Assembly (NCBI RefSeq): GCF_900105655.1
Contig: NZ_LT629787.1
Span: forward strand, 1,302,001-1,366,000
DNA: 64,000 bases
Direction of reading: 5' to 3'
Source: Halopseudomonas salegens
GTDB lineage: Bacteria > Pseudomonadota > Gammaproteobacteria > Pseudomonadales > Pseudomonadaceae
The first letter of the stretch is position 1, and each line of letters begins with the position of its first letter. The translations under genes and the position numbers were made by a program. A model generated the notes under the pieces. The model searched no databases. It had not been told where the DNA came from and saw only the letters and a program-made list of their open reading frames with translations. Shown here one piece after another: positions 1-64,000 of this stretch.

Positions 1-2469
<2,469 letters not shown>

Positions 2470-2543
2470 TCTAGACCTAGGCATTACAAGGATTTAGTGT
2501 ATTGTCTTAGAGTAATCATTCATTCGAAGCGGGAACATCGACG

Positions 2544-2900
2544 ATGAACAACCCAGCTGCTCCAGGTCCGCGTAATGGCATCCTGTCGCTGACCATCAAG
2601 GACAAGTCGGTTCTCTATGCCGCCTACATGCCCTTTGTAAAGCATGGTGGGCTGTTTATTCCGACCAACAAGCATTACCGCCCGGGTGATGAAGTCTTTA
2701 TGCTGCTCAACCTGATGGATGAGCCGGAAAAAATCCCCGTTGCCGGCAAGGTGATCTGGATTACCCCGCGTGGTGCCCAGGGCAACCGGGCTGCCGGGAT
2801 TGGTGTTCAGTTCAGTGACCAGGACAATACTGCGCGCAGCAAGATTGAGACCTACCTGGCCGGTGCGCTTAAATCGGACCGTCCTACGCATACCATGTAG
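2544..2900 (+). CDS. pilZ: Type IV pilus PilZ protein
   Basis: A 118-residue protein that closely matches the founding pseudomonad PilZ as I remember it, including DKSVLYAAYMPF, DEVFMLLNLMDEPEKIPVAG and the C-terminal ALKSDRPTHTM. It is needed for type IV pilus assembly and works with the PilB/FimX machinery rather than as a canonical c-di-GMP receptor; the RxxxR motif of c-di-GMP-binding PilZ domains is absent, as in the P. aeruginosa protein. It lies 74 bases after holB in the conserved tmk-holB-pilZ-tatD order. Confidence 0.95.
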   Translation: MNNPAAPGPRNGILSLTIKDKSVLYAAYMPFVKHGGLFIPTNKHYRPGDEVFMLLNLMDEPEKIPVAGKVIWITPRGAQGNRAAGIGVQFSDQDNTARSKIETYLAGALKSDRPTHTM

Positions 2901-2940
2901 CTGCAGGTGAGCAGCTGCAAGCTGCAAGCAAAACCAGGCC
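2901..2940 (+). repeat. Short GCTGCA/AGCTGC repeat after pilZ
   Basis: The spacer contains repeated CTGCA/AGCTGC units (CTGCAGGTGAGCAGCTGCAAGCTGCAAGC), which can fold weakly on themselves. There is no T-tract, so I do not call it a terminator. The rest of the 145-base gap to tatD shows no other clear structure. Confidence 0.4.
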
Positions 2941-3045
2941 TGAACACCGTGTCATTGTCACGCCGCCCGGCCTCTGTCCTTTGTTATACCACAAGCTTCG
3001 ACCCGCTTGTTGCCAGAAACCAGCGCCAGCTGCTGAGAATTATTT

Positions 3046-3822
3046 ATGTTGATTGACTCCCATTGCCACCTGGATCGTCTCGATCTGACCGCCCATCAGG
3101 GCTCCCTCGACAGCGCACTGGATGCTGCCCGTGCGCGAGGCATCGGCAAGTTTCTCTGTATCGGTGTGGATGCCGCCAATGCCCCGGTGGTCAAGGGGCT
3201 GGCGGAGCAGTATGCCGATGTCTATTGCAGTGTAGGGGTTCATCCGCTGGATTTGGCCGCCAATGGGCAGGCCAGCCTCGACTGGTTGTTGCAGGCGATC
3301 GACCATCCCCGCGTGGTCGCCATAGGTGAAACAGGGCTGGATTACCATTACCATCCGGAGCACGCCGAGGCCCAGCAAGCGTCATTTGCTACCCATTTGC
3401 AGGCCGCCAGGCAAAGCGGTAAACCGGTGATTATTCATACCCGTAGTGCCAGGGAAGATACTCTGCGCCTGCTGCGAGAAGCGGACCTCGCAAACACGGG
3501 CGTTCTGCACTGCTTTACCGAAGACTGGAACATGGCCCGGCAGGCACTGGATCTGGGCTATTACATTTCGCTCTCGGGCATTGTCACCTTCCGCAATGCC
3601 AGCGATCTGCGTGACGTGGCCAGGCAGGTTCCTGCTGACCGCCTGCTGGTTGAAACCGATTCGCCTTATCTGGCTCCGGTACCGCATCGCGGCAAGCCCA
3701 ATGAGCCTCAGTTCGTGCATGAGGTCGCCAGCTTCCTCGCCGAGCTACGTGGTGAATCTCTGGAGCAACTGCAGCAGTCAACCACTGATAATTTTCATCG
3801 TCTGTTTCCGCTGGCTGTTTGA
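3046..3822 (+). CDS. tatD: TatD-family metal-dependent DNase (YcfH-type)
   Basis: A 258-residue TIM-barrel hydrolase. The N-terminal metal ligands are in DSHCHLD (His6 and His8), the conserved glutamate in AIGETGLDYHY, further histidines in KPVIIHTR and GVLHCFTE, and the late aspartate in LLVETDSPYLAP. Members are Mg-dependent 3'-5' exonucleases or deoxyribonucleases. The position after pilZ fits the pseudomonad order. The symbol is used loosely: the sequence alone does not separate TatD from its paralogue YcfH, and this location suggests the YcfH type. Confidence 0.92.
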   Translation: MLIDSHCHLDRLDLTAHQGSLDSALDAARARGIGKFLCIGVDAANAPVVKGLAEQYADVYCSVGVHPLDLAANGQASLDWLLQAIDHPRVVAIGETGLDYHYHPEHAEAQQASFATHLQAARQSGKPVIIHTRSAREDTLRLLREADLANTGVLHCFTEDWNMARQALDLGYYISLSGIVTFRNASDLRDVARQVPADRLLVETDSPYLAPVPHRGKPNEPQFVHEVASFLAELRGESLEQLQQSTTDNFHRLFPLAV

Positions 3823-3968
3823 TGCAACGTCGATAGCCCGACATTGTTCGGTACATTGATCCGACGGACTGAATCTGGTCCCGTATCCGGTGAGAGTCAC
3901 GCCCTGCAAGGCCTCTTCATTCGTCAACCCTCATGCAACAAAAAAAGCTTGCTATTGGTTGTTGATAT

Positions 3969-4016
3969 TTACCATATCTAGGTCTAGGATTTGCAAAATC
4001 ACACAACAGATAGTGT
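3969..4016 (+). promoter_or_regulatory. Tandem NrdR boxes upstream of nrdJa
   Basis: The box at 4001-4016 reads ACACAACAGATAGTGT and matches 14 of 16 positions of the NrdR consensus acaCwAtATaTwGtgt. A weaker box at 3969-3984 keeps the core (ACCATATCTAGG). The starts are 32 bases apart, about three helical turns, which is the spacing known for NrdR box pairs. NrdR represses ribonucleotide reductase genes in response to bound ATP/dATP. The boxes lie 85-132 bases before the nrdJa start, where a promoter would be expected. Confidence 0.75.
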
Positions 4017-4053
4017 TTTTGCCGGCCGACGCACCAAAAGGGATATGCCCTGT

Positions 4054-4076
4054 CATGGTGCTTCACAGGCACCATG
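4054..4076 (+). promoter_or_regulatory. Hairpin in the nrdJa leader
   Basis: CATGGTGC (4054-4061) pairs perfectly with GCACCATG (4069-4076) around a 7-base loop. The stem ends 11 bases before the AGGGAG ribosome-binding site and 24 bases before the start codon. It also buries an in-frame upstream ATG at 4074, which argues against that ATG as the start. Its function is unknown; translational control or mRNA protection are possible. Confidence 0.5.
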
Positions 4077-4100
4077 AAGACGCCAACAAGGGAGAAAACA

Positions 4101-6254
4101 ATGAGTCAGACAGCCAAGGTGCAAAGCCTGCGCAAAGTGGTCAACAGTATTCCCCTGCAGCCCGCCTCCGAGGACATCTGGGATACCAAGTACCGACTCA
4201 AAACCAAGGACGGCACGCCGATCGACAAGAACGCTGACGAAACCTATCAACGGGTTGCCCGCGCTCTGGCCGACGTGGAAGCACCGGATGCCCGCGAGCA
4301 CTGGTACGAACAGTTCCTGTGGGCCTTGCGTCATGGCGCCATCCCTGCCGGCCGGATTACGTCGAATGCCGGTGCGCTGGAGCACAAGCCCGCCACCTCG
4401 ACCATCAACTGCACCGTTTCGGCGACTGTTGGCGATTCGATGGATGACATTCTGGCCAAGCTGCATGAGGCCGGGCTGACACTCAAGGCCGGCTGCGGTA
4501 TCGGTTACGAATTCTCGACCCTGCGTCCCAGAGGGGCTTACGTCTCGGGCGCTGGCGCCTATACCTCCGGCCCGCTGTCGTTTATGGATATCTACGACAA
4601 GATGTGTTTCACCGTGTCCTCGGCCGGTGGGCGTCGTGGCGCACAGATGGCGACCTTCGATGTCGGCCACCCGGATGTCATGGACTTCATCAAGGCCAAG
4701 CGCGAAGACGGTCGTCTGCGTCAGTTCAATCTGTCGCTGCTGATCACCCAGGATTTCATGGAAGCCGTTGAAGCCGACGCCGACTGGAAACTGGCTTTCC
4801 CGCTGACCGCAGAAGAGGCCGAAGCAGACGGCGTTGATCTGAATGATGAAGAACAGGTGATCTGGCGCGAGTGGCCCAACAGCCAGCGCTACCTTACCCG
4901 TGAAGACGGCCTGGTTGCCTGCCGGGTGTTCCGCACGCTGAAAGCTCAGCGCATCTGGGACATGATCATGACCAGCACCTATGACTTCGCCGAGCCGGGT
5001 TTTATTCTGATTGATCGCGTCAACCAGATGAACAACAACTGGTTCTGTGAAGAAATTCGTGCGACCAACCCCTGTGGTGAGCAGCCGCTGCCGCCCTATG
5101 GCGCTTGCCTGCTGGGTTCGATCAACCTGACCCTGTTCGTGCGTGAACCCTTCACTGACAAGGCCTGGTTCGACTGGGATGAATACCGCCGTGTGGTGGA
5201 CGTCTTTACCCGCATGCTGGACAACGTCGTGGAAATCAATGGTCTGCCGCTGGAACAGCAGCGTAACGAGATCTTTCGCAAGCGTCGTCACGGCATGGGC
5301 TTCCTTGGCCTGGGCTCGACCATGACCATGTTGTGCATGAAGTACGGCGACGAGAAATCCCTCGAGTTTACCGAGGAAGTCTCCAGGGAAATGGCCCTGC
5401 AGGGCTGGCGCACAGGCCTTCAGCTGGCCGAAGAGAAGGGCGCCGCGCCCATCATGGATGAAAGCTTTACCGTGACTGAAGCCATGTTGGCCAAGCGTCC
5501 GGATATGGTCAAAGACGGTTTCAAGGTCGGTGACGAGGTTGCCGGCAAGGTACTGTGGGCCAAATACAGCCGTTATATGCAGCAGGTAGCCGGTGAAGAT
5601 CCGGCGCTGGTCGAGGCATTGGCCGAGAAGGGCTCACGCTTTACCCATCACAGCTCGATCGCACCGACCGGGACCATCTCCCTGTCGCTGGCCAATAATG
5701 CGTCCAACGGCATCGAGCCGAGCTTCGCCCATCACTACTTCCGCAACGTGATTCGCGCCGGCAAGAAGTCAAAGGAAAAGGTTGATGTATTCAGCTTTGA
5801 ACTCCTGGCTTACCGTCACTTCATCGACCCGGAGGCGCTGCCGAGCATGGATGCGGCCACTCGCAACCTGCCCGATTATTTCATCGCTGCGGATGATGTC
5901 AGCCCGATCCAGCACGTGGATGTACAGGCTGCGGCACAAAAGTGGATCGATTCCTCGATCTCGAAAACCGCCAACGTGCCGACCGATTATCCCTACGAGG
6001 ATTTCAAGGATATTTACCGTTACGCCTATCGCCAGGGGCTCAAGGGCTGCACCACTTTCCGTTTCAATCCGGAAGCCTTCCAGGGTGTATTGGTCAAGGA
6101 AGAAGATCTGACCAATACCACGTACCGCTTCAAGCTGGAAGACGGCAGCATGATCGAGGTCAATGGCAACGAAGAGATCGAGTACGATGGCGAGCTGCAC
6201 TCGGCAGCCAACCTCTACGACGCTCTGAAAGAAGGTTACTACGGTAAATTCTGA
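4101..6254 (+). CDS. nrdJa: Adenosylcobalamin-dependent (class II) ribonucleotide reductase, large part NrdJa
   Basis: I choose the ATG at 4101 because AAGGGAG lies at proper spacing before it; this gives 717 residues. It reduces ribonucleotides to deoxyribonucleotides using a thiyl radical generated from coenzyme B12. The first active-site cysteine is Cys104 (TINCTVS); the NPCGEQ motif at about 323-328 carries the radical cysteine Cys325 and Glu327; APTGTISL is the phosphate-binding turn. The C-terminal cysteine tail normally found in one-piece enzymes is missing and is encoded by the next gene, as in the split NrdJa/NrdJb enzyme of P. aeruginosa. Tandem NrdR boxes precede it. Confidence 0.96.
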   Translation: MSQTAKVQSLRKVVNSIPLQPASEDIWDTKYRLKTKDGTPIDKNADETYQRVARALADVEAPDAREHWYEQFLWALRHGAIPAGRITSNAGALEHKPATSTINCTVSATVGDSMDDILAKLHEAGLTLKAGCGIGYEFSTLRPRGAYVSGAGAYTSGPLSFMDIYDKMCFTVSSAGGRRGAQMATFDVGHPDVMDFIKAKREDGRLRQFNLSLLITQDFMEAVEADADWKLAFPLTAEEAEADGVDLNDEEQVIWREWPNSQRYLTREDGLVACRVFRTLKAQRIWDMIMTSTYDFAEPGFILIDRVNQMNNNWFCEEIRATNPCGEQPLPPYGACLLGSINLTLFVREPFTDKAWFDWDEYRRVVDVFTRMLDNVVEINGLPLEQQRNEIFRKRRHGMGFLGLGSTMTMLCMKYGDEKSLEFTEEVSREMALQGWRTGLQLAEEKGAAPIMDESFTVTEAMLAKRPDMVKDGFKVGDEVAGKVLWAKYSRYMQQVAGEDPALVEALAEKGSRFTHHSSIAPTGTISLSLANNASNGIEPSFAHHYFRNVIRAGKKSKEKVDVFSFELLAYRHFIDPEALPSMDAATRNLPDYFIAADDVSPIQHVDVQAAAQKWIDSSISKTANVPTDYPYEDFKDIYRYAYRQGLKGCTTFRFNPEAFQGVLVKEEDLTNTTYRFKLEDGSMIEVNGNEEIEYDGELHSAANLYDALKEGYYGKF

Positions 6255-6268
6255 ACCTGATCAGCAAG

Positions 6269-6284
6269 CCCTGCCATGGCAGGG
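6269..6284. repeat. 16-bp perfect palindrome between nrdJa and nrdJb
   Basis: CCCTGCCATGGCAGGG is a perfect palindrome in the 43-base spacer between the two halves of the reductase, immediately before the GCGAGGA ribosome-binding site of nrdJb. It could fold in the mRNA and tune the ratio of the two subunits. No function is known to me. Confidence 0.6.
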
Positions 6285-6297
6285 CGAGGACACCAAG

Positions 6298-6999
6298 ATG
6301 GCATTGAAAATCAACAGCAAGATTGTCGACTACGCCGTAGTCAAAGCCGACGCAGAGGCCAAAGAACTGGCCGCCGCGGCAGCACTTCCCGATATCGAGG
6401 AAATGCACGAAAAACTCAAGCGCCCGCAACAACTTGAGGGCAGCACCTACAAGATCAAGACCCCGGTCTCCGAGCACGCACTCTATGTCACCATCAACGA
6501 TGTGGTGCTCAATCCGGGCAGTGATCATGAGAGCCGGCGCCCGTTCGAGATTTTTATCAACTCGAAGAACATGGAGCATTACCAGTGGATCTCGGCTCTG
6601 ACGCTGATTATCTCTGCGGTGTTCCGCAAGGGTGGGGACTGTACTTTCCTGGTTGAAGAACTGCGCAGTGTGTTCGATCCGAAGGGCGGTTACATGAAGC
6701 GTGGTGGCCGCTGGATGCCTTCTCTGGTAGCCGAGATCGGTGATGTCATTGACCAGCATTTGAAAAAAATCGGCATGATTGCCGATGAGATGGATGAGCA
6801 TCAGGCCGCTTATCTGGAACAGAAACGCGCTGAATTCATGAGCCTGAAACCGCAGGCCCAGACCGATGCCAGCTGTGATGATGCCACTGAAAGCTACCCG
6901 CCCGGAGCGCAGATGTGTGGCAAGTGTCATACCAAGGCCGCGGTGCAGATGGATGGTTGCATGACCTGCCTGAACTGTGGCGAAAGCAAGTGCGGCTGA
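6298..6999 (+). CDS. nrdJb: Class II ribonucleotide reductase, C-terminal subunit NrdJb
   Basis: A 233-residue protein corresponding to the C-terminal end of one-piece NrdJ enzymes. The last part (about 204-233) carries two CxxC pairs, MCGKCHTK and MTCLNCGESKCG, the redox-active tail expected to re-reduce the active-site disulfide of NrdJa after each turnover. The segment GGYMKRGGRWMPSLVAEIGDVI is typical of this family. In P. aeruginosa NrdJb is required for activity of NrdJa. The gene follows nrdJa by 43 bases and is presumably co-transcribed. Confidence 0.94.
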   Translation: MALKINSKIVDYAVVKADAEAKELAAAAALPDIEEMHEKLKRPQQLEGSTYKIKTPVSEHALYVTINDVVLNPGSDHESRRPFEIFINSKNMEHYQWISALTLIISAVFRKGGDCTFLVEELRSVFDPKGGYMKRGGRWMPSLVAEIGDVIDQHLKKIGMIADEMDEHQAAYLEQKRAEFMSLKPQAQTDASCDDATESYPPGAQMCGKCHTKAAVQMDGCMTCLNCGESKCG

Positions 7000-7020
7000 G
7001 CGACTGACCTTGTTCTGAAA

Positions 7021-7046
7021 ACCGGGGCGCCATCAGGTGCCCCGGT
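7021..7046 (+). terminator. Terminator-like hairpin after nrdJb
   Basis: An 11-bp stem (7021-7031 with 7036-7046, one G-T pair) closes on the tetraloop ATCA. The downstream sequence GTTCGTCACC is only mildly T-rich, so this may be a weak or factor-assisted terminator. Confidence 0.6.
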
Positions 7047-7224
7047 GTTCGTCACCCCCTCCATTCCCGGTCGTTATTGACTGTCTTTCATTCAATCCGG
7101 CTTTCGCCTGAACAACAAGCTGTTACAAGCCATTGCCCGTTGCTTTGCATTCTGCGTCACAGGCCCTAACATCAGTAGCACTGCAGTCGCTTTGACTGAG
7201 AAGTTGGATGGATAAGGAAGCTAC

Positions 7225-8142
7225 ATGAAGGATACGTTGACCCAGGCTATGGCCGAAATCGATCGGGTACTACTGGGCAAGCAGCACGCAACGCGTCTGG
7301 CGGTCGCCTGTATTCTGGCCCGCGGTCATTTGCTGATTGAAGATCTTCCGGGGATGGGCAAGACCACGCTGTCGCAGGCACTGGCCAAGGTCATGGGTTT
7401 GAGTTACCAGCGCATTCAGTTCACCAGTGATCTGTTACCCGGTGACATTCTCGGAACCTCGGTATTCGATCGCAATACGGCCCAATTCGTGTTTCATCCC
7501 GGCCCGGTGTTTGCCGAACTGGTGTTGGCTGATGAAATCAATCGGGCCACGCCGAAAAGTCAGAGTGCCTTGCTCGAAGCCATGGAGGAAGGCCAGGTAA
7601 CCGTTGATGGCGCCACTCGCCCGTTGCCGGATCCGTTCTTCGTCATTGCTACGCAAAACCCGGTATCACAGGGCGGGACCTTTCCCTTGCCGGAATCACA
7701 ACTGGACCGTTTTCTGATGCGCTTGTCGCTGGGCTATCCCTCGTCAGCGGCGGAGAAATCCCTGTTGATGGGTGCCGGGCGTCAGGTGCGGCTGGAGCGA
7801 GTCGAGCCAGTATTGCAGCGTGACAAATTGCTTGCCCTGCAAGCGGCAGTCCCCGAGATTACCGCGAGTGAAGCCATCGTTGACTACATCCTGCGCCTGG
7901 TCAATCGTACCCGTGAAAGTCAGGTTTGTGCCTGGGGGCTATCGCCCCGCGCCAGTCTGGGTTTGCTGGCGGCTGCCCGCGCCTGGGCCATGCTTGAGCA
8001 CCGTGATTATGTCATCCCCGAGGATGTCCAGGCCGTGTTGCCTTCGGTAGTCAGTCACCGGCTTCGTGCCAGCGAAGATCCAGCGGGGCATGGTGGTGGT
8101 GGTTTGGCGCAATGGTTGCTGAATGAGGTGGAGGCCATCTGA
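7225..8142 (+). CDS. MoxR-family AAA+ ATPase
   Basis: A 305-residue AAA+ protein of the MoxR class, thought to act as a chaperone in protein assembly or maturation. The Walker A motif is in EDLPGMGKTT (about residues 33-42), Walker B in VLADEINRATPK, followed by EAMEEGQV, the sensor region FFVIATQNPV and the LPESQLDRF motif. AAGGAAG before the ATG at 7225 is a good ribosome-binding site. It shares one base with the next gene (a DUF58 protein), and a transglutaminase follows; this trio is a widespread operon. Confidence 0.93.
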   Translation: MKDTLTQAMAEIDRVLLGKQHATRLAVACILARGHLLIEDLPGMGKTTLSQALAKVMGLSYQRIQFTSDLLPGDILGTSVFDRNTAQFVFHPGPVFAELVLADEINRATPKSQSALLEAMEEGQVTVDGATRPLPDPFFVIATQNPVSQGGTFPLPESQLDRFLMRLSLGYPSSAAEKSLLMGAGRQVRLERVEPVLQRDKLLALQAAVPEITASEAIVDYILRLVNRTRESQVCAWGLSPRASLGLLAAARAWAMLEHRDYVIPEDVQAVLPSVVSHRLRASEDPAGHGGGGLAQWLLNEVEAI

Positions 8143-9092
8143 TGGCGTGGTTCCGTGCCTGGTTTCAGCGCTGGTTGAAGCGCCGCATACCGGCCGCGCG
8201 GGAGGTCACGCTGAATCACCGGCGAATTTTCATTCTTCCCAGCCGGGCCGGTCTGGGCTTGTTGCTGTTGCTGGCCATCATGTTGATTGGCGCGATCAAT
8301 TATCAGAACAGCCTGGTGTATGGCGTCACTTTTCTTCTGGGTAGCCTGTTCTGGGTCGGGCTGCATCATACCTACCGTAATCTGGCCGGGTTGCAATTGC
8401 GCGCTACCGGAGGTGCTCCGGTATTTGCCGGGGAAAATGTTCCCCTCAGTCTTACGTTGGCGGCTCCGCGACGCCTACAACAGTCGTTGGTCCTTGCCTG
8501 GCCGGACACGCAGCCACAGAGAGCAGATGTAGGCAAGAAGGATGAAGCCCAGCTCACCCTGTATCATCCCGCACATCAGCGTGGCTGGTTCAGTCCCGGT
8601 CGCTTGCGCATTGAAACCCGGTATCCATTGGGCTGGTTTGTTGCCTGGAGCCTGATTGACTTGCGCTGGCAGGTGCTGGTCTACCCGAAGCCGCTGCAGG
8701 CCGACCTGCCGCGTCAGCCCGGGCATGGACAGGATGACGAAGGTGAGCCGGGTTTGAATGAAGGGGTGGATGATTTCCAGGGGTTGCGACACTATCAACC
8801 TGGTGATTCCAGGCGGCGTTTGGACTGGCGTGCCTGGTCGCGGGGCCAGGGGCTGCACAGCAAGGTATTTGCCGAACCGAGCCAGACGACCTGGTGGCTG
8901 AACCTGGATCAGGCACCAGGCGCCGATCTGGAGCAGCAATTGAGCTATCTGACTGGCTGGATACTGCAGCTCGAACAGCGTCATGAGCCTTATGGTCTGG
9001 CCATGCCCGCTATTCGACTGGGCCCGGCGCAGGGTGAGCGCCATCGGGATGCCTGCCTCAAAGCCCTTGCCTTGTATGGAGTGTCAGCGTGA
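8142..9092 (+). CDS. DUF58 domain protein of the MoxR operon
   Basis: A 316-residue protein with two hydrophobic segments near residues 33-70 (GLGLLLLLAIMLIGAINY and LVYGVTFLLGSLFWVGL) and a soluble remainder. The DUF58 signature is the block DDFQGLRHYQPGDSRRRLDW (about 206-225). Such proteins are predicted membrane partners of MoxR ATPases; their exact function is unknown. It overlaps moxR by one base and the transglutaminase gene by four (GTGA), so the three genes are almost certainly translated together. Confidence 0.9.
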   Translation: MAWFRAWFQRWLKRRIPAAREVTLNHRRIFILPSRAGLGLLLLLAIMLIGAINYQNSLVYGVTFLLGSLFWVGLHHTYRNLAGLQLRATGGAPVFAGENVPLSLTLAAPRRLQQSLVLAWPDTQPQRADVGKKDEAQLTLYHPAHQRGWFSPGRLRIETRYPLGWFVAWSLIDLRWQVLVYPKPLQADLPRQPGHGQDDEGEPGLNEGVDDFQGLRHYQPGDSRRRLDWRAWSRGQGLHSKVFAEPSQTTWWLNLDQAPGADLEQQLSYLTGWILQLEQRHEPYGLAMPAIRLGPAQGERHRDACLKALALYGVSA

Positions 9093-11125
9093 GTGTTGCC
9101 GCCCTGATTCCGCGTAACAGTCTTGCCTGGTTACTGACCGCGCAAATAGTCGTGCTGGTGCCGCACCTGCCCCGTTTGCCATTCTGGGTAGCGATCGTCT
9201 GGCTCGGTTGTGCATTGTGGCGGGTGCAGATTCAACGCATGCGCTGGCGCTACCCGGGCACTGTGTTCAAGGTCTTTGCTCTTGTTGGTATCAGTGCAGG
9301 TACTTTTCAGGCGCAAAGCACGCTCATTGGCCTGGACGCAGCGGTGATGCTTCTGTTGCTGCTGTTCATGCTCAAACTGCTCGAGATGCGCAACCCGCGT
9401 GACGCCCTGGTAGTGGTCTATCTCGGCTTCTTTATCGTTGCCACAGCCTTTCTGTTTGATCAGGGTATACCACTTGCGCTGTATCAATGTTTCTCTTTGC
9501 TGGTATTGGTATCGGCACTGGTTGGCTTGCAACAATCACCCGGACGCAATGATCCGGCGCGCGCCATGCGTACTGCCGGCGTTCTGTTGCTGCAAGCCAT
9601 ACCGCTGATGCTGGTATTGTTCATGCTTTTTCCGCGCATTGGGCCACTGTGGTCGGTCAACGCACCGGGGCAGGGTGCGACCACCGGGCTGTCGGAGAGT
9701 ATGTCACCAGGCGATATTGCCGATCTGGCACGCTCCAGTAACCTGGCCTTCCGGGTCAGTTTCGATGACGAGATTCCGGCACAGAGAGACCTGTACTGGA
9801 GGGCACTGACCCTGAGTACCTTCAATGGCCGTGAATGGTCCCATTCGCAGCTGTCCAGTCAGGCGTTGACGCGGCCATGGCAGCCGCAGGGTGAACCGGT
9901 CAGTTATCAGGTGCTGACCAGTGCCAGCCAACAGCAATGGGCATTCAGTTTGCGCGGCGCTACCAGTGAGGATGACAGCCTGGTACTTACCCGCGACTTC
10001 ATGCTGCAAGCACGCCGCCCCTTTACCAAGACGACCGCTTACCGGGCAACGTCATGGCCAGACAGCCTGCTTGATCCCGAAGAACTGGACCCTTTGCAGC
10101 AACGCTTGTATCTGTCACTTCCGGAAGGCAGCGATCCACGAAGCCGCGCCTGGGCCGAAGAGCTGCGCCAAGAGCATCCAGAGGATGAAGACCTGGTGGC
10201 TGCCCTGTTGCAGCATTTCAATCGCGAACCTTTCTATTACACCCTGCGACCACCGACCTTGGGTCGACATACCAATGATGAGTTCCTGTTTGAAAGCCGG
10301 CGCGGTTTCTGCGCCCATTATGCCGGAGCCATGGTGTTCGTTTTGCGCGCCGCAGGCATTCCTTCACGGGTGATCGCCGGTTACCAGGGCGGCGAGATCA
10401 ATCCAAACGGTAATTATGTGCTGGTTCACCAGTTCGATGCCCATGCCTGGGTCGAAGCATGGTTGCCGGGGCAGGGATGGGTTTCAGTTGACCCGACCTT
10501 CCAGGTTGCTCCCGAACGTATCGAACAAGGCTTGCAGCAAGCATTGCAGGGGGAGGGCAGCTTTCTCGAGGATTCACCGCTGTCAGCTGCACGGTATCGC
10601 AATATCGATTGGGTCAACCGGTTGCGATTGAGCTGGGATGAAGTCAATTTCCAGTGGCAGATGCGTGTGCTGAATTATCAGAGTGAGCGTCAGGGTGACT
10701 TTTTCCGGCGTTGGCTGGGTACCGCTGACTGGCAGCGGGTTGCCGTGGTTATGATGGCTGCGGCTATACTGGTGATGGTCCCGTTGGCGCTCTGGACCCT
10801 GCGTCCCGGCAAGAGGGCGCGTGACAAGCGCATACGTGCCTGGCAACGGCTTGACCGTCGTTTGCAGCGCATCGGCTTGCAAGCCCGGCGCGGTGAAGGG
10901 CCTCGCGGCTGGCAAGAGCGGTTGTGTGCCGCCTTGCCACAGCAGCGTGAAGCCATTGACGCTTTTTTTAACGAGTATGAGCGCTTGACGTACGCGAGCA
11001 ATGAAGCGCCGAACACGCTGCAATTGCAGCAGTTGGACCAGCGCCTGAAGACTCTGTTAAGCAAGCTTCCACGCCGCCGGCCACGCGCGCCCAGCCGGGA
11101 ATTGCCTGCGACCATGAAGTCATGA
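9089..11125 (+). CDS. tgpA: Membrane transglutaminase of the TgpA type
   Basis: A 678-residue protein starting at GTG 9089, overlapping the previous stop. The N-terminal third (about 1-190) consists of hydrophobic helices (DUF3488), followed by a periplasmic transglutaminase core with the full triad: Cys408 in RRGFCAHYAG, His452 in DAHAWVEAW and Asp468 in SVDPTF. A further membrane helix (about 548-568) leads into a cytoplasmic DUF4129-like tail. In P. aeruginosa TgpA is reported to be essential for viability, with a suggested role at the cell envelope. The symbol rests on architecture and operon context. Confidence 0.88.
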   Translation: MSVAALIPRNSLAWLLTAQIVVLVPHLPRLPFWVAIVWLGCALWRVQIQRMRWRYPGTVFKVFALVGISAGTFQAQSTLIGLDAAVMLLLLLFMLKLLEMRNPRDALVVVYLGFFIVATAFLFDQGIPLALYQCFSLLVLVSALVGLQQSPGRNDPARAMRTAGVLLLQAIPLMLVLFMLFPRIGPLWSVNAPGQGATTGLSESMSPGDIADLARSSNLAFRVSFDDEIPAQRDLYWRALTLSTFNGREWSHSQLSSQALTRPWQPQGEPVSYQVLTSASQQQWAFSLRGATSEDDSLVLTRDFMLQARRPFTKTTAYRATSWPDSLLDPEELDPLQQRLYLSLPEGSDPRSRAWAEELRQEHPEDEDLVAALLQHFNREPFYYTLRPPTLGRHTNDEFLFESRRGFCAHYAGAMVFVLRAAGIPSRVIAGYQGGEINPNGNYVLVHQFDAHAWVEAWLPGQGWVSVDPTFQVAPERIEQGLQQALQGEGSFLEDSPLSAARYRNIDWVNRLRLSWDEVNFQWQMRVLNYQSERQGDFFRRWLGTADWQRVAVVMMAAAILVMVPLALWTLRPGKRARDKRIRAWQRLDRRLQRIGLQARRGEGPRGWQERLCAALPQQREAIDAFFNEYERLTYASNEAPNTLQLQQLDQRLKTLLSKLPRRRPRAPSRELPATMKS

Positions 11126-11213
11126 TGTGGATGATGGCTTGCCGCCAGAGAATCGCCATTTATAATGGGACGACATTCCGACATACCCGTCGCCGTTGTA
11201 CGTAGAGGACACC

Positions 11214-11669
11214 ATGCATCCATTCAGCGCAACTCGTCCCCCCAGGCTGGCTCTGGTTCTTGGAGCTGCCGGTCTGGTGCCTTTTGTGCTGGGGGCCATG
11301 GGGCTTTGGGTCACACCAGAGGCCTGGCGCGAATGGGTCATGGATGAATTGCTGGGTTACACCGCGGTCATTCTGGCTTTTATGGGAGCCATTCACTGGG
11401 GGTTGGCCATGCGAGCTGATGAAGCCAGTGACAAGGCGCCGGTTCAGTTGGGCTTGTCGGTAATTCCTCCGTTGCTCGGCTGGTTCGCTCTCAGCATGCC
11501 TTTACAGCTGGGCATTCCATTGTTTTTTGTCGCTTTTGCCGCTTTGTACTTTGCTGATATCTGGGCAGTCAATCATGGTCTGGCGCCAGTGTGGTATCCG
11601 TCTTTGCGCAAACCCCTGAGTATTGTGGTTATTGTTTCCCTGCTGGTGGCCTGGGCATCAACCTGGTGA
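11214..11669 (+). CDS. DUF3429 small inner-membrane protein
   Basis: I start at the ATG at 11214, which follows AGAGGAC at good spacing; the frame could extend to a TTG at 11196, but that would start inside the ribosome-binding site. The 151-residue product has about four hydrophobic helices: LALVLGAAGLVPFVLGAMGL, YTAVILAFMGAIHWGLAM, VIPPLLGWFALSM with the helix after it, and IVVIVSLLVAWA. The conserved GAIHWG is characteristic of DUF3429. No function is known. It stands alone, about 90 bases after tgpA. Confidence 0.8.
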   Translation: MHPFSATRPPRLALVLGAAGLVPFVLGAMGLWVTPEAWREWVMDELLGYTAVILAFMGAIHWGLAMRADEASDKAPVQLGLSVIPPLLGWFALSMPLQLGIPLFFVAFAALYFADIWAVNHGLAPVWYPSLRKPLSIVVIVSLLVAWASTW

Positions 11670-11851
11670 AGCCTCTCTGGTCGACCAATTGTTCAAAGTG
11701 TGACGGGTTTAACAGAATATTTCACGCTGCTGGCTGTTCGCCATTACTTTAATAGTGCACACTTGATCTTGATTGCTTGGGTGTGAACTGCATTCGTACC
11801 CAATCAACACGTACCCCCGTTTCAGTGGTACGGGATCGGTCAGGAGTAGAT

Positions 11852-12187
11852 ATGCACGACGAACGCCGCAGATTGGAGCGACACCCCGTGAGCAATAGCC
11901 TTGAAGTGTATGATTTGAGCAACGGCCATCATCTCGGCCGGGTTGTAGACTTGCATGTGGAAGGTCTCATGCTGCTGAGTGAGCTTCCGATTGAGCTGAA
12001 TCGTCAGTATGCACTTCAGGTCAACCTGCCGATGACGCTGAATGGTCGCCGCGAATTTCTTATCGACGCTGAAAGCCTGTGGCATCGCAAGAGTCTTAAT
12101 GGTAGCCAGTACTGGACGGGGCTGCACTTTACGGACATCCCCGAAGAATCTCGCTCGTGTATTGAAAAAATGGTCGCCAGTCGTTAA
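11852..12187 (+). CDS. PilZ domain protein with an altered second c-di-GMP motif
   Basis: The ATG at 11852 follows CAGGAG at correct spacing and gives 111 residues; the open frame reaches further upstream without a ribosome-binding site. The N-terminal RRLER (Arg6-Arg10) fits the RxxxR motif of c-di-GMP-binding PilZ domains. The second motif, normally D/NxSxxG, appears as DLHVEG (33-38), with histidine in place of serine. Binding is therefore plausible but not certain. The stop shares the bases TTAA with the convergent cobA stop. Confidence 0.82.
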   Translation: MHDERRRLERHPVSNSLEVYDLSNGHHLGRVVDLHVEGLMLLSELPIELNRQYALQVNLPMTLNGRREFLIDAESLWHRKSLNGSQYWTGLHFTDIPEESRSCIEKMVASR

Positions 12188-12963
12188 CCCGTCGTCGCGC
12201 CTGCCAGCCGGGGGCTTGACCGTTTCGACACCGAGCTATCCTCGAGTACGCCTGCAGCGTAGCCGGCAACATCCCCAATGATCAGCACGGCCGGGCTCTG
12301 CAGGCCGACGTCTGTGGCTACCTGCTCCAGACTGTCCAGTGTGCAGCGGGTTTCACGCTGCTCCGGCAAGCTGGCACGTTCAATCATTGCCACCGGGGTG
12401 CAGCCGGGCAAACCACCAGCCAGCAAACCGGTTTCGATTTGCGCCAGTCGGGCGACCCCCATATAGACCACCAGGGTGGTGCCGCTTTGTGCCAGGGCTG
12501 ACCAGTTCAGCTCGCTGTCATCCTGAGTATGCGCAGTCACCAGCGTAACGCCACGGCTGACGCCACGCAGGGTCAGCGGAATACCGCACTGGGTAGCGCC
12601 GGCCAGCCCGGCGGTAATGCCGTTGACGATTTCCGCCTGCACGCCGCGCTCAGCCAACCAGCGGGCCTCTTCACCAGCGCGACCAAAAATGCACGGGTCA
12701 CCGCCTTTGAGACGCACCAGGCGCTTGCCCTGGCGGCCGTAACGCAGCATCAGCCGGTTGATAAAGGCCTGCGGCGTCGAGCGGCAGCCACCGCGCTTGC
12801 CGACGCGGATAATGCGGGCCTGCGGGCAGTGTTCGAGAATCGCCGGATTGACCAGGTCATCCACCATGACCACCTCGGCCTGCGCCAATACCCGCACGGC
12901 TTTCAGCGTGATCATTTCAGGGTCGCCGGGACCGGCGCCGACCAGCCAGATATTTGTGTTCAT
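12184..12963 (-). CDS. cobA: Uroporphyrinogen-III C-methyltransferase (SUMT)
   Basis: The start at 12963 (MNTNIWLVGAGPGDPEM) has AGGA seven bases upstream and gives 259 residues; a longer frame runs into the repeat region and is not used. The enzyme adds two methyl groups from S-adenosylmethionine to uroporphyrinogen III, giving precorrin-2 for siroheme and cobalamin. Family motifs are VGAGPGDP, LVRLKGGDPCIFGRAGEE, the substrate loop GITAGLAGAT and the TLVVYMG block. At the end of the nitrate operon it would support siroheme supply for NirB. The single-domain length distinguishes it from CysG. Confidence 0.95.
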   Translation of the reverse strand: MNTNIWLVGAGPGDPEMITLKAVRVLAQAEVVMVDDLVNPAILEHCPQARIIRVGKRGGCRSTPQAFINRLMLRYGRQGKRLVRLKGGDPCIFGRAGEEARWLAERGVQAEIVNGITAGLAGATQCGIPLTLRGVSRGVTLVTAHTQDDSELNWSALAQSGTTLVVYMGVARLAQIETGLLAGGLPGCTPVAMIERASLPEQRETRCTLDSLEQVATDVGLQSPAVLIIGDVAGYAAGVLEDSSVSKRSSPRLAGATTG

Positions 12964-13007
12964 GGGGTGTTCCTGTGTGGTCATGGTTTTCATGCTGGCG
13001 CCTCTAT

Positions 13008-13108
13008 TCCTCTCTCCCCAACCCCTCTCCCGCGAGGGGAGAGGGGGCTTGAACTTAACCCGGTGCGAGCTGCCCCCCCTCGCGGGAGAGGGGGCGGGTT
13101 GGGAGAGC
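13008..13108. repeat. REPIN-like pair of GC-rich inverted repeats
   Basis: Two copies of a 34-39 base GC-rich unit, built from CTCTCCC, CAACCC and CCTCTCCCGCGAGGGG, face each other at about 13011-13048 and 13073-13108 across a 25-base spacer. Each copy can fold on itself, and the two can pair with each other. They fill the space between the nitrate reductase stop and the cobA start region. The layout is that of a doublet of repetitive extragenic palindromes as seen in many pseudomonads. I cannot tell its copy number in the genome. Confidence 0.75.
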
Positions 13109-15820
13109 TCAAGCCTCGACAAAATTCACTCGCTTGCTCAATAATTGCCGGACTTCGGGCACGCATGACCCGCACTCGGTGCCGCAGCCCAGTTCAGCCT
13201 TGAGCCCGTCCAGGTCCAGCCCACGGGCGATGCCGGCTTCGATCTGGCTCTGGCTGACGTTCATGCAGTTGCACAGCGTCTTGTCATTGCTGATGGTCGC
13301 GCCCCCGGGCGGGCTGCTGAGCGGGGCCATAAACCACTGGCGCAGGGCGGCATCGGCTTCGCCACTGTTCCAGACATTGCGCAACCAGTCGCGCGCAGCC
13401 GTTTCACCAGTGAGGCGGATTGCCGTGATGCGTCCATCCTCGATACGCACCCGCTTGCCCACGGCGCGACGCGGATCATCGTAGGCCACCACCGGCCCGC
13501 TATCCAGGCCAAGCAAGGCGTCAACCCGGGACAGCCAGTCAACCGATGCCGCTTCGGTATGCGCAACACGGACCAGCAGGGCTGAGCGCTCACGTCCGGT
13601 CAGGCTGAAACTGGCGTAGTCAAAGTCTTCACACAACGGGCGCAAGGCCGATAGCTGTTCCTGTACCCGGCCTTCCACCAGAATAAACAATTCCCAGGGC
13701 AGGGCGACCGGCTGCAGGCTGATCGCGGCCTGCTTGAGCTCCGGCTGTTTAGACAGTGGATCATAGGCCGGCTGGGTCAGCACATTGACTCCCAGCCCCT
13801 TGAGAAAGCGATCACCCCAGTGCATGGGAATAAAGGCCTGGCCGGAGCGGACCTGTTCATCGCCCTGAACCGGGAGAATCAGGCTGCCACGCTTGCTCTT
13901 TACCCGCACCAGCTGGCCATCCTGCAGTTTGCGGCTGCGCAGCTCATCCGGATGCAGACTGATCAGCGCCTGCTCGACATGGCCGAACAGCTGCGCTGCG
14001 GTACCCGTGCGACTCATGCCGTGCCACTGATCACGCAGGCGGCCGGTGTTCAGCAGCAAAGGGAAACGCGCATCGCGCTTTTCCTGCGGCGGTTGGTACT
14101 GCTCGGCGATAAAGCGCGCGCGGCCGTCCGGGGTGGGAAACTGACCGTCGCTGTACAAGCGCGCAGTACCCCGTTCAGCGCCAGCCGGAAACGGCCATTG
14201 CTGCGGTCCGAGCTCATCGATCATGGCATGGCTCAGCCCGCTGTAATCCAGGTCACGCCCGGCCGTCAGCCCCTTGTACTCGTCAAACAGCTCGCTTGGA
14301 CGGGAAAAGTCGAACAGGCTCGGTTGCCCAGGGCGCAACTGCTTCTCCAGCCGTTGCGCCAGATCACAGACAATGGCCCAGTCCGGGCGCGTCTCGGCCG
14401 GTGCCGGGATTGCCGGCCTTACATGACTGATGCAACGCTCGGAATTGGTCACCGTACCTTCTTTTTCACCCCAGCTGGCTGCCGGTAGCAACAGGTCGGC
14501 GTAACGGCACGTCTCCGTGGTGGCAAAGGCTTCCTGCACCACCACGAAGGGGCAGTTGGCCAGAGCCTCATGCACCAGCGTCTGGTTCGGCATGGATTGC
14601 GCCGGATTGGTACAGGCAATCCACAGTGCCTTGATCTTGCCTGAACGCACCGCCTCAAATAGCTCGATCGCACTCAAGCCAGGGTTCAGGGGCATCTGTT
14701 CGACACCCCAGTAGGCAGCCACTTCGCTCTGATGCTCGGCATTGGCCGCCTCGCGATGGCCCGGCAACAGGTTGGACAGGCTACCCGTCTCACGTCCGCC
14801 CATGGCATTGGGCTGCCCGGTCAGGGAGAAAGGCCCGCTGCCCGGTTTGCCGATCTGTCCGGTCGCCAGATGCAGATTGATCAAGGCACTGTTCTTGGCA
14901 CTGCCGGAACTGGACTGATTCAGGCCCATGCACCACAGCGACATAAAGCTCGGCGCACTGCCAATCATTCGCGCCGCTGCCTGCAGGTCATCCGGATGGA
15001 TACCACACAGCTCACTGACCATCGCCGGGCTGTAATCACGTACCAGGCTTTTCAGCGCATCAAAGCCTTCGGTATGCGCGTCGATAAAGGCTCTGTCTAT
15101 CCAGCCTTCCCAAAGCATAATGTGCAGCAGGCCGTGAAACAGCGCCACGTCGGTGCCCGGTTGTACCGCCAAATGCAGATCGGCAATTGCGCAGGTGTCC
15201 GTGCGTCGCGGATCGATCACGATAATCCGCTTGTCCGGGTTGGCTTCCTTGGCTGCCTCCAGCCGACGAAACAACACCGGATGGGCAAAGGCCATGTTAC
15301 TGCCCGCAATCAGCAGACAATCACTGGTCTCGATATCGGAGTATGAGCAGGGCGGGGCATCGGCACCCAGGCTGCGCTTGTAACCCACCACCGCACTCGA
15401 CATGCACAGCCGCGAATTGCTGTCGATATTATTGGTACCCACCAGGGCCCGCGCCAGTTTGTTGAAGGCGTAATAGTCTTCGGTCAACAACTGCCCCGAG
15501 ATATAAAAGGCCACGCTGTCAGGCCCGTGCTCGGCAATGGTCCGGCCAAACACCTGGGCCGCATGATCCATGGCGGTATCCCAGTCCGTGCGGCTGCGGG
15601 CCATGCCCTTGCCCAGACGCAATTCGGGATACAAGGCCCGCGCCGCCAGGTCCCCGGTCTTGTGCAGGGTCGAGCCCTTGCTGCACAAGCGACCCAGGTT
15701 CGCCGGGTGCTTGGGATCACCCGTGACGCCGAGAATTTTCTCGTCATCATGCTCGATCAATACCCCGCAGCCGACACCGCAGTAGCAGCAAGTGGATGCT
15801 GTTGTTCTGGAAGTTGTCAT
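13109..15820 (-). CDS. nasC: Assimilatory nitrate reductase, catalytic subunit
   Basis: The chosen start at 15820 (MTTSRTTASTCCYCGVGCGV) gives 903 residues and puts the cysteines of the N-terminal [4Fe-4S] cluster close to the start, as in homologues; no strong ribosome-binding site is visible. It is a molybdenum bis-MGD protein reducing nitrate to nitrite in the cytoplasm. Domains: Fe4S4 (1-55), molybdopterin oxidoreductase (60-540), a dinucleotide-binding domain (590-710), and a C-terminal BFD-like [2Fe-2S] domain with CNCMNVS and GCGTECGSC. The name follows P. aeruginosa, where nasA is the transporter; elsewhere the enzyme is called NasA or NarB. Confidence 0.94.
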   Translation of the reverse strand: MTTSRTTASTCCYCGVGCGVLIEHDDEKILGVTGDPKHPANLGRLCSKGSTLHKTGDLAARALYPELRLGKGMARSRTDWDTAMDHAAQVFGRTIAEHGPDSVAFYISGQLLTEDYYAFNKLARALVGTNNIDSNSRLCMSSAVVGYKRSLGADAPPCSYSDIETSDCLLIAGSNMAFAHPVLFRRLEAAKEANPDKRIIVIDPRRTDTCAIADLHLAVQPGTDVALFHGLLHIMLWEGWIDRAFIDAHTEGFDALKSLVRDYSPAMVSELCGIHPDDLQAAARMIGSAPSFMSLWCMGLNQSSSGSAKNSALINLHLATGQIGKPGSGPFSLTGQPNAMGGRETGSLSNLLPGHREAANAEHQSEVAAYWGVEQMPLNPGLSAIELFEAVRSGKIKALWIACTNPAQSMPNQTLVHEALANCPFVVVQEAFATTETCRYADLLLPAASWGEKEGTVTNSERCISHVRPAIPAPAETRPDWAIVCDLAQRLEKQLRPGQPSLFDFSRPSELFDEYKGLTAGRDLDYSGLSHAMIDELGPQQWPFPAGAERGTARLYSDGQFPTPDGRARFIAEQYQPPQEKRDARFPLLLNTGRLRDQWHGMSRTGTAAQLFGHVEQALISLHPDELRSRKLQDGQLVRVKSKRGSLILPVQGDEQVRSGQAFIPMHWGDRFLKGLGVNVLTQPAYDPLSKQPELKQAAISLQPVALPWELFILVEGRVQEQLSALRPLCEDFDYASFSLTGRERSALLVRVAHTEAASVDWLSRVDALLGLDSGPVVAYDDPRRAVGKRVRIEDGRITAIRLTGETAARDWLRNVWNSGEADAALRQWFMAPLSSPPGGATISNDKTLCNCMNVSQSQIEAGIARGLDLDGLKAELGCGTECGSCVPEVRQLLSKRVNFVEA

Positions 15821-15860
15821 AAGCACACACTGGTTGATTGCACATTGTCGGCAAGCGGCG

Positions 15861-15957
15861 TTGGGTACGACCTGCTCTGGACCGTCGATGCCCTGGACGG
15901 GCATCGTCGAGCGCCCAGGGATGGGTTCACAGCGTGTCCAGAGCAGGTCGTACCCAA
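15861..15957. repeat. 97-nt palindromic element bounded by a 22-bp perfect inverted repeat
   Basis: Bases 15861-15882 and 15936-15957 are perfect reverse complements (22 bp). Inside, CGATGCCC (15886-15893) and GGGCATCG (15899-15906) form a second hairpin with a 5-base loop. The element lies between the nirD stop and the nitrate reductase start and would be part of the operon transcript. The shape is that of a miniature inverted-repeat element or an mRNA-stabilising structure. There is no T-tract, so it is unlikely to be an intrinsic terminator. Confidence 0.8.
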
Positions 15958-16004
15958 TGACGCCCGCACCGAACCCGGTTTAATCTGTGTTTCCCATTTA
16001 GCCA

Positions 16005-16331
16005 TCAAGCCGACTCCCGTACCTTGTCCAGCGCCAACTGCACCCGCCCATCCTCAACGCGCACGGGGTAGCTGTGGGCACAGCCAACATCCGGCGCGAC
16101 CGCTTCACCGCTTTCCAGCTGGATTTGCCAGTTGTGCAGCGGGCAGGCCACCTGCTTGCCATAGATAATCCCCTGCGACAGTGGCCCGCCCTTGTGCGGG
16201 CAGCGGTCATCCAGAGCAAACACCTCATCCGCACTGGTGCGAAACAGCGCAATATCCCCTTTGGGGCCATTGATCACCCGTGAGCCCAGTTGCGGGATCT
16301 CTTCCAGAGCACAGATATCCAACCAGTTCAT
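16005..16331 (-). CDS. nirD: Nitrite reductase small subunit (Rieske-type)
   Basis: A 108-residue Rieske-fold protein, the small subunit of NAD(P)H-dependent assimilatory nitrite reductase. Both ligand pairs for a Rieske [2Fe-2S] cluster are present: CPH in DDRCPHKGGPLSQG and CPLH in VACPLHNWQ. Some NirD proteins lack the cluster ligands; here they are intact. The start overlaps the nirB stop (ATGA), and the nitrate reductase gene follows after 184 bases. Confidence 0.95.
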   Translation of the reverse strand: MNWLDICALEEIPQLGSRVINGPKGDIALFRTSADEVFALDDRCPHKGGPLSQGIIYGKQVACPLHNWQIQLESGEAVAPDVGCAHSYPVRVEDGRVQLALDKVRESA

Positions 16332-18784
16332 GCGTTCACCTCATCCAGCTGCTGTACCGCAATACGGCGGAATTCCTGCTTCAACTCTTCCTTCTCGATG
16401 CGCTCCTTCCACGGGTCCTGCTCGAACGACAGCGAGAACAACAGCCGCTCATGCAGCGCCTTGCGCCGCTCCGGATCGGCCAGCACACCCTGCTTGATGT
16501 GCTCCATACCGACGCGGTGCAGATAATGCACCGTACGCTCCAGGTAGAAGGCCTCTTCACGGTAGAGTTGCAGGAACGCCAGCGAATATTCCATCACCTC
16601 GTCCTCGGTTTTTACCTTGACGAAGAACTCACCGGCCTCGGTCTTGATCCCGCCGTTACCGCCGATATAGAGTTCCCAGCCGGAATCCACGCCGATGATG
16701 CCGATATCCTTGATACCCGACTCGGCACAGTTGCGCGGGCAACCCGAGACCGCCAGCTTGACCTTGTGCGGCGACCACATATTGAACAAGGCATGCTCCA
16801 GATCGATACCCATCTGCGTCGAATTTTGTGTACCGAAGCGGCAGAACTCGCTACCCACACAGGTTTTGACCGTGCGGATCGACTTGCCATAGGCATGCCC
16901 GGAAGGCATATCCAGATCCTTCCACACGCTGGGCAGGTCTTCCTTCTTGATACCCAACAGGTCGATACGCTGGCCCCCGGTCACCTTGACCATGGGCACC
17001 TGGTACTTGTCGGCCACATCGGCAATCCGGCGCAGCTCGGACGCATTGGTGACTCCACCCCACATGCGCGGCACCACCGAATAGGTGCCATCTTTCTGGA
17101 TGTTCGCGTGCGCCCGTTCATTGATAAAGCGCGACTGCGGATCATCCTTGGCCTCGCCGGGCCAGGTGGAAATCAGGTAGTAGTTGATCGCCGGGCGGCA
17201 GGTCGCACAGCCGTTGGGCGTGCGCCACTCCATAAAGGCCATGGCCTCGGGAATGCTGGTCAGATGGTTTTCGCGGATGGCCTTGCGCACCTGGCCATGG
17301 TTCAGATCAGTGCAACCACACACCGGACGGTCGCTCTTCGGCTTCACATCCGCCGCACCACCCACGGTATTCAGCACAATCTGCTCGACCAGTCCGACGC
17401 AGGAGCCGCAGGAGCTACCCGCCTTGGTGTGCTGTTTGACATCATCAACACTGAACAACCCGTGTTCCTGAATGGTTTTAACGATGGTGCCTTTGCACAC
17501 CCCGTTACAGCCACAGACTTCCATGTCATCGGGCATGTTGGCGGCCTTGTTCTGGCCCTGGTGACCCGTATCGCCGATGGCATTTTCCCCGAACATCAGA
17601 TGATCACGGATCTCGCTGACATTCTGGTTGTTCTTGATCATGCGGAAATACCAGCCGCCATCGGCAGTATCGCCATACATGCAGGCGCCAACCAGCACGT
17701 TGTCCCGAATCACCAGTTTCTTGTAGACACCGCCAATGGGGTCGGAGAGGGTGATCTCCTCACTGTCTTCATCACCCATAAAGTCGCCGGCAGAAAACAG
17801 GTCGACGCCGGTTACCTTCAACTTGGTCGAGGTGACCGAGCCTTCGTAGCGACCATAGCCGAGCATGGCCAGATGATTGGCACAGACCTTGGCTTGCTCA
17901 AACAAGGGGGCAACCAGCCCGTAGGCGATACCCCGGTGGCTGGCGCATTCGCCGATGGCGTAGATTTTTGGATCAAAGGTCTGCAGCGTATCGCTGACCA
18001 GAATGCCGCGGTTGCAGGCAAGCCCCGCACTTTCCGCCAGTTCGGTATTGGGCCGGATGCCGGCAGCCATGACCACCAGATCTGCCGGTACTTCGCTACC
18101 ATCCTTGAAACGTACGGCCTTGACCCGGCCCTTGCCGTCATCCAGCAGCTCGCTGGTGAATTGCGGCAGCATGAACTTCAGGCCGCGCTCTTCCAGCGAT
18201 TGTTGCAGGAGTTCACCTGAAGTGCGGTCGAGCTGGCGTTCCAGCAGCCATTCCCCGATATGCACGACGGTCACATCCATGCCACGCAGCATCAGCCCAT
18301 TCGCCGCCTCCAGACCGAGCAGGCCACCACCGATGACTACCGCGTGCTTGTGCGTCTTGGCGGTGTTCATCATCTGTTGGGTATCGGCAATATCACGGTA
18401 ACCGATTACACCCTCCAGGTCGTTGCCGGGGATCGGCAGCATAAAGGGGTTGGAGCCGGTCGCCAGCAACAAGCGGTCGTATTCCGCTTCAGAGCCGTCA
18501 TCGGCAATCACCTTGCAGTTGCGGCGGTCGATTTTTACAATCTTGCGGCCTGTGTGCAGGGTAATGCCATTGTCGGCATACCAGTCCAGCGGGTTGAGGA
18601 TAATGTCCTCGAAATTCTGCTCGCCAGCCAGTACCGGCGAAAGCAGGATGCGGTTGTAGTTCGGGTGCGGTTCAGCCCCGAACACCGTGATGTCGTACAT
18701 ATCGGGCGTCAGCTTGAGCAATTCTTCCAGGGTACGAACCCCGGCCATGCCGTTGCCTACCATCACCAATTTGAGCTTTTGCAT
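16328..18784 (-). CDS. nirB: NAD(P)H nitrite reductase large subunit
   Basis: I start at 18784 (MQKLKLVMVGNGMAG), which has GGAG six bases upstream; longer frames run into the leader terminator. The 818-residue protein reduces nitrite to ammonium with six electrons from NAD(P)H. Domains in order: FAD and NAD(P) binding (1-400), two BFD-type [2Fe-2S] regions (CGCNGVCKG with GSSCGSCVG; CGCTDLN with GCATCRP), then the ferredoxin-like and siroheme/[4Fe-4S] domains with TCVGSEFCRFG and VSGCPRNCAES. It is preceded by a sigma-54-type promoter and an ANTAR-type antitermination leader. Confidence 0.96.
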   Translation of the reverse strand: MQKLKLVMVGNGMAGVRTLEELLKLTPDMYDITVFGAEPHPNYNRILLSPVLAGEQNFEDIILNPLDWYADNGITLHTGRKIVKIDRRNCKVIADDGSEAEYDRLLLATGSNPFMLPIPGNDLEGVIGYRDIADTQQMMNTAKTHKHAVVIGGGLLGLEAANGLMLRGMDVTVVHIGEWLLERQLDRTSGELLQQSLEERGLKFMLPQFTSELLDDGKGRVKAVRFKDGSEVPADLVVMAAGIRPNTELAESAGLACNRGILVSDTLQTFDPKIYAIGECASHRGIAYGLVAPLFEQAKVCANHLAMLGYGRYEGSVTSTKLKVTGVDLFSAGDFMGDEDSEEITLSDPIGGVYKKLVIRDNVLVGACMYGDTADGGWYFRMIKNNQNVSEIRDHLMFGENAIGDTGHQGQNKAANMPDDMEVCGCNGVCKGTIVKTIQEHGLFSVDDVKQHTKAGSSCGSCVGLVEQIVLNTVGGAADVKPKSDRPVCGCTDLNHGQVRKAIRENHLTSIPEAMAFMEWRTPNGCATCRPAINYYLISTWPGEAKDDPQSRFINERAHANIQKDGTYSVVPRMWGGVTNASELRRIADVADKYQVPMVKVTGGQRIDLLGIKKEDLPSVWKDLDMPSGHAYGKSIRTVKTCVGSEFCRFGTQNSTQMGIDLEHALFNMWSPHKVKLAVSGCPRNCAESGIKDIGIIGVDSGWELYIGGNGGIKTEAGEFFVKVKTEDEVMEYSLAFLQLYREEAFYLERTVHYLHRVGMEHIKQGVLADPERRKALHERLLFSLSFEQDPWKERIEKEELKQEFRRIAVQQLDEVNA

Positions 18785-18813
18785 CCTGAGCTCCATAGTC
18801 TTGAGCGCATAAC

Positions 18814-18854
18814 AAAAAAGGCGTCCCCACCGCTCTCGCGGTAAGGACGCCTTT
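18814..18854 (-). terminator. Leader terminator of nirB
   Basis: Read on the minus strand, AAAGGCGTCC (18854-18845) pairs with GGACGCCTTT (18826-18817), with an inner ACCGC/GCGGT stem, followed by a run of T (18819-18814). This is a textbook intrinsic terminator 30 bases before the nirB start, so transcription must be antiterminated for nirB to be expressed. The T-rich run is followed directly by the nirB ribosome-binding region. Confidence 0.88.
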
Positions 18855-18858
18855 GTCC
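18845..18858 (-). promoter_or_regulatory. ANTAR RNA P2 hairpin of the nirB leader
   Basis: Minus-strand sequence GGAC-AAAGGC-GTCC: a 4-bp stem with a hexaloop having A at position 1 and G at position 4, the signature recognised by ANTAR domain proteins. Its 3' arm is the same sequence as the 5' arm of the leader terminator, so the two structures exclude each other, as expected for antitermination by NasT. Confidence 0.75.
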
Positions 18859-18881
18859 GGTTCCTGATCAAGTCAGGAGTG

Positions 18882-18901
18882 CACTGTCGCCGTTGACAAT
18901 G
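18882..18901 (-). promoter_or_regulatory. ANTAR RNA P1 hairpin of the nirB leader
   Basis: Minus-strand sequence CATTGTC-AACGGC-GACAGTG: a 7-bp stem (one G-T pair) with hexaloop AACGGC, A at position 1 and G at position 4. The same hexaloop caps P1 of the nitrate transporter leader. A further small hairpin (18862-18878) lies between P1 and P2. Confidence 0.78.
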
Positions 18902-18939
18902 GCACTGTATGTAATAGCTGCCTTAGCTGAGTGTACTAA

Positions 18940-18956
18940 TGCAGACTTTGTGCCAA
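18940..18956 (-). promoter_or_regulatory. Sigma-54-type promoter of nirB
   Basis: Minus-strand TTGGCACAAAGTCTGCA matches TGGCAC-N5-TTGC with one mismatch and keeps the decisive GG-N10-GC spacing. A start about 12 bases after the GC (near 18929) would produce a leader of about 145 nt beginning before P1. NtrC-type nitrogen control is the expected activator; I did not locate NtrC sites. Confidence 0.65.
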
Positions 18957-19054
18957 CTTCAAAGCTCTGATTATTCAAGGGTTTGCATGGCCAGTCAGCG
19001 AGTTTGTCGCACCCTGATGAAGCAGTCCGCACCGCGCTGGTGCGGCTGCCCGGT

Positions 19055-20704
19055 TCAATACAGCCAGACGATGGCTGCGAGCAGATTGATGCTCAGCGAA
19101 ACCAGCGCCAGCGTTCGCCAGACCAGCAGCGGTTCACGCTCGATCAGCGGTTTTTTTGGTGTCAGCAGGTCTTCGCCACGTGCCAGCGCCAATAGCCATT
19201 CCTCGGCGGTTTCGTAGCGGTCTTCAGGGTCTTTCGCCAGCGCTTTCAGTAGCCAGTTGTCCACCCAGTTGGGCAGGTCCGGACGGTAGCGGCTGGGTGG
19301 GGTGGGGCGGCCAAAGCGTGGACGCTGGAAGGCTTCGATCTCACCGTAGGGAAAGTGACCGGTCAGTTGGTAATACAGGGTGACACCGGTGCTGTAGATA
19401 TCCTGCTGCGGGTCGGGTTCGGCACCCTGAAACACCTCGGGCGCCATATAGCTCGGCGTGCCGGCGGGCAAGCCAGGCTGCCAATCGGTCAGCCCAGGAC
19501 ACCAGGCCAGACCAAAATCCAGCAGTCGCAGGGTGCCATCGCTATCGATGTGCACATTGTCTGGCTTGATGTCACGATGGATCAGGTTGCGTCGGTGCAA
19601 TAGTCCCATGGCATGGATCAGGGCCGGGGCCCGCTGCTGCAGTTGTGCCAGCGACCAGAGCCCTTCGCTGGCCCGTGCTTCCGCCAGGGTGCGACCGGAA
19701 TAATCACGCATTACCAGATAGAGGTGCTTGCGTTCGGGCAACGGATGCAGCTCGGGTACCGACTGGCTGGCAACCCGGCGCAAGAACCATTCCTCCTGCA
19801 GAAGTTCACGACCGGCCTTGGTGTTATCGGCTTGACTGGGCGGTAACGTCTTCAACAGCCAGGGCTGGTCCGCGGTATCCGAGACCTGATAACACAGTGA
19901 TTGCTGTGAGCTGTGTGCCAATCCCTGGACCTGCCAGCCTTCAAAGGTCTGGCCGGCTTTCAGCCTGGGTGGCACGGCATAGTCATCCACTGGCCCCAGC
20001 ACATCGTCCAGGTTGGCTGTTGGCAGGGCGTCAAGGCTGACCAGCAAGGCGCTGGCATTGTCTTCACTGCCGGCCGCATAAGCGCTATTGACCAGCTCCT
20101 TGCAGGGTTCACTGTGGTGCAGGCAGGACAGAATGTCACTGTCACTGAGGTGTCCCCAGACGCCGTCACTGAGCAACAGGAAGCAATCACCGGCTTCCAG
20201 CTCACCTTCCAGATAATCAATCAGCGGGTACTCATCCAGACCCATCGCGCGCTTGAGCACATGCTGCATGTCCGGCTGCTCCCATACGTGCTCCTGGGTC
20301 AGGCGCTGCAGCCGTCCATCACGCAGCAGGTAGACCCGGCAATCACCGATGTGCGCCAGGGTATAGCGCCGGCCACGCAGAATCAGGCAGCTCAGGGTGG
20401 TCAGCAGGGGCTGGCCACCGCCGTTGGCACGCAGCCAGCGATTGTGGGCATTCAGCAGGCGTTCCAGTGACTGGGTAACCGACCAGGTCTCCGGTGTTGA
20501 ATAGTAATCCAGCGCCAGGGCCTGCAGCGTTGCCCGCGCGGCCAGGCCGCCATCGCGACACTGGCTGACACCGTCGGCGAGTGCCGCCAGATGCCCCTTG
20601 CTGGTTGCCAGCGCAGGCGCTGGCGTAGCCACGCGCAGGGCGTCCTGATTGTCCTTGCGCGGGCCGGCGGCGCTGGCTTCGTCTGTGCGGATCTGCAGGC
20701 CCAT
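19055..20704 (-). CDS. PP2C phosphatase-Ser/Thr kinase fusion in the nitrate operon
   Basis: A 549-residue fusion. Residues 1-235 form a PP2C-type phosphatase (GPRKDNQDALRV, LAALADGVSQCRDGGLAA, LLSDGVWGHLSD, SEDNASALLVSL). Residues 255-510 form a protein kinase domain with catalytic HRDIKPDN (His376-Arg377-Asp378) and DFG at 396-398. The glycine-rich loop is not recognisable (AHSSQQSLCYQV), although a lysine follows in WLLKTLPP. A membrane helix ends the protein (LALVSLSINLLAAIVWLY), so both enzymes should face the cytoplasm. It starts one base after the transporter stop. P. aeruginosa carries a kinase gene at the same place; the substrate is unknown. Confidence 0.9.
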   Translation of the reverse strand: MGLQIRTDEASAAGPRKDNQDALRVATPAPALATSKGHLAALADGVSQCRDGGLAARATLQALALDYYSTPETWSVTQSLERLLNAHNRWLRANGGGQPLLTTLSCLILRGRRYTLAHIGDCRVYLLRDGRLQRLTQEHVWEQPDMQHVLKRAMGLDEYPLIDYLEGELEAGDCFLLLSDGVWGHLSDSDILSCLHHSEPCKELVNSAYAAGSEDNASALLVSLDALPTANLDDVLGPVDDYAVPPRLKAGQTFEGWQVQGLAHSSQQSLCYQVSDTADQPWLLKTLPPSQADNTKAGRELLQEEWFLRRVASQSVPELHPLPERKHLYLVMRDYSGRTLAEARASEGLWSLAQLQQRAPALIHAMGLLHRRNLIHRDIKPDNVHIDSDGTLRLLDFGLAWCPGLTDWQPGLPAGTPSYMAPEVFQGAEPDPQQDIYSTGVTLYYQLTGHFPYGEIEAFQRPRFGRPTPPSRYRPDLPNWVDNWLLKALAKDPEDRYETAEEWLLALARGEDLLTPKKPLIEREPLLVWRTLALVSLSINLLAAIVWLY

Positions 20705-20705
20705 A

Positions 20706-21917
20706 TCAGACCCTTGCCGAGGTCGCTGAGGACGAACCCCAGGTGGTGCGCCAGCGACGTTTGATATTGCTCAGGCCAATCAGCGCCAGAATACCCAGGG
20801 CCGCAAACAACCACAGCCCGAGCTGATATTCTCCCGTGTGTTCCTTGATGGCCCCAAGGCCGGCAGCCAGAACGAATCCACCAACCCCGCCGGCCATACC
20901 GATCAGGCCGGTCATCACGCCGATTTCACGGTAGAAGCGTTGCGGAACCAGTTGGAACACAGCACCGTTGCCGGCACCCAGGCCAAGCATGGCAATCACG
21001 AACAGTGACAGGGCCGCATAGGAGCTGTTCAGATTCAAGCCAACCAGCGCAATGCAGAACGCTGCGACTGCGTACATGTACAGCAGTGAGCGAATACCAC
21101 CGATACGGTCAGCCAGTGCGCCACCCAGTGGTCGCATAAAACTACCGGCCATCACGCAGGCTGCGGTGTAATAACCGGCAATCACCGGGTTCAGGCCGTA
21201 CTGGTCATTGAAATATCCGGGCAGGGCGCTGGCCAAACCAATAAAACCACCAAAGGTCACGCTGTAGAAAAACATGAACCACCAGCTGTCGCGGTCGTTC
21301 AATGCCAGCAGATAATCCTTGGCTGCCTTGGGCTTGGGGCGTTGTGGCGCGTTGCGTGCAACCAGGATGAAAATGATCAGGGTGGCCACCAGTGGAATCA
21401 GCGCCAGACCGAAGACATTTTGCCAGCCGAACAGGTAGGCCAGGCCGGGCGCAAACAAAGCGGCCAGCACGGTGCCGGAATTGCCGGCGCCAGCGATGCC
21501 CATGGCTTTGCCCTGGTGTTCAGCGGGGTACCACTGTGAAGCCAGCGGCAGGGCTACGGCAAAGGCGGCGCCGGCAAAGCCGAGGCCGAGGCCGAGCAGA
21601 AGCGCCTGGTGGTAACTGTTGATACCGAGTATCCAGGTGGCCAGCAGTGCAACAATGACCACGACCTGACCAAAGATACCGGCGGTTTTGGGTGAGGTGC
21701 GGTCTGCAAGAAAGCCAAGCAACAAACGCAGTATGGCGCCAGCGAGGATGGGCGTGGCGACCATCATGCCCCGTTCTTGTGCGCTCAGATCCAGATCGGT
21801 AGCGATCTGCACCGCAAGAGGGCCGAGTAAATACCAGACCATAAAACTCAGGTCGAAGTAGAGAAAGGCGGCGAACAAGGTCGGGGTATGGCCGGCCTGC
21901 CAGAAACTTTTGTTCAT
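20706..21917 (-). CDS. nasA: MFS nitrate/nitrite transporter
   Basis: A 403-residue major facilitator with about 12 hydrophobic helices. Both nitrate signature motifs of the NarK/NasA family are visible, IAGAGNSGTVLAALFAPG and LGLGAGNGAVFQLVPQ, plus RLLLGFLADR after helix 2. It imports nitrate (possibly also nitrite) across the inner membrane for assimilation. The name follows P. aeruginosa. Upstream lie a sigma-54-type promoter and an ANTAR-type leader, so it should respond to nitrogen limitation and to nitrate through NasT. Confidence 0.94.
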   Translation of the reverse strand: MNKSFWQAGHTPTLFAAFLYFDLSFMVWYLLGPLAVQIATDLDLSAQERGMMVATPILAGAILRLLLGFLADRTSPKTAGIFGQVVVIVALLATWILGINSYHQALLLGLGLGFAGAAFAVALPLASQWYPAEHQGKAMGIAGAGNSGTVLAALFAPGLAYLFGWQNVFGLALIPLVATLIIFILVARNAPQRPKPKAAKDYLLALNDRDSWWFMFFYSVTFGGFIGLASALPGYFNDQYGLNPVIAGYYTAACVMAGSFMRPLGGALADRIGGIRSLLYMYAVAAFCIALVGLNLNSSYAALSLFVIAMLGLGAGNGAVFQLVPQRFYREIGVMTGLIGMAGGVGGFVLAAGLGAIKEHTGEYQLGLWLFAALGILALIGLSNIKRRWRTTWGSSSATSARV

Positions 21918-21979
21918 TCAAGATCCCTCAAAGTACGAAATGTCGGGGTTTCAGCCATTTTTGCCAGTGAAACTGCGGC

Positions 21980-22034
21980 AAAAAAAAACGCCACCCCCCT
22001 CCCCGGAACTGGTCCGGGTCAGGGAGTGACGTCG
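21980..22034 (-). terminator. Leader terminator of the nitrate transporter gene
   Basis: On the minus strand a compound GC-rich stem (ACGTCACTCCCT with AGGGGGGTGGCGT, inner CCCGGA/TCCGGG) is followed by a run of about nine to ten T (21988-21980). It sits about 60 bases before the start codon of the transporter gene and would block expression unless antiterminated. Confidence 0.82.
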
Positions 22035-22039
22035 TTGTC
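22028..22039 (-). promoter_or_regulatory. ANTAR RNA P2 hairpin of the transporter leader
   Basis: Minus-strand GAC-AACGAC-GTC: a short 3-bp stem with hexaloop AACGAC (A1, G4). It overlaps the 5' arm of the leader terminator and starts two bases after P1. The stem is shorter than in the nirB leader. Confidence 0.6.
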
Positions 22040-22041
22040 TG

Positions 22042-22068
22042 GTCAGCAACCGCCGTTGGCTGCCTGAC
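22042..22068 (-). promoter_or_regulatory. ANTAR RNA P1 hairpin of the transporter leader
   Basis: Minus-strand GTCA-G-GCAGCC, hexaloop AACGGC, then GGTTGC-TGAC: a 10-bp stem with one bulged G and one G-T pair. The hexaloop is identical to that of P1 in the nirB leader while the stems differ in sequence, which is the covariation expected of a conserved RNA fold. Confidence 0.8.
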
Positions 22069-22076
22069 ATAAGTAA

Positions 22077-22092
22077 AGCAGGAAGCATGCCA
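22077..22092 (-). promoter_or_regulatory. Sigma-54-type promoter of the nitrate transporter
   Basis: Minus-strand TGGCATGCTTCCTGCT keeps GG-N10-GC and most of the TGGCACG-N4-TTGC consensus. A start 12 bases after the GC would be near 22066, so the transcript would begin almost exactly at the P1 hairpin, which supports the call. Confidence 0.65.
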
Positions 22093-22124
22093 TTAACAGC
22101 ATGGGTGGCAGGACGCTTGCTGCG

Positions 22125-22709
22125 CTACGCGTCGCTGCCTCCCAGCAGCTCCTGCATGGCAATGATTTGCTCGGCGACATCAATCAGTTTCTGTTGGCGG
22201 CTCATTGCCTGCCGGCGCATGAGGGTGTACGCCTCGGGTTCTGTGCATTGTTTCATGTTCATCAACAGGCCCTTGGCTTGTTCGATGCGTTTGCGTTCAT
22301 GCAATTGCTGTTCTCGGGCCTGAATTTCCGCGCGGTACTGCTGGTCGGTTTCAAAGCGTGCCATGGCCACATCCAGAATGGGCTGCAAGCGAGCGCTGTT
22401 GACCCCTTCAACAATATAGGCGCTGACTCCGGAACTGATTGCCTGGCGCATCACCCCGGGATCATGGTCATCGGTAAACAACACAATCGGGCGGGGTTGG
22501 TCTCGAGTCAGCAGGCAGACCTGCTCCATCACGTCACGGCCAGGTGAATCACTATCAATCAGTACCACGTCTGGCGTGCAGGCGGCTACTCGCGCGGGCA
22601 GGTCAATGGCCAGACCTGATTCTGCGACGACATCGAAGCCGGCTTCGGTCAGTGCGGTTTTCAGATGACCGACTTTTTTCTCGGTATCATTGATCAGCAG
22701 AATACGCAT
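22125..22709 (-). CDS. nasT: ANTAR-domain antiterminator NasT
   Basis: A 194-residue protein with a receiver-like N-terminal domain (MRILLINDTEKK, DVVLIDSDSPG) and a C-terminal ANTAR domain (about 130-190: ERKRIEQAKGLLMNMKQCTE, EAYTLMRRQAM). ANTAR proteins bind paired hexaloop hairpins in leader RNA and prevent termination. In Azotobacter and Paracoccus, NasT is held inactive by NasS until nitrate or nitrite is sensed. The gene is 3 bases downstream of nasS and upstream of the transporter leader, one of its likely targets. Confidence 0.94.
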   Translation of the reverse strand: MRILLINDTEKKVGHLKTALTEAGFDVVAESGLAIDLPARVAACTPDVVLIDSDSPGRDVMEQVCLLTRDQPRPIVLFTDDHDPGVMRQAISSGVSAYIVEGVNSARLQPILDVAMARFETDQQYRAEIQAREQQLHERKRIEQAKGLLMNMKQCTEPEAYTLMRRQAMSRQQKLIDVAEQIIAMQELLGGSDA

Positions 22710-22712
22710 TGC

Positions 22713-23927
22713 TTAATCCTGCTCCGGTCTGGTCGACGGGGTGCGAGCATGCAGGGCAAAGCTGTCGGCATAGGCGGCCGGGTCCGCTCCATTCCAGAGG
22801 CTGCCATCGAACAACCGGCTTTCGCGCAGGGGGCTGGGGGGCAGGGATATATCCAGTGCGCTGGCCGCTGCACGGTAAAGATCCAATTGCTGTACCTGTT
22901 GCGCAACAGCCAGGTAGTCCGGATCCTCCTTGAGCAAGCCCCAACGGCGGAACTGGGTAAGGAACCACAGCCCATCTGACAGGTAGGGCGGGTTGACCTC
23001 GCCCTGAGCAAAAAACCGCAACGCATGTTGATCAGTCCATCGTTGACCACGCCCATCGGCATAATCACCCTGGAATCGCGGCAGCAAGGTGGCTACCGGT
23101 GTGTCCAGAAACGCATTGCCGCTGATCAATTGCGCTGTGCTCTCGCGGTTGGCGGCATCGGCATCGATAAAACGGCTGGCATCCAGAACGGCCATGATCA
23201 GGGCGCGGGCTGTGTTCGGATACTGGTCGACGAAAGTCTGCGTGCAGGTAAGCACCTTTTCCGGATGATCCGGCCAGATAGCCTGGCTGCTGGCAACGGT
23301 AAAGCCTAGTTCTTCGCTGACCGCCTGGGCACCCCAGGGTTCACCCGCGCAGAAACCGTCGATGCGGCCGGCTCGCATGTGCTCGACCATTCTTGCCGGT
23401 GGCACAACCTGCATGTCTACATCGCGCAGGGGGTGAATGCCATGTGCTGCCAGCCAGTAATACAGCCACATGGCGTGGGTGCCACCGGGAAAGGTATGTG
23501 CCAGGGTCAGCCGGTGTGGCGATTGCCGGATATGCCGCGCAAGTGAGGCACCATCGGTAACGCCAGCATCCAGCAAGGCCTGTGATAGCTGAATGCTCTG
23601 TCCGTTCTGGTTGAGTCCCATGAGCACCGCCATGGGTGTTTGCTGAGCGGTCAGCCCCAGATGTATCCCATATGACAACCCGTAGAGACCCTGAGCAGCA
23701 TCCAGTGCCCCACTGAGCAAACGGTCGCGCAAAGCTGACCAGGATGACTGGCGACGCAATTGCAGGCTCAGCCCGTAGGGCTGGCCAAAACCCTGAGTGG
23801 CAGCCACGATCAGCGAAGCAGAGTCGGTCAATGGCATAAAGCCGATATTCAGCAGGCTCTTTTCCGGAGCATCGCTGCCGTCGACCCAGGCGAGATTGGC
23901 GGGTAGGGTTTGGTGGTGATCAGTCAT
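22713..23927 (-). CDS. nasS: Nitrate sensor NasS
   Basis: A 404-residue protein related to the periplasmic nitrate-binding proteins NrtA/CmpA, but with no signal peptide (it begins MTDHHQTLPANLAWVDGSD), so it should stay in the cytoplasm. Family blocks include LNIGFMPLTDSASLIVA, GGTHAMWLYYWLAAHGI and DGFCAGEPWGAQA. Known NasS proteins bind nitrate or nitrite and release NasT. It is the first gene of the nasST pair, and its own leader has a P2-like hairpin and a terminator. Confidence 0.93.
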   Translation of the reverse strand: MTDHHQTLPANLAWVDGSDAPEKSLLNIGFMPLTDSASLIVAATQGFGQPYGLSLQLRRQSSWSALRDRLLSGALDAAQGLYGLSYGIHLGLTAQQTPMAVLMGLNQNGQSIQLSQALLDAGVTDGASLARHIRQSPHRLTLAHTFPGGTHAMWLYYWLAAHGIHPLRDVDMQVVPPARMVEHMRAGRIDGFCAGEPWGAQAVSEELGFTVASSQAIWPDHPEKVLTCTQTFVDQYPNTARALIMAVLDASRFIDADAANRESTAQLISGNAFLDTPVATLLPRFQGDYADGRGQRWTDQHALRFFAQGEVNPPYLSDGLWFLTQFRRWGLLKEDPDYLAVAQQVQQLDLYRAAASALDISLPPSPLRESRLFDGSLWNGADPAAYADSFALHARTPSTRPEQD

Positions 23928-23941
23928 GGGTTTCCATCAAT

Positions 23942-23988
23942 AAAAAACGCCGCGTCCGCCAGTCCGGAGACTGGCAGAGAGCGACGCC
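23942..23988 (-). terminator. Terminator between usp and nasS
   Basis: On the minus strand GCGTC and GACGC form an outer stem around a strong inner hairpin (GCCAGTC-TCCG-GACTGGC), followed after GGCG by TTTTTT (23947-23942). It ends about 15 bases before the nasS start. It may simply end the usp transcript, but the overlap with a P2-like hairpin suggests regulated read-through. Confidence 0.75.
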
Positions 23989-23995
23989 ATTGTCG
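23982..23995 (-). promoter_or_regulatory. P2-like ANTAR hairpin before nasS
   Basis: Minus-strand CGAC-AATGGC-GTCG: a 4-bp stem with an A1/G4 hexaloop, overlapping the 5' arm of the terminator exactly as in the nirB leader. I found no matching P1 hexaloop upstream; a CCGGTGA/TCA-T-CCGG stem about 40 bases upstream has an 8-base loop instead. Confidence 0.5.
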
Positions 23996-24028
23996 TCAAT
24001 TCATGTTGTGAGCCGGATGATACCCCAC

Positions 24029-24466
24029 TCACCGGGGGGTGCGCACGATCATCACCGATTGCGGTGCCTGTTGCACTACTCGCATGGCATTGGTACCCAG
24101 CAACATGCGCTCCAGTTTTGGCCGTTTGTGCGAGGCCATGATAATCAGATCCACGCCGAGCTTGTCTGCACTGCCCAGGATCGCTTCCCAGACCTTGCCA
24201 TCGGCAACCAGAAAATCACTCTGCAAGTCGGCTGGTAAGTGGTTTTCGACAAATACCTGCAGACGGTCGTGCAGGGCTTTTCGCGTTTCTTCGGCGAAAT
24301 CTTTGGGGAAATAGCCGGCTACCAGTGTGGTACCGAAATTCGGTGTGACACTCAGTAGTGTCAGTCGGGCGTGATTCTGTCTTGCCAGAGAAATGGCCGT
24401 GGGTAGGGCAGTTTCCCAGGAACTGGGGTGCTGCAGATCAATGGGGAGCAGCAAATGATTGAGCAT
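24029..24466 (-). CDS. Universal stress protein linked to the TRAP transporter
   Basis: A 145-residue UspA-fold protein (MLNHLLLPIDLQHPSSWETA, DLIIMASHKRPKLERMLLGT, SVMIVR). The ATP-binding pattern G-2x-G-9x-G(S/T) is only partly kept (LLGTNAMRVVQ). The gene overlaps the end of the TRAP permease gene by 29 bases, so it is probably in the same operon. A precedent is TeaD of Halomonas, a Usp that regulates the TRAP transporter TeaABC. Confidence 0.9.
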   Translation of the reverse strand: MLNHLLLPIDLQHPSSWETALPTAISLARQNHARLTLLSVTPNFGTTLVAGYFPKDFAEETRKALHDRLQVFVENHLPADLQSDFLVADGKVWEAILGSADKLGVDLIIMASHKRPKLERMLLGTNAMRVVQQAPQSVMIVRTPR

Positions 24467-27047
24467 GAGAATCTCCTTGCCTGGTCAGGCGGCGACGTTT
24501 CCATTGTAGCCCAGCCACCAGGGCCAGGAGTGCCAGACCGGGTAGCCACATCCATTCCTTGCGCCAGCGATCGACGGGGGCAAGCAGTTGAACGATTTCC
24601 TGGTCCCAGTCAAAGCCCAATTCTTCCCCCAGGCTGCCGAAGCGCACCTGGTCGACGATGATGCGGCCATCGTCTTCAATCAGTTCCAGCCCCAGGTTGT
24701 GCATACGCTCGGGGCCACTATTGCCGTCGGGGACGGGGACCAGCAAAAAGAACTGTAGCGGATCACCAAATTCATCTACGCCAGCAATTTCCATCCGCAG
24801 GTAATTGTCACGATCTATCCGGTCCATGACCGCGGACAGTTCGCTGGGTGGCACTTCACGATAAGGGTCATGAATCAGATCCATCCAGTAGCCAGGCCGG
24901 AACAGGGTGAAGGCAACCAGCAGAAGCAGGAGGCTCTCGTACCAGCGGCTGCGTACCAGAAACCAGCCTTGTGTGGCCGCCGCGAAAATCAACATGGCCG
25001 CAGTGGCAACGATAAAAATCATTATGCCGTGTAGCCAACTGACATCGATCAGCAACAGGTCGGTATTGAAAATAAACAGGAAGGGCAGGGCAGCGGTACG
25101 CAGGCTGTAATAGAAGGCCTGAAAACCGGTACGCAGCGGGTCGCCGCCGGACACCGCCGAGGCGGCGAAGGAGGCCAGCCCGACCGGTGGCGTCACATCC
25201 GCCATGATACCGAAATAGAACACGAACAGGTGCACGGCTATCAGGGGTACCAGCAAGCCGTTCTGTTGCCCCAGGGTGACAATGACCGGGGCAAGCAGGG
25301 CCGAGACGACAATGTAGTTGGCCGTGGTTGGCAGGCCCATACCGAGGATCAGGCTGAGGATGGCGGTGAGCAGCAGCATTAACAGCAGATGCCCCATGGA
25401 CAGCCATTCCACCACTTCGGCCAGAACCAGACCAATGCCGGTCTGGGCGACGGCGCCGACGATGATGCCGGCCGTTGCCGTGGCAATCCCGATGCCGATC
25501 ATATTGCGTGCGCCGGTCACCAGACCCTGGAAAAAATCATCCAGTCCCTGACGCACGGCTGCCCGACATGGCCGGTCACCGCGAAACAGCGCGGTCAGTG
25601 GCCGCTGGGTCAGAATGATACCTATCATGAATACCGTGGCCCAAAAGGCCGAGAGGCCGGGCGACAGGCGTTCAACCATCAGGCACCAGACCAGTACCAC
25701 GACCGGCAGCAAAAAATGCAACCCGGCCAATACTGTGGGTCGGGTTTGTGGCAATTCATCAATCGGACTGTTCGGATCGTCCAGGGTCAGCTCGGGAACC
25801 TGCGCGGCCAGGCGCAACAAGCCGATATAGGCCAGCGCCAGAGCGGCGGCCACGACCCAGCCGGCATGGGCGCCAAGCAAGGGTTTGAGCCAACCCAGGC
25901 CGTAATACACCGCAAAAGACAAGGCCATCAGCAACAGCAGGCCGGTCAGAAAACCAATCAGTTTGCGTATCAGGGGGCGCGGCGGATTGCTGCTGGGAAT
26001 GCCCTGCATGCCGGCCTTGAGGGCTTCAAGGTGGACGATATAGATCAGCGCGATATAGGAGATCAGCGCCGGCAAGAAGGCATGGCGGATGACCTCGACA
26101 TAACTGATGCCGACGAACTCGACCATCAGGAAGGCCGCCGCCCCCATCACCGGGGGCATGATCTGGCCATTGACCGAGGAGGCCACCTCGACCGCACCGG
26201 CCTTTTCCGCACTGAAGCCGACCCGCTTCATCAAGGGAATGGTGAAGGTACCGGTGGTGACCGTGTTGGCGATCGAGGAACCGGAGATCAGGCCGGTCAT
26301 GCCGGAGGCTACGACGGCCGCTTTGGCCGGGCCGCCGCGATAATGCCCGAGCAGGGAAAACGCCACCTTGATGAAATAATTCCCGGCGCCGGCCTTTTCC
26401 AGCAGGGCGCCAAAGAGCACGAAGAGAAATACGAAACTGGTGGATACACCCAGGGCGATACCGAACACGCCCTGGGTAGTCAGCCAGTGGTGGTTGGCCA
26501 GCGACTCCCAGCCAACGCCACGGTGGGCCAGAATGCCCGGCATATGCGGTCCCAGCAGGGAGTAGAACAGAAATACCAGGGCAACCAGCATCAGTGGCGG
26601 GCCCAGGGTGCGCCGGGTGGCTTCCAGCAACAACAACAGGCCGGTCAGGGCGACGACGACATCAAGGGTGGTCGGTGCGCCGGGGCGTTGGGCCAGTTGC
26701 TGATAGAACAGATAGAGATAGGCGGCGCAGAAGCTGGCAACCAGGGCCAGCAGCCAGTCGGTCAGCGGGATGTGCTGACGTGGTGAACGGCGCAACGCCG
26801 GAAAGGCAATAAAACCGAGAAATACGGCAAAGGCGAGATGGATCGAGCGCGCTTCGGTACTGTTGAACACGCCGATACTGAACACGTAGGGCAGGGGTGA
26901 GGCAATCCAGAGCTGGAACAGTGACCAGACGGCGGCTACGGTCAACAAAATGGCTTTGCCGAGCCCGGCGGGCTGTCGCGGCCCTGACTCGACGCTGGCG
27001 ACCAGCGCATCCAGTTCAGCCTGACGCGTGCTGTCGGTTTTGGCCAT
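24438..27047 (-). CDS. TRAP transporter fused 4TM/12TM permease (TAXI type)
   Basis: An 869-residue membrane protein that fuses the small DctQ-like domain (helices within about 25-230) to the large DctM-like domain (about 140-680); typical motifs are GLISGSSIANTVTTGTFTIP, VNGQIMPPVMGAAAFLMVE and LGMGLPTTANYIV. A C-terminal extension (about 735-860) ends in a last helix and a basic tail and resembles the DUF3394 region of such permeases. With the TAXI binding protein encoded upstream it forms a sodium- or proton-driven uptake system for an unknown, probably organic acid, substrate. Confidence 0.92.
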   Translation of the reverse strand: MAKTDSTRQAELDALVASVESGPRQPAGLGKAILLTVAAVWSLFQLWIASPLPYVFSIGVFNSTEARSIHLAFAVFLGFIAFPALRRSPRQHIPLTDWLLALVASFCAAYLYLFYQQLAQRPGAPTTLDVVVALTGLLLLLEATRRTLGPPLMLVALVFLFYSLLGPHMPGILAHRGVGWESLANHHWLTTQGVFGIALGVSTSFVFLFVLFGALLEKAGAGNYFIKVAFSLLGHYRGGPAKAAVVASGMTGLISGSSIANTVTTGTFTIPLMKRVGFSAEKAGAVEVASSVNGQIMPPVMGAAAFLMVEFVGISYVEVIRHAFLPALISYIALIYIVHLEALKAGMQGIPSSNPPRPLIRKLIGFLTGLLLLMALSFAVYYGLGWLKPLLGAHAGWVVAAALALAYIGLLRLAAQVPELTLDDPNSPIDELPQTRPTVLAGLHFLLPVVVLVWCLMVERLSPGLSAFWATVFMIGIILTQRPLTALFRGDRPCRAAVRQGLDDFFQGLVTGARNMIGIGIATATAGIIVGAVAQTGIGLVLAEVVEWLSMGHLLLMLLLTAILSLILGMGLPTTANYIVVSALLAPVIVTLGQQNGLLVPLIAVHLFVFYFGIMADVTPPVGLASFAASAVSGGDPLRTGFQAFYYSLRTAALPFLFIFNTDLLLIDVSWLHGIMIFIVATAAMLIFAAATQGWFLVRSRWYESLLLLLVAFTLFRPGYWMDLIHDPYREVPPSELSAVMDRIDRDNYLRMEIAGVDEFGDPLQFFLLVPVPDGNSGPERMHNLGLELIEDDGRIIVDQVRFGSLGEELGFDWDQEIVQLLAPVDRWRKEWMWLPGLALLALVAGLQWKRRRLTRQGDSHAQSFAAPH

Positions 27048-27070
27048 GGGTCAGATAATCCCGGTCAGAG

Positions 27071-27099
27071 TCTGCGCCAGTGTTTCAGGCTGGCGCAGA
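27071..27099 (-). promoter_or_regulatory. Strong hairpin between binding protein and permease genes
   Basis: TCTGCGCCAG and CTGGCGCAGA form a perfect 10-bp stem around a 9-base loop in the 78-base gap between the TAXI gene and the permease gene. There is no T-tract on the minus strand. Such hairpins commonly stabilise the upstream mRNA, so that more binding protein than permease is made. Confidence 0.65.
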
Positions 27100-27125
27100 G
27101 GGGCGTAAAGCATCTTGCCGGCTAC

Positions 27126-28100
27126 TTACATCCAGCCGCGTTCCTTGTAGTAGCGTACGGCACCGTCATGCAGGGGTGCGCTCAGGCCATCTTTGATCAT
27201 GCTTTCCGGCTCCAGGTTGGCAAAGGCATCATGCAGACGACGGAAACGATCAAAGTCCTCGAACACGGCCTTGACGATCTGGTAGACGGTTTCATCGTCA
27301 GTGGCAGTAGTCGTTACCAGGGTGGCACTGACGCCGAAGGTGTCGACATCGTCATCATTGCCGCGGTACATGCCGCCGGGGATGGTTGCGCGCGAGTAGT
27401 AAGGGTAATTCTCCACCAGCTGGTCGATGGCCTCACCCGTCACATTGACCAGATTGGCATCGACGGTTGTGGTGGCTTCCTGAATCGAGCCGTTGGGGTG
27501 GCCAACCACATAGACCATGGCATCGATATTGTTGTCACCCAACGCTGCAGCCTGTTCATTGGCCGTCAACTCGGAGGCCAGAGCAAAGTCATCGGTGGTC
27601 CAGTCAAGGTACTGCATCACCACGTCCATGGTGTTGCGCTGACCCGATCCGGGGTTGCCGATATTCACTCGCTTGCCTTTAAGGTCGGCCAGCTCGTTGA
27701 TGTTCGCACTCTTGCGTGCGACCACGGTCAGCGGCTCACCGTGCAGTGAGAACAGGGCACGCATTTCTTCCATCGGACCTTGTTGCTCGAAATTGCCGAC
27801 GCCCTGTGATGCCTGGTATTGCACATCCGACTGCACCACACCCAGATACATGCTTTCATTGCGCATGGTATTCACGTTGGCAACCGAACCGCCGGTTGAC
27901 GGTGCATTGCAGCGCAGGCCATGCTCGCTGGCACCACGGTTGACCAGGCGGCAAACACTCTGGCCGACCCGGTAATAAACACCTTGCTGGCCACCGGTGC
28001 CGATAGTGACGAACTTCTGGTCGGCGACAGCCGGGGTTGAACTCAGCAGGGCGCCACCCAGCAGGGCGGAAAAAACAGCGGCGAGGGTTGTGCGTTTCAT
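27126..28100 (-). CDS. TAXI-family TRAP solute-binding protein
   Basis: The start at 28100 has AAGGAG nine bases upstream and opens a clear signal peptide (MKRTTLAAVFSALLGGALLS, cleavage after TPAVA); the longer frame lacks these. The 324-residue periplasmic receptor shows the TAXI signature near the mature N-terminus (VTIGTGGQQGVYYRVGQSVC) plus GSVANVNTMRNESMYLGVVQSD and KGKRVNIGNPGSGQR. It captures the solute for the fused TRAP permease encoded next. The ligand cannot be read from the sequence. Confidence 0.93.
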   Translation of the reverse strand: MKRTTLAAVFSALLGGALLSSTPAVADQKFVTIGTGGQQGVYYRVGQSVCRLVNRGASEHGLRCNAPSTGGSVANVNTMRNESMYLGVVQSDVQYQASQGVGNFEQQGPMEEMRALFSLHGEPLTVVARKSANINELADLKGKRVNIGNPGSGQRNTMDVVMQYLDWTTDDFALASELTANEQAAALGDNNIDAMVYVVGHPNGSIQEATTTVDANLVNVTGEAIDQLVENYPYYSRATIPGGMYRGNDDDVDTFGVSATLVTTTATDDETVYQIVKAVFEDFDRFRRLHDAFANLEPESMIKDGLSAPLHDGAVRYYKERGWM

Positions 28101-28213
28101 CAGTGAGGCTCCTTGTTCAATGGGTGGGGCTGGCCCGGTAGCGAGCACGAGCCCTCATTGCACCCTAGTGAACATAAACCCCAGTTGCGGATCAGGCAAG
28201 TTGCCGGAGGCAA

Positions 28214-28882
28214 TCAGTCCAGCGGCCAACCACCCATCTCGCGCCAACGGTTGACGATGGCGCAGAAGAGCTCGGCGGTCTTCTCCGTGTCATAGCGAGC
28301 CGAATGGGCTTCGTGACCGTCAAAGTCGATACCCGCAGCAGCACAGGCCTTGGCCAGCACGGTCTGCCCATAGGCCAGGCCACCCAGGGTAGCGGTATCA
28401 AAGCAGGAAAACGGATGGAAGGGATTGCGCTTGATCTCGCAGCGTTCGACCGCCGCATTGAGAAAACCCAGATCGAAAAAGGCATTGTGACCAACCAGCA
28501 CGGCACGCTTGCATCCGGCGGATTTGACCGCCTTGCGTACCTGCTTGAAGATCTCGCCGAGTGCTTCCTGTTCGCTGACGGCCATGCGTAGCGGGTGGTC
28601 CAGCTTGATCCCGGTAAACTCCAGTGCAGCGGCTTCGATGTTCGCGCCGGCAAAGGGTTCCACACGGAAGAAGCTGGTGTCGTCCGGGTAGACCATGCCC
28701 TCGTCATCCATCAGTATGGGCGTGGCGGCAATTTCCAGCAGGGCGTCGGTCGCTGCATTGAAGCCGCCGGTTTCCACGTCCACCACCACCGGCAAAAAAC
28801 CACGAAAGCGATAGGCCATCGGCGGCTTGGGTTTGCCAGGCTCGTGGGCGGGTGGTTCAGCTTCAAAGTCAAACGCAGTCAC
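28214..28882 (-). CDS. rnt: Ribonuclease T
   Basis: A 222-residue DEDDh 3'-5' exonuclease that trims the 3' CCA end of tRNAs and matures other small RNAs. The acidic catalytic residues are in [31 protein letters not shown], and [14 protein letters not shown] with the catalytic histidine. Fully typical of RNase T. It follows pyrC by 20 bases in the same direction, an arrangement conserved in pseudomonads. Confidence 0.95.
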
Positions 28883-28902
28883 AGATATTCCTCAAACGGG
28901 GT

Positions 28903-29943
28903 TCAGGCTGTCAGCACACGCCAATGGATGGATTCACCGGCGCGCAAGGGCACCACGTTTTGTTCGCCCAAAGGCAGGCTGCCCGGCACCATCCAGGCAT
29001 CGCGGACCAGGGTGATCTGATCGCGGTTGCGCGGTAGCTGGTAGAAGTCCGGGCCATGGAAGCTGGCAAAGCCTTCCAGCTTGTCCAGTGCGCCAAGCTG
29101 GTCAAAGACCTCGGCATACAACTCGATCGCTGCGTGCGCACTGTAGCAGCCGGCACAGCCGCAGGCGGCTTCCTTGGCGTGACGGGCATGGGGTGCCGAA
29201 TCGGTACCGAGGAAGAACTTGTTCGAGCCGGATACAACCGCATCACAGAGTGCCTGTTGGTGGCGCTGGCGCTTGAGAATCGGCAGGCAATAGTAATGCG
29301 GGCGGATGCCACCAACCAGCATATGGTTGCGGTTGAACAGCAGGTGGTGGGCCGTGATGGTTGCTGCCACCCGTTCCGGAGCCTGACGCACGAAATCCAC
29401 GGCGTCGGCGGTTGTAATATGCTCGAACACCACGCGCAGGGTCCGATGGCGCTCGACTACCTGCACCAGATGACGGTCGATAAAGGCTTTTTCCCGGTCG
29501 AAAATGTCCACATCACTGTGTGTGACTTCGCCGTGCACCAGCAGCGGCATACCCACGTCGGCCATGGCTTCCAGCGCCGGCTGGATATTGTCCAGCGAGG
29601 TAACCCCGGACTGCGAATTGGTGGTCGCCCCGGCAGGGTAGAGCTTGGCTGCTACTGCCTGGCCCTGCAATTTGGCCTGTCGAATGATCTCGGGGGTGGT
29701 CTGGTCGGTAAGATACAGCACCATCAGTGGGTCAAAGCCTGACCCCTGGGGGCGTGCGGCCAGAATACGCGCCTTGTAGGCGTCCGCTTCGACACCATCG
29801 CGAACCGGTGGCACCAGGTTCGGCATGATAATGGCGCGGGAAAATACCCGGGCAGCATCGCGCACGGTATGCGGCAACAGGTCGCCATCGCGCAGGTGAA
29901 TATGCCAGTCATCCGGGCGAGTCAGGGTGATGCGGTCAGTCAT
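28903..29943 (-). CDS. pyrC: Dihydroorotase
   Basis: A 346-residue class II dihydroorotase that closes carbamoyl-aspartate to dihydroorotate in pyrimidine synthesis. Metal ligands are visible in DWHIHLRDG (His-x-His), the carbamylated lysine in [13 protein letters not shown], histidines in [13 protein letters not shown] and [12 protein letters not shown], and the aspartate in FLGTDSAPH. The length matches E. coli PyrC. It is transcribed divergently from motY and followed by rnt. Confidence 0.96.
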
Positions 29944-30116
29944 GGGCAGGTCCGAGCGATTGAACTGGCGCCCATGCTACCGGAAAAGGCTTGTATTTGA
30001 CATGCCGGAGCAGCCGTCGGACAGCTCGGGCTAAAGATTTCTTCGGATGGGCCGATGAACTGCTGTAAGCCGGTATTGCTAACGTTACCGGCCCCGTTGA
30101 CCCATGGAGTATACCG

Positions 30117-30965
30117 GTGAATCGATGGTTTTCCCTGCTGATATGCAGTCTGGCGTTACCGGTCCAGGCGCTGACATTCCAGACCCGCATGGAAGATGTG
30201 CAATGGTCGGTGGACGGTGATCAGTTTGCCTGCCGTCTGGCACAAACTGTCAGTGGCTATGGCGAAGCCGTGTTTGTTCGACGTGCCGGCGAGCGCCCCG
30301 TATTTGAATTGAACGCCTGGAGCAACCTTCTGCGTCCGGGGCGCGTGCACGTCTACAATCAACCGCCGCAGTGGCGACCTGATGCGCGCAGTCAGGCCCT
30401 GGGACATGCCCAGGTTGCTGATAACCAGCCGGTAGTGCGGGTTCCGCAACAACAGGCCGGACAGATGCTTGCCGGGCTGGCGCAAGGCATGCAGCCGACC
30501 ATCCTGGGTGATAGTTGGGCCAATGCCACCCAGCCTTTGCAAGTCGTTGTGTCCAATGTGGGTTACGCTGCTGCCTGGACGGAGTTTCAGGATTGCATTA
30601 CCGGTCTGCTGCCGATGAACTTCGAACAGGCATCCAATACCACCATCAGCTTTGCCGCTGGTGGTACGGCTCTGTCCGGCGACGCGCGCGAGGTGCTGGA
30701 TACCGTGTTGGTCTATCTGTTGGCCGATGAAGACATCAGTGGCATTCAACTGGATGGCCATTCGGACAATGTCGGCAACCGCCTGGATAACCGTGAATTG
30801 TCACGTCAGCGGGTCTTGATCGTGCGCGATTACCTGACTGAACGCGGCGTCAACGAAGACCTGTTCAATCTGCGCTTTCATGGGGAGCGCTACCCGGTAG
30901 CCAGCAATCAGAGCGCTGTCGGGCGGGCGGCCAATCGCCGGGTCAGCCTCAAACTGGAAAAGTAG
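30117..30965 (+). CDS. motY: Flagellar motor protein MotY
   Basis: It begins with GTG at 30117, preceded by GGAG, and has a signal peptide (MNRWFSLLICSLALPVQA). The 282-residue protein has an N-terminal MotY domain (LTFQTRMEDVQWSVDGDQFA, VFVRRAGERPVFEL) and a C-terminal OmpA-like peptidoglycan-binding domain (IQLDGHSDNVGNRLDNRELS, VGRAANRRVSLKLEK). MotY forms the T ring of polar flagellar motors and supports the MotA/B or MotC/D stators. It stands apart from other flagellar genes, next to pyrC and argG, as in P. aeruginosa. Confidence 0.9.
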   Translation: MNRWFSLLICSLALPVQALTFQTRMEDVQWSVDGDQFACRLAQTVSGYGEAVFVRRAGERPVFELNAWSNLLRPGRVHVYNQPPQWRPDARSQALGHAQVADNQPVVRVPQQQAGQMLAGLAQGMQPTILGDSWANATQPLQVVVSNVGYAAAWTEFQDCITGLLPMNFEQASNTTISFAAGGTALSGDAREVLDTVLVYLLADEDISGIQLDGHSDNVGNRLDNRELSRQRVLIVRDYLTERGVNEDLFNLRFHGERYPVASNQSAVGRAANRRVSLKLEK

Positions 30966-30989
30966 TTGCCCTGTGAATCTTGCCCTTTC

Positions 30990-31006
30990 GGCGCTAGAAT
31001 AGCGCC
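30990..31006 (+). terminator. Small hairpin after motY
   Basis: GGCGCTA-GAA-TAGCGCC is a perfect 7-bp stem with a 3-base loop followed by TTTG, a weak intrinsic terminator between motY and argG. Confidence 0.5.
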
Positions 31007-31060
31007 TTTGATCACTGGCCTCCGGCTGGCCAGGACAACGATTCATCAAGGGAGCGCGCA

Positions 31061-32278
31061 ATGTCAGATGTAAAGAAAGTCGTCCTCGCCTACTCGGGCG
31101 GTCTGGATACCTCGGTCATTCTCAAGTGGCTGGAAGATACCTACGGTTGTGAAGTGGTGACTTTCACTGCTGATCTGGGCCAGGGCGAGGAGCTGGAGCC
31201 GGCGCGTACCAAGGCTGAAGCCCTGGGAGTAAAGGAGATTTACATCGAAGACCTGCGCGAAGAGTTCGTCCGTGATTTCGTGTTCCCGATGTTCCGTGCC
31301 AATACCGTCTACGAAGGCGAGTATCTGTTGGGCACGTCGATTGCCCGGCCGCTGATTGCCAAGCGTCTGATTGAAATTGCCAATGAAACCGGTGCCGATG
31401 CCATTTCCCATGGTGCTACCGGCAAGGGTAACGATCAGGTGCGCTTCGAGCTGGGTGCCTATGCGCTCAAGCCGGGCGTCAAGGTGATCGCTCCGTGGCG
31501 CGAATGGGACTTGTTGTCGCGCGAGAAGCTGATGGACTATGCCGAGAAGCACAATATTCCGATTGAGCGTCACGGCAAGAAGAAATCACCGTATTCCATG
31601 GATGCCAACCTGCTGCACATTTCCTATGAAGGCGGCGTGCTGGAAGATACCTGGACCGAACATGAAGAAGACATGTGGCGTTGGACCAGGTCGCCGGAAA
31701 CTGCGCCAGACACCCCGACATACCTTGAGCTGACCTACCGCCAGGGTGACATTGTCGCTATCGACGGCAAGGATCTGAGCCCGGCTCAGGTATTGGCAGA
31801 ACTTAACCGTATAGGTGGCGAGAACGGTATCGGTCGTCTGGATATCGTCGAGAACCGTTTTGTCGGCATGAAGTCACGCGGTTGCTACGAAACGCCCGGC
31901 GGCACCATCATGCTGAAAGCGCACCGCGCCATCGAGTCGATTACCCTGGATCGCGAAGTCGCACACCTGAAAGACGAGCTGATGCCGCGCTATGCCGAGA
32001 TTATCTACAACGGCTTCTGGTGGAGCCCTGAACGCGCCATGTTGCAGCAGATGATTGATGCATCACAGACCAGCGTCAACGGTGTAGTGCGTCTGAAACT
32101 GTACAAGGGTAATGTCATTGTTGTCGGTCGCAAGTCTGATGATTCACTGTTCGATGCAGCCATCGCCACCTTTGAGGATGACGCTGGTGCCTACGACCAG
32201 GCTGACGCAGCGGGCTTTATCAAGCTGAATGCACTGCGTATGCGGATTGCTGCCAGCAAGGGACGCAAGCTGCTGTAA
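31061..32278 (+). CDS. argG: Argininosuccinate synthase
   Basis: A 405-residue enzyme that joins citrulline and aspartate with ATP to make argininosuccinate. The PP-loop motif [10 protein letters not shown] is at residues 10-19, with [32 protein letters not shown] and [11 protein letters not shown] downstream. GGGAGCGC precedes the ATG. Full length and typical of the bacterial type 1 enzyme. The gene appears to be monocistronic. Confidence 0.97.
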
Positions 32279-32292
32279 ACGTCGTAAAAATA

Positions 32293-32362
32293 CTGAAGGC
32301 TTGAGGCTGAAAGACGGACCTTGTGCAGTACGGCAGGGAGGCTTTCAGCCTTGAGCCTTCAG
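32293..32362. repeat. Imperfect palindrome between argG and gloA
   Basis: A 21-base arm at 32293-32313 is repeated in reverse complement at 32342-32362 with two mismatches; each arm is built from CTGAAGGCT and GGCTGAAAG. A related structure lies at 62369-62433 between leuD and leuB. This suggests a family of intergenic palindromes; it could also act as the terminator of argG, although no T-tract follows. Confidence 0.7.
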
Positions 32363-32387
32363 CTTTCAGCCCTCCGAAGGAGGAAAC

Positions 32388-32774
32388 ATGCGTATTCTTC
32401 ACACCATGCTTCGAGTCGGCGATCTGGAAAAATCCATCGCTTTCTATACCGAGGTGCTCGGTATGACCCTGTTACGCCGCAAGGATTATCCCGAAGGACG
32501 CTTTACGCTGGCTTTTGTCGGTTACGGCAATGAGGCCGAGCACGCGGTGCTGGAACTGACGCACAACTGGGATACCGAGCATTACGACCTGGGTAACGGC
32601 TACGGGCATATTGCTATCGAGGTGCTGGACGTTTATAAAGCTTGTGAACAGATTCGTGCGGCTGGCGGCAAGATAACCCGTGAAGCCGGGCCGATGAAAC
32701 ATGGTCAGCGAATTCTGGCATTCGTGGAAGACCCTGACGGGTACAAGATAGAGCTGCTCTCTGCACAACCTTGA
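32388..32774 (+). CDS. gloA: Lactoylglutathione lyase (glyoxalase I)
   Basis: A 128-residue VOC-fold metalloenzyme that converts the hemithioacetal of methylglyoxal and glutathione to S-lactoylglutathione. All four metal ligands of the E. coli enzyme are at identical positions: His5, Glu56, His74 and Glu122. GGAGGAAAC precedes the start. The adjacency to argG is the same as in P. aeruginosa. Confidence 0.96.
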
Positions 32775-32796
32775 GTGGCATCACCGAGGCCTGTGA

Positions 32797-33684
32797 ATGA
32801 GTCCACTGTTGCTGCCAGTACTAGTCGTTGTTCTGTTGCTCGCCATTCTCTGGCATTACAGCCGGGTGCGGCGTCAGCGCGGAATCTGGCGTGAGCGCGA
32901 ACGGGCGTTGGAGCAGATTCTGCTGTTGCGAGAATTGCTTGAACAGATGCAGCGCCATCGTGGGCTGATGTTCGGTGTCATGTCTGGTGAGCAAAGCCTG
33001 GCCAATCAGCGCTGGACCATCTACCAGCAAGTCGGGCAGCTGCTCAAACGGGCATTGGCGCACGAGTCTTCCTTGTTCTGGTATGCCTCCTGGCACCACA
33101 TGCAAAGCCTGTGGGAAGACATTGACGTCGAACATGAGCACGCGACTGCGGAACAGGTCCTGACCTGGCATAACCGTTTGATTGTCCATCTGCTGGATAC
33201 CATCACGGCGATTGCCGAGCGGCATGACCTGGTGCGCTTCGGACAACTGGCTGCCAATGGCGACGGCCACTGGTTTGAACTTCTGCAGAATACCGAGCTG
33301 CTCGGACGGGCCCGGGCCATTGGTACCGGGATTGCCGCGCGTCGACAGAATACCGCCATGCAGCGTGAAGAATTGCTGCGTCTGGGGCGACGCATCAGTG
33401 ATGAGGCGTATCTGGTGCTGGCGCGTTTGCATGCTGAACCGGAGCTGCGGCTGTCAGTGGCCAGCGCAGTGCGCGAAGCCGAAGAGTCACTGGACCGGTT
33501 GGTCGCATTGATTGAAACCCTGTTGCAGGCAGACCATCACCTGAAATCATCCAGTTATTTTACTATCGCGACTCAGGCCATCAGTGCCCAGTACGCACTG
33601 GCGGATATCTTGCTTGAGCGACTGGCGCGGGAGTATGGTTTGCTCAAGACGCCCTCAGCCGGGCGTGATTCCGCGAATGCGTGA
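32797..33684 (+). CDS. Unknown membrane-anchored helical protein, NIT-like
   Basis: I do not recognise a family with certainty. The 295-residue protein starts with one membrane helix ([19 protein letters not shown]), a short basic stretch and then an almost all-helical soluble part. [18 protein letters not shown] (near residues 47-64) resembles the R-G-L core of NIT nitrate/nitrite-sensing helical bundles, but no output domain follows. It starts 22 bases after gloA and its 3' end overlaps the convergent dgt gene by 30 bases. The sensing role is inference only. Confidence 0.7.
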
Positions 33685-34983
33685 GGCCATATCTGCCGCA
33701 TAAAGATCAGTCATGCCGGCAATAAAATCCACTACCCGCAGATAACAGCGATAGCGGCCCCAGTCCTCCCGGGGCGCATTGTTGCCCATCAGGTCCAGTA
33801 TGCGGCGGTGCTTGAAACTCAGTGATTGCCCGGTATGCAGCTCATTGACGGCACCGCAGAAGGCATCCAGCAGGGTTTCCAGGGTGCTGTAGGCACCGAT
33901 TTCATGCAGGGTTTTGCGCTTGTCCTGAAAAATCCGTTCCCGTGCCATCTGCTTCGCCGTCAGGACGCAATCACGTGCGGCGGGATGCATGTGCTCTACC
34001 AGGTCGCCCTGTAACTTGCCGGCCAATAAAGCCGGTTGCTGGATGATGAAAGCTTCGGCTGCGGCGTTGACCAGGTGTTCGATCGCTTTGCCGCGCAATA
34101 TGGCCAGCTTGCGTCGGGTTGAATCGTCCGCTCCCAACTGGCGATAGGTTTCCGGCAAGTCGTCGCCCACCAGAGCCAGTAGCGGTTGCTCGACCTCGTG
34201 GTAATCCAGCAACTCCATTTCCAGGCCATCTTCCAGATCAATCAGGGCGTAACAGATATCGTCGGCAGCTTCCACCAGATAGACCAGGGGATGGCGAGCC
34301 CAGCACTGTTCTTCCTGCAAGGGCAGGCCGAGTTTGTCGGTGATTTGCTCAAGCAGAGGATATTCAGCCTGATAGCAGCCGAACTTGTGCTTCTTGTAGC
34401 CGGCACTGTCAGCATGTCTGGCAGTCCAGGGGTACTTCAGGTAGGCGCCCAGGGTTGCGTAGGTCAGGCGCATCCCCCCCTCAAACTGATGGTATTCCAG
34501 TTGTGTCAGTACCCTGAAGCCCTGCGCATTGCCTTCAAAGCTCATCAGGTCGGCGCGCTCGGCTTCGCTCAGTGGGTCCAGCCAGCCCTGGTTGGCGGCC
34601 TGTTTGAACCAGTGACGAATCGCATCTTCGCCGGAGTGGCCGTAGGGCGGGTTGCCAATGTCATGGGCGAGGCAGGCCGCCTGGACGATAACGCCAATAT
34701 CGGCCGGTTGACACCAGTGCGGCAACTCATTGCGCAACATCTCGGCCACGCGCATTCCCAGAGAGCGTCCGACGCAGCCGACTTCCAGGCTGTGCGTCAG
34801 GCGAGTATGAATATGATCGTTACTGGATACCGGATGTACCTGGGTTTTCTTGCCCAGGCGGCGGAAAGCGCCGGAGAAAATGACCCGATCATGGTCCTTG
34901 TGAAAGGGGGTGCGGCCCAATTCGTCGGTGCTGGCGACCGGTTTGCCCAGGCGCTCGCGGCATAACAAGGTTTCCCAATCCAT
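33655..34983 (-). CDS. dgt: dGTP triphosphohydrolase-like protein
   Basis: The start at 34983 ([14 protein letters not shown]) has AGGGA seven bases upstream and gives 442 residues. It is an HD-domain dNTPase: the ligands are in [16 protein letters not shown] and [19 protein letters not shown], with a later aspartate in [17 protein letters not shown]. Such enzymes cleave dGTP, or dNTPs in general, to the nucleoside and triphosphate, affecting nucleotide balance and DNA defence. The exact substrate preference cannot be read off. Confidence 0.92.
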
Positions 34984-35109
34984 TTTGTTCCCTGAGAGTA
35001 ACGTTAGTGCGACGAGTATGTGGCAAGTGGGGAAGGGTCGCAATCATGCCGGCAATGCGTTACAGCCAATGGTAAAATGCGCTCAGGCCCAGCGATGCGA
35101 GATATTTTC

Positions 35110-35373
35110 ATGAGTGCTCCAGTTGTATTGACCTTGTACGGAACCTCAGCCTGCCACCTGTGTGACGCGGCCATGAGCGCGCTTGAGCCACTCAAGGGCA
35201 ATGGTGTACACGTGCATGTCGTGGACATCAGTGAAGACCCGCTGCTGCTGGAACGCTATCAGCTGCGCATTCCGGTTCTGCAGCGTACCGATAATGGTGC
35301 CGAGCTAGATTTTCCGTTTGACTTGCCGCAGGTCATGGCCTGGCTTCAGGATATCCTGCAGGAAGGGCGCTGA
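35110..35373 (+). CDS. Glutaredoxin-like small thioredoxin-fold protein (DUF836)
   Basis: The start at 35110 gives 87 residues beginning [19 protein letters not shown]. The CHLC motif (residues 15-18) sits where glutaredoxins have CPYC, followed by the strand-helix pattern [20 protein letters not shown] and the cis-proline turn IPVLQ. Likely a thiol-redox protein of unknown partner. The next gene starts two bases after its stop, so they form a pair. Confidence 0.82.
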
Positions 35374-35374
35374 C

Positions 35375-35827
35375 ATGGCAGACTTGACCCAACCCTTCTG
35401 GCAGCGCAAGACCCTGGACGAGATGGAGCCGGAGGAGTGGGAGGCACTGTGCGATGGTTGCGGCCTGTGTTGCCTGCAGAAACTCGAAGACGAGGATCAG
35501 CCCGGGGCCGTTTATTACACAGACATTGCATGCCAGTTGCTTGACCACAAGAGCTGCCAGTGCAGTGACTATCCCGGGCGCAAGGCCAAAGTACCGGACT
35601 GTGTACAGCTGACGCCGGCCGATGCTGCAGAGTTTGCCTGGTTGCCTCCCACCTGCGCCTACCGGCTGTTGGCAGAGGGCGACGAATTGCCGTTCTGGCA
35701 TTACCTGCTCTGCGGTGACCCTCGCGAGGTGCATCGGCAGGGTATTTCTCGGGCTGGCCGTATGTTGGCGGAAAGCGCGATCGCGGACGATGACTGGGAA
35801 GAGCGCATCATTTTTCGCGTTGGCTGA
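35375..35827 (+). CDS. YcgN-family cysteine-cluster protein (UPF0260)
   Basis: The ATG at 35375 gives a 150-residue protein with a conserved cysteine cluster, [14 protein letters not shown], followed by [20 protein letters not shown] and PDCVQL. This pattern suggests a bound metal or Fe-S cluster. The family is conserved in gammaproteobacteria without a settled function. It follows the glutaredoxin-like gene directly, which may point to a shared redox role. Confidence 0.85.
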
Positions 35828-35854
35828 GCGCGCAAGGAGTTGTTCAGAGGCTCC

Positions 35855-36649
35855 CTAGTTTCGCGTTTGCAGTTCCCGTAGCTTGATATACAGGTAACGC
35901 ACCTGATCGTATTCGAAAGGGCTGTCCAGGGCGCCATAACGAAAACCGTTCTGCTTGCGCAGATCCAGGGCATAGAGCCCGTAAGGCCATGAGTGTTGGT
36001 TCATGGTGTCACGACTGCCAAGGTAATTGACCCGATCCTCAATCGACCAGTCAACGGCCAGGCCGCTGGTATCGCGCAGGGTTGATGGGCCCAGCAATGG
36101 CAATACCAGATATGGTCCTGGCGGCACGCCATAATTGGCCAGGGTCTGACCGAAATCCTCTTTCTCCTGCGGCAAGCCCATTTTCTCTGCCACGTCAAAA
36201 ATACCCACTATGCCAAGTGTGCTGTTCAGCAACAATCTGGCGGTGGTCCGCATGGCTTTCTCGCCCTGACCCTGCAGCGTGCTGTTGGCCAGATGAGGAA
36301 TATCGGCCAGATTGTTGAATACATTGGAGACACCCTGTCTGACGGGCCTGGGCGTGACCGTGCGATAGCCCTCCAGCGCAGGCAAATAGATGTACTCGTC
36401 GAAACGGGCATTGAACCGGTAGGTGCGGCGGTTGATGATTTCAAACGGGTCGTAAACATCCAGTGCGAGCAAGCTGGAACGTTCGAATTCCCAGTCGTTG
36501 GTGTTGTATTCGATATCCAGTTCCTGCAGAGGGTCGCGGAACGCGGGCGTGGTTGGCTCGGTGGGTTGTTGCTCGGCGACCAGACTGGCTGGCAGCAAGC
36601 CAAGGAGCAGCACAGCAATGCAGCAGAACCCGTTTGCTGTTCGTCTCAT
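35855..36649 (-). CDS. mlaA: MlaA (VacJ) phospholipid-retrograde-transport protein
   Basis: A 264-residue MlaA-family protein (DPFEIINRRTYRFNARFDEY, GVSNVFNNLADIPHLANSTL, FGQTLANYGVPPGPYLVLPLLGPSTLRDTSG). MlaA sits in the outer membrane and removes mislocalised phospholipids from the outer leaflet, handing them to the Mla pathway. The N-terminus is a signal peptide ending LLPASLVAEQQ with no lipobox cysteine, unlike the lipoprotein MlaA of E. coli. The start overlaps the preceding hydrolase gene by four bases. Confidence 0.92.
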   Translation of the reverse strand: MRRTANGFCCIAVLLLGLLPASLVAEQQPTEPTTPAFRDPLQELDIEYNTNDWEFERSSLLALDVYDPFEIINRRTYRFNARFDEYIYLPALEGYRTVTPRPVRQGVSNVFNNLADIPHLANSTLQGQGEKAMRTTARLLLNSTLGIVGIFDVAEKMGLPQEKEDFGQTLANYGVPPGPYLVLPLLGPSTLRDTSGLAVDWSIEDRVNYLGSRDTMNQHSWPYGLYALDLRKQNGFRYGALDSPFEYDQVRYLYIKLRELQTRN

Positions 36650-37938
36650 GGCGCTGTCTCCTGCAAGAAATCCACCACCCAGTCCACCACTTCGGCATGG
36701 TCAAGAATACCGCCATGACCGCCGCGTGGGTAAAACTGCCCGCGGTTGCCAAAGGTGTCGCGCAGAAAGTCGTAGTCTTCGCCACTGAGTATGAAGTCAT
36801 CGGCACTGGTCATGACCCCGAAGCGGGGGTCTTCAAGCTCTGCGCTCAGTGAGCGCAGGTCGCTGAGGGCCGTCATTTGCTCAAAGCTGCTATCCGGGTG
36901 TCGCTGTTGCCACCAGGGCCACAGCAGATTATCGATGTAACAGCCGAAATCGCATTGCAATGCCCGACGCAAGTAGGGTGTCAACGACGTGCTGGCATTC
37001 AGTCCATCCATGGACGGGGCAAACATACCCTGACCGGCAATCAGGTCACTCATGTAGGTTATGTCGGCGGCGGAAAAGCGAAAAACAGCACCAACCAGCA
37101 ATGCCAGCTCGGCGTCGGTCAGTGCATTTTTGCTGGCCTGGAACTCGTAGAACAGGCCGGTACCGATATCGGTACCACCGCCGTCGGCATAATAGGCGAC
37201 CAGTTTCTCGAATACATGCTCAAAAAAGCTGTCATCACCATCAAGGTTGTCGAGGCGAACCCGAGCCATGCCATCGAGACGGCGAATGGAGGTCAACAGG
37301 TCAACGGGAGGATGTAAAAGCAGTACCCGCTGAAAATCAAACAACTGACCATGTTGCTGATCCCACTGCTGAACATAGGCGGCATTCATTGCCCCCAGAC
37401 TGAAGCCGGCCAGGCGGAAATCGGTGATGGTCAGGCCGGTGCTTTGTTCGGCCTGCTCGACAGCCAGGCGCATGACCCGGTGCAGATCCTTGGCATCCTC
37501 CGGCCCCAAACCTGGCCGGCCATGCTCCGAGGCGGCGGCAATAAAGTCATAGTTGGTTGGTGATGACAGCAGAATTACGTGCATGCCGGCATGCCAGAGC
37601 GCCGTTTTCAGGGTTTCCAGACGAGGCGTATCGAAGCGTGAGCCGGTACCGGCAATCAGGAATACCAGGGGCGCGGCTTCATCCTGCCAGGCCAGGCGAA
37701 CACTAAGGCTGTTCAGCTCGCGCATGAAGTAGGGCAGTTCACGCTCGGGCAAGGGACGCACATGCAAGTCGCGCTGGCGCACCTCGGGCAGCGCGGAAAA
37801 ATCCGGCCTTTGCGCTTCCGGCGTTCCGGCAATACTGGCAATCAGCGCATTGCTCTCGGCAAAGCTGAAGTCTTCCGCCAGTGATGGGCCGGAACCGACC
37901 AGCAAGATCAGCAGCACCAGGCTGCGCACGTGCGTCAC
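36646..37938 (-). CDS. Secreted alpha/beta-hydrolase-like protein
   Basis: I choose the GTG at 37938, overlapping the ABC transporter stop (GTGA) with GAGGAAA upstream; this gives 430 residues and a signal peptide (VRSLVLLILLVGSGPSLAED). The nucleophile elbow GFSLGAMNA and the early strand LVFLIAGTGSRFD indicate an alpha/beta hydrolase fold, and PRGGHGGILDH near the C-terminus could supply the catalytic histidine. The substrate is unknown. Coupling to an ABC exporter upstream and mlaA downstream suggests a role in envelope lipids, which is inference. Confidence 0.78.
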   Translation of the reverse strand: MTHVRSLVLLILLVGSGPSLAEDFSFAESNALIASIAGTPEAQRPDFSALPEVRQRDLHVRPLPERELPYFMRELNSLSVRLAWQDEAAPLVFLIAGTGSRFDTPRLETLKTALWHAGMHVILLSSPTNYDFIAAASEHGRPGLGPEDAKDLHRVMRLAVEQAEQSTGLTITDFRLAGFSLGAMNAAYVQQWDQQHGQLFDFQRVLLLHPPVDLLTSIRRLDGMARVRLDNLDGDDSFFEHVFEKLVAYYADGGGTDIGTGLFYEFQASKNALTDAELALLVGAVFRFSAADITYMSDLIAGQGMFAPSMDGLNASTSLTPYLRRALQCDFGCYIDNLLWPWWQQRHPDSSFEQMTALSDLRSLSAELEDPRFGVMTSADDFILSGEDYDFLRDTFGNRGQFYPRGGHGGILDHAEVVDWVVDFLQETAP

Positions 37939-39770
37939 TGGATTTCCTCGGCGAGAAAGCCCCCGGACTGGCGTGCCCACAGGCGGGCATACAGGCCGTT
38001 GTGGGCGAGCAATTCGGCATGCGTGCCCTGTTCGATGATGCGCCCCTCGTCGAGTACGATCAGGCGGTCCATGGCGGCAATAGTCGACAGGCGGTGTGCT
38101 ATGGCAATCACTGTTTTGCCCTCCATGAGCTGGTCAAGCGTGCCTTGAATGGCCGCTTCAACATCCGAGTCCAGAGCCGAGGTGGCTTCGTCGAGGATCA
38201 GTATGGGTGCATCCTTCAGCATTACCCGGGCAATTGCAATACGCTGGCGTTGACCGCCGGACAGCTTGACGCCACGTTCACCCACATGTGCCTCATAGCC
38301 TTCACGGTTGGCGGCATCGCGCAAATCGGGAATGAACTGATCAGCCTGGGCACGCCGGGCGGCTAGTTCGATCTGGGTCTGACTGGCCTCCGGGCGGCCG
38401 TAGGCAATGTTCTCGCGTACGGAGCGATGCAGGAGCGCGGTATCCTGGGTCACCATGCCGATATTTGCGCGCAAGGACTCCTGGGTAACCTGACTGATGT
38501 CCTGACCATCAATCAGGATGCGGCCACCTTCGAGATCATAGAAGCGCAGCAAGAGGTTGACCAGCGTTGATTTACCCGCGCCAGAGCGGCCGACCAGACC
38601 GATTTTTTCTCCGGGACGGATGTCCAGATCAAACTTTTCCAGTACCCCACTGCCTTTGCCGTAATGAAAATCAACCTGTTCGAAACGAATGGCACCCTGG
38701 CCAACCTTGAGCGGGCAGGCATTTTCTGCATCATCGACCAGATGCGGTTGCGAGATGGTATTGATGCCATCCTGAACGGTACCGATGTTTTCGAACAGGG
38801 CCGACAGCTCCCACATGATCCATTGCGACATACCCCACAGGCGCAAGACCAGGCCGACGGCTACGGCGACGGCACCCACGCTGACGGCCTCCTGCAACCA
38901 CAACCAGATGGCCAGCCCGGTTACCGCTGCCAACAGCAAGGCGTTGAGGACGTAGAGCAGGGTGTACACCAGGGTAACCAGACGCATCTGTCGGTAAACG
39001 GTGTGCATGAAATCCTGCATGCCTTCACGGGCATAGCTCGACTCGCGCTGGGCATGGGAGAAGAGCTTGACGGTCTGGATATTGGTATAGCTATCGACGA
39101 TGCGCCCGGTCATCAGCGAGCGAGCGTCTGCCTGGCGCTCGGCCACCTTGCCCAGCAAGGGCACAAAGTGCCGCATCAGCACAACATAACCAAACAACCA
39201 GACAAGCAGGGGCAGCATCAGACGCCAGTCGGCCAGCCCGACCACCAGCAAAGTGCCGATAAAATAGACACCGACGTAGTTTAGCACGTCGATCAGCTTG
39301 ATCACGCACTCGCGCACCGCCAGCGCGGTTTGCATCAGTTTGGTGGCGATGCGACCGGCAAATTCGTCCTGGTAAAACCCCATCGACTGGCGCAACAGAT
39401 AGCGGTGCACCAGCCAGCGGATACGCATCGGATAATTGCCCATCAGCGTCTGGTGGCTGAACAGAGCATTGAAGAGGATGAGCAAGGGCAACAGGCCAAG
39501 CACCACAAACCCCATCAGCCACAACATCCCGCCTTCATTCTGCAAGAAGGTTTCCCGGTTCTGCTCACTCAGCCAATCGACAATATTGCCGAGAAAACTG
39601 AATAGCCAGACTTCGATCAGTGCGATTGCAGCCATCAGCAAGGCGGCCATGATCAGTGCCGGCCAGGCTCCACGGGTGTAGTGCAGGCAAAAGGCTAACA
39701 GGGTGCGCGGTGGCTCGCCGGGTTCTCCAGCAGGGAAGGGGTCAAGGCGACGTTCAAACCAGCGGAACAT
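37935..39770 (-). CDS. MsbA-type ABC exporter (fused permease-ATPase)
   Basis: A 611-residue half-transporter with six hydrophobic helices (about 25-320) and an ATPase domain with Walker A GLVGRSGAGKST, signature LSGGQRQRIAIARVML, Walker B ILILDEATSALDSD and the switch HRLSTI. It should act as a homodimer exporting a lipid, peptide or drug. It is the first gene of the exporter-hydrolase-mlaA operon. The substrate cannot be inferred more closely. Confidence 0.9.
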   Translation of the reverse strand: MFRWFERRLDPFPAGEPGEPPRTLLAFCLHYTRGAWPALIMAALLMAAIALIEVWLFSFLGNIVDWLSEQNRETFLQNEGGMLWLMGFVVLGLLPLLILFNALFSHQTLMGNYPMRIRWLVHRYLLRQSMGFYQDEFAGRIATKLMQTALAVRECVIKLIDVLNYVGVYFIGTLLVVGLADWRLMLPLLVWLFGYVVLMRHFVPLLGKVAERQADARSLMTGRIVDSYTNIQTVKLFSHAQRESSYAREGMQDFMHTVYRQMRLVTLVYTLLYVLNALLLAAVTGLAIWLWLQEAVSVGAVAVAVGLVLRLWGMSQWIMWELSALFENIGTVQDGINTISQPHLVDDAENACPLKVGQGAIRFEQVDFHYGKGSGVLEKFDLDIRPGEKIGLVGRSGAGKSTLVNLLLRFYDLEGGRILIDGQDISQVTQESLRANIGMVTQDTALLHRSVRENIAYGRPEASQTQIELAARRAQADQFIPDLRDAANREGYEAHVGERGVKLSGGQRQRIAIARVMLKDAPILILDEATSALDSDVEAAIQGTLDQLMEGKTVIAIAHRLSTIAAMDRLIVLDEGRIIEQGTHAELLAHNGLYARLWARQSGGFLAEEIQ

Positions 39771-39861
39771 GCAGGGTCACCGGGTGTCTTAGAAGGAATG
39801 GCATTATCCAGCCCCGACTGTGCAGGACTCAAGGGGTAAAGTGCGTCAGTGTGTTTTTTAC

Positions 39862-39892
39862 CCAAAGTGCCAACTGGTTCACGGTACTTTGG
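39862..39892. promoter_or_regulatory. Dyad in the divergent exporter / 40005 intergenic region
   Basis: CCAAAGTGCC (39862-39871) and GGTACTTTGG (39883-39892) form a 10-bp inverted repeat with one G-T pair around an 11-base spacer, between two divergent genes. It may be an operator or a transcribed hairpin. No T-tract follows on either strand. Confidence 0.4.
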
Positions 39893-40004
39893 CCAAATAT
39901 GTCTTACACTCTCAAGTGGCGTGTATGCGTGATACGCGTCATGGTTGTTACGGCATTATTACCAGGTATGGAAAGCTCCGAGCAGGAGTGTCAGAGGAAA
40001 TAGC

Positions 40005-40826
40005 ATGAGTCAGCCAGGCCGGCCACTCACCGAAGCGGTCATGTTTTTCTCCCAATGGGGCATTTGCAAGCAGATGCTGTTTCCGGAATTCGAGGCCTTG
40101 CTGGATGGTATGGTCAGTACACCGGAATTTGCTGATGAAACCATGGACGCCGTTTTTTTGCAGATCAGCTCACGGCTGCATGTTCGCGGTGCGGTGTTTT
40201 TCACCATTGATTTTGATCAGGAAGGCATGATCAGCTCGCTGTGGAATCTGCCACTGCGCCTGATGGCTGACAAGGCCGGGCGCGGCCCCGACATGGGTGG
40301 CGGGCCGATTCGACTGGCCTGCGCCGGCTTTACCCGTCACCCGCAATACAAAGCCCACCTGTGGAAGCCCGGTCAACGTGGCGGGCGTTCTGATTTGCTG
40401 CACATCAAGGATGCAGTCACCCGTAACTCTCTGGGGATTCTTGGTGAGGATGACAATGCCGTGGCCATGTTGGCGGCCGGGCAACTGCATATGGCTGCAG
40501 AAGATGCCTGGTTTGGTGATCAGGAAGAGCGTGCGACCGAGTCCAGTTCGGAAGAATTGCTTGCCACGGAACGTGATCGTCACAGCCGTGAAGCAGACGA
40601 ATTGCGCCAGAAAATCAATGCGTTGCAAACAGAACTTCAGATAGTGCAGCAGGCGCGCGAGAATGATATTGAAATGCTGCGGCAGTCCCATCGAGAGCAT
40701 CTCGATGTGTTGCAGGGCGAAATGCTGGATATCAAGCAGTCCCTCGAAGAGCAGCAGCAACACAACCTGAACCTCAAGCGCGAGCTATCAAAATTGCAAC
40801 AAAAACACCCGGTAGACCCTGGTTGA
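40005..40826 (+). CDS. Conserved unknown protein with C-terminal coiled coil
   Basis: The ATG at 40005 follows AGAGGAAA and gives 273 residues. I do not know the function. The N-terminal two thirds are globular (EAVMFFSQWGICKQMLFPEF, VFFTIDFDQEGM, GPIRLACAGFTRHPQYK); from about residue 185 a long coiled coil rich in Glu, Gln and Leu runs to the end (ELRQKINALQTELQIVQQAR, EMLDIKQSLEEQQQHNLNLK). It precedes nadK, and I recall a hypothetical gene at the same place in P. aeruginosa. Confidence 0.82.
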   Translation: MSQPGRPLTEAVMFFSQWGICKQMLFPEFEALLDGMVSTPEFADETMDAVFLQISSRLHVRGAVFFTIDFDQEGMISSLWNLPLRLMADKAGRGPDMGGGPIRLACAGFTRHPQYKAHLWKPGQRGGRSDLLHIKDAVTRNSLGILGEDDNAVAMLAAGQLHMAAEDAWFGDQEERATESSSEELLATERDRHSREADELRQKINALQTELQIVQQARENDIEMLRQSHREHLDVLQGEMLDIKQSLEEQQQHNLNLKRELSKLQQKHPVDPG

Positions 40827-40855
40827 TTTGCCTCCTTGCCTGTGCTGCGGAATAA

Positions 40856-40873
40856 TCAGCTGTTTACAGCTGA
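40856..40873. repeat. 18-bp dyad upstream of nadK
   Basis: TCAGCTG-TTTA-CAGCTGA is a perfect 7-bp inverted repeat with a 4-base loop, 43 bases before nadK. It could be a weak terminator hairpin for the preceding gene or an operator; there is no T-tract. Confidence 0.4.
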
Positions 40874-40915
40874 GCCGTGCCATGTCGGTCAGCCAAAGCA
40901 GTCTAGCGAGGTGAT

Positions 40916-41800
40916 ATGGAGCAGTTTCGCAATATCGGCCTGATTGGTCGTCTCGGCAGCGGCAAGGTGGTGGATACCCTCAAGCGGCTGAAACGCTTTC
41001 TGCTCGACAGCGGGCACACCGTGATCCTTGAAGATGCGGTGGCCGAGCTGATGCCTGGCCACAACCTGCAGGTCTGCTCCCGCAAGATGATGGGCGAAAT
41101 CTGTGATCTGGTGATTGTGGTTGGCGGTGACGGCAGCCTGCTCGGGGCAGCGCGGGCGCTGTGTCGTTACAATGTGCCGGTCTTGGGCGTCAACCGCGGT
41201 GGGCTCGGCTTTCTGACCGATATTTCACCGGATGAGCTGGAAGCCCGCGTTGGCCGGGTACTGGCTGGCGAATACATGATGGAAACCCGTTTTCTGCTGG
41301 ATGCCATTGTGCGCCGTGACGAGGAGCAGTTGGGCAGCAGTGAAGCCCTGAATGATGTGGTACTGCATCCAGGCAAATCGGCACGGATGATCGAGTTCGA
41401 GCTGCATATCGATGGTCAGTTCGTATACAGCCAGAAATCCGATGGCCTGATTGTCGCCACTCCCACCGGCTCAACCGCTTATTCCCTGTCTGCCGGTGGG
41501 CCAATCATGCACCCCAAGCTGGAAGCCGTGGTACTGGTGCCGATGTTTCCGCATACCCTGTCCAGCCGGCCAATCGTGGTCGATAGCAACAGCGAGCTGA
41601 AAATCATCGTTTCCAAGCAAAGCGGCATCTACCCGCAGGTCAGTTGTGATGGTCAGGTGCACATCACCTGTGCACCCGGCGACAGCCTGACTATCCGCAA
41701 GAAGCCACACAAGCTGCGACTGCTGCATCCTCTGGATCACAATTTTTACGGTATCTGTCGGGAAAAACTGGGCTGGTCCAGTCGTTTGACGGAGGGCTGA
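40916..41800 (+). CDS. nadK: NAD kinase
   Basis: A 294-residue enzyme that phosphorylates NAD to NADP. The signature GGDGSLL includes catalytic Asp72, followed by GVNRGGLGFLTDI, the NE/D region (LNDVVLHPG) and the glycine-rich TPTGSTAYSLSAGGPI. GCGAGG precedes the ATG. The metallophosphatase gene starts two bases after the stop, beginning a compact run of genes to pepN whose order matches P. aeruginosa. Confidence 0.97.
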   Translation: MEQFRNIGLIGRLGSGKVVDTLKRLKRFLLDSGHTVILEDAVAELMPGHNLQVCSRKMMGEICDLVIVVGGDGSLLGAARALCRYNVPVLGVNRGGLGFLTDISPDELEARVGRVLAGEYMMETRFLLDAIVRRDEEQLGSSEALNDVVLHPGKSARMIEFELHIDGQFVYSQKSDGLIVATPTGSTAYSLSAGGPIMHPKLEAVVLVPMFPHTLSSRPIVVDSNSELKIIVSKQSGIYPQVSCDGQVHITCAPGDSLTIRKKPHKLRLLHPLDHNFYGICREKLGWSSRLTEG

Positions 41801-41802
41801 AC

Positions 41803-42771
41803 ATGTCCTCTACGACAGCCGTCCAGGGTTACGACATCATTGGCGATGTACATGGTTGCGGGCAGACGCTGCAACGCTTGCTGGCACAAATGGGCTATCG
41901 TTGCCTGTCTGGAGTCTGGCAGCACCCCCAACGCAAGGCCTTGTTTCTGGGAGATATTATTGATCGCGGACCGCGTATTCGCGAGTCACTGCATCTGGTG
42001 CGCGATATGGTTGAAGCGGGGCATGCCCAGTGCATTATGGGCAACCATGAGTTCAATGCTCTGGCCTGGTCTACCCAGGCGCCACCAGGCAGTGGCCAGC
42101 AATTTGTCCGTGAGCACAATGAGCGCAATTACCGGCAGATTGGTGAAACGCTGCAACAGTTTGCCGCCTGGCCGGATGAATGGACCGAATTTCTCGACTG
42201 GTTCTACCAGCTGCCGCTGTTGCTTGATCTGGGCGATTTCCGGCTGGTCCATGCCTGTTGGGATCAGGGCTTGATAACCCCGTTCATCAACCAGTATCCG
42301 GATGCCTGTATCGATCGTGATTTTGTGCGCAATGCCGTCGAGGCCGACAGTTTTGCCGCTCAGGTGCTTGATCGCCTGTTGCGTGGTACCGACATGCGCC
42401 TGCCGCACGGCATGACCATGACCGGGAAAGATGGGTTTACCCGCGCTTTTTTCCGCACCAAATTCTGGGAGGAAGATCCGCAAACCTATGGTGATATCGT
42501 TTTTCAACCGGACGGGTTGCCGGAAGATATTGCGGCTAGACCCTTGAGCGCCACTCAAAAAGCCGAGCTTCTGGTCTACGGGGCTGACCAGCCGATTCTG
42601 TTCGTTGGACATTATTGGCAACAAGGCAAGCCGCACCCGATACGCCCCAATCTTGCCTGTCTGGATTACAGTGCAGTCAAATATGGCAAACTGGTCGCTT
42701 ATCGCTGGCAGGGCGAGCAGCACCTGGAACGTGACCACTTTGTCTGGGTCGATGTGCCGCGACTGGCCTGA
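41803..42771 (+). CDS. Calcineurin-like metallophosphatase (PrpE/ApaH-like)
   Basis: A 322-residue protein with the complete metallophosphoesterase motif set: GDVHGCGQTL (about 14-23), GDIIDRGPR, GNHEFNAL, and later histidines in LVHACWD and FVGHYW. It resembles the PP2A-type bacterial phosphatases related to PrpE and ApaH, which act on phosphoproteins or dinucleoside polyphosphates. The physiological substrate is unknown. It is co-transcribed with nadK. Confidence 0.88.
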   Translation: MSSTTAVQGYDIIGDVHGCGQTLQRLLAQMGYRCLSGVWQHPQRKALFLGDIIDRGPRIRESLHLVRDMVEAGHAQCIMGNHEFNALAWSTQAPPGSGQQFVREHNERNYRQIGETLQQFAAWPDEWTEFLDWFYQLPLLLDLGDFRLVHACWDQGLITPFINQYPDACIDRDFVRNAVEADSFAAQVLDRLLRGTDMRLPHGMTMTGKDGFTRAFFRTKFWEEDPQTYGDIVFQPDGLPEDIAARPLSATQKAELLVYGADQPILFVGHYWQQGKPHPIRPNLACLDYSAVKYGKLVAYRWQGEQHLERDHFVWVDVPRLA

Positions 42772-42785
42772 TTCAAGGAGCCCGC

Positions 42786-43622
42786 ATGATTCCTGCGCTA
42801 AAACGTCCGATTGAAGAAGATCTAAGCCAGTTGGCGCGTTTTCTGCGCAGCCGGGGGGTGGTGCACCGGATTGCCGAGGAGGGCACCCAACAGGTAGTCT
42901 GGGCTGTCGACGAGGCGGATGCCCAGATTATTCGCGCGCTCTACCAGGACGGCGTCCCCGAGGTGGCTGAGCAGGCTCCGGCTGCAAGGCGCGGTGCGAC
43001 TGCATGGCAGCGAACGCTGCAACACATACCGATGACCCTGGGTGTGCTGGCTATCACCGCGCTGGTAGCGGTTCTCAGTCGCCTGGGAAGTGATGCCAGT
43101 GTGCTGATTCCGCTTACCTTTACGCCGGTGACGCCGGAGGGGTATCTCGCCGCCTACCCGGATATGACCCAGTGGTGGCGACTGATTACGCCGATCTTCA
43201 TTCACTTCGGCATGTTGCATCTGGCCTTCAATGCGCTCTGGTACTGGGAGCTTGGTCGACGCATCGAGATTCGCTCCGGCAGCCTGTTCCTGCTCGGCGT
43301 GACCCTGCTGTTTGCGCTGGTATCCAATACCAGCCAGTGGCTGTTTGGCGCGCCGGGTCTGTTTGGCGGCCTGTCCGGCGTGCTCTACGGCTTGCTCGGG
43401 TATTGCTGGTTGTACCAGTGGCTGTGCCCGAACGTGCATTTTGATTTGCCCAAGGGCGTAGTGGTGCTGATGCTGGTGTGGTTGGTGCTCTGCCTCAGTG
43501 GCCTGGTTAGCATGCTCGGTTTTGGCGCCATCGCCAATGCGGCGCATGTGGGTGGCCTGGTTATCGGCGGACTGGCGGGCCTGGTTGCCGGCGGCCTGCA
43601 ACGCCAGCGGCAATCGGGCTGA
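42786..43622 (+). CDS. Rhomboid intramembrane serine protease (GlpG-like)
   Basis: A 278-residue protein with an N-terminal cytoplasmic domain (1-75) and six hydrophobic helices. The catalytic serine is Ser197 in GGLSGVLYGLLGY and the catalytic histidine His254 in ANAAHVGGLVIGG; the L1 loop marker WWRLITPIFIHFGMLHLAFN is also present. It cleaves substrates within the membrane; GlpG has been linked to membrane protein quality control. Confidence 0.93.
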   Translation: MIPALKRPIEEDLSQLARFLRSRGVVHRIAEEGTQQVVWAVDEADAQIIRALYQDGVPEVAEQAPAARRGATAWQRTLQHIPMTLGVLAITALVAVLSRLGSDASVLIPLTFTPVTPEGYLAAYPDMTQWWRLITPIFIHFGMLHLAFNALWYWELGRRIEIRSGSLFLLGVTLLFALVSNTSQWLFGAPGLFGGLSGVLYGLLGYCWLYQWLCPNVHFDLPKGVVVLMLVWLVLCLSGLVSMLGFGAIANAAHVGGLVIGGLAGLVAGGLQRQRQSG

Positions 43623-43683
43623 CTTTCTTATCCTGTTGGTCGGTTTGCCGACCAATCGTTATCGCTTTTATCGGAGTATTGCC

Positions 43684-43950
43684 ATGACGAGCTTTATCGA
43701 CATGCTGCGCAACATTACCCCCGAGATTTATGCCAGCCTCAAGCAGGCGGTCGAGATCGGGAAATGGCCGGATGGCCGCAAGCTGACTGGTGAGCAAAAG
43801 GAATTGTGTTTGCAGGCAATGATTGCCTGGGAAACGGATAACCTGCCGGAAGAAGAGCGCACCGGCTATATGGGGCCGCAGGGCTGCAAATCGAAGGAAA
43901 AAGAGGTGCCCAATATTCTGTTTTCAACCGGTTCGGAAACCCTGCACTGA
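43684..43950 (+). CDS. DUF1315 (YeaC-like) small protein
   Basis: The ATG at 43684 gives 88 residues beginning MTSFIDMLRNITPEIYASLK; a longer open frame exists, but it runs through the end of the rhomboid gene. Conserved blocks are AVEIGKWPDGRKLT and EQKELCLQAMIAWE. The family has no assigned function. It shares one base with the following DUF2797 gene. Confidence 0.85.
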   Translation: MTSFIDMLRNITPEIYASLKQAVEIGKWPDGRKLTGEQKELCLQAMIAWETDNLPEEERTGYMGPQGCKSKEKEVPNILFSTGSETLH

Positions 43951-44783
43951 TGGCCTTGTTGCAAGCCAGCGGCGCAGTTCGCAAGATGGTGGGGAGCCTG
44001 GCAGAGCCTGTGGCCTATCAGCTGCCGATTGGCGATGAACGGGTGCCAATGAACGAGTGGCTGGGCAAAACGGTCAGCCTCAGAGCGCTGGGCGACATTC
44101 ATTGCGTGCACTGCGGCCGACGCACCAAAAAAAGTTTCAATCAGGGCTACTGCTACCCATGCTTCAAAAAGCTCGCCCAATGCGATACCTGCATCATGAG
44201 CCCGGAAAAGTGTCACTATGCCGAAGGTACCTGCCGTGAACCCGCCTGGGGCGAGCAGTTCTGCATGACCGAGCATATTGTGTATCTGGCCAACTCCTCC
44301 GGACTCAAGGTCGGCATTACCCGGGCCAGCCAGGTTCCCACGCGCTGGATCGATCAGGGCGCCAGCCAGGCCTTGCCGATTCTGCGTGTGGCAACGCGTC
44401 AGCAATCCGGCCTGGTCGAAGACCTGATACGTCAGCAGGTAGCTGACAAGACCAATTGGCGCACCCTGCTCAAGGGGGAACCACCGCAACTGGACATGCT
44501 GGCTGAGCGTGATCGCTTGCTGGGTCCGGCCGCAGAGGGTATTGCCGAGCTGCAACAGCGGTTCGGTTTGCAGGCAATCCAGCCGCTGCCGGATGCTGAA
44601 ACACTGAATATCAATTACCCGGTGCTGGAATATGCCACCAAGCCGCAGTCGGCCAATCTGGACAAGGAACCGCTGCTGGAAGGCACCTTGCTCGGCATCA
44701 AGGGCCAGTATCTGTTGCTGGATACCGCTGTTATCAATATTCGCAAGTACACGGCCTACAGCCTGTCGGTCAGTGTCAGTTAA
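43950..44783 (+). CDS. DUF2797 protein with a cysteine-rich zinc-like module
   Basis: A 277-residue protein. Residues 52-95 hold six cysteines in pairs (CVHCGRRTKK, GYCYPCFKKLAQCDTC, and later CHYAEGTC), suggesting one or two zinc sites. A GIY-like segment follows (VYLANSSGLKVGITRASQVP), with the pattern of a GIY-YIG nuclease fold, which is my inference. The function is unknown. It starts at the last base of the DUF1315 stop and precedes pepN by nine bases. Confidence 0.85.
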   Translation: MALLQASGAVRKMVGSLAEPVAYQLPIGDERVPMNEWLGKTVSLRALGDIHCVHCGRRTKKSFNQGYCYPCFKKLAQCDTCIMSPEKCHYAEGTCREPAWGEQFCMTEHIVYLANSSGLKVGITRASQVPTRWIDQGASQALPILRVATRQQSGLVEDLIRQQVADKTNWRTLLKGEPPQLDMLAERDRLLGPAAEGIAELQQRFGLQAIQPLPDAETLNINYPVLEYATKPQSANLDKEPLLEGTLLGIKGQYLLLDTAVINIRKYTAYSLSVSVS

Positions 44784-44792
44784 GGAATCATT

Positions 44793-47441
44793 ATGCGCAC
44801 CGAACAACCGAAGACCATCTACCTCAAGGATTACCGGCAGCCGGACTACTGGATCGCCGAGACGCACCTGACCTTCGAGCTGTTCGAGGATCATGCCCTG
44901 GTGCATAGCCGTTTGGCCGTTCAGCGTAACGCCGAGCAGGGCAAGAAGCTTCCACCGCTGGTGTTGGATGGCCAGCAGTTGCAGTTGATCAGCCTGGCAC
45001 TGGACGATGTCGAACTGAGCGAGGACAGTTATCAGCTGGATGCCGACCACCTGACACTGCATCCCGGAAGCGCCGAGTTCGAGCTGGCTATCACAACCCG
45101 CATCGAGCCGCAGAACAATACTGCGCTGGAGGGTCTGTACAAGTCCGGCGGCATGTTCTGTACCCAATGCGAAGCCGAAGGGTTCCGCAAGATTACCTAC
45201 TATCTGGATCGTCCGGATGTAATGAGTCGCTTCACCACCACGGTCATTGCCGATCGGGGTGATTATCCTGTTTTGCTGTCCAACGGCAACCCGGTTGCCT
45301 CCGGCGAACATGAGGCTGGGCGGCATTGGGCGACCTGGGAAGACCCCTTCCCGAAGCCGGCCTACCTGTTTGCACTGGTGGCGGGTGACCTGGTGCTGAT
45401 CCAGGACAGCTTTACCACCATGAGTGGGCGCGACATCGATCTGCGCATCTATGTCGAACCGGAAAACCGCGAGCAGTGCGGCCATGCCATGGACAGCCTG
45501 AAACGCTCAATGCGCTGGGACGAGGAGGTGTATGGTCGCGAATACGATCTGGATATCTTCATGATCGTGGCGGTCAATGACTTCAATATGGGCGCAATGG
45601 AAAACAAGGGGCTGAATATCTTCAACTCCAGTTGTGTGCTGGCGCACCCGGATACGGCAACCGACCTGGCCTTCCAGCGTGTCGAGTCAGTGGTGGCGCA
45701 TGAGTATTTCCACAACTGGTCGGGTAACCGGGTCACTTGCCGAGACTGGTTTCAATTGTCATTGAAAGAAGGGTTTACCGTATTCCGCGATTCACAGTTC
45801 AGCGGCGACATGAACTCGGCCACGGTCAAGCGTATCGAGGATGTCACCTTCCTGCGCGCCAACCAGTTTGCCGAGGATGCCGGCCCGATGGCACATCCGG
45901 TGCGTCCGGACTCGTTTATCGAGATTGCCAACTTTTACACCCTGACGGTGTATGAAAAGGGATCGGAAGTGGTCGGCATGCTGCATACGCTCTGTGGCGC
46001 CGACGGTTTCCGCAAGGGGACCGACCTGTATTTCGAGCGTCACGATGGTCAGGCTGTAACCTGCGATGATTTCGTCAAGGCGCTGGAGGATGCCAATGGG
46101 CTGGATTTGACCCGGTTCAAGCGCTGGTACAGTCAGGCTGGTACACCGCGCCTGGAAATGAATGGTCACTGGGATGCCAATGCTGGCGAATTTCGTTTGC
46201 TCTGTCGGCAGAGCTGCCCTCCGACACCGGGGCAGACAGACAAGCAGCCGCTGGTCATTCCTTTGCGCATGGCATTGCTGGATAGTCAGGGCGCGGAAAT
46301 GTCCCTTCAGCTGGCTGATGAAACCGGGTCACGCGGGACCGAGACGGTACTGGCCATTACCGAAGCCGAACAGCTGTTCGTGTTTACCGGGCTGCGTGAA
46401 GAGCCGCTTCCCTCATTGCTGCGCGGCTTTTCTGCGCCGGTAAAAATGACCTATCCCTATAGCCGCGATGACCGGGTATTTCTGGCCAAGCATGACCCCG
46501 ACGGATTCAATCGCTGGGAAGCAGCGCAAGCTCTGGCGGTCGAGGTGATGCAGGGGCTGGTAACCATGGCCCAGGCCGGTCGGCCATTGATGCTGGATCA
46601 GCGCATGGTGGATGTCTATCGCAGCGTGCTGAACAATCCGGAGCTGGACCCGGCCATGGTCGCTGAAATCATCCGCTTGCCCTCTGAAGCTTACATGGTC
46701 GAGCTGGCTGAGCAGGCGGATATCGATGCTATTCACAAGGTGCGTGAAACCCTGCGCGCTGAACTGGCGCAGGCTCTGCATGATGACATGCTGGCCGTTT
46801 GGCAACGCCTGTCAGTGCCCCAGCCGTATACTCCGGATGCCGCCTCAGTGGCGCGCCGCAGCCTGAAAAACACGCTGCTCGGCTATCTGATGCTCAGTGA
46901 GTCAGAGGAAATTGTGGCTGCATGCGTGCGACAGTTTATCGAGGCCAACAACATGACGGATCGGCAGGCGGCCCTGGTGGCGCTGGTCAATTCGCCCTTT
47001 GAGGAGCAGAAGCAGGCGGCATTGGCAGAGTTTGCCAGGCAGTGGCAGGACTATCCGCTGGTCATGGATCAGTGGTTCAGCGTGCAGGCGGCCTCTGGTC
47101 AGCCTGGCGGTCTGGAGCGGGTACAGGCGCTGATGCAGCACCCGGCCTTCAATCTGCGCAACCCGAACAAGGTGCGTGCGGTGGTCGGAGCCTTTGCCAA
47201 CCAGAATCTGGTCAATTTCCATCGCCTGGACGGCGCAGGCTATGGTTTCCTGGCCGATCAGATCATCACCCTGAACAGCCTGAATCCGCAGATTGCTGCG
47301 CGACTGATGACGCCGCTGACGCGCTGGCGCAAATATGATCCGGCACGTCAGGCCCTGATGCAGGAACAGCTACAGCGCATCATGGCCACCGACGATTTGT
47401 CCGCTGACGTCTACGAAGTGGTCAGCAAATCGCTGGCCTGA
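44793..47441 (+). CDS. pepN: Aminopeptidase N
   Basis: An 882-residue M1 zinc aminopeptidase that removes N-terminal residues from peptides in the cytoplasm. The exopeptidase motif GAMENKGLNIFNS and the zinc site HEYFHNW (His303, His307) with Glu326 in LKEGFTVFRD are all present. The length is normal for the gammaproteobacterial enzyme. It ends the cluster that begins at nadK, and a perfect 13-bp hairpin follows the stop. Confidence 0.96.
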   Translation: MRTEQPKTIYLKDYRQPDYWIAETHLTFELFEDHALVHSRLAVQRNAEQGKKLPPLVLDGQQLQLISLALDDVELSEDSYQLDADHLTLHPGSAEFELAITTRIEPQNNTALEGLYKSGGMFCTQCEAEGFRKITYYLDRPDVMSRFTTTVIADRGDYPVLLSNGNPVASGEHEAGRHWATWEDPFPKPAYLFALVAGDLVLIQDSFTTMSGRDIDLRIYVEPENREQCGHAMDSLKRSMRWDEEVYGREYDLDIFMIVAVNDFNMGAMENKGLNIFNSSCVLAHPDTATDLAFQRVESVVAHEYFHNWSGNRVTCRDWFQLSLKEGFTVFRDSQFSGDMNSATVKRIEDVTFLRANQFAEDAGPMAHPVRPDSFIEIANFYTLTVYEKGSEVVGMLHTLCGADGFRKGTDLYFERHDGQAVTCDDFVKALEDANGLDLTRFKRWYSQAGTPRLEMNGHWDANAGEFRLLCRQSCPPTPGQTDKQPLVIPLRMALLDSQGAEMSLQLADETGSRGTETVLAITEAEQLFVFTGLREEPLPSLLRGFSAPVKMTYPYSRDDRVFLAKHDPDGFNRWEAAQALAVEVMQGLVTMAQAGRPLMLDQRMVDVYRSVLNNPELDPAMVAEIIRLPSEAYMVELAEQADIDAIHKVRETLRAELAQALHDDMLAVWQRLSVPQPYTPDAASVARRSLKNTLLGYLMLSESEEIVAACVRQFIEANNMTDRQAALVALVNSPFEEQKQAALAEFARQWQDYPLVMDQWFSVQAASGQPGGLERVQALMQHPAFNLRNPNKVRAVVGAFANQNLVNFHRLDGAGYGFLADQIITLNSLNPQIAARLMTPLTRWRKYDPARQALMQEQLQRIMATDDLSADVYEVVSKSLA

Positions 47442-47452
47442 AGCGGCCGCTG

Positions 47453-47484
47453 CTTGCACCAATCAATCTGCTGATTGGTGCAAG
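47453..47484. repeat. Perfect 13-bp dyad after pepN
   Basis: CTTGCACCAATCA (47453-47465) and TGATTGGTGCAAG (47472-47484) are perfect reverse complements around the 6-base spacer ATCTGC, 11 bases after the pepN stop. The following ATAAGG is not T-rich. It can be read either as a hairpin ending pepN or as a DNA operator for the gene at 47641. Confidence 0.75.
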
Positions 47485-47593
47485 ATAAGGCGATGACGTT
47501 GGCAGGTGGTGCAAAACCCCGTTACTATTAGCAAGCCTCTGCTTGACTGAGACTATTTTGTCTTTGCCCTTGCGGTCATTGAGGTATTAGCGT

Positions 47594-47611
47594 CCTGCCC
47601 GGCAGGGCAGG
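47594..47611 (+). promoter_or_regulatory. Hairpin in the leader of the YCF48-like gene
   Basis: CCTGCCC-GGCA-GGGCAGG, a perfect 7-bp stem with a tetraloop, lies 29 bases before the start codon, ahead of the AAGGGGGAA ribosome-binding site. It may affect mRNA stability or translation. Confidence 0.45.
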
Positions 47612-47640
47612 TATTCATAAGAATAAAGGGGGAATGGTGT

Positions 47641-48765
47641 ATGCGTGAGCCGATCGAGCGGCACGCTCCATCCTTTAGCCAGGCAACAAGCTTGTCCGGC
47701 AAGGGTCGCAAATTATCTCTGACACGTCAGGTTCTGACTGCCTTGGGCCTGACCACTGCTCTGGCATGTATGCCGCTTGCTTTCGCCCAGACCGTTGAAG
47801 CGCCGAGTGTCGAGCCCGCCATGGAAACTGACATGGCGCATCAAACCTTGCTGCTGGATGTTGCCGAGGTAGGTGATCGCCTGGTGGCAGTGGGTGCACG
47901 AGGCCATATCATTTATTCTGACGATCTGGGGCAAACCTGGACGCAGGCATCGTCACCGGTACGTCAGGTGCTGACAGCGGTTCATTTTGTTGATGAAACC
48001 CACGGTTGGGCCGTAGGGCATGATTCACTGATTCTGCACAGTAGCGATCGTGGTGAAAGCTGGGAAATGCAGTACCGGGACCCGGCGCTGGACCAGCCCG
48101 TTGACGAGTTCGGTCTGCTGGAAAAACCACTGATGGATGTCTGGTTCCGTGATACGCAAACGGGCTTCGCCATGGGTGGTTACGGTTTGTTCATGCGAAC
48201 CGATGATGGTGGCGAGACCTGGGAAGATCGGACTGACGATATCGACAACGAATTCGGCTTCCATTACAGCGCGATTTCCGAGATCAAAGGCGGCGGTCTG
48301 TTCATGGTGGCGGAAATGGGTACCATGTTCCGTTCCTTTGACTATGGCGACACCTGGGAAACCTTGCCGGAAGACGAACAGCCCTATCAGGGTTCACTGT
48401 TTGGCGTAACCGGTACTGACAAATTCGGTGAAGTGCTGACCTGGGGCCTGCGTGGCAACATGTTCCGTTCCACTGATTTTGGCGACACCTGGGAACAGGT
48501 TGAGCTGATGACGGCCAACAATGGTCCGCTGGAAGCTACCTTGCTGGGTGGCCACAAGACCGATGACGGGCGACTGGTGGTTACCGGCCTGGGCGGCACC
48601 GTGGTAACCAGTCTGGATGGAGGCGACAGCTTTCAGATCATGACGCGCCCGGATCGTGCCAATCTGGCTACCGGCCGTCCCTTGCCCGATGGCTCTTTCC
48701 TGCTGCTGGGTCAGCGTGGAAGTGTTCGCATGGACTCAGTCGTCATGCCCGACGTCCTCCAATAA
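47641..48765 (+). CDS. YCF48/BNR-repeat secreted protein paired with an RND exporter
   Basis: A 374-residue exported protein with a long basic N-terminus and a signal segment (QVLTALGLTTALACMPLAFA). The rest is a beta-propeller with Asp-box-like repeats: SDDLGQTWT, SSDRGESWE, TDDGGETWED, SFDYGDTWET and STDFGDTWEQ, as in the photosystem assembly factor YCF48/HCF136. In gammaproteobacteria such proteins are often encoded next to an MMPL-type RND exporter, as here (27 bases upstream of it). The role of the pair is not established. Confidence 0.85.
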   Translation: MREPIERHAPSFSQATSLSGKGRKLSLTRQVLTALGLTTALACMPLAFAQTVEAPSVEPAMETDMAHQTLLLDVAEVGDRLVAVGARGHIIYSDDLGQTWTQASSPVRQVLTAVHFVDETHGWAVGHDSLILHSSDRGESWEMQYRDPALDQPVDEFGLLEKPLMDVWFRDTQTGFAMGGYGLFMRTDDGGETWEDRTDDIDNEFGFHYSAISEIKGGGLFMVAEMGTMFRSFDYGDTWETLPEDEQPYQGSLFGVTGTDKFGEVLTWGLRGNMFRSTDFGDTWEQVELMTANNGPLEATLLGGHKTDDGRLVVTGLGGTVVTSLDGGDSFQIMTRPDRANLATGRPLPDGSFLLLGQRGSVRMDSVVMPDVLQ

Positions 48766-48792
48766 TAATGACTACGCGCCAGGAGATACTGG

Positions 48793-51138
48793 ATGTCTAA
48801 GCATCATCAGGAAACCGCCCCCTTTATCGAGCGGGTGATTTTCAACAACCGTTTGATCGTGTTGTTGGCGTTTGTCTTGCTGACTCTGTTCTTTGGCTAT
48901 CAAGCCACCCAGGTCAAGCCGGATGCCAGCTTCGAAAAAATGATTCCGGTTAACCATCCCTATGTCGTCAACATGCTTGAGCATCAGGATGATATGCCCA
49001 ATCTGGGCAACCGGGTACGTATTGCCGTAGCGATTGAAGACGGTGATATCTTCTCAACCGAGTACATGGAAACCCTCAAACGCATCAATGATGAGGTGTT
49101 CTTCCTGCCCGGCGTTGACCGTTCGGGCATGCGCTCGTTGTGGACGCCGAATGTGCGTTGGACGGCAGTTACCGAGTTCGGTTTTGATGGCGGGCCGGTA
49201 GCCAACTTCCCTTCGTACCATGACGAGCACCAGCTGGAAGAGCTGCGTGAGAACGTCCTGCGTTCCGGTGAGATCGGCCGTCTGGTTGCCAACAACTTCA
49301 AGTCGACAATCATTGAAGTGCCGCTGCAAGAGAGCTACCCCAATCCGGATAACCCGAGTGATCTGGTTCGTCTGGACTACGGCGAGTTCTCCCGTCTGCT
49401 GGAAGAAAAAATCCGCAGTTTTCAGGACGAGAACGACAATATCAGCATTCACATTACCGGTTTTGCCAAGATCGTCGGTGATCTGATCGAAGGTATTATC
49501 GGTGTGGTGATGTTCTTTGGCGTCGCGCTGCTGATCACCTTCTTCCTGCTGCTGATGTTTACCCGCTGTCTGAAGAGCTCGTTCATCACTCTGGTCTGTT
49601 CGGTGATTGCGGTGATCTGGCAGTTGGGCCTGCTGCGCACCATGGGCTTTGGTCTCGATCCCTATTCGATTCTGGTGCCTTTCCTGGTCTTTGCCATTGG
49701 TATTTCGCATGGCGTTCAGATCATCAACGCCATGGCGCTCGAATCGGTCAATACGGACGCCTCACTGACGGCGGCCCGTCGTGCCTTCCGCTCTTTGTAT
49801 ATTCCGGGTATCGTCGCGTTGATCTCGGATGGCGTGGGCTTCATGACCCTGCTGCTGATCGAAATTGCAGTCATTCGAGAGCTGGGTATCGCGGCATCGG
49901 TAGGTGTGGCAGTCATCATTCTGACCAACCTGATTCTGCTGCCGATCCTGATGTCCTACATCGGTATCAGCAAAAAGGCTATCGCGCGCAAGCGTGAGCT
50001 GTCCGAGCGTCCGCAGAAGATGTGGCTGACCATCGCCAAGTTCTCGCATCCGAGTGTGGCACCGATTTCGGTGGTACTGGCGATCATTGCCTTTGGTTTT
50101 GGTATCTACCATGGCCAGAAGGTGCAGATTGGTGACCTGGATCCGGGTGCGCCTGAACTGCGACCTGACTCACGCTACAACCTGGATAATGACTTCATTA
50201 TCAGCAACTACTCGACCAGTTCCGATGTGTTGGTAGTCATGGTGAAAACCCCGAATGAAGGGTGTTCGATGTTTGAAACCATGGATGCCATTGATCAGTT
50301 GGAATGGCGGATGTTGAACCTGGATGGCGTTCAGTCTGCGGTTTCTCTGGTCACCGTGGCGAAGCAGGTGATCATGGGCAACAACGAGGGCAACCTCAAG
50401 TGGCTCGGGCTGTCGCGCAACCAGGACAACCTGAACACGGCTATCAGCCGCGCCGAAGGCATGTTCAACCAGGACTGCTCGCTGGCTCCGGTAATGATCT
50501 TCCTCAACGACCACAAGGCTGACACCCTGATTCGGGCGACTGCCGAAGTGGAAGCCTTTGCCGAGGAATACAACACCGAGGATCTGCAGTTCTTGCTGGC
50601 TGCGGGCAACGCCGGTATTGAAGCTGCGACCAATGAAGTGATCCAGACCTCGCAGCTGAAAATGCTGTTGACGGTTTACGCCGTAGTTATCTTCATGTGT
50701 CTGGTTACCTTCCGCTCGGTTCGTGCGGTCATCTGCATCATTGTGCCGCTGGCGCTGACTTCCGTACTGGCCAATGCGTTGATGGCCTTCATGGACATCG
50801 GTGTCAAGGTTGCAACCTTGCCAGTGATTGCGCTGGGTGTGGGTATCGGGGTCGACTACGGGATTTATATCTACAGTCGACTGGAAACCTACCTGCGTCA
50901 GGGTCTGCCGCTGCAGGAAGCCTATTATGAAACGCTGAAAACCACAGGTAAGGCGGTAACCTTTACCGGCTTCACTCTGGCCATTGGCGTTGCTACCTGG
51001 ATCTTCTCTGATATCAAGTTCCAGGCCGATATGGGTATCCTGTTGACCTTCATGTTCCTGTGGAACATGTTCGGTGCCCTCTGGCTGTTGCCAGCCCTTG
51101 CCCGCTTCCTGATTCGTCCGGACAAGCTGCGCAAGTAA
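48793..51138 (+). CDS. RND-superfamily (MMPL/SSD-type) membrane transporter
   Basis: A 781-residue protein with two repeats of one helix, a periplasmic loop and five helices; the first helix is NNRLIVLLAFVLLTLFFGY. Helix 4 blocks carry acidic GVGIGVDYGIYIYSR and GISHGVQIINAM. It resembles the predicted RND exporters of the MMPL/hopanoid type rather than the three-part AcrB type, as it is shorter. Lipid or hydrophobic cargo is possible but unproven. It is coupled to the YCF48-like gene upstream and ends at a strong terminator. Confidence 0.88.
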   Translation: MSKHHQETAPFIERVIFNNRLIVLLAFVLLTLFFGYQATQVKPDASFEKMIPVNHPYVVNMLEHQDDMPNLGNRVRIAVAIEDGDIFSTEYMETLKRINDEVFFLPGVDRSGMRSLWTPNVRWTAVTEFGFDGGPVANFPSYHDEHQLEELRENVLRSGEIGRLVANNFKSTIIEVPLQESYPNPDNPSDLVRLDYGEFSRLLEEKIRSFQDENDNISIHITGFAKIVGDLIEGIIGVVMFFGVALLITFFLLLMFTRCLKSSFITLVCSVIAVIWQLGLLRTMGFGLDPYSILVPFLVFAIGISHGVQIINAMALESVNTDASLTAARRAFRSLYIPGIVALISDGVGFMTLLLIEIAVIRELGIAASVGVAVIILTNLILLPILMSYIGISKKAIARKRELSERPQKMWLTIAKFSHPSVAPISVVLAIIAFGFGIYHGQKVQIGDLDPGAPELRPDSRYNLDNDFIISNYSTSSDVLVVMVKTPNEGCSMFETMDAIDQLEWRMLNLDGVQSAVSLVTVAKQVIMGNNEGNLKWLGLSRNQDNLNTAISRAEGMFNQDCSLAPVMIFLNDHKADTLIRATAEVEAFAEEYNTEDLQFLLAAGNAGIEAATNEVIQTSQLKMLLTVYAVVIFMCLVTFRSVRAVICIIVPLALTSVLANALMAFMDIGVKVATLPVIALGVGIGVDYGIYIYSRLETYLRQGLPLQEAYYETLKTTGKAVTFTGFTLAIGVATWIFSDIKFQADMGILLTFMFLWNMFGALWLLPALARFLIRPDKLRK

Positions 51139-51160
51139 GGCATTTGCGGTAAATCAGAAA

Positions 51161-51185
51161 AGGCCACCTTAGGGTGGCCTTTTTG
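51161..51185. terminator. Bidirectional intrinsic terminator
   Basis: AGGCCACC-TTAG-GGTGGCCT is a perfect 8-bp stem followed by TTTTTG and preceded by AAAA, so it can end both the RND gene (plus strand) and the convergent gene at 51218 (minus strand). Confidence 0.9.
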
Positions 51186-51217
51186 CTTTCTGTGGCTCAG
51201 GCCTGATATTGCCTGGG

Positions 51218-52273
51218 TCACTGCTCCCGGCGTTTCCCCTCTTGCACCTGTTCGGTTGCGTGCTGGCGTTCGTCTGGATTGGCCGACGGTGCGTCATGCT
51301 CCGTTGCTCGGCTGGGCCGGTAACAGAGAGTCGCAATAATCGGGAAATGGTCAGAACCGAAATCCTTCAGCCGGTGCATCCTGCTCAACGTGAAGTGCTC
51401 GGTCGTAAATACATGATCCAGCGGCCAGCGTAAAAACCAGTAGTGGGCATGAAAACTGTTGAACATACCGCGCCCCCGGCGTGGATCCAGCATGCCGCTG
51501 ATACGTCGGAACAGCCGGCTGGTGCGTGACCAGGCAACATCATTGAGGTCGCCAGCGACGATGGCCGGATAGTCGCCTTGATGGATTTTCTTGCCGATCA
51601 GCAAGAGTTCCGCATCGCGCCAGAGCGATTCTTCGCTCTCATTGGGCGCCGGTGGCCGGGGATGCAGGGCGTGAAGGTAGATGCATTCGCCGCAAGGCAG
51701 GCGTATCCAGGTATGAATCGAAGGGATATCATCCTGAATGAGAAAGCTCACCTGTGTTTCTTCCAGAGCCAGACGGGAATACAGGTGCATACCGTAGAGG
51801 TTGTCCTGTGGTACACAGACGCTGTGTGGCCAGTCACCCAAGGCTTCGTCCAGTTGCGCCTGCCACCAGGCATCTGATTCCAGGGTCAGCAGAATATCCG
51901 GTTGTTGGGCATGAACCTGCTCGATCAATGCATCGCTGTTGTGGTTGCTGGTCAGTACATTGGCCACCATGATGGTGATCTTGCGGTCTGCTTGACCTGT
52001 ATCCGCGGTTTGCATCTGCACGGGCCAGAGTGCTGTCCAGGGCAGGATGCGGGCAACTTGTTTGATGATCACCAAACTGCAGATCAGCGGTATGAGCCAT
52101 TGTCCGGGTGGGGGAGTGAGGAAAGCGCCCAGCAGGGCGACCGGAAGCGCCAGGCAGACAATCTGCAGGCGAGGGAACTCGCATACCCGTGCCCACCAGT
52201 CATGAATGGGCAGCCTGCCCAGAAGGGTGACGGCTGCAAGCATGACGGTCAGCAGGGCCAATAAAATGGTCAC
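51218..52273 (-). CDS. Membrane-anchored endonuclease/exonuclease/phosphatase family protein
   Basis: A 351-residue protein with two or three N-terminal hydrophobic helices (MTILLALLTVMLAAVTLL; LQIVCLALPVALLGAFL; LIPLICSLVIIKQVARIL) and a DNase-I-like domain: ANVLTSNHNSDALI, ILLTLESDAWW, AIVAGDLNDVAWS and FGSDHFPIIATL contain the catalytic Glu, Asp, Asn and His. The domain serves nucleases and phosphodiesterases; here it probably faces the periplasm. The substrate is unknown. Confidence 0.87.
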   Translation of the reverse strand: MTILLALLTVMLAAVTLLGRLPIHDWWARVCEFPRLQIVCLALPVALLGAFLTPPPGQWLIPLICSLVIIKQVARILPWTALWPVQMQTADTGQADRKITIMVANVLTSNHNSDALIEQVHAQQPDILLTLESDAWWQAQLDEALGDWPHSVCVPQDNLYGMHLYSRLALEETQVSFLIQDDIPSIHTWIRLPCGECIYLHALHPRPPAPNESEESLWRDAELLLIGKKIHQGDYPAIVAGDLNDVAWSRTSRLFRRISGMLDPRRGRGMFNSFHAHYWFLRWPLDHVFTTEHFTLSRMHRLKDFGSDHFPIIATLCYRPSRATEHDAPSANPDERQHATEQVQEGKRREQ

Positions 52274-52372
52274 AGAAACATCTCCATGTCGTTTGGGAAG
52301 GTTCAGTCTGGCCTATAATGCGCCTGGCGAGGTATTTAGTCGGACGTTTTACGCGTCTGTTATGCTTTGACC

Positions 52373-53791
52373 ATGAAAAAACTGATTGTTCTGGCAGGTA
52401 TCCTACTTGTTGTCTTGCTGGCCGGCATTGGGCTGGCAATGTCTCTGGTCGACCGTGAAGCGATGACTGCGCAGCTGCAGGATGAGTTGGGCTCGGCACT
52501 GGGTCTTGAGATCGACTTCGCCAAGCCATTGCATGTCAGTGTCTGGCCGGCGCCGCAGATACAGGTCAACGACGTCTCTGTACACCAGCAAGATGAGCGG
52601 GTGGCCAGTGCGCGACAAGCGATAGTGCGCTTTGACTGGTGGCCCTTGTTGTGGGGTGACGTTCAGCCGCAAGCGGTATTGATCGATGGGCTTGAGCTGC
52701 GTATCGAGAGGATTGAACAGGGTGCCTTCAGTCCTGCGTGGACCGGAAGTCGTGAAGGAGACGAGACGCCATCGCTGCGATTGCCGCCCATCAGCCTGAG
52801 CGACGCCGATCTGCGTTATATCGATCAGCCCTCTGAGCGTCAGTGGTTGTTGCAGGGCTGTGACCTCGAGGTCGAGGAGCTGCAGCATTCCGGTGGCAGC
52901 CGGGACGAGTGGCTGGCCAGCCTGGCTGTGCAAGGCATGGCGCACTGCGAGCGGGTGGAAGAGGACCGTTTGCTGGTCACCGACGTGCGCCTTGAGGTGA
53001 CCGGTCGTGCTGGCGAACTGGTGTTCGAGTCCCTCGAGGGCTCAGCTTTTGCTGGCGAGTTGAACGGGCGTCTTGATCTGGACCTGAATCACCAGCCTCT
53101 TCAGTACAGCCTGAACGCGGGACTGGATGATTTCTCGCTCAACGAATTCGTGACACTCATGCAGGATGGCCAGCAGGCGTCCGGGCGCATGACGCTATCC
53201 GTGGAGTTGACGGGTGAGGGGCGCGACTGGTTGCAGTGGCGGCAGTCGGCGCGCGGTGAGCTGCTTTTGCAGGCCGATGACGTGGTTTTGCACGGGGTCG
53301 ATCTTGATGCGGAACTGGATGACTACATCGCCACTCAGCGCTTCAATCTGATTGATGTTGGCGCGGTCTTCCTGGCCGGCCCGGTGGGCTTGGCGGCCAG
53401 CCGTGGCTACTCGTTCACCGGGCTGTTGCAATCCAGCGGCGAGCGGACCCCGATTGATGCCATGGCCTCGGACTGGTCCATTGCCGATGGTCAGGCCAGG
53501 GCCAGAGACGTCGCGTTGCGCACCGAGAAAAGTCGCCTGGCGGTAACCGGCGCACTGGATTTCATTGACTACCGTTTTGCCGATTTGCGCGTGGCAGTCA
53601 TCGATGTCGATGGCTGCGCCATTGTTGAGCAGCGTATCAATGGTAGTTTCGATGATCCCGACTTGTCACGCCCCAATGTGCTGGTTACCGCTATGGGGCC
53701 CATTCTGGATCTGATGGAGCGGGGCTTGCAGGCGCTGGATGCCGAAGCAGATTGTGAGGTTGTTTATTCCGGACGGATTGATCATCCGTAG
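52373..53791 (+). CDS. AsmA-like envelope protein
   Basis: I use the ATG at 52373 rather than the in-frame TTG two codons before it; no strong ribosome-binding site is seen for either. The 472-residue protein has one N-terminal membrane helix (KKLIVLAGILLVVLLAGIGL) followed by an AsmA-type region (LGLEIDFAKPLHVSVWPAPQ, VNDVSV, SARQAIVRFDWWPLLWGDVQ) and a C-terminal part (FTGLLQSSGERTPID, LAVTGALDFIDY). AsmA-like proteins are now linked to phospholipid transport to the outer membrane. Standing alone, its partner is unknown. Confidence 0.85.
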   Translation: MKKLIVLAGILLVVLLAGIGLAMSLVDREAMTAQLQDELGSALGLEIDFAKPLHVSVWPAPQIQVNDVSVHQQDERVASARQAIVRFDWWPLLWGDVQPQAVLIDGLELRIERIEQGAFSPAWTGSREGDETPSLRLPPISLSDADLRYIDQPSERQWLLQGCDLEVEELQHSGGSRDEWLASLAVQGMAHCERVEEDRLLVTDVRLEVTGRAGELVFESLEGSAFAGELNGRLDLDLNHQPLQYSLNAGLDDFSLNEFVTLMQDGQQASGRMTLSVELTGEGRDWLQWRQSARGELLLQADDVVLHGVDLDAELDDYIATQRFNLIDVGAVFLAGPVGLAASRGYSFTGLLQSSGERTPIDAMASDWSIADGQARARDVALRTEKSRLAVTGALDFIDYRFADLRVAVIDVDGCAIVEQRINGSFDDPDLSRPNVLVTAMGPILDLMERGLQALDAEADCEVVYSGRIDHP

Positions 53792-53836
53792 TCAGGTATT
53801 GTGGCGTCAGCCCGTTGCGGCAGAGGTCAGGTGAGA

Positions 53837-53859
53837 CCGGTCAGCATGCGACTGACCGG
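53837..53859. terminator. Hairpin between convergent genes
   Basis: CCGGTCAG (53837-53844) and CTGACCGG (53852-53859) form a perfect 8-bp stem between the AsmA-like and ppnP genes. No T-tract follows; a weak bidirectional terminator is likely. Confidence 0.45.
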
Positions 53860-53868
53860 CACGTCAGC

Positions 53869-54150
53869 TCAGCGGTATTCGCAAAAATAGGCCGTGTCAC
53901 GCGCAACCTTTACCTGAAAACGGCTATTGGCTGGCACGGTAAATGTCTCACCGTTGCAGAAACTCTGCCATTCATCACTGTCCGGCAGCTTGATGGTCAG
54001 GTTGCCGTCCACCACGTGCATGATTTCCAGTTGCTGGGTACCGAATTCGTAATCACCGGCGGCCATTACGCCAACCGTGGCGGTGCCTTCAGGTTGTTGC
54101 AATGCGATTGATGCGACCTTGCCGTCGAAATACTGGTTAACCTTGAACAT
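53869..54150 (-). CDS. ppnP: Pyrimidine/purine nucleoside phosphorylase PpnP
   Basis: A 93-residue single-domain cupin (former DUF1255/YaiE). Diagnostic blocks are [33 protein letters not shown] and [19 protein letters not shown]. The E. coli protein splits many nucleosides with phosphate. The length matches exactly. A GGAG lies just upstream of the start on the minus strand. Confidence 0.93.
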
Positions 54151-54263
54151 GCTGCACTCCTGGGGTGGGTAATTGAAACGCGTGCTGGATTATGCCGAGG
54201 GAGCTGCAACAGGGCAATATGGAGCGTTTAAATCGGTTCCCCGGCTGCTGAAGGCGTCCCTTG

Positions 54264-56216
54264 TCAGTTACCGCCAATTCGCACCCGGGTATTGAGTTCG
54301 AGAGTGACGGGCCGGTCCCATTGATTTTCCAGGCGCGAGCGCAATGCGCGCAGATCGGCCATCAGAATGGGTTGCTCGGCTACCAGATCACCCTGTATCA
54401 CCACACCGCGTCCCTGGCGTGACACCTGCGGCGCCTGCATGGTCATCAGTTTGCCGTGAACTTCCAGTGGCGCGTCGGTCAGGTCGCGCTCCAGTTGCCA
54501 GCGCTGGTTGATGTCGACAAAGGCGAAGGTCAGCGGAATGGCCACGGTCGCCAGCAAAACAGCAGAAATCGTCAGCCCACGTTTGGCCTTGATCAGCGGG
54601 GCAAAACCCAGAATCAGAAAGGTCAGCGCTGCGGCCAGGGCAATACCGACCAGGTTGGTGAGAAACAGCAGCATGGCCCCGGCAAAAACATCCCACTGCC
54701 ACCAGCCAATCCCGATGCCGGCTACTGACAGCGGTGGCACCAGGGCGACGGCAATAGCGACGCCGGGCAAGCTTTTTATGACGCTTTCACGCGCATGGGC
54801 ATAGCCGCCGGCAATACCCGAAGCAATCGCTACGCCCAGATCAAGCAGGTTCGGATGCAGGCGACCAGACATTTCCGGAGTAATGCGATTGATCGGAATA
54901 ATCAGGGCCAGCAAGGCTGCGGTCAACAGGGCCAGACCCACTCCCAGGGCTATGGTCAGCGAGGACCTTTGCAGCAGCGCCCGGTCACCGCGCAACAGCG
55001 CCATGGAGAGGGAAATGATCGGCGACATCAAAGGCGCCAGTACCATGGCGCCGATAATCACGGCGGCACTGGACAAATACAGCCCAAGGCTGGCGACGAT
55101 AACGCTGAGCACCATCAGGGCGATATAGTGGGGATGAGCCTGGGCATTCTCGCGCAACTGCAGGAACAGGTCCTTGAACTCATCTTCCAGGGCGCGGGTG
55201 AACAGGGGCAAGTGCGTCTGAATCATGTTCAGCCGGTCCTGGTTGACCGGAAGGCTGTCGATTTTCATCGTATCCTTGCCATTGCGCTGGCTCGGCTGGC
55301 TGACCTGCTGGATTTCACCGACATTGATGCGTACGGCTTCCGGATACAGGTGCAGCTCGATGCTCGCGGCTTCCCGGCGCCGGCCATCAACAAAGTACAC
55401 CAGGGGCTTACTGGCATCGATGCGCAGATACTGGCTTTTGATATAGCTGACCGTCGGCGGCAGTCGTTTGACCTGCTGTTCGCCCCTGAACAGGCTGGCA
55501 AGCAGGAAAGACAGGTATTCCTTGACCGATTTCGGCGCTATCAGGATGGTTGAAACTTTCCCGTCCTGGGCGGAAAGGGTGGTGTTTATCAGCCGGGCAG
55601 CAGCGCTGTTGATGTCATTTTCGATCGCGACCATACCGGTAATGGCTGTGCGGATGGTGACATCCTTGCCGGTGGTCAGGGATACGGCAAAGGGTTTGAT
55701 CGCCATCAGGTTGCGCAAACTGGTCCAGACCAGCGCCAGCCAGTAGATCAGGTGTTCATAGGCTGATGCCTGGCGGTTCTGATAGGTTTTGCTGCGCTGG
55801 TCAAGAAAGGGTGTTTCTCCCAGCATGACCATTCCCAGTACGACTTCATCGTTGCAGCGCGCAACGTCCAGAGCCGTACTTTGCTCGGCAAAGGCCAGTG
55901 CAATGGCATCCTCTGTTCTGGCCGGAATGCCGAACCATTTGTGCAAACGACTTTTCGCCTTGAGTGGAATGATCCCCAGCGAGAAGTTGAGCGTTTTTGC
56001 CTGATTGACGTACTCACTGAAGTCTTCCTCATCGCTCAGCACAATCACGTGCTGGGCATGGTCGAGACAACGGCCGGGTTCGGCAAGAAAGTCAGCGCTG
56101 GTGAATTCGTACAGCCTGATATTGGCCGCTTCGGCAAAACGGCGCACAGCTTCCAGATGTTGGGCTTGTTCGGCGGGGTACACCACCAGTGCCTGAGTAT
56201 GCAGGGTCACAGTCAT
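54264..56216 (-). CDS. DUF389 / TIGR00341-type membrane protein
   Basis: The start at 56216 (MTVTLHTQALVVYPAEQAQH) gives 650 residues; AAGGA lies just before it at short spacing. Residues 1-310 form a soluble part that includes a segment like a diacylglycerol kinase domain. Residues 350-560 hold the DUF389 membrane region with several helices (YIALMVLSVIVASLGLYLSS, VIIGAMVLAPLMSPI, LPGVAIAVALVPPLSVAGIG), and a soluble C-terminal domain ends the protein. The function is unknown in bacteria. Confidence 0.88.
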   Translation of the reverse strand: MTVTLHTQALVVYPAEQAQHLEAVRRFAEAANIRLYEFTSADFLAEPGRCLDHAQHVIVLSDEEDFSEYVNQAKTLNFSLGIIPLKAKSRLHKWFGIPARTEDAIALAFAEQSTALDVARCNDEVVLGMVMLGETPFLDQRSKTYQNRQASAYEHLIYWLALVWTSLRNLMAIKPFAVSLTTGKDVTIRTAITGMVAIENDINSAAARLINTTLSAQDGKVSTILIAPKSVKEYLSFLLASLFRGEQQVKRLPPTVSYIKSQYLRIDASKPLVYFVDGRRREAASIELHLYPEAVRINVGEIQQVSQPSQRNGKDTMKIDSLPVNQDRLNMIQTHLPLFTRALEDEFKDLFLQLRENAQAHPHYIALMVLSVIVASLGLYLSSAAVIIGAMVLAPLMSPIISLSMALLRGDRALLQRSSLTIALGVGLALLTAALLALIIPINRITPEMSGRLHPNLLDLGVAIASGIAGGYAHARESVIKSLPGVAIAVALVPPLSVAGIGIGWWQWDVFAGAMLLFLTNLVGIALAAALTFLILGFAPLIKAKRGLTISAVLLATVAIPLTFAFVDINQRWQLERDLTDAPLEVHGKLMTMQAPQVSRQGRGVVIQGDLVAEQPILMADLRALRSRLENQWDRPVTLELNTRVRIGGN

Positions 56217-56280
56217 TTCCTTGGCAACAGACCCTCTATTCTGGCATGAATTACCAGCTTGCTGACAAGCGTCTGGTGCG

Positions 56281-59148
56281 TTATCGACCGACTTCAAGCA
56301 AACGCATGAAATCGTCTTCCGCAACTGCCGGGCTGTACAGGAAACCCTGGTAGGCATGACAGTTAAGCTTTACCAGGAAGTCGAGTTGCTCCTGCTGCTC
56401 CACGCCTTCGGCGATCAGCTTCAAGTGCAGGTTCAATCCAAGGGCAACAATGGTGCGAATGATTTCCGCATCGTTGGGGTCCTGGGTGCAGTCGCGGACA
56501 AAGGATTGGTCGATTTTCAGCGTATCCAGTGGCAGGCGCTTGAGATAGCTCAGGGACGAGTAGCCGGTGCCGAAGTCATCAATTGCAAAAGAAACCCCCA
56601 GAGCGCGCAATTGCTGCATTTTCGCAATGGTATCGTTGATGTCCTGAATGACAATGCTTTCGGTAATTTCCAGTACCAGGTAACTGGCCGGAATGGCGCT
56701 GTCGCGGATAGCCTGCTCAATCTGCTCGACAAAGTCCTGCTGGCGGAACTGGCGCGGGCTGATATTCACCGACAAACGGAAATTCTCCGTCAGCATATGG
56801 CCGTCCAACAGACGGCGAATGTGCTGACAGGCCTCGGTAACCACCCACTGACCAGCCGACAGGATCATGCCGCTTTCTTCCAGTACCGGAATAAAGCTGG
56901 CCGGGCTGATCATGCCGCGCTCCGGGTGTTGCCACCGAATCAATGCTTCAGCACCAACAATGCGGTGGTTGTCGGCCTGAATCTGGGGCTGATAATGCAG
57001 CTGGAATTGTCCCTGGGTAATGGCCTGGCGCAATTCGGATTCGATCGTCAGGCGTTCACTGGCCGCCAGTTGCATGGCCTGTTCAAAGAATGCGATGCCA
57101 TTGCGACCACTCTCCTTGACCCGGTAAAGCGCGATATCCGCGCGTTTGAGCAGGTCTTCCGGATTGTCACCGTGTTCCGGCAACACCGCGATGCCTATGC
57201 TGACACTGAGTTCCAGGGCATGGCCTTCGATGTGCATGGGTTGCGCCAGCGCCTTGCGCAGCTTTTCGGCGGTGCCTCGGATATGCAGCAAACACTGGTC
57301 GTGATCGGCTTCCAGACCACTGAGCAAGACGACAAATTCGTCGCCACCCAGGCGCGCAACGGTGTCCTGTTTGCGCACAGTCGCCAGCAGGCGCTGGGTC
57401 ACTGTTTGCAGTACCGCATCACCGCAGGAGTGGCCCAGCGAATCGTTGATGTTCTTGAAGTGGTCCAGATCGAAAAACATCAAGGCCCCGCGCAGATTGA
57501 CGCGCTTGTACAGGCTGATGCTCTGCTTCAGACGGTCGGCCAGCAGGGTACGGTTGGGCAGGTCGGTCAGCGCATCATGGTAGGCCAGATGCTTGATTCG
57601 CGCTTCGATCAGCTTTTGCTCGGTAATATCACGGGCAGTAATCAGCATGCAGTTCTGGCCGTCCAGGAGTAAGGGTTGTACCGAAACAGATGCCAACAAC
57701 TCCTGCCCGAACTTGCCCCTGGCACGCATTTCCCGATCGCGGACCTGACCTTTCTCGTTCAATTCGGCGACCATGTCCGCCCGCTGTTGATAATCGGCCC
57801 AGATACCCAGGTCCTGAGCGGTTTTGCCAATGACTTCGTCAGCGCTGTAGCCGGTCAGACCGGTGAAGCCTTCATTGACTTCGATATACCGGCCACTGTC
57901 ACGCTCGGTCAGGCTGATCGAGTCCGGACTGGCTTTGAAAGCAAGGGCAAACTTCTGTTCTGAAGCGCGCAGGGCCCGTTCCGCCTTCTTGCGAGCAGAC
58001 ACATCCTTGAAACTGATCAGCAGGCAGGGCAGTCGATTAATGGTCAGCAAGGCCGTCGATAGCTCACAGGTCATATTGTGGCCCTGCCTGTGTTTCACAA
58101 TCAGCTCGTGACCCTTCAGGTTCTGATCGCTCTTGGCGGCTTCGAGCAGCGCCCGGGTGCGTGCCTTGTCATGCCAGAGGCCGGCTTGCTCCGGCGTCTG
58201 ACCGAGCACAGGTTCCGGCTGATAGCCCAGCTGTTCGGTAAAGCTGTGATTGATCTCGATAATGCTCAACGTGTCGCGATCAATCAGGCAGTAAGGTTCC
58301 GGCGCCCCTTGAAACAGGGTCGCAAACTTGAGTTCGCTCTCGATCAGGGCCTGCTCATTGCGCCGTCGGTCGGTAATGTCTTTCAGCGTCCCGACCATGC
58401 GCAAAGGGTTGCCATCGGTATCGCGGTGCAGGGTGGCTGTGGCTTCCAGCCAGCGAGTCTGACGGTTATGGCCGAGCTGGCGGTAATTAAGCCGGTAGCG
58501 CCGTTGTTCACCCCGGCAGATGGCAACAAAGGCACGACGCATCGCGGTACGGTCCTGCGGATGAATGCTGCGGGTGAAAAAACTCAGCGGCCCTTCCCAG
58601 GGGTAAGCATGGAAACCATGCATGAAAGCGGCACGGGCTGAACAGTGCAGGGTGCGGCTGTGCAAGTCCAGATCCCAGATACCCATCTGGCTGGCATTCA
58701 GCGCCATGTGCAGCCGTTCCTGACTTTTTTTCAGTTCGGCATCAAAGCGTTTTTGTTCGGTAATGTCGTAAGCCATGGACAATCGGCACAGCATGCCGTC
58801 CAGCTCGATATATTCCACCGAAACCAGACAAGTCTTCAACTGGCCGTCACGGCATAACAGTTCGGCTTCGAAGTGATCCATGCTGCCGTGCTGATGAAAA
58901 TGCTCGAGCATTGATTCGCGCTGCCGCTTGCTGTGCCACAAGGGGAATTCGTGGCCGGTGTCGCGGCCCAGTGATTGTTGGCGGTCCCAGCCGAAGAGTT
59001 TCTGAAAGGCCGGGTTGATATCAATCACGCAGCCATTGGACGCATCCACCAGCATGCTGGCAACCGGCATGCGGAAGAAAAGGCGCCTGAACGCCGCATC
59101 CTTGTCGGAAGGGGCCATTGACGCTGGCAGGTTGTCTTGTTGCCCCAT
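56281..59148 (-). CDS. Multi-PAS diguanylate cyclase/phosphodiesterase (GGDEF-EAL)
   Basis: The start at 59148 (MGQQDNLPASMAPSDK) has GAGG eight bases upstream and gives 955 residues. Four PAS-type sensory domains occupy about 25-520. The GGDEF motif is at 601-605 with the inhibitory RxxD (RKQD) five residues before it, so product feedback is likely. EAL is at 734-736, with LEITES, DDFGTGYSSL and KIDQSFV intact, so both synthesis and breakdown of c-di-GMP are chemically possible. No membrane helix is evident, so it is probably cytosolic. The input signal is unknown. Confidence 0.93.
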   Translation of the reverse strand: MGQQDNLPASMAPSDKDAAFRRLFFRMPVASMLVDASNGCVIDINPAFQKLFGWDRQQSLGRDTGHEFPLWHSKRQRESMLEHFHQHGSMDHFEAELLCRDGQLKTCLVSVEYIELDGMLCRLSMAYDITEQKRFDAELKKSQERLHMALNASQMGIWDLDLHSRTLHCSARAAFMHGFHAYPWEGPLSFFTRSIHPQDRTAMRRAFVAICRGEQRRYRLNYRQLGHNRQTRWLEATATLHRDTDGNPLRMVGTLKDITDRRRNEQALIESELKFATLFQGAPEPYCLIDRDTLSIIEINHSFTEQLGYQPEPVLGQTPEQAGLWHDKARTRALLEAAKSDQNLKGHELIVKHRQGHNMTCELSTALLTINRLPCLLISFKDVSARKKAERALRASEQKFALAFKASPDSISLTERDSGRYIEVNEGFTGLTGYSADEVIGKTAQDLGIWADYQQRADMVAELNEKGQVRDREMRARGKFGQELLASVSVQPLLLDGQNCMLITARDITEQKLIEARIKHLAYHDALTDLPNRTLLADRLKQSISLYKRVNLRGALMFFDLDHFKNINDSLGHSCGDAVLQTVTQRLLATVRKQDTVARLGGDEFVVLLSGLEADHDQCLLHIRGTAEKLRKALAQPMHIEGHALELSVSIGIAVLPEHGDNPEDLLKRADIALYRVKESGRNGIAFFEQAMQLAASERLTIESELRQAITQGQFQLHYQPQIQADNHRIVGAEALIRWQHPERGMISPASFIPVLEESGMILSAGQWVVTEACQHIRRLLDGHMLTENFRLSVNISPRQFRQQDFVEQIEQAIRDSAIPASYLVLEITESIVIQDINDTIAKMQQLRALGVSFAIDDFGTGYSSLSYLKRLPLDTLKIDQSFVRDCTQDPNDAEIIRTIVALGLNLHLKLIAEGVEQQEQLDFLVKLNCHAYQGFLYSPAVAEDDFMRLLEVGR

Positions 59149-59284
59149 TATCGCTACCTCATGGAGGCTACTACGGGCTGGCACTACGACATCTTGTCTA
59201 CTCAACATAGCCGTTGATATCAGGGGCGACAAGTGAATTGTCGGGCGTTACTGCGCGAATGGTGCAGCCCGGATTGGCAAAGCC

Positions 59285-60172
59285 TCAAGCACGGGTTTCA
59301 CGCTCCTGTTGCAAAATATCAATAAAGGCCTGTGCAGCGTTGGACAATGTTCGCCCGGTGTGGCGGACATAGCCAAGCTCGCGTTGCAGGCTGGCCGCTT
59401 TGACTGGCAGGCTGCGGACCTGGTCATCCAGCATTGTGTTCGGTAGTACACTCCAGGCGAGGCCGATGGATACCAGCATTTTCAGGGTTTCCATGTAGTT
59501 GGTCGTCATGCTGATGCGAGGCGTCAGAGCATGCTGGGCAAACAGTTCGCTGACTATTCGGTGGGTTACCGTATGACTGTCCGGCAATACCGCCGGATGC
59601 TCGGCCAGTTGCGCCAGGGTGACGGTCGACTGATTGGCCAGTGGGTGGTCCGGGGCGACGACGACGGCCAGCGGGTCTTGCCAGATGCGTTCGCTGCGCA
59701 TCGGCGGTTCGCTGTGTGGCGGCAGGGTGACAACGGCCAGTTCGATGGCTCCCTGCAAGACCTGCTCGTGAGCCACCTCGGAATCCAGAAAGCGGATATC
59801 CAGCGCCACGCCGGGAAACGCCTTGCTGAAGCGCCGCAGCACCTGTGGCAGACGGTGCAGGCCTATATGGTGGCTGGTGGCAATGCTCAGCTGGCCTTGC
59901 ACCCGGCTGGACAGGTTGCCAAGGGCGCGGCGGGTGTCGTGGAGCAGGTTGAGCAGGTGCTCGGCGCGGGGTTTCAATGCTCGGCCGGCTTCGGTCAGCG
60001 CAATATGTCGGCCAATGCGATCGAATAACAGGCAGTCCAGTTGCTGTTCCAGTGCAGCAATACGTTTGCTGACGGCCGGTTGCGTCAGGTGCAACTGTTC
60101 GGCTGCCCGGGAGAAAGAGCCCGTATGCACTACGGCGAGGAAGGCCTGCAGGTTCGCGGTGTCCATATTCAT
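59285..60172 (-). CDS. LysR-type regulator divergent from leuC
   Basis: A 295-residue LysR-type activator/repressor. The winged helix-turn-helix is at 5-65 (FLAVVHTGSFSRAAEQLHLT, QPAVSKRIAALEQQL), followed by the effector domain. It is read away from leuC with 99 bases between, the classic LysR layout, and P. aeruginosa has a LysR gene at the same place. Control of leuCDB is therefore likely but not shown. An inverted repeat covers its start codon, which suggests autoregulation. Confidence 0.9.
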   Translation of the reverse strand: MNMDTANLQAFLAVVHTGSFSRAAEQLHLTQPAVSKRIAALEQQLDCLLFDRIGRHIALTEAGRALKPRAEHLLNLLHDTRRALGNLSSRVQGQLSIATSHHIGLHRLPQVLRRFSKAFPGVALDIRFLDSEVAHEQVLQGAIELAVVTLPPHSEPPMRSERIWQDPLAVVVAPDHPLANQSTVTLAQLAEHPAVLPDSHTVTHRIVSELFAQHALTPRISMTTNYMETLKMLVSIGLAWSVLPNTMLDDQVRSLPVKAASLQRELGYVRHTGRTLSNAAQAFIDILQQERETRA

Positions 60173-60200
60173 TCCAATTGGTTATGCGATGAATGAATAT
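60165..60200. promoter_or_regulatory. AT-rich operator candidate between the LysR gene and leuC
   Basis: ATATTCATTC (60165-60174) and GAATGAATAT (60191-60200) are perfect reverse complements with a 16-base spacer containing CAATTG. The left arm includes the start codon of the LysR gene (60170-60172) and the right arm lies 71 bases before leuC. The position fits a LysR autoregulatory site. Confidence 0.6.
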
Positions 60201-60271
60201 TATGAATTTGTTTTATCAATTGCCAGTAGATATGCTCATTGCACTTGAATAGCCCTTGCAGGAGTTGACGC

Positions 60272-61705
60272 ATGTCCGGCAAAACCCTTTATGACAAGTT
60301 GTGGGATAACCACCTGGTCAAACAGCGCGATGATGGTTCTGCGCTTATCTACATTGATCGTCACCTGTTGCACGAAGTGACCTCGCCGCAGGCCTTCGAA
60401 GGGCTGCGCCTGGCTGGTCGGCAACCCTGGCGGATCGATGCCAATCTGGCCACCCCGGATCATAACGTGCCGACGACCAACCGTAGTGCAGGTGTTGAAG
60501 GCATTGAAGATCTGGTGTCCAAGTTGCAGGTGGTTACCCTGGATGACAATTGCCGTGATTTCGGCATTCTGGAATTCCAGATGACCGACCGCCGGCAGGG
60601 GATCGTGCATGTGGTGGGTCCGGAGCAGGGCGCCACCTTGCCGGGCATGACTGTGGTCTGTGGTGACTCGCATACGGCAACTCATGGCGCCTTTGCCGCG
60701 CTGGCACATGGTATCGGTACCTCGGAAGTCGAGCATGTACTGGCGACCCAGTGCCTGGTGGCCAAAAAGATGAAGAACATGCTGGTGCAGGTGGATGGTC
60801 AGCTCGGTTTTGGCGTCACCGCCAAGGATATTGTGCTGGCCGTCATCGGCAAGATCGGCACGGCGGGCGGTAACGGCCATGCCATCGAGTTTGCTGGTTC
60901 GGCGATTCGCGATCTGTCGATCGAAGGGCGCATGACCATCTGCAACATGGCGATTGAAGCCGGCGCCCGGGTTGGTCTGGTCGCCTGTGACGAGAAAACC
61001 ATCGCCTATGTGAAAGATCGCCCCTATGCGCCCAAGGGTGTTGACTGGGAGCAGGCCGTGAGTGCCTGGCAGGATCTGCAGTCCGATGCCGACGCACAGT
61101 TTGATACCGTGGTTGAGCTGGACGCCGCGTCGATCAAGCCGCAGGTGTCCTGGGGCACGTCGCCGGAAATGGTCGTAGCCGTGGATGCCTCGGTGCCTGA
61201 TCCGGCTGCGGAAACCGATGCGGTCAAGCGCAGTGGCTATCAGCGCGCATTGCAGTACATGGGGCTGGAAGCCAATCAACCGATTACTTCGATCAAGCTG
61301 GATCGCGTCTTTATCGGTTCCTGCACCAACTCGCGGATTGAAGACTTGCGCGCCGCAGCTGCCGTTGCCAAGGGTCGCTCGGTTGCGCCCAGCGTCAAAC
61401 AGGCGATGGTGGTGCCCGGTTCCGGCCTGGTCAAGGAACAGGCCGAGCGAGAGGGCCTGGACGCTATCTTCAAGGCTGCAGGTTTCGAGTGGCGTGATCC
61501 GGGGTGTTCCATGTGTCTGGCGATGAACCCGGACCGCCTGCAGTCCGGTGAGCACTGCGCCTCGACCTCGAACCGCAATTTCGAGGGTCGCCAGGGCAAT
61601 GGCGGGCGTACCCACCTGGTCAGCCCGGCGATGGCGGCCGCAGCAGCGATTGCCGGTCACTTTGTCGATGTTCGCGAGATGCTCAATCAGGAGGCCCACG
61701 CATGA
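60272..61705 (+). CDS. leuC: 3-isopropylmalate dehydratase large subunit
   Basis: A 477-residue aconitase-family enzyme that isomerises 2- to 3-isopropylmalate in leucine synthesis. The [4Fe-4S] ligands are Cys351 (FIGSCTNSR) and Cys412/Cys415 ([10 protein letters not shown]). [20 protein letters not shown] and [11 protein letters not shown] are further family marks. AGGAG precedes the start, and the stop overlaps leuD by four bases. Confidence 0.97.
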
Positions 61706-62349
61706 AGCCATTTACCCAGCATACCGGTTTGGCGGCACCACTTGATCGTGCCAATGTGGATACTGATCTGATTATCCCCAAGCAGTTTCTCAAGTCGATC
61801 AAGCGCACCGGTTTCGGGCAGAACCTGTTTGACGAGCTGCGTTATCTGGACGAGGGTCTGCCTGGCCAGGATTGCTCGACACGACCGCTGAACCCGGATT
61901 TCGTGCTCAATCAGCCCCGTTATCAGGGTGCCAGTGTCTTGCTCGCGCGCAAGAATTTCGGCTGCGGTTCCAGCCGTGAGCACGCGCCATGGGCGCTGGA
62001 AGAGTACGGCTTTCGCAGCGTGATTGCACCGAGCTTTGCTGATATTTTCTTCAACAATAGCTTCAAGAATGGCTTGTTACCTATTGTTTTGACTGAAGAA
62101 GAAGTTGATGATTTGTTCCGGCAGGCTGAAGCGGAAGAGGGCTATCAATTGACCATTGATCTGCCGGCGCAGACGGTCACCCGTCCGGATGGCAAGGCGT
62201 ACAGCTTCGAAGTCGATGCCTTCCGCAAGCATTGCCTGTTGAACGGTCTGGATGACATCGGCCTGACGCTGGAAGACGCTGACGCTATCCGCAGCTTCGA
62301 AGAAACCCACCGCCAGAAGCAGCCCTGGCTGTTCGGCGCGATCAAATAA
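61702..62349 (+). CDS. leuD: 3-isopropylmalate dehydratase small subunit
   Basis: A 215-residue swivel-domain partner of LeuC. Key blocks are [20 protein letters not shown] (about 18-37), [15 protein letters not shown] and [18 protein letters not shown]. It overlaps leuC by four bases, giving coupled translation of the two subunits. Confidence 0.97.
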
Positions 62350-62352
62350 TTC

Positions 62353-62433
62353 GACGCCTGCGGCGTCAGGCTGAACGCCAAAGGCTAGAGGCTTGAAGGT
62401 CGAGATCTTCCAGCCTTCGGCTTTCGGCCTTCA
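62353..62433. repeat. Hairpin plus imperfect palindrome between leuD and leuB
   Basis: GACGCC-TGC-GGCGTC (62353-62367) is a perfect 6-bp hairpin directly after leuD. It is followed by an imperfect palindrome (arms near 62369-62399 and 62411-62433) built from GGCTGAA, GAGGCTTGAAGG and GGCCTTCAGCC, resembling the repeat at 32293-32362. Some pseudomonads carry a methyltransferase gene in this gap; here there is none. Confidence 0.6.
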
Positions 62434-62466
62434 GCCATTTCACCTGGTTTTGGAGTAACGCAGAGA

Positions 62467-63543
62467 ATGAAAAACATACTTATCCTCCCCGGCGATGGTA
62501 TCGGTCCGGAAATCGTTGCCGAGGCGGTCAAGGTGCTGGAACTGGCGAATGACAAGTTTGCCCTCGATGTGCAGCTGAGCCACGATGAGCTGGGCGGTGC
62601 TGCCTATGACAAGTATGGCGTGCCGCTGGCTGACGAAACCCTCGACCGTGCCCGTGCCGCAGATGCCATTTTGCTCGGCGCTGTGGGCGGTCCCAAGTGG
62701 GACACCATTGATCCGGCCCTGCGGCCTGAGCGTGGCCTGTTGAAAATCCGCTCCGAGCTGGGCCTGTTTGGCAACTTGCGCCCGGCCTTGCTGTATCCGC
62801 AGCTGGCGGAGTCTTCCACGTTGAAGCCGGAGGTGGTCTCGGGGCTGGATATTCTGATCGTGCGCGAGCTTACCGGTGGTATCTATTTCGGCCAGCCACG
62901 TGAGCGGCTGGTGAAAGACGGCGAGCGCATGGCCTATGACACCCTGCCGTACAGTGAAAGTGAAGTGCGCCGTATCGCCAAAGTCGGTTTTGACATGGCC
63001 ATGGTGCGCAACAGGAAACTGTGTTCGGTCGATAAGGCCAATGTGTTGGCGTCCAGCCAGCTCTGGCGTGAAGTGGTTGAAGAGGTCGCGCGCGACTATC
63101 CCGAGGTGGAACTGTCACACATGTATGTCGACAACGCCGCCATGCAGCTGGTGCGTGCGCCAAAACAGTTTGACGTGATAGTGACGGACAACATGTTTGG
63201 TGACATTTTGTCCGATCAGGCGTCCATGCTCACAGGGTCAATCGGTATGTTGCCCTCAGCGTCACTGGATGCCAATAACAAGGGCATGTATGAGCCGTGC
63301 CACGGCAGCGCGCCGGATATCGCCGGGCAGGGCATTGCCAACCCGCTGGCGACCATTCTGTCGGTTTCCATGCTGCTCCGTTACAGCTTCAATGAGGTCA
63401 AGGCAGCCGATGCGATTGAGCAGGCAGTCAGCCAGGTATTGGACCAGGGCCTGCGTACCGGCGACATCATGGCCGCAGGCTGCCGCAAGGTCAGTACCGC
63501 AGAAATGGGTGCGGCCGTGGTAGCGGCGCTGAAAAACCTGTAG
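62467..63543 (+). CDS. leuB: 3-isopropylmalate dehydrogenase
   Basis: A 358-residue NAD-dependent enzyme that oxidises 3-isopropylmalate to the precursor of leucine. Marks are [20 protein letters not shown], the substrate block [31 protein letters not shown], the [10 protein letters not shown] region, [16 protein letters not shown] and [14 protein letters not shown]. Glycine-rich and complete. A ribosome-binding site of the type GGAGTAACG precedes the ATG. Confidence 0.97.
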
Positions 63544-63559
63544 TCTGTACTGCTATTTT

Positions 63560-63588
63560 GCGACGCCCGACTATATGTTGGGCGTTGC
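63560..63588 (+). terminator. Terminator-like hairpin after leuB
   Basis: A 12-bp stem with two G-T pairs (63560-63571 with 63577-63588) closes on the loop TATAT and is followed by TGTCTTTG. It could separate leuB from asd as a weak terminator. Confidence 0.55.
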
Positions 63589-63624
63589 TGTCTTTGAATC
63601 TGTTCACCCTATGGGGTTGTTGTC

Positions 63625-64000
63625 ATGAAAAAAGTAGGTTTGGTTGGCTGGCGTGGCATGGTCGGTTCAGTGCTGATGCAGCGCATGCGTGAAGAAAATG
63701 ACTTTGCTGCCATTGAGCCGGTATTTTTCACCACCTCCAATGTGGGCGGTCAGGGCCCCGACGTCGGTAAAGACACGCCGCCGCTGCAGGATGCTTTTGA
63801 TCTGGAGGCGCTCAAGCCGCTGGACGTTATCATTACCTGCCAGGGCGGTGAGTATACTCAGGCTGTTTACGGCAAGCTGCGTGAAGCGGGCTGGAAAGGC
63901 TACTGGATTGACGCTGCATCGAGCTTGCGCATGGAAGATGATGCCCTGATCGTGCTGGACCCGGTCAATCGCCGCAATATTGACCAGGCCCTGCGTGATG
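63625..64000 (+). CDS. asd: Aspartate-semialdehyde dehydrogenase, 3' truncated by the window edge
   Basis: The frame from the ATG at 63625 is open to the last base (125 codons). It begins MKKVGLVGWRGMVGSVLMQR with the NADP-binding GxxGMVG turn, then VFFTTSNVGG, DVIITCQGGEYTQ and WIDAASSLRM, all diagnostic of Asd. The catalytic cysteine lies beyond the window. The enzyme makes aspartate semialdehyde for lysine, threonine, methionine and peptidoglycan precursors. leuB-asd adjacency is usual in pseudomonads. Confidence 0.95.
   Translation, partial: MKKVGLVGWRGMVGSVLMQRMREENDFAAIEPVFFTTSNVGGQGPDVGKDTPPLQDAFDLEALKPLDVIITCQGGEYTQAVYGKLREAGWKGYWIDAASSLRMEDDALIVLDPVNRRNIDQALRD

Follow-up and report, generated by a model that had tools for sequence, protein, structure and literature searches.

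A very probable Halopseudomonas version of the NalA antitermination leader upstream of nirB, and its variation with ANTAR regulators across the genus

The leader preceding nirB in Halopseudomonas salegens, located on the minus strand of the 64,000-nucleotide stretch analysed here (the window), is very probably the Halopseudomonas version of NalA, with nitrogen-limited initiation followed by nitrate-dependent read-through mediated by NasT. The core of this finding is correct and already known; the present analysis extends a well-worked Pseudomonas switch to Halopseudomonas, whose members show how it changes when its regulator is lost. Added here are the comparison of regulator losses with losses of leader parts in the genus, a reading of the narK RNA, and the P2-terminator leaders of nasST and nasF. 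The promoter, the hairpins and their mutual exclusivity are present at the locus together with conservation, covariation and a fitting gene neighbourhood (Table 1). The start site, NtrC binding, termination, NasT binding and read-through are predicted for the window leader, as follows. Under nitrogen shortage, NtrC (perhaps at an upstream palindrome) would drive initiation by the sigma-54 polymerase near 18929. Without nitrate, NasS would hold NasT, the terminator would form and transcription would end in a short product (‘sRNA P11’, about 115 nt). With nitrate or nitrite, freed NasT would bind as a dimer to the A1/G4 hexaloops of P1 and P2; P2 would be held shut, the terminator prevented and nirB-nirD-nasA-cobA read. 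The RNA switch probably restricts the reading of nirB to conditions of nitrogen shortage in which nitrate is available.

Table 1. Leader elements and genes in the window (positions count from its first letter)
Feature	Position	Strand	Description and basis
Sigma-54 promoter	18940..18956	-	TTGGCACAAAGTCTGCA, TTGGCAC-N5-CTGCA, GG-N10-GC; sequence
Predicted transcription start	near 18929	-	inferred from sigma-54 promoter
P1 hairpin	18879..18905	-	hexaloop AACGGC, C-G closing pair; sequence, fold, covariation
Linker hairpin	18862..18878	-	TCCTGA..TCAGGA; sequence, fold; one covarying pair, CG to UA
P2 hairpin	18845..18858	-	GGAC-AAAGGC-GTCC; sequence; four pairs invariant in 26/26
Intrinsic terminator with T tract	18814..18854	-	terminator 18817-18854, T tract 18814-18819; sequence, fold, covariation
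NtrC-site type palindrome	19029..19043		GCACC-N5-GGTGC; centre about 107 bp upstream of predicted start
Second leader, before MFS transporter gene	21980..22092	-	sigma-54 promoter, P1 (AACGGC), P2 (AACGAC), overlapping terminator
Third leader, before nasS	23942..23995	-	P2 (AATGGC) and overlapping terminator; sequence, fold
nirB	16328..18784	-	nitrite reductase large subunit, controlled gene; Pfam NIR_SIR, Pyr_redox_2, Fer2_BFD
nirD-like	16005..16331	-	small subunit, 108 aa; named from position and sequence
nasA-type	13109..15904	-	assimilatory nitrate reductase, PA1779-like, same operon; Pfam Molybdopterin, Fer2_BFD
cobA-type	12184..13122	-	uroporphyrinogen methyltransferase, operon end; named from sequence
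nasT	22125..22709	-	REC-like and ANTAR, likely RNA-binding antiterminator; Pfam ANTAR 68 bits
nasS	22713..23927	-	nitrate-sensor partner; NMT1_2 family, 304 bits

The initial annotation had proposed, in minus-strand order, a promoter, P1, a linker hairpin, P2 and a terminator, and all were found where it had placed them. The arm-sharing it described is also present: the 5' arm of the terminator begins inside the P2 loop and takes up the whole 3' arm of P2, making P2 and the terminator mutually exclusive. The resemblance it drew to ANTAR-protein targets holds, as the leader carries two short hairpins with A1/G4 hexaloops (AACGGC and AAAGGC), the second of which excludes an intrinsic terminator, and both helices are retained in relatives. 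The promoter, with its GG-N10-GC core and flanking consensus, occurs in relatives too, and nasT, said to be encoded about 3.3 kb upstream, lies about 3.2 kb from the promoter. The leader RNA has a folding energy of -53.1 kcal/mol (z = -7.16), a value as low being reached by 0 of 200 shuffles. On stepwise folding at six transcript lengths (83, 89, 95, 101, 107 and 113 nt), P2 formed at 83, 89 and 101 nt, another fold appeared at 95 nt and the terminator formed at 107 and 113 nt. By these folds (terminator -32.0 kcal/mol, isolated P2 -4.0 kcal/mol), the terminator is expected to win unaided, as an antitermination switch requires.

A covariance-model search gave a match to Rfam RF00625 (“sRNA P11”) at 18967-18820 (72.1 bits, E = 2e-13), directly 5' of nirB and barely above the gathering score of 70 bits. 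The P11 model also matched the nirB leader in all seven Pseudomonas-type loci scanned (88.4-133.3 bits). RF03032 (narK RNA) gave a weak match to the window's nirB leader (23.5 bits, below its gathering score of 43.2), and the Rfam mir-593 and ctRNA_p42d matches, both below gathering, were taken as chance. Conservation was assessed in 100 nirB-upstream stretches, a set drawn by nirB and comprising the window, 80 named nirB loci and 19 further leaders of the genus; a sigma-54 promoter and P2 were found in 99 of these, the sole exception being L016 (the ANTAR-less genome G046), while the three other ANTAR-less nirB genomes of the genus lie outside the set. Alignment A1 retained 26 leaders of <90% identity, with 11 rows removed (eight NasR-only and three duplicate genus rows). 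For P1, linker and P2, covariation was judged by five measures, two of them weaker. Pairs formed in 90.1% of cells, as against a shuffled mean of 80.0 and at most 47.5 for slid structures, with 54 double-change cells versus 17.5 in shuffles; by the weaker measures, 10 pairs showed a double change (reached by 33 of 500 shuffles) and 26 further pair types occurred (reached by 100 of 500). The terminator was 99.0% paired, with 34 double-change cells versus 11.4 in shuffles. Thus, P1, linker and terminator covary among the 26 relatives, while the four pairs of P2 never vary and P2 therefore offers no covariation evidence. Both hexaloops keep A1, G4 and the C-G closing pair without exception in all 26 aligned leaders.

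Terminators and GC-rich hairpins are common, and the locus might accordingly be no more than a promoter and a terminator of the usual kind, with hexaloops that arose by chance and no antitermination. Such a reading is already disfavoured and scarcely credible given the covariation with invariant loop positions, the co-loss of the switch with ANTAR genes (described below) and the narrow spacing of the hairpins: in each of the 15 genus leaders that have a canonical P1, its loop starts 35-38 nt ahead of P2 (search range 26-44). A P1-to-P2 distance of 50 was seen in L032 and L033.

With respect to nitrogen control, a loose sigma-54 pattern was present somewhere in the 333 nt scanned in all 26 nirB genomes of the genus. 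The upstream palindrome GCACC-N5-GGTGC, recognised by the NtrC-site consensus, has one copy in the window against 0.20 expected and 16 copies genome-wide, a reversed control pattern having 2; among 81 nirB upstream stretches, an NtrC-type palindrome was found in five (exact) or eight (loose). Being itself a stem beside the end of the kinase gene, it might instead be that gene's terminator, although no T run follows. The proposed two-layer control (nitrogen limitation through sigma-54, nitrate through NasS/NasT) fits the anatomy and is reported for the orthologous NalA in Pseudomonas (PMC12830290, PMC3973561). The present analysis adds that NasS is encoded beside NasT, that a palindrome of NtrC-site type (not widely conserved) lies upstream, and that relatives lacking NasT, or lacking ANTAR genes altogether, have lost P1 or the entire switch. 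Strict dependence on sigma-54 is argued against in P. putida, where nitrogen limitation is reported still to have increased cobA and nasA in an rpoN mutant (PMC7801951).

The operon order in the window (nirB-nirD-nasA type-cobA) is that of the NalA operon. The putative regulator, a REC-like and ANTAR protein encoded beside the nitrate-binding NasS, has a Response_reg match of 29.5 bits, slightly under the cut-off of 30.2. NasT is a likely, yet not the only, candidate regulator, as the genome also encodes a second ANTAR protein of the NasR type (454-aa NIT-ANTAR) before a nasF-type operon. This NasR-type gene and its nasF-E-D type ABC transporter operon lie outside the window (L102, 6471-11309, minus strand). 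A fused PP2C phosphatase and Ser/Thr kinase gene (19055-20704, minus strand) sits between the transporter gene and nirB, with no evident role in nitrate assimilation; the fusion gene presumably holds the same position in P. aeruginosa as well.

The genus provides a natural experiment: the leader parts that vary between genomes carrying NasT, NasR alone or neither are the very ones to which the model assigns a role. The set comprised 37 genomes (nirB in 26, an ANTAR gene in 22), with ANTAR genes classed by open-frame length as NasT (193-244 residues) or NasR type (298-469 residues) and a domain scan covering the two proteins of the window genome. P2 and the terminator were present in all 22 nirB genomes with an ANTAR gene and in none of the four without. 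Canonical P1 occurred in 14/14 genomes with NasT, in 1/8 with the NasR type only (G040; three of these NasR-only genomes, G033, G036 and G040, being 79-83% complete) and in 0/4 with neither. On supported branches, these patterns amount to only four independent contrasts for NasT versus P1 (p = 0.125) and two for ANTAR versus terminator (p = 0.5; sign tests).

These distributions also bear on the regulator itself. The NasR-type protein, rather than NasT, might be the main antiterminator of the nirB leader, or both might act, considering that its gene precedes a nasF-type operon whose leader shares the P2 and terminator design, that the eight NasR-only nirB genomes of the genus retain P2 and terminator, and that Klebsiella NasR is reported to bind P2 alone weakly (about 12 uM versus 1 uM for both hairpins; PMC7496416). 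This is nevertheless unlikely, because the window leader has a canonical P1, a part tied in the genus to NasT and not to NasR alone, and absent from all 10 nasF leaders extracted. Furthermore, the four genomes with NasT and no NasR type (G019, G020, G044 and G045) carry the full leader, and deletion of nasT in P. putida is reported to abolish growth on nitrate (PMC7261876). NasT thus stays the preferred regulator of the window leader.

Two of the nearest relatives (L011/G036 and L012/G037; nirB 97 and 96% identical) illustrate the loss of P1. Their loci hold no nasS, nasT or transporter gene, the universal-stress gene (which lies beyond nasS in the window) directly adjoins the leader, and the promoter, P2 and terminator are retained with P1 gone. 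As P1 is on the nasST-block side of the leader, joint inheritance could explain part of the link between P1 and NasT. Linkage to the nasST block does not explain the loss of the whole switch in L016/G046 (H. yangmingensis), where no ANTAR gene was detected: the nirB promoter, NtrC-type palindrome and end of the kinase gene are kept, P1, P2 and terminator are lost, and the narK leader is likewise without hairpins. One metagenome-assembled genome (L017/G007) has an intact nirB leader with no ANTAR gene found, owing either to an incomplete assembly or to a real exception. Conversion, whereby the nirB leader of NasR-only genomes would be a copy of the nasF leader, was not supported. In the two NasR-only genomes from which both leaders were extracted (G036 and G037), local similarity of nirB and nasF leaders was like that of shuffled sequences (7.0 and 6.0 versus 6.6 and 6.5). 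Over the final 25 nt upstream of P2 there was a slight resemblance (12.0 and 11.5 versus 9.2 and 9.3), and the NasT-bearing G016 and G041 also exceeded shuffles there (10.5 and 10.0 versus 8.4 and 8.5).

It may tentatively be suggested, with some doubt, that the leader is modular, with P2 and the terminator forming a general ANTAR switch and P1 naming the regulator. Upon loss of NasST with NasR left, P1 would decay and NasR would take over the P2-terminator pair; upon loss of all ANTAR proteins, the switch would be deleted and the sigma-54 promoter kept. If this were true, two nitrate sensors would be interchangeable on one leader. Least well explained is why NasR-only genomes lack P1, which the Klebsiella NasR work does not predict, as far as the available portion of that source goes (PMC7496416).

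The same losses bear on a further alternative, that P11 is a stand-alone small RNA acting on other genes, with read-through incidental. Rfam lists P11 as a gene and not as a cis-regulator, and termination would indeed release a separate transcript. Such a role is highly unlikely, given that the element directly precedes nirB in the window as it does in 99 of the 100 stretches (a set drawn by nirB), that the four ANTAR-less genomes of the genus are without P2 and terminator, yet nirB and a promoter match remain, and that it is described as an operon leader in PAO1 (PMC9196836, PMC3973561).

Apart from the nirB leader, the window harbours two sibling leaders. Between nasT and the transporter gene, RF03032 (narK RNA) matches 22091-22026 on the minus strand (46.4 bits; gathering 43.2). 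The match starts within a sigma-54 promoter (GG 22091-22090, GC 22079-22078) and has P1 (loop AACGGC) as its hairpin; P2 (GAC-AACGAC-GTC) and a terminator using the P2 arm follow closely downstream. Of 71 named transporter loci, 53 had the two hairpins and a T run by a strict script, with a promoter match in 43 of these; by a lenient script (one or two weak pairs, four T's) the number was 70, with a promoter-like match in 63, and the only locus failing it was L016. The narK RNA is most plausibly the promoter and first half of a NasT-type leader, which offers a function for this Rfam family; the P11 and narK models both start inside untranscribed promoter DNA, the RF00625 and RF03032 matches in the window beginning upstream of the predicted start. 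Weak RF03032 matches elsewhere in the genome, apart from those to the nirB and nasS leaders, look like chance. Such a reading of the narK leader was foreseen in part by earlier work, in which NasT hairpins were predicted before Bradyrhizobium narK (PMC6759348) and ANTAR RNA matches were listed upstream of nitrate/nitrite transporters and nitrite reductase (Ramesh et al., PMC3369931). Against simple expectation, the Bradyrhizobium nasT mutant is reported to have expressed narK more strongly (PMC6759348), so that the presence of NasT-type hairpins need not imply that NasT activates the gene. Among titles and abstract openings, with few subscription journals covered, a literature search returned no link between RF03032 and ANTAR proteins and no exchange of NasT and NasR on one leader.

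The P2-terminator pair ahead of nasS points to ANTAR control of nasST itself. By eye, neither a canonical P1 nor a sigma-54 promoter was seen in this leader; three Halopseudomonas loci (L013-L015) have an equivalent before nasS, one of them with a second hexaloop hairpin upstream. The nasF leader carries a sigma-54 promoter, P2 (GGAC-AACGGC-GTCC) and a terminator. Genome-wide, the P2 pattern is rarer than its reversed control (24 versus 63 matches) and hence uninformative alone. Five consecutive T's lay within 63 nt for 5 of the 24, and by eye a terminator overlapped the hairpin in four of those five (nirB, narK, nasS and nasF, not L199).

At the family scale, co-occurrence was examined in 148 genomes (completeness filter 95%) with a leader model, R1, built from A1; results are given as counts, since shared descent inflates the Fisher value, and genomes absent from the match listing were counted as without a match. 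R1 matched 112 of the 148 genomes, all 112 of which have an ANTAR gene, and none of the 25 ANTAR-less genomes. A match was present in the same genome for 100 of 102 nirB genomes, and lay just 5' of nirB in all 10 genomes whose positions were compared by eye. In 12 genomes R1 matched without any nirB match, and the match there therefore precedes another gene. The two nirB genomes missed by R1 were G046, which has no ANTAR gene, and G069, in which P1 (AATGGC), P2 and terminator are visible by eye, so that here the model failed. Three genomes of genus g5 (G120, G126 and G136) each have two R1 matches about 4.7-6 kb apart, and nirB-type leaders may be duplicated in them.

P11 and NalA, which we take to be one RNA because they occupy the same position, are a switch known in Pseudomonas; the window leader is a further example and its arrangement is not new. 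In PAO1, NalA immediately precedes nirBD-PA1779-cobA as its leader and carries sigma-54 boxes, a terminator and NtrC palindromes (PMC9196836, PMC3973561); in P. protegens Cab57, the latter study saw no such palindrome. A review states that NasT binds NalA, citing work in P. putida (PMC12830290), and in Paracoccus, NasS-NasT is reported to dissociate with nitrate and NasT to bind a leader RNA. The window leader shares with NalA/RF00625 of P. aeruginosa and P. putida its place, operon order, sigma-54 promoter, terminator and reported antiterminator, NasT. It differs in a lower score (72.1 bits versus 88-133 in the seven Pseudomonas-type loci), in its lower P1 stem and linker, and in a genome that also encodes a NasR type. 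With the dual-hairpin RNAs targeted by EutV, NasR, AmiR and NasT, it has in common the A1/G4 hexaloops, the C-G closing pair and a second hairpin overlapping the terminator (PMC3369931), but it has a third (linker) hairpin between P1 and P2. In the RF03032-type narK leader of the window the parts follow one another in the same order, with other loop and stem sequences and a transporter gene downstream. The Klebsiella nasF leader, whose NasR selects two hairpins with C-G-closed A1/G4 loops, belongs to the same mechanism class with the same nitrate input (PMC7496416); there, however, the sensor is a one-component NIT-ANTAR protein, whereas here it is NasS/NasT.
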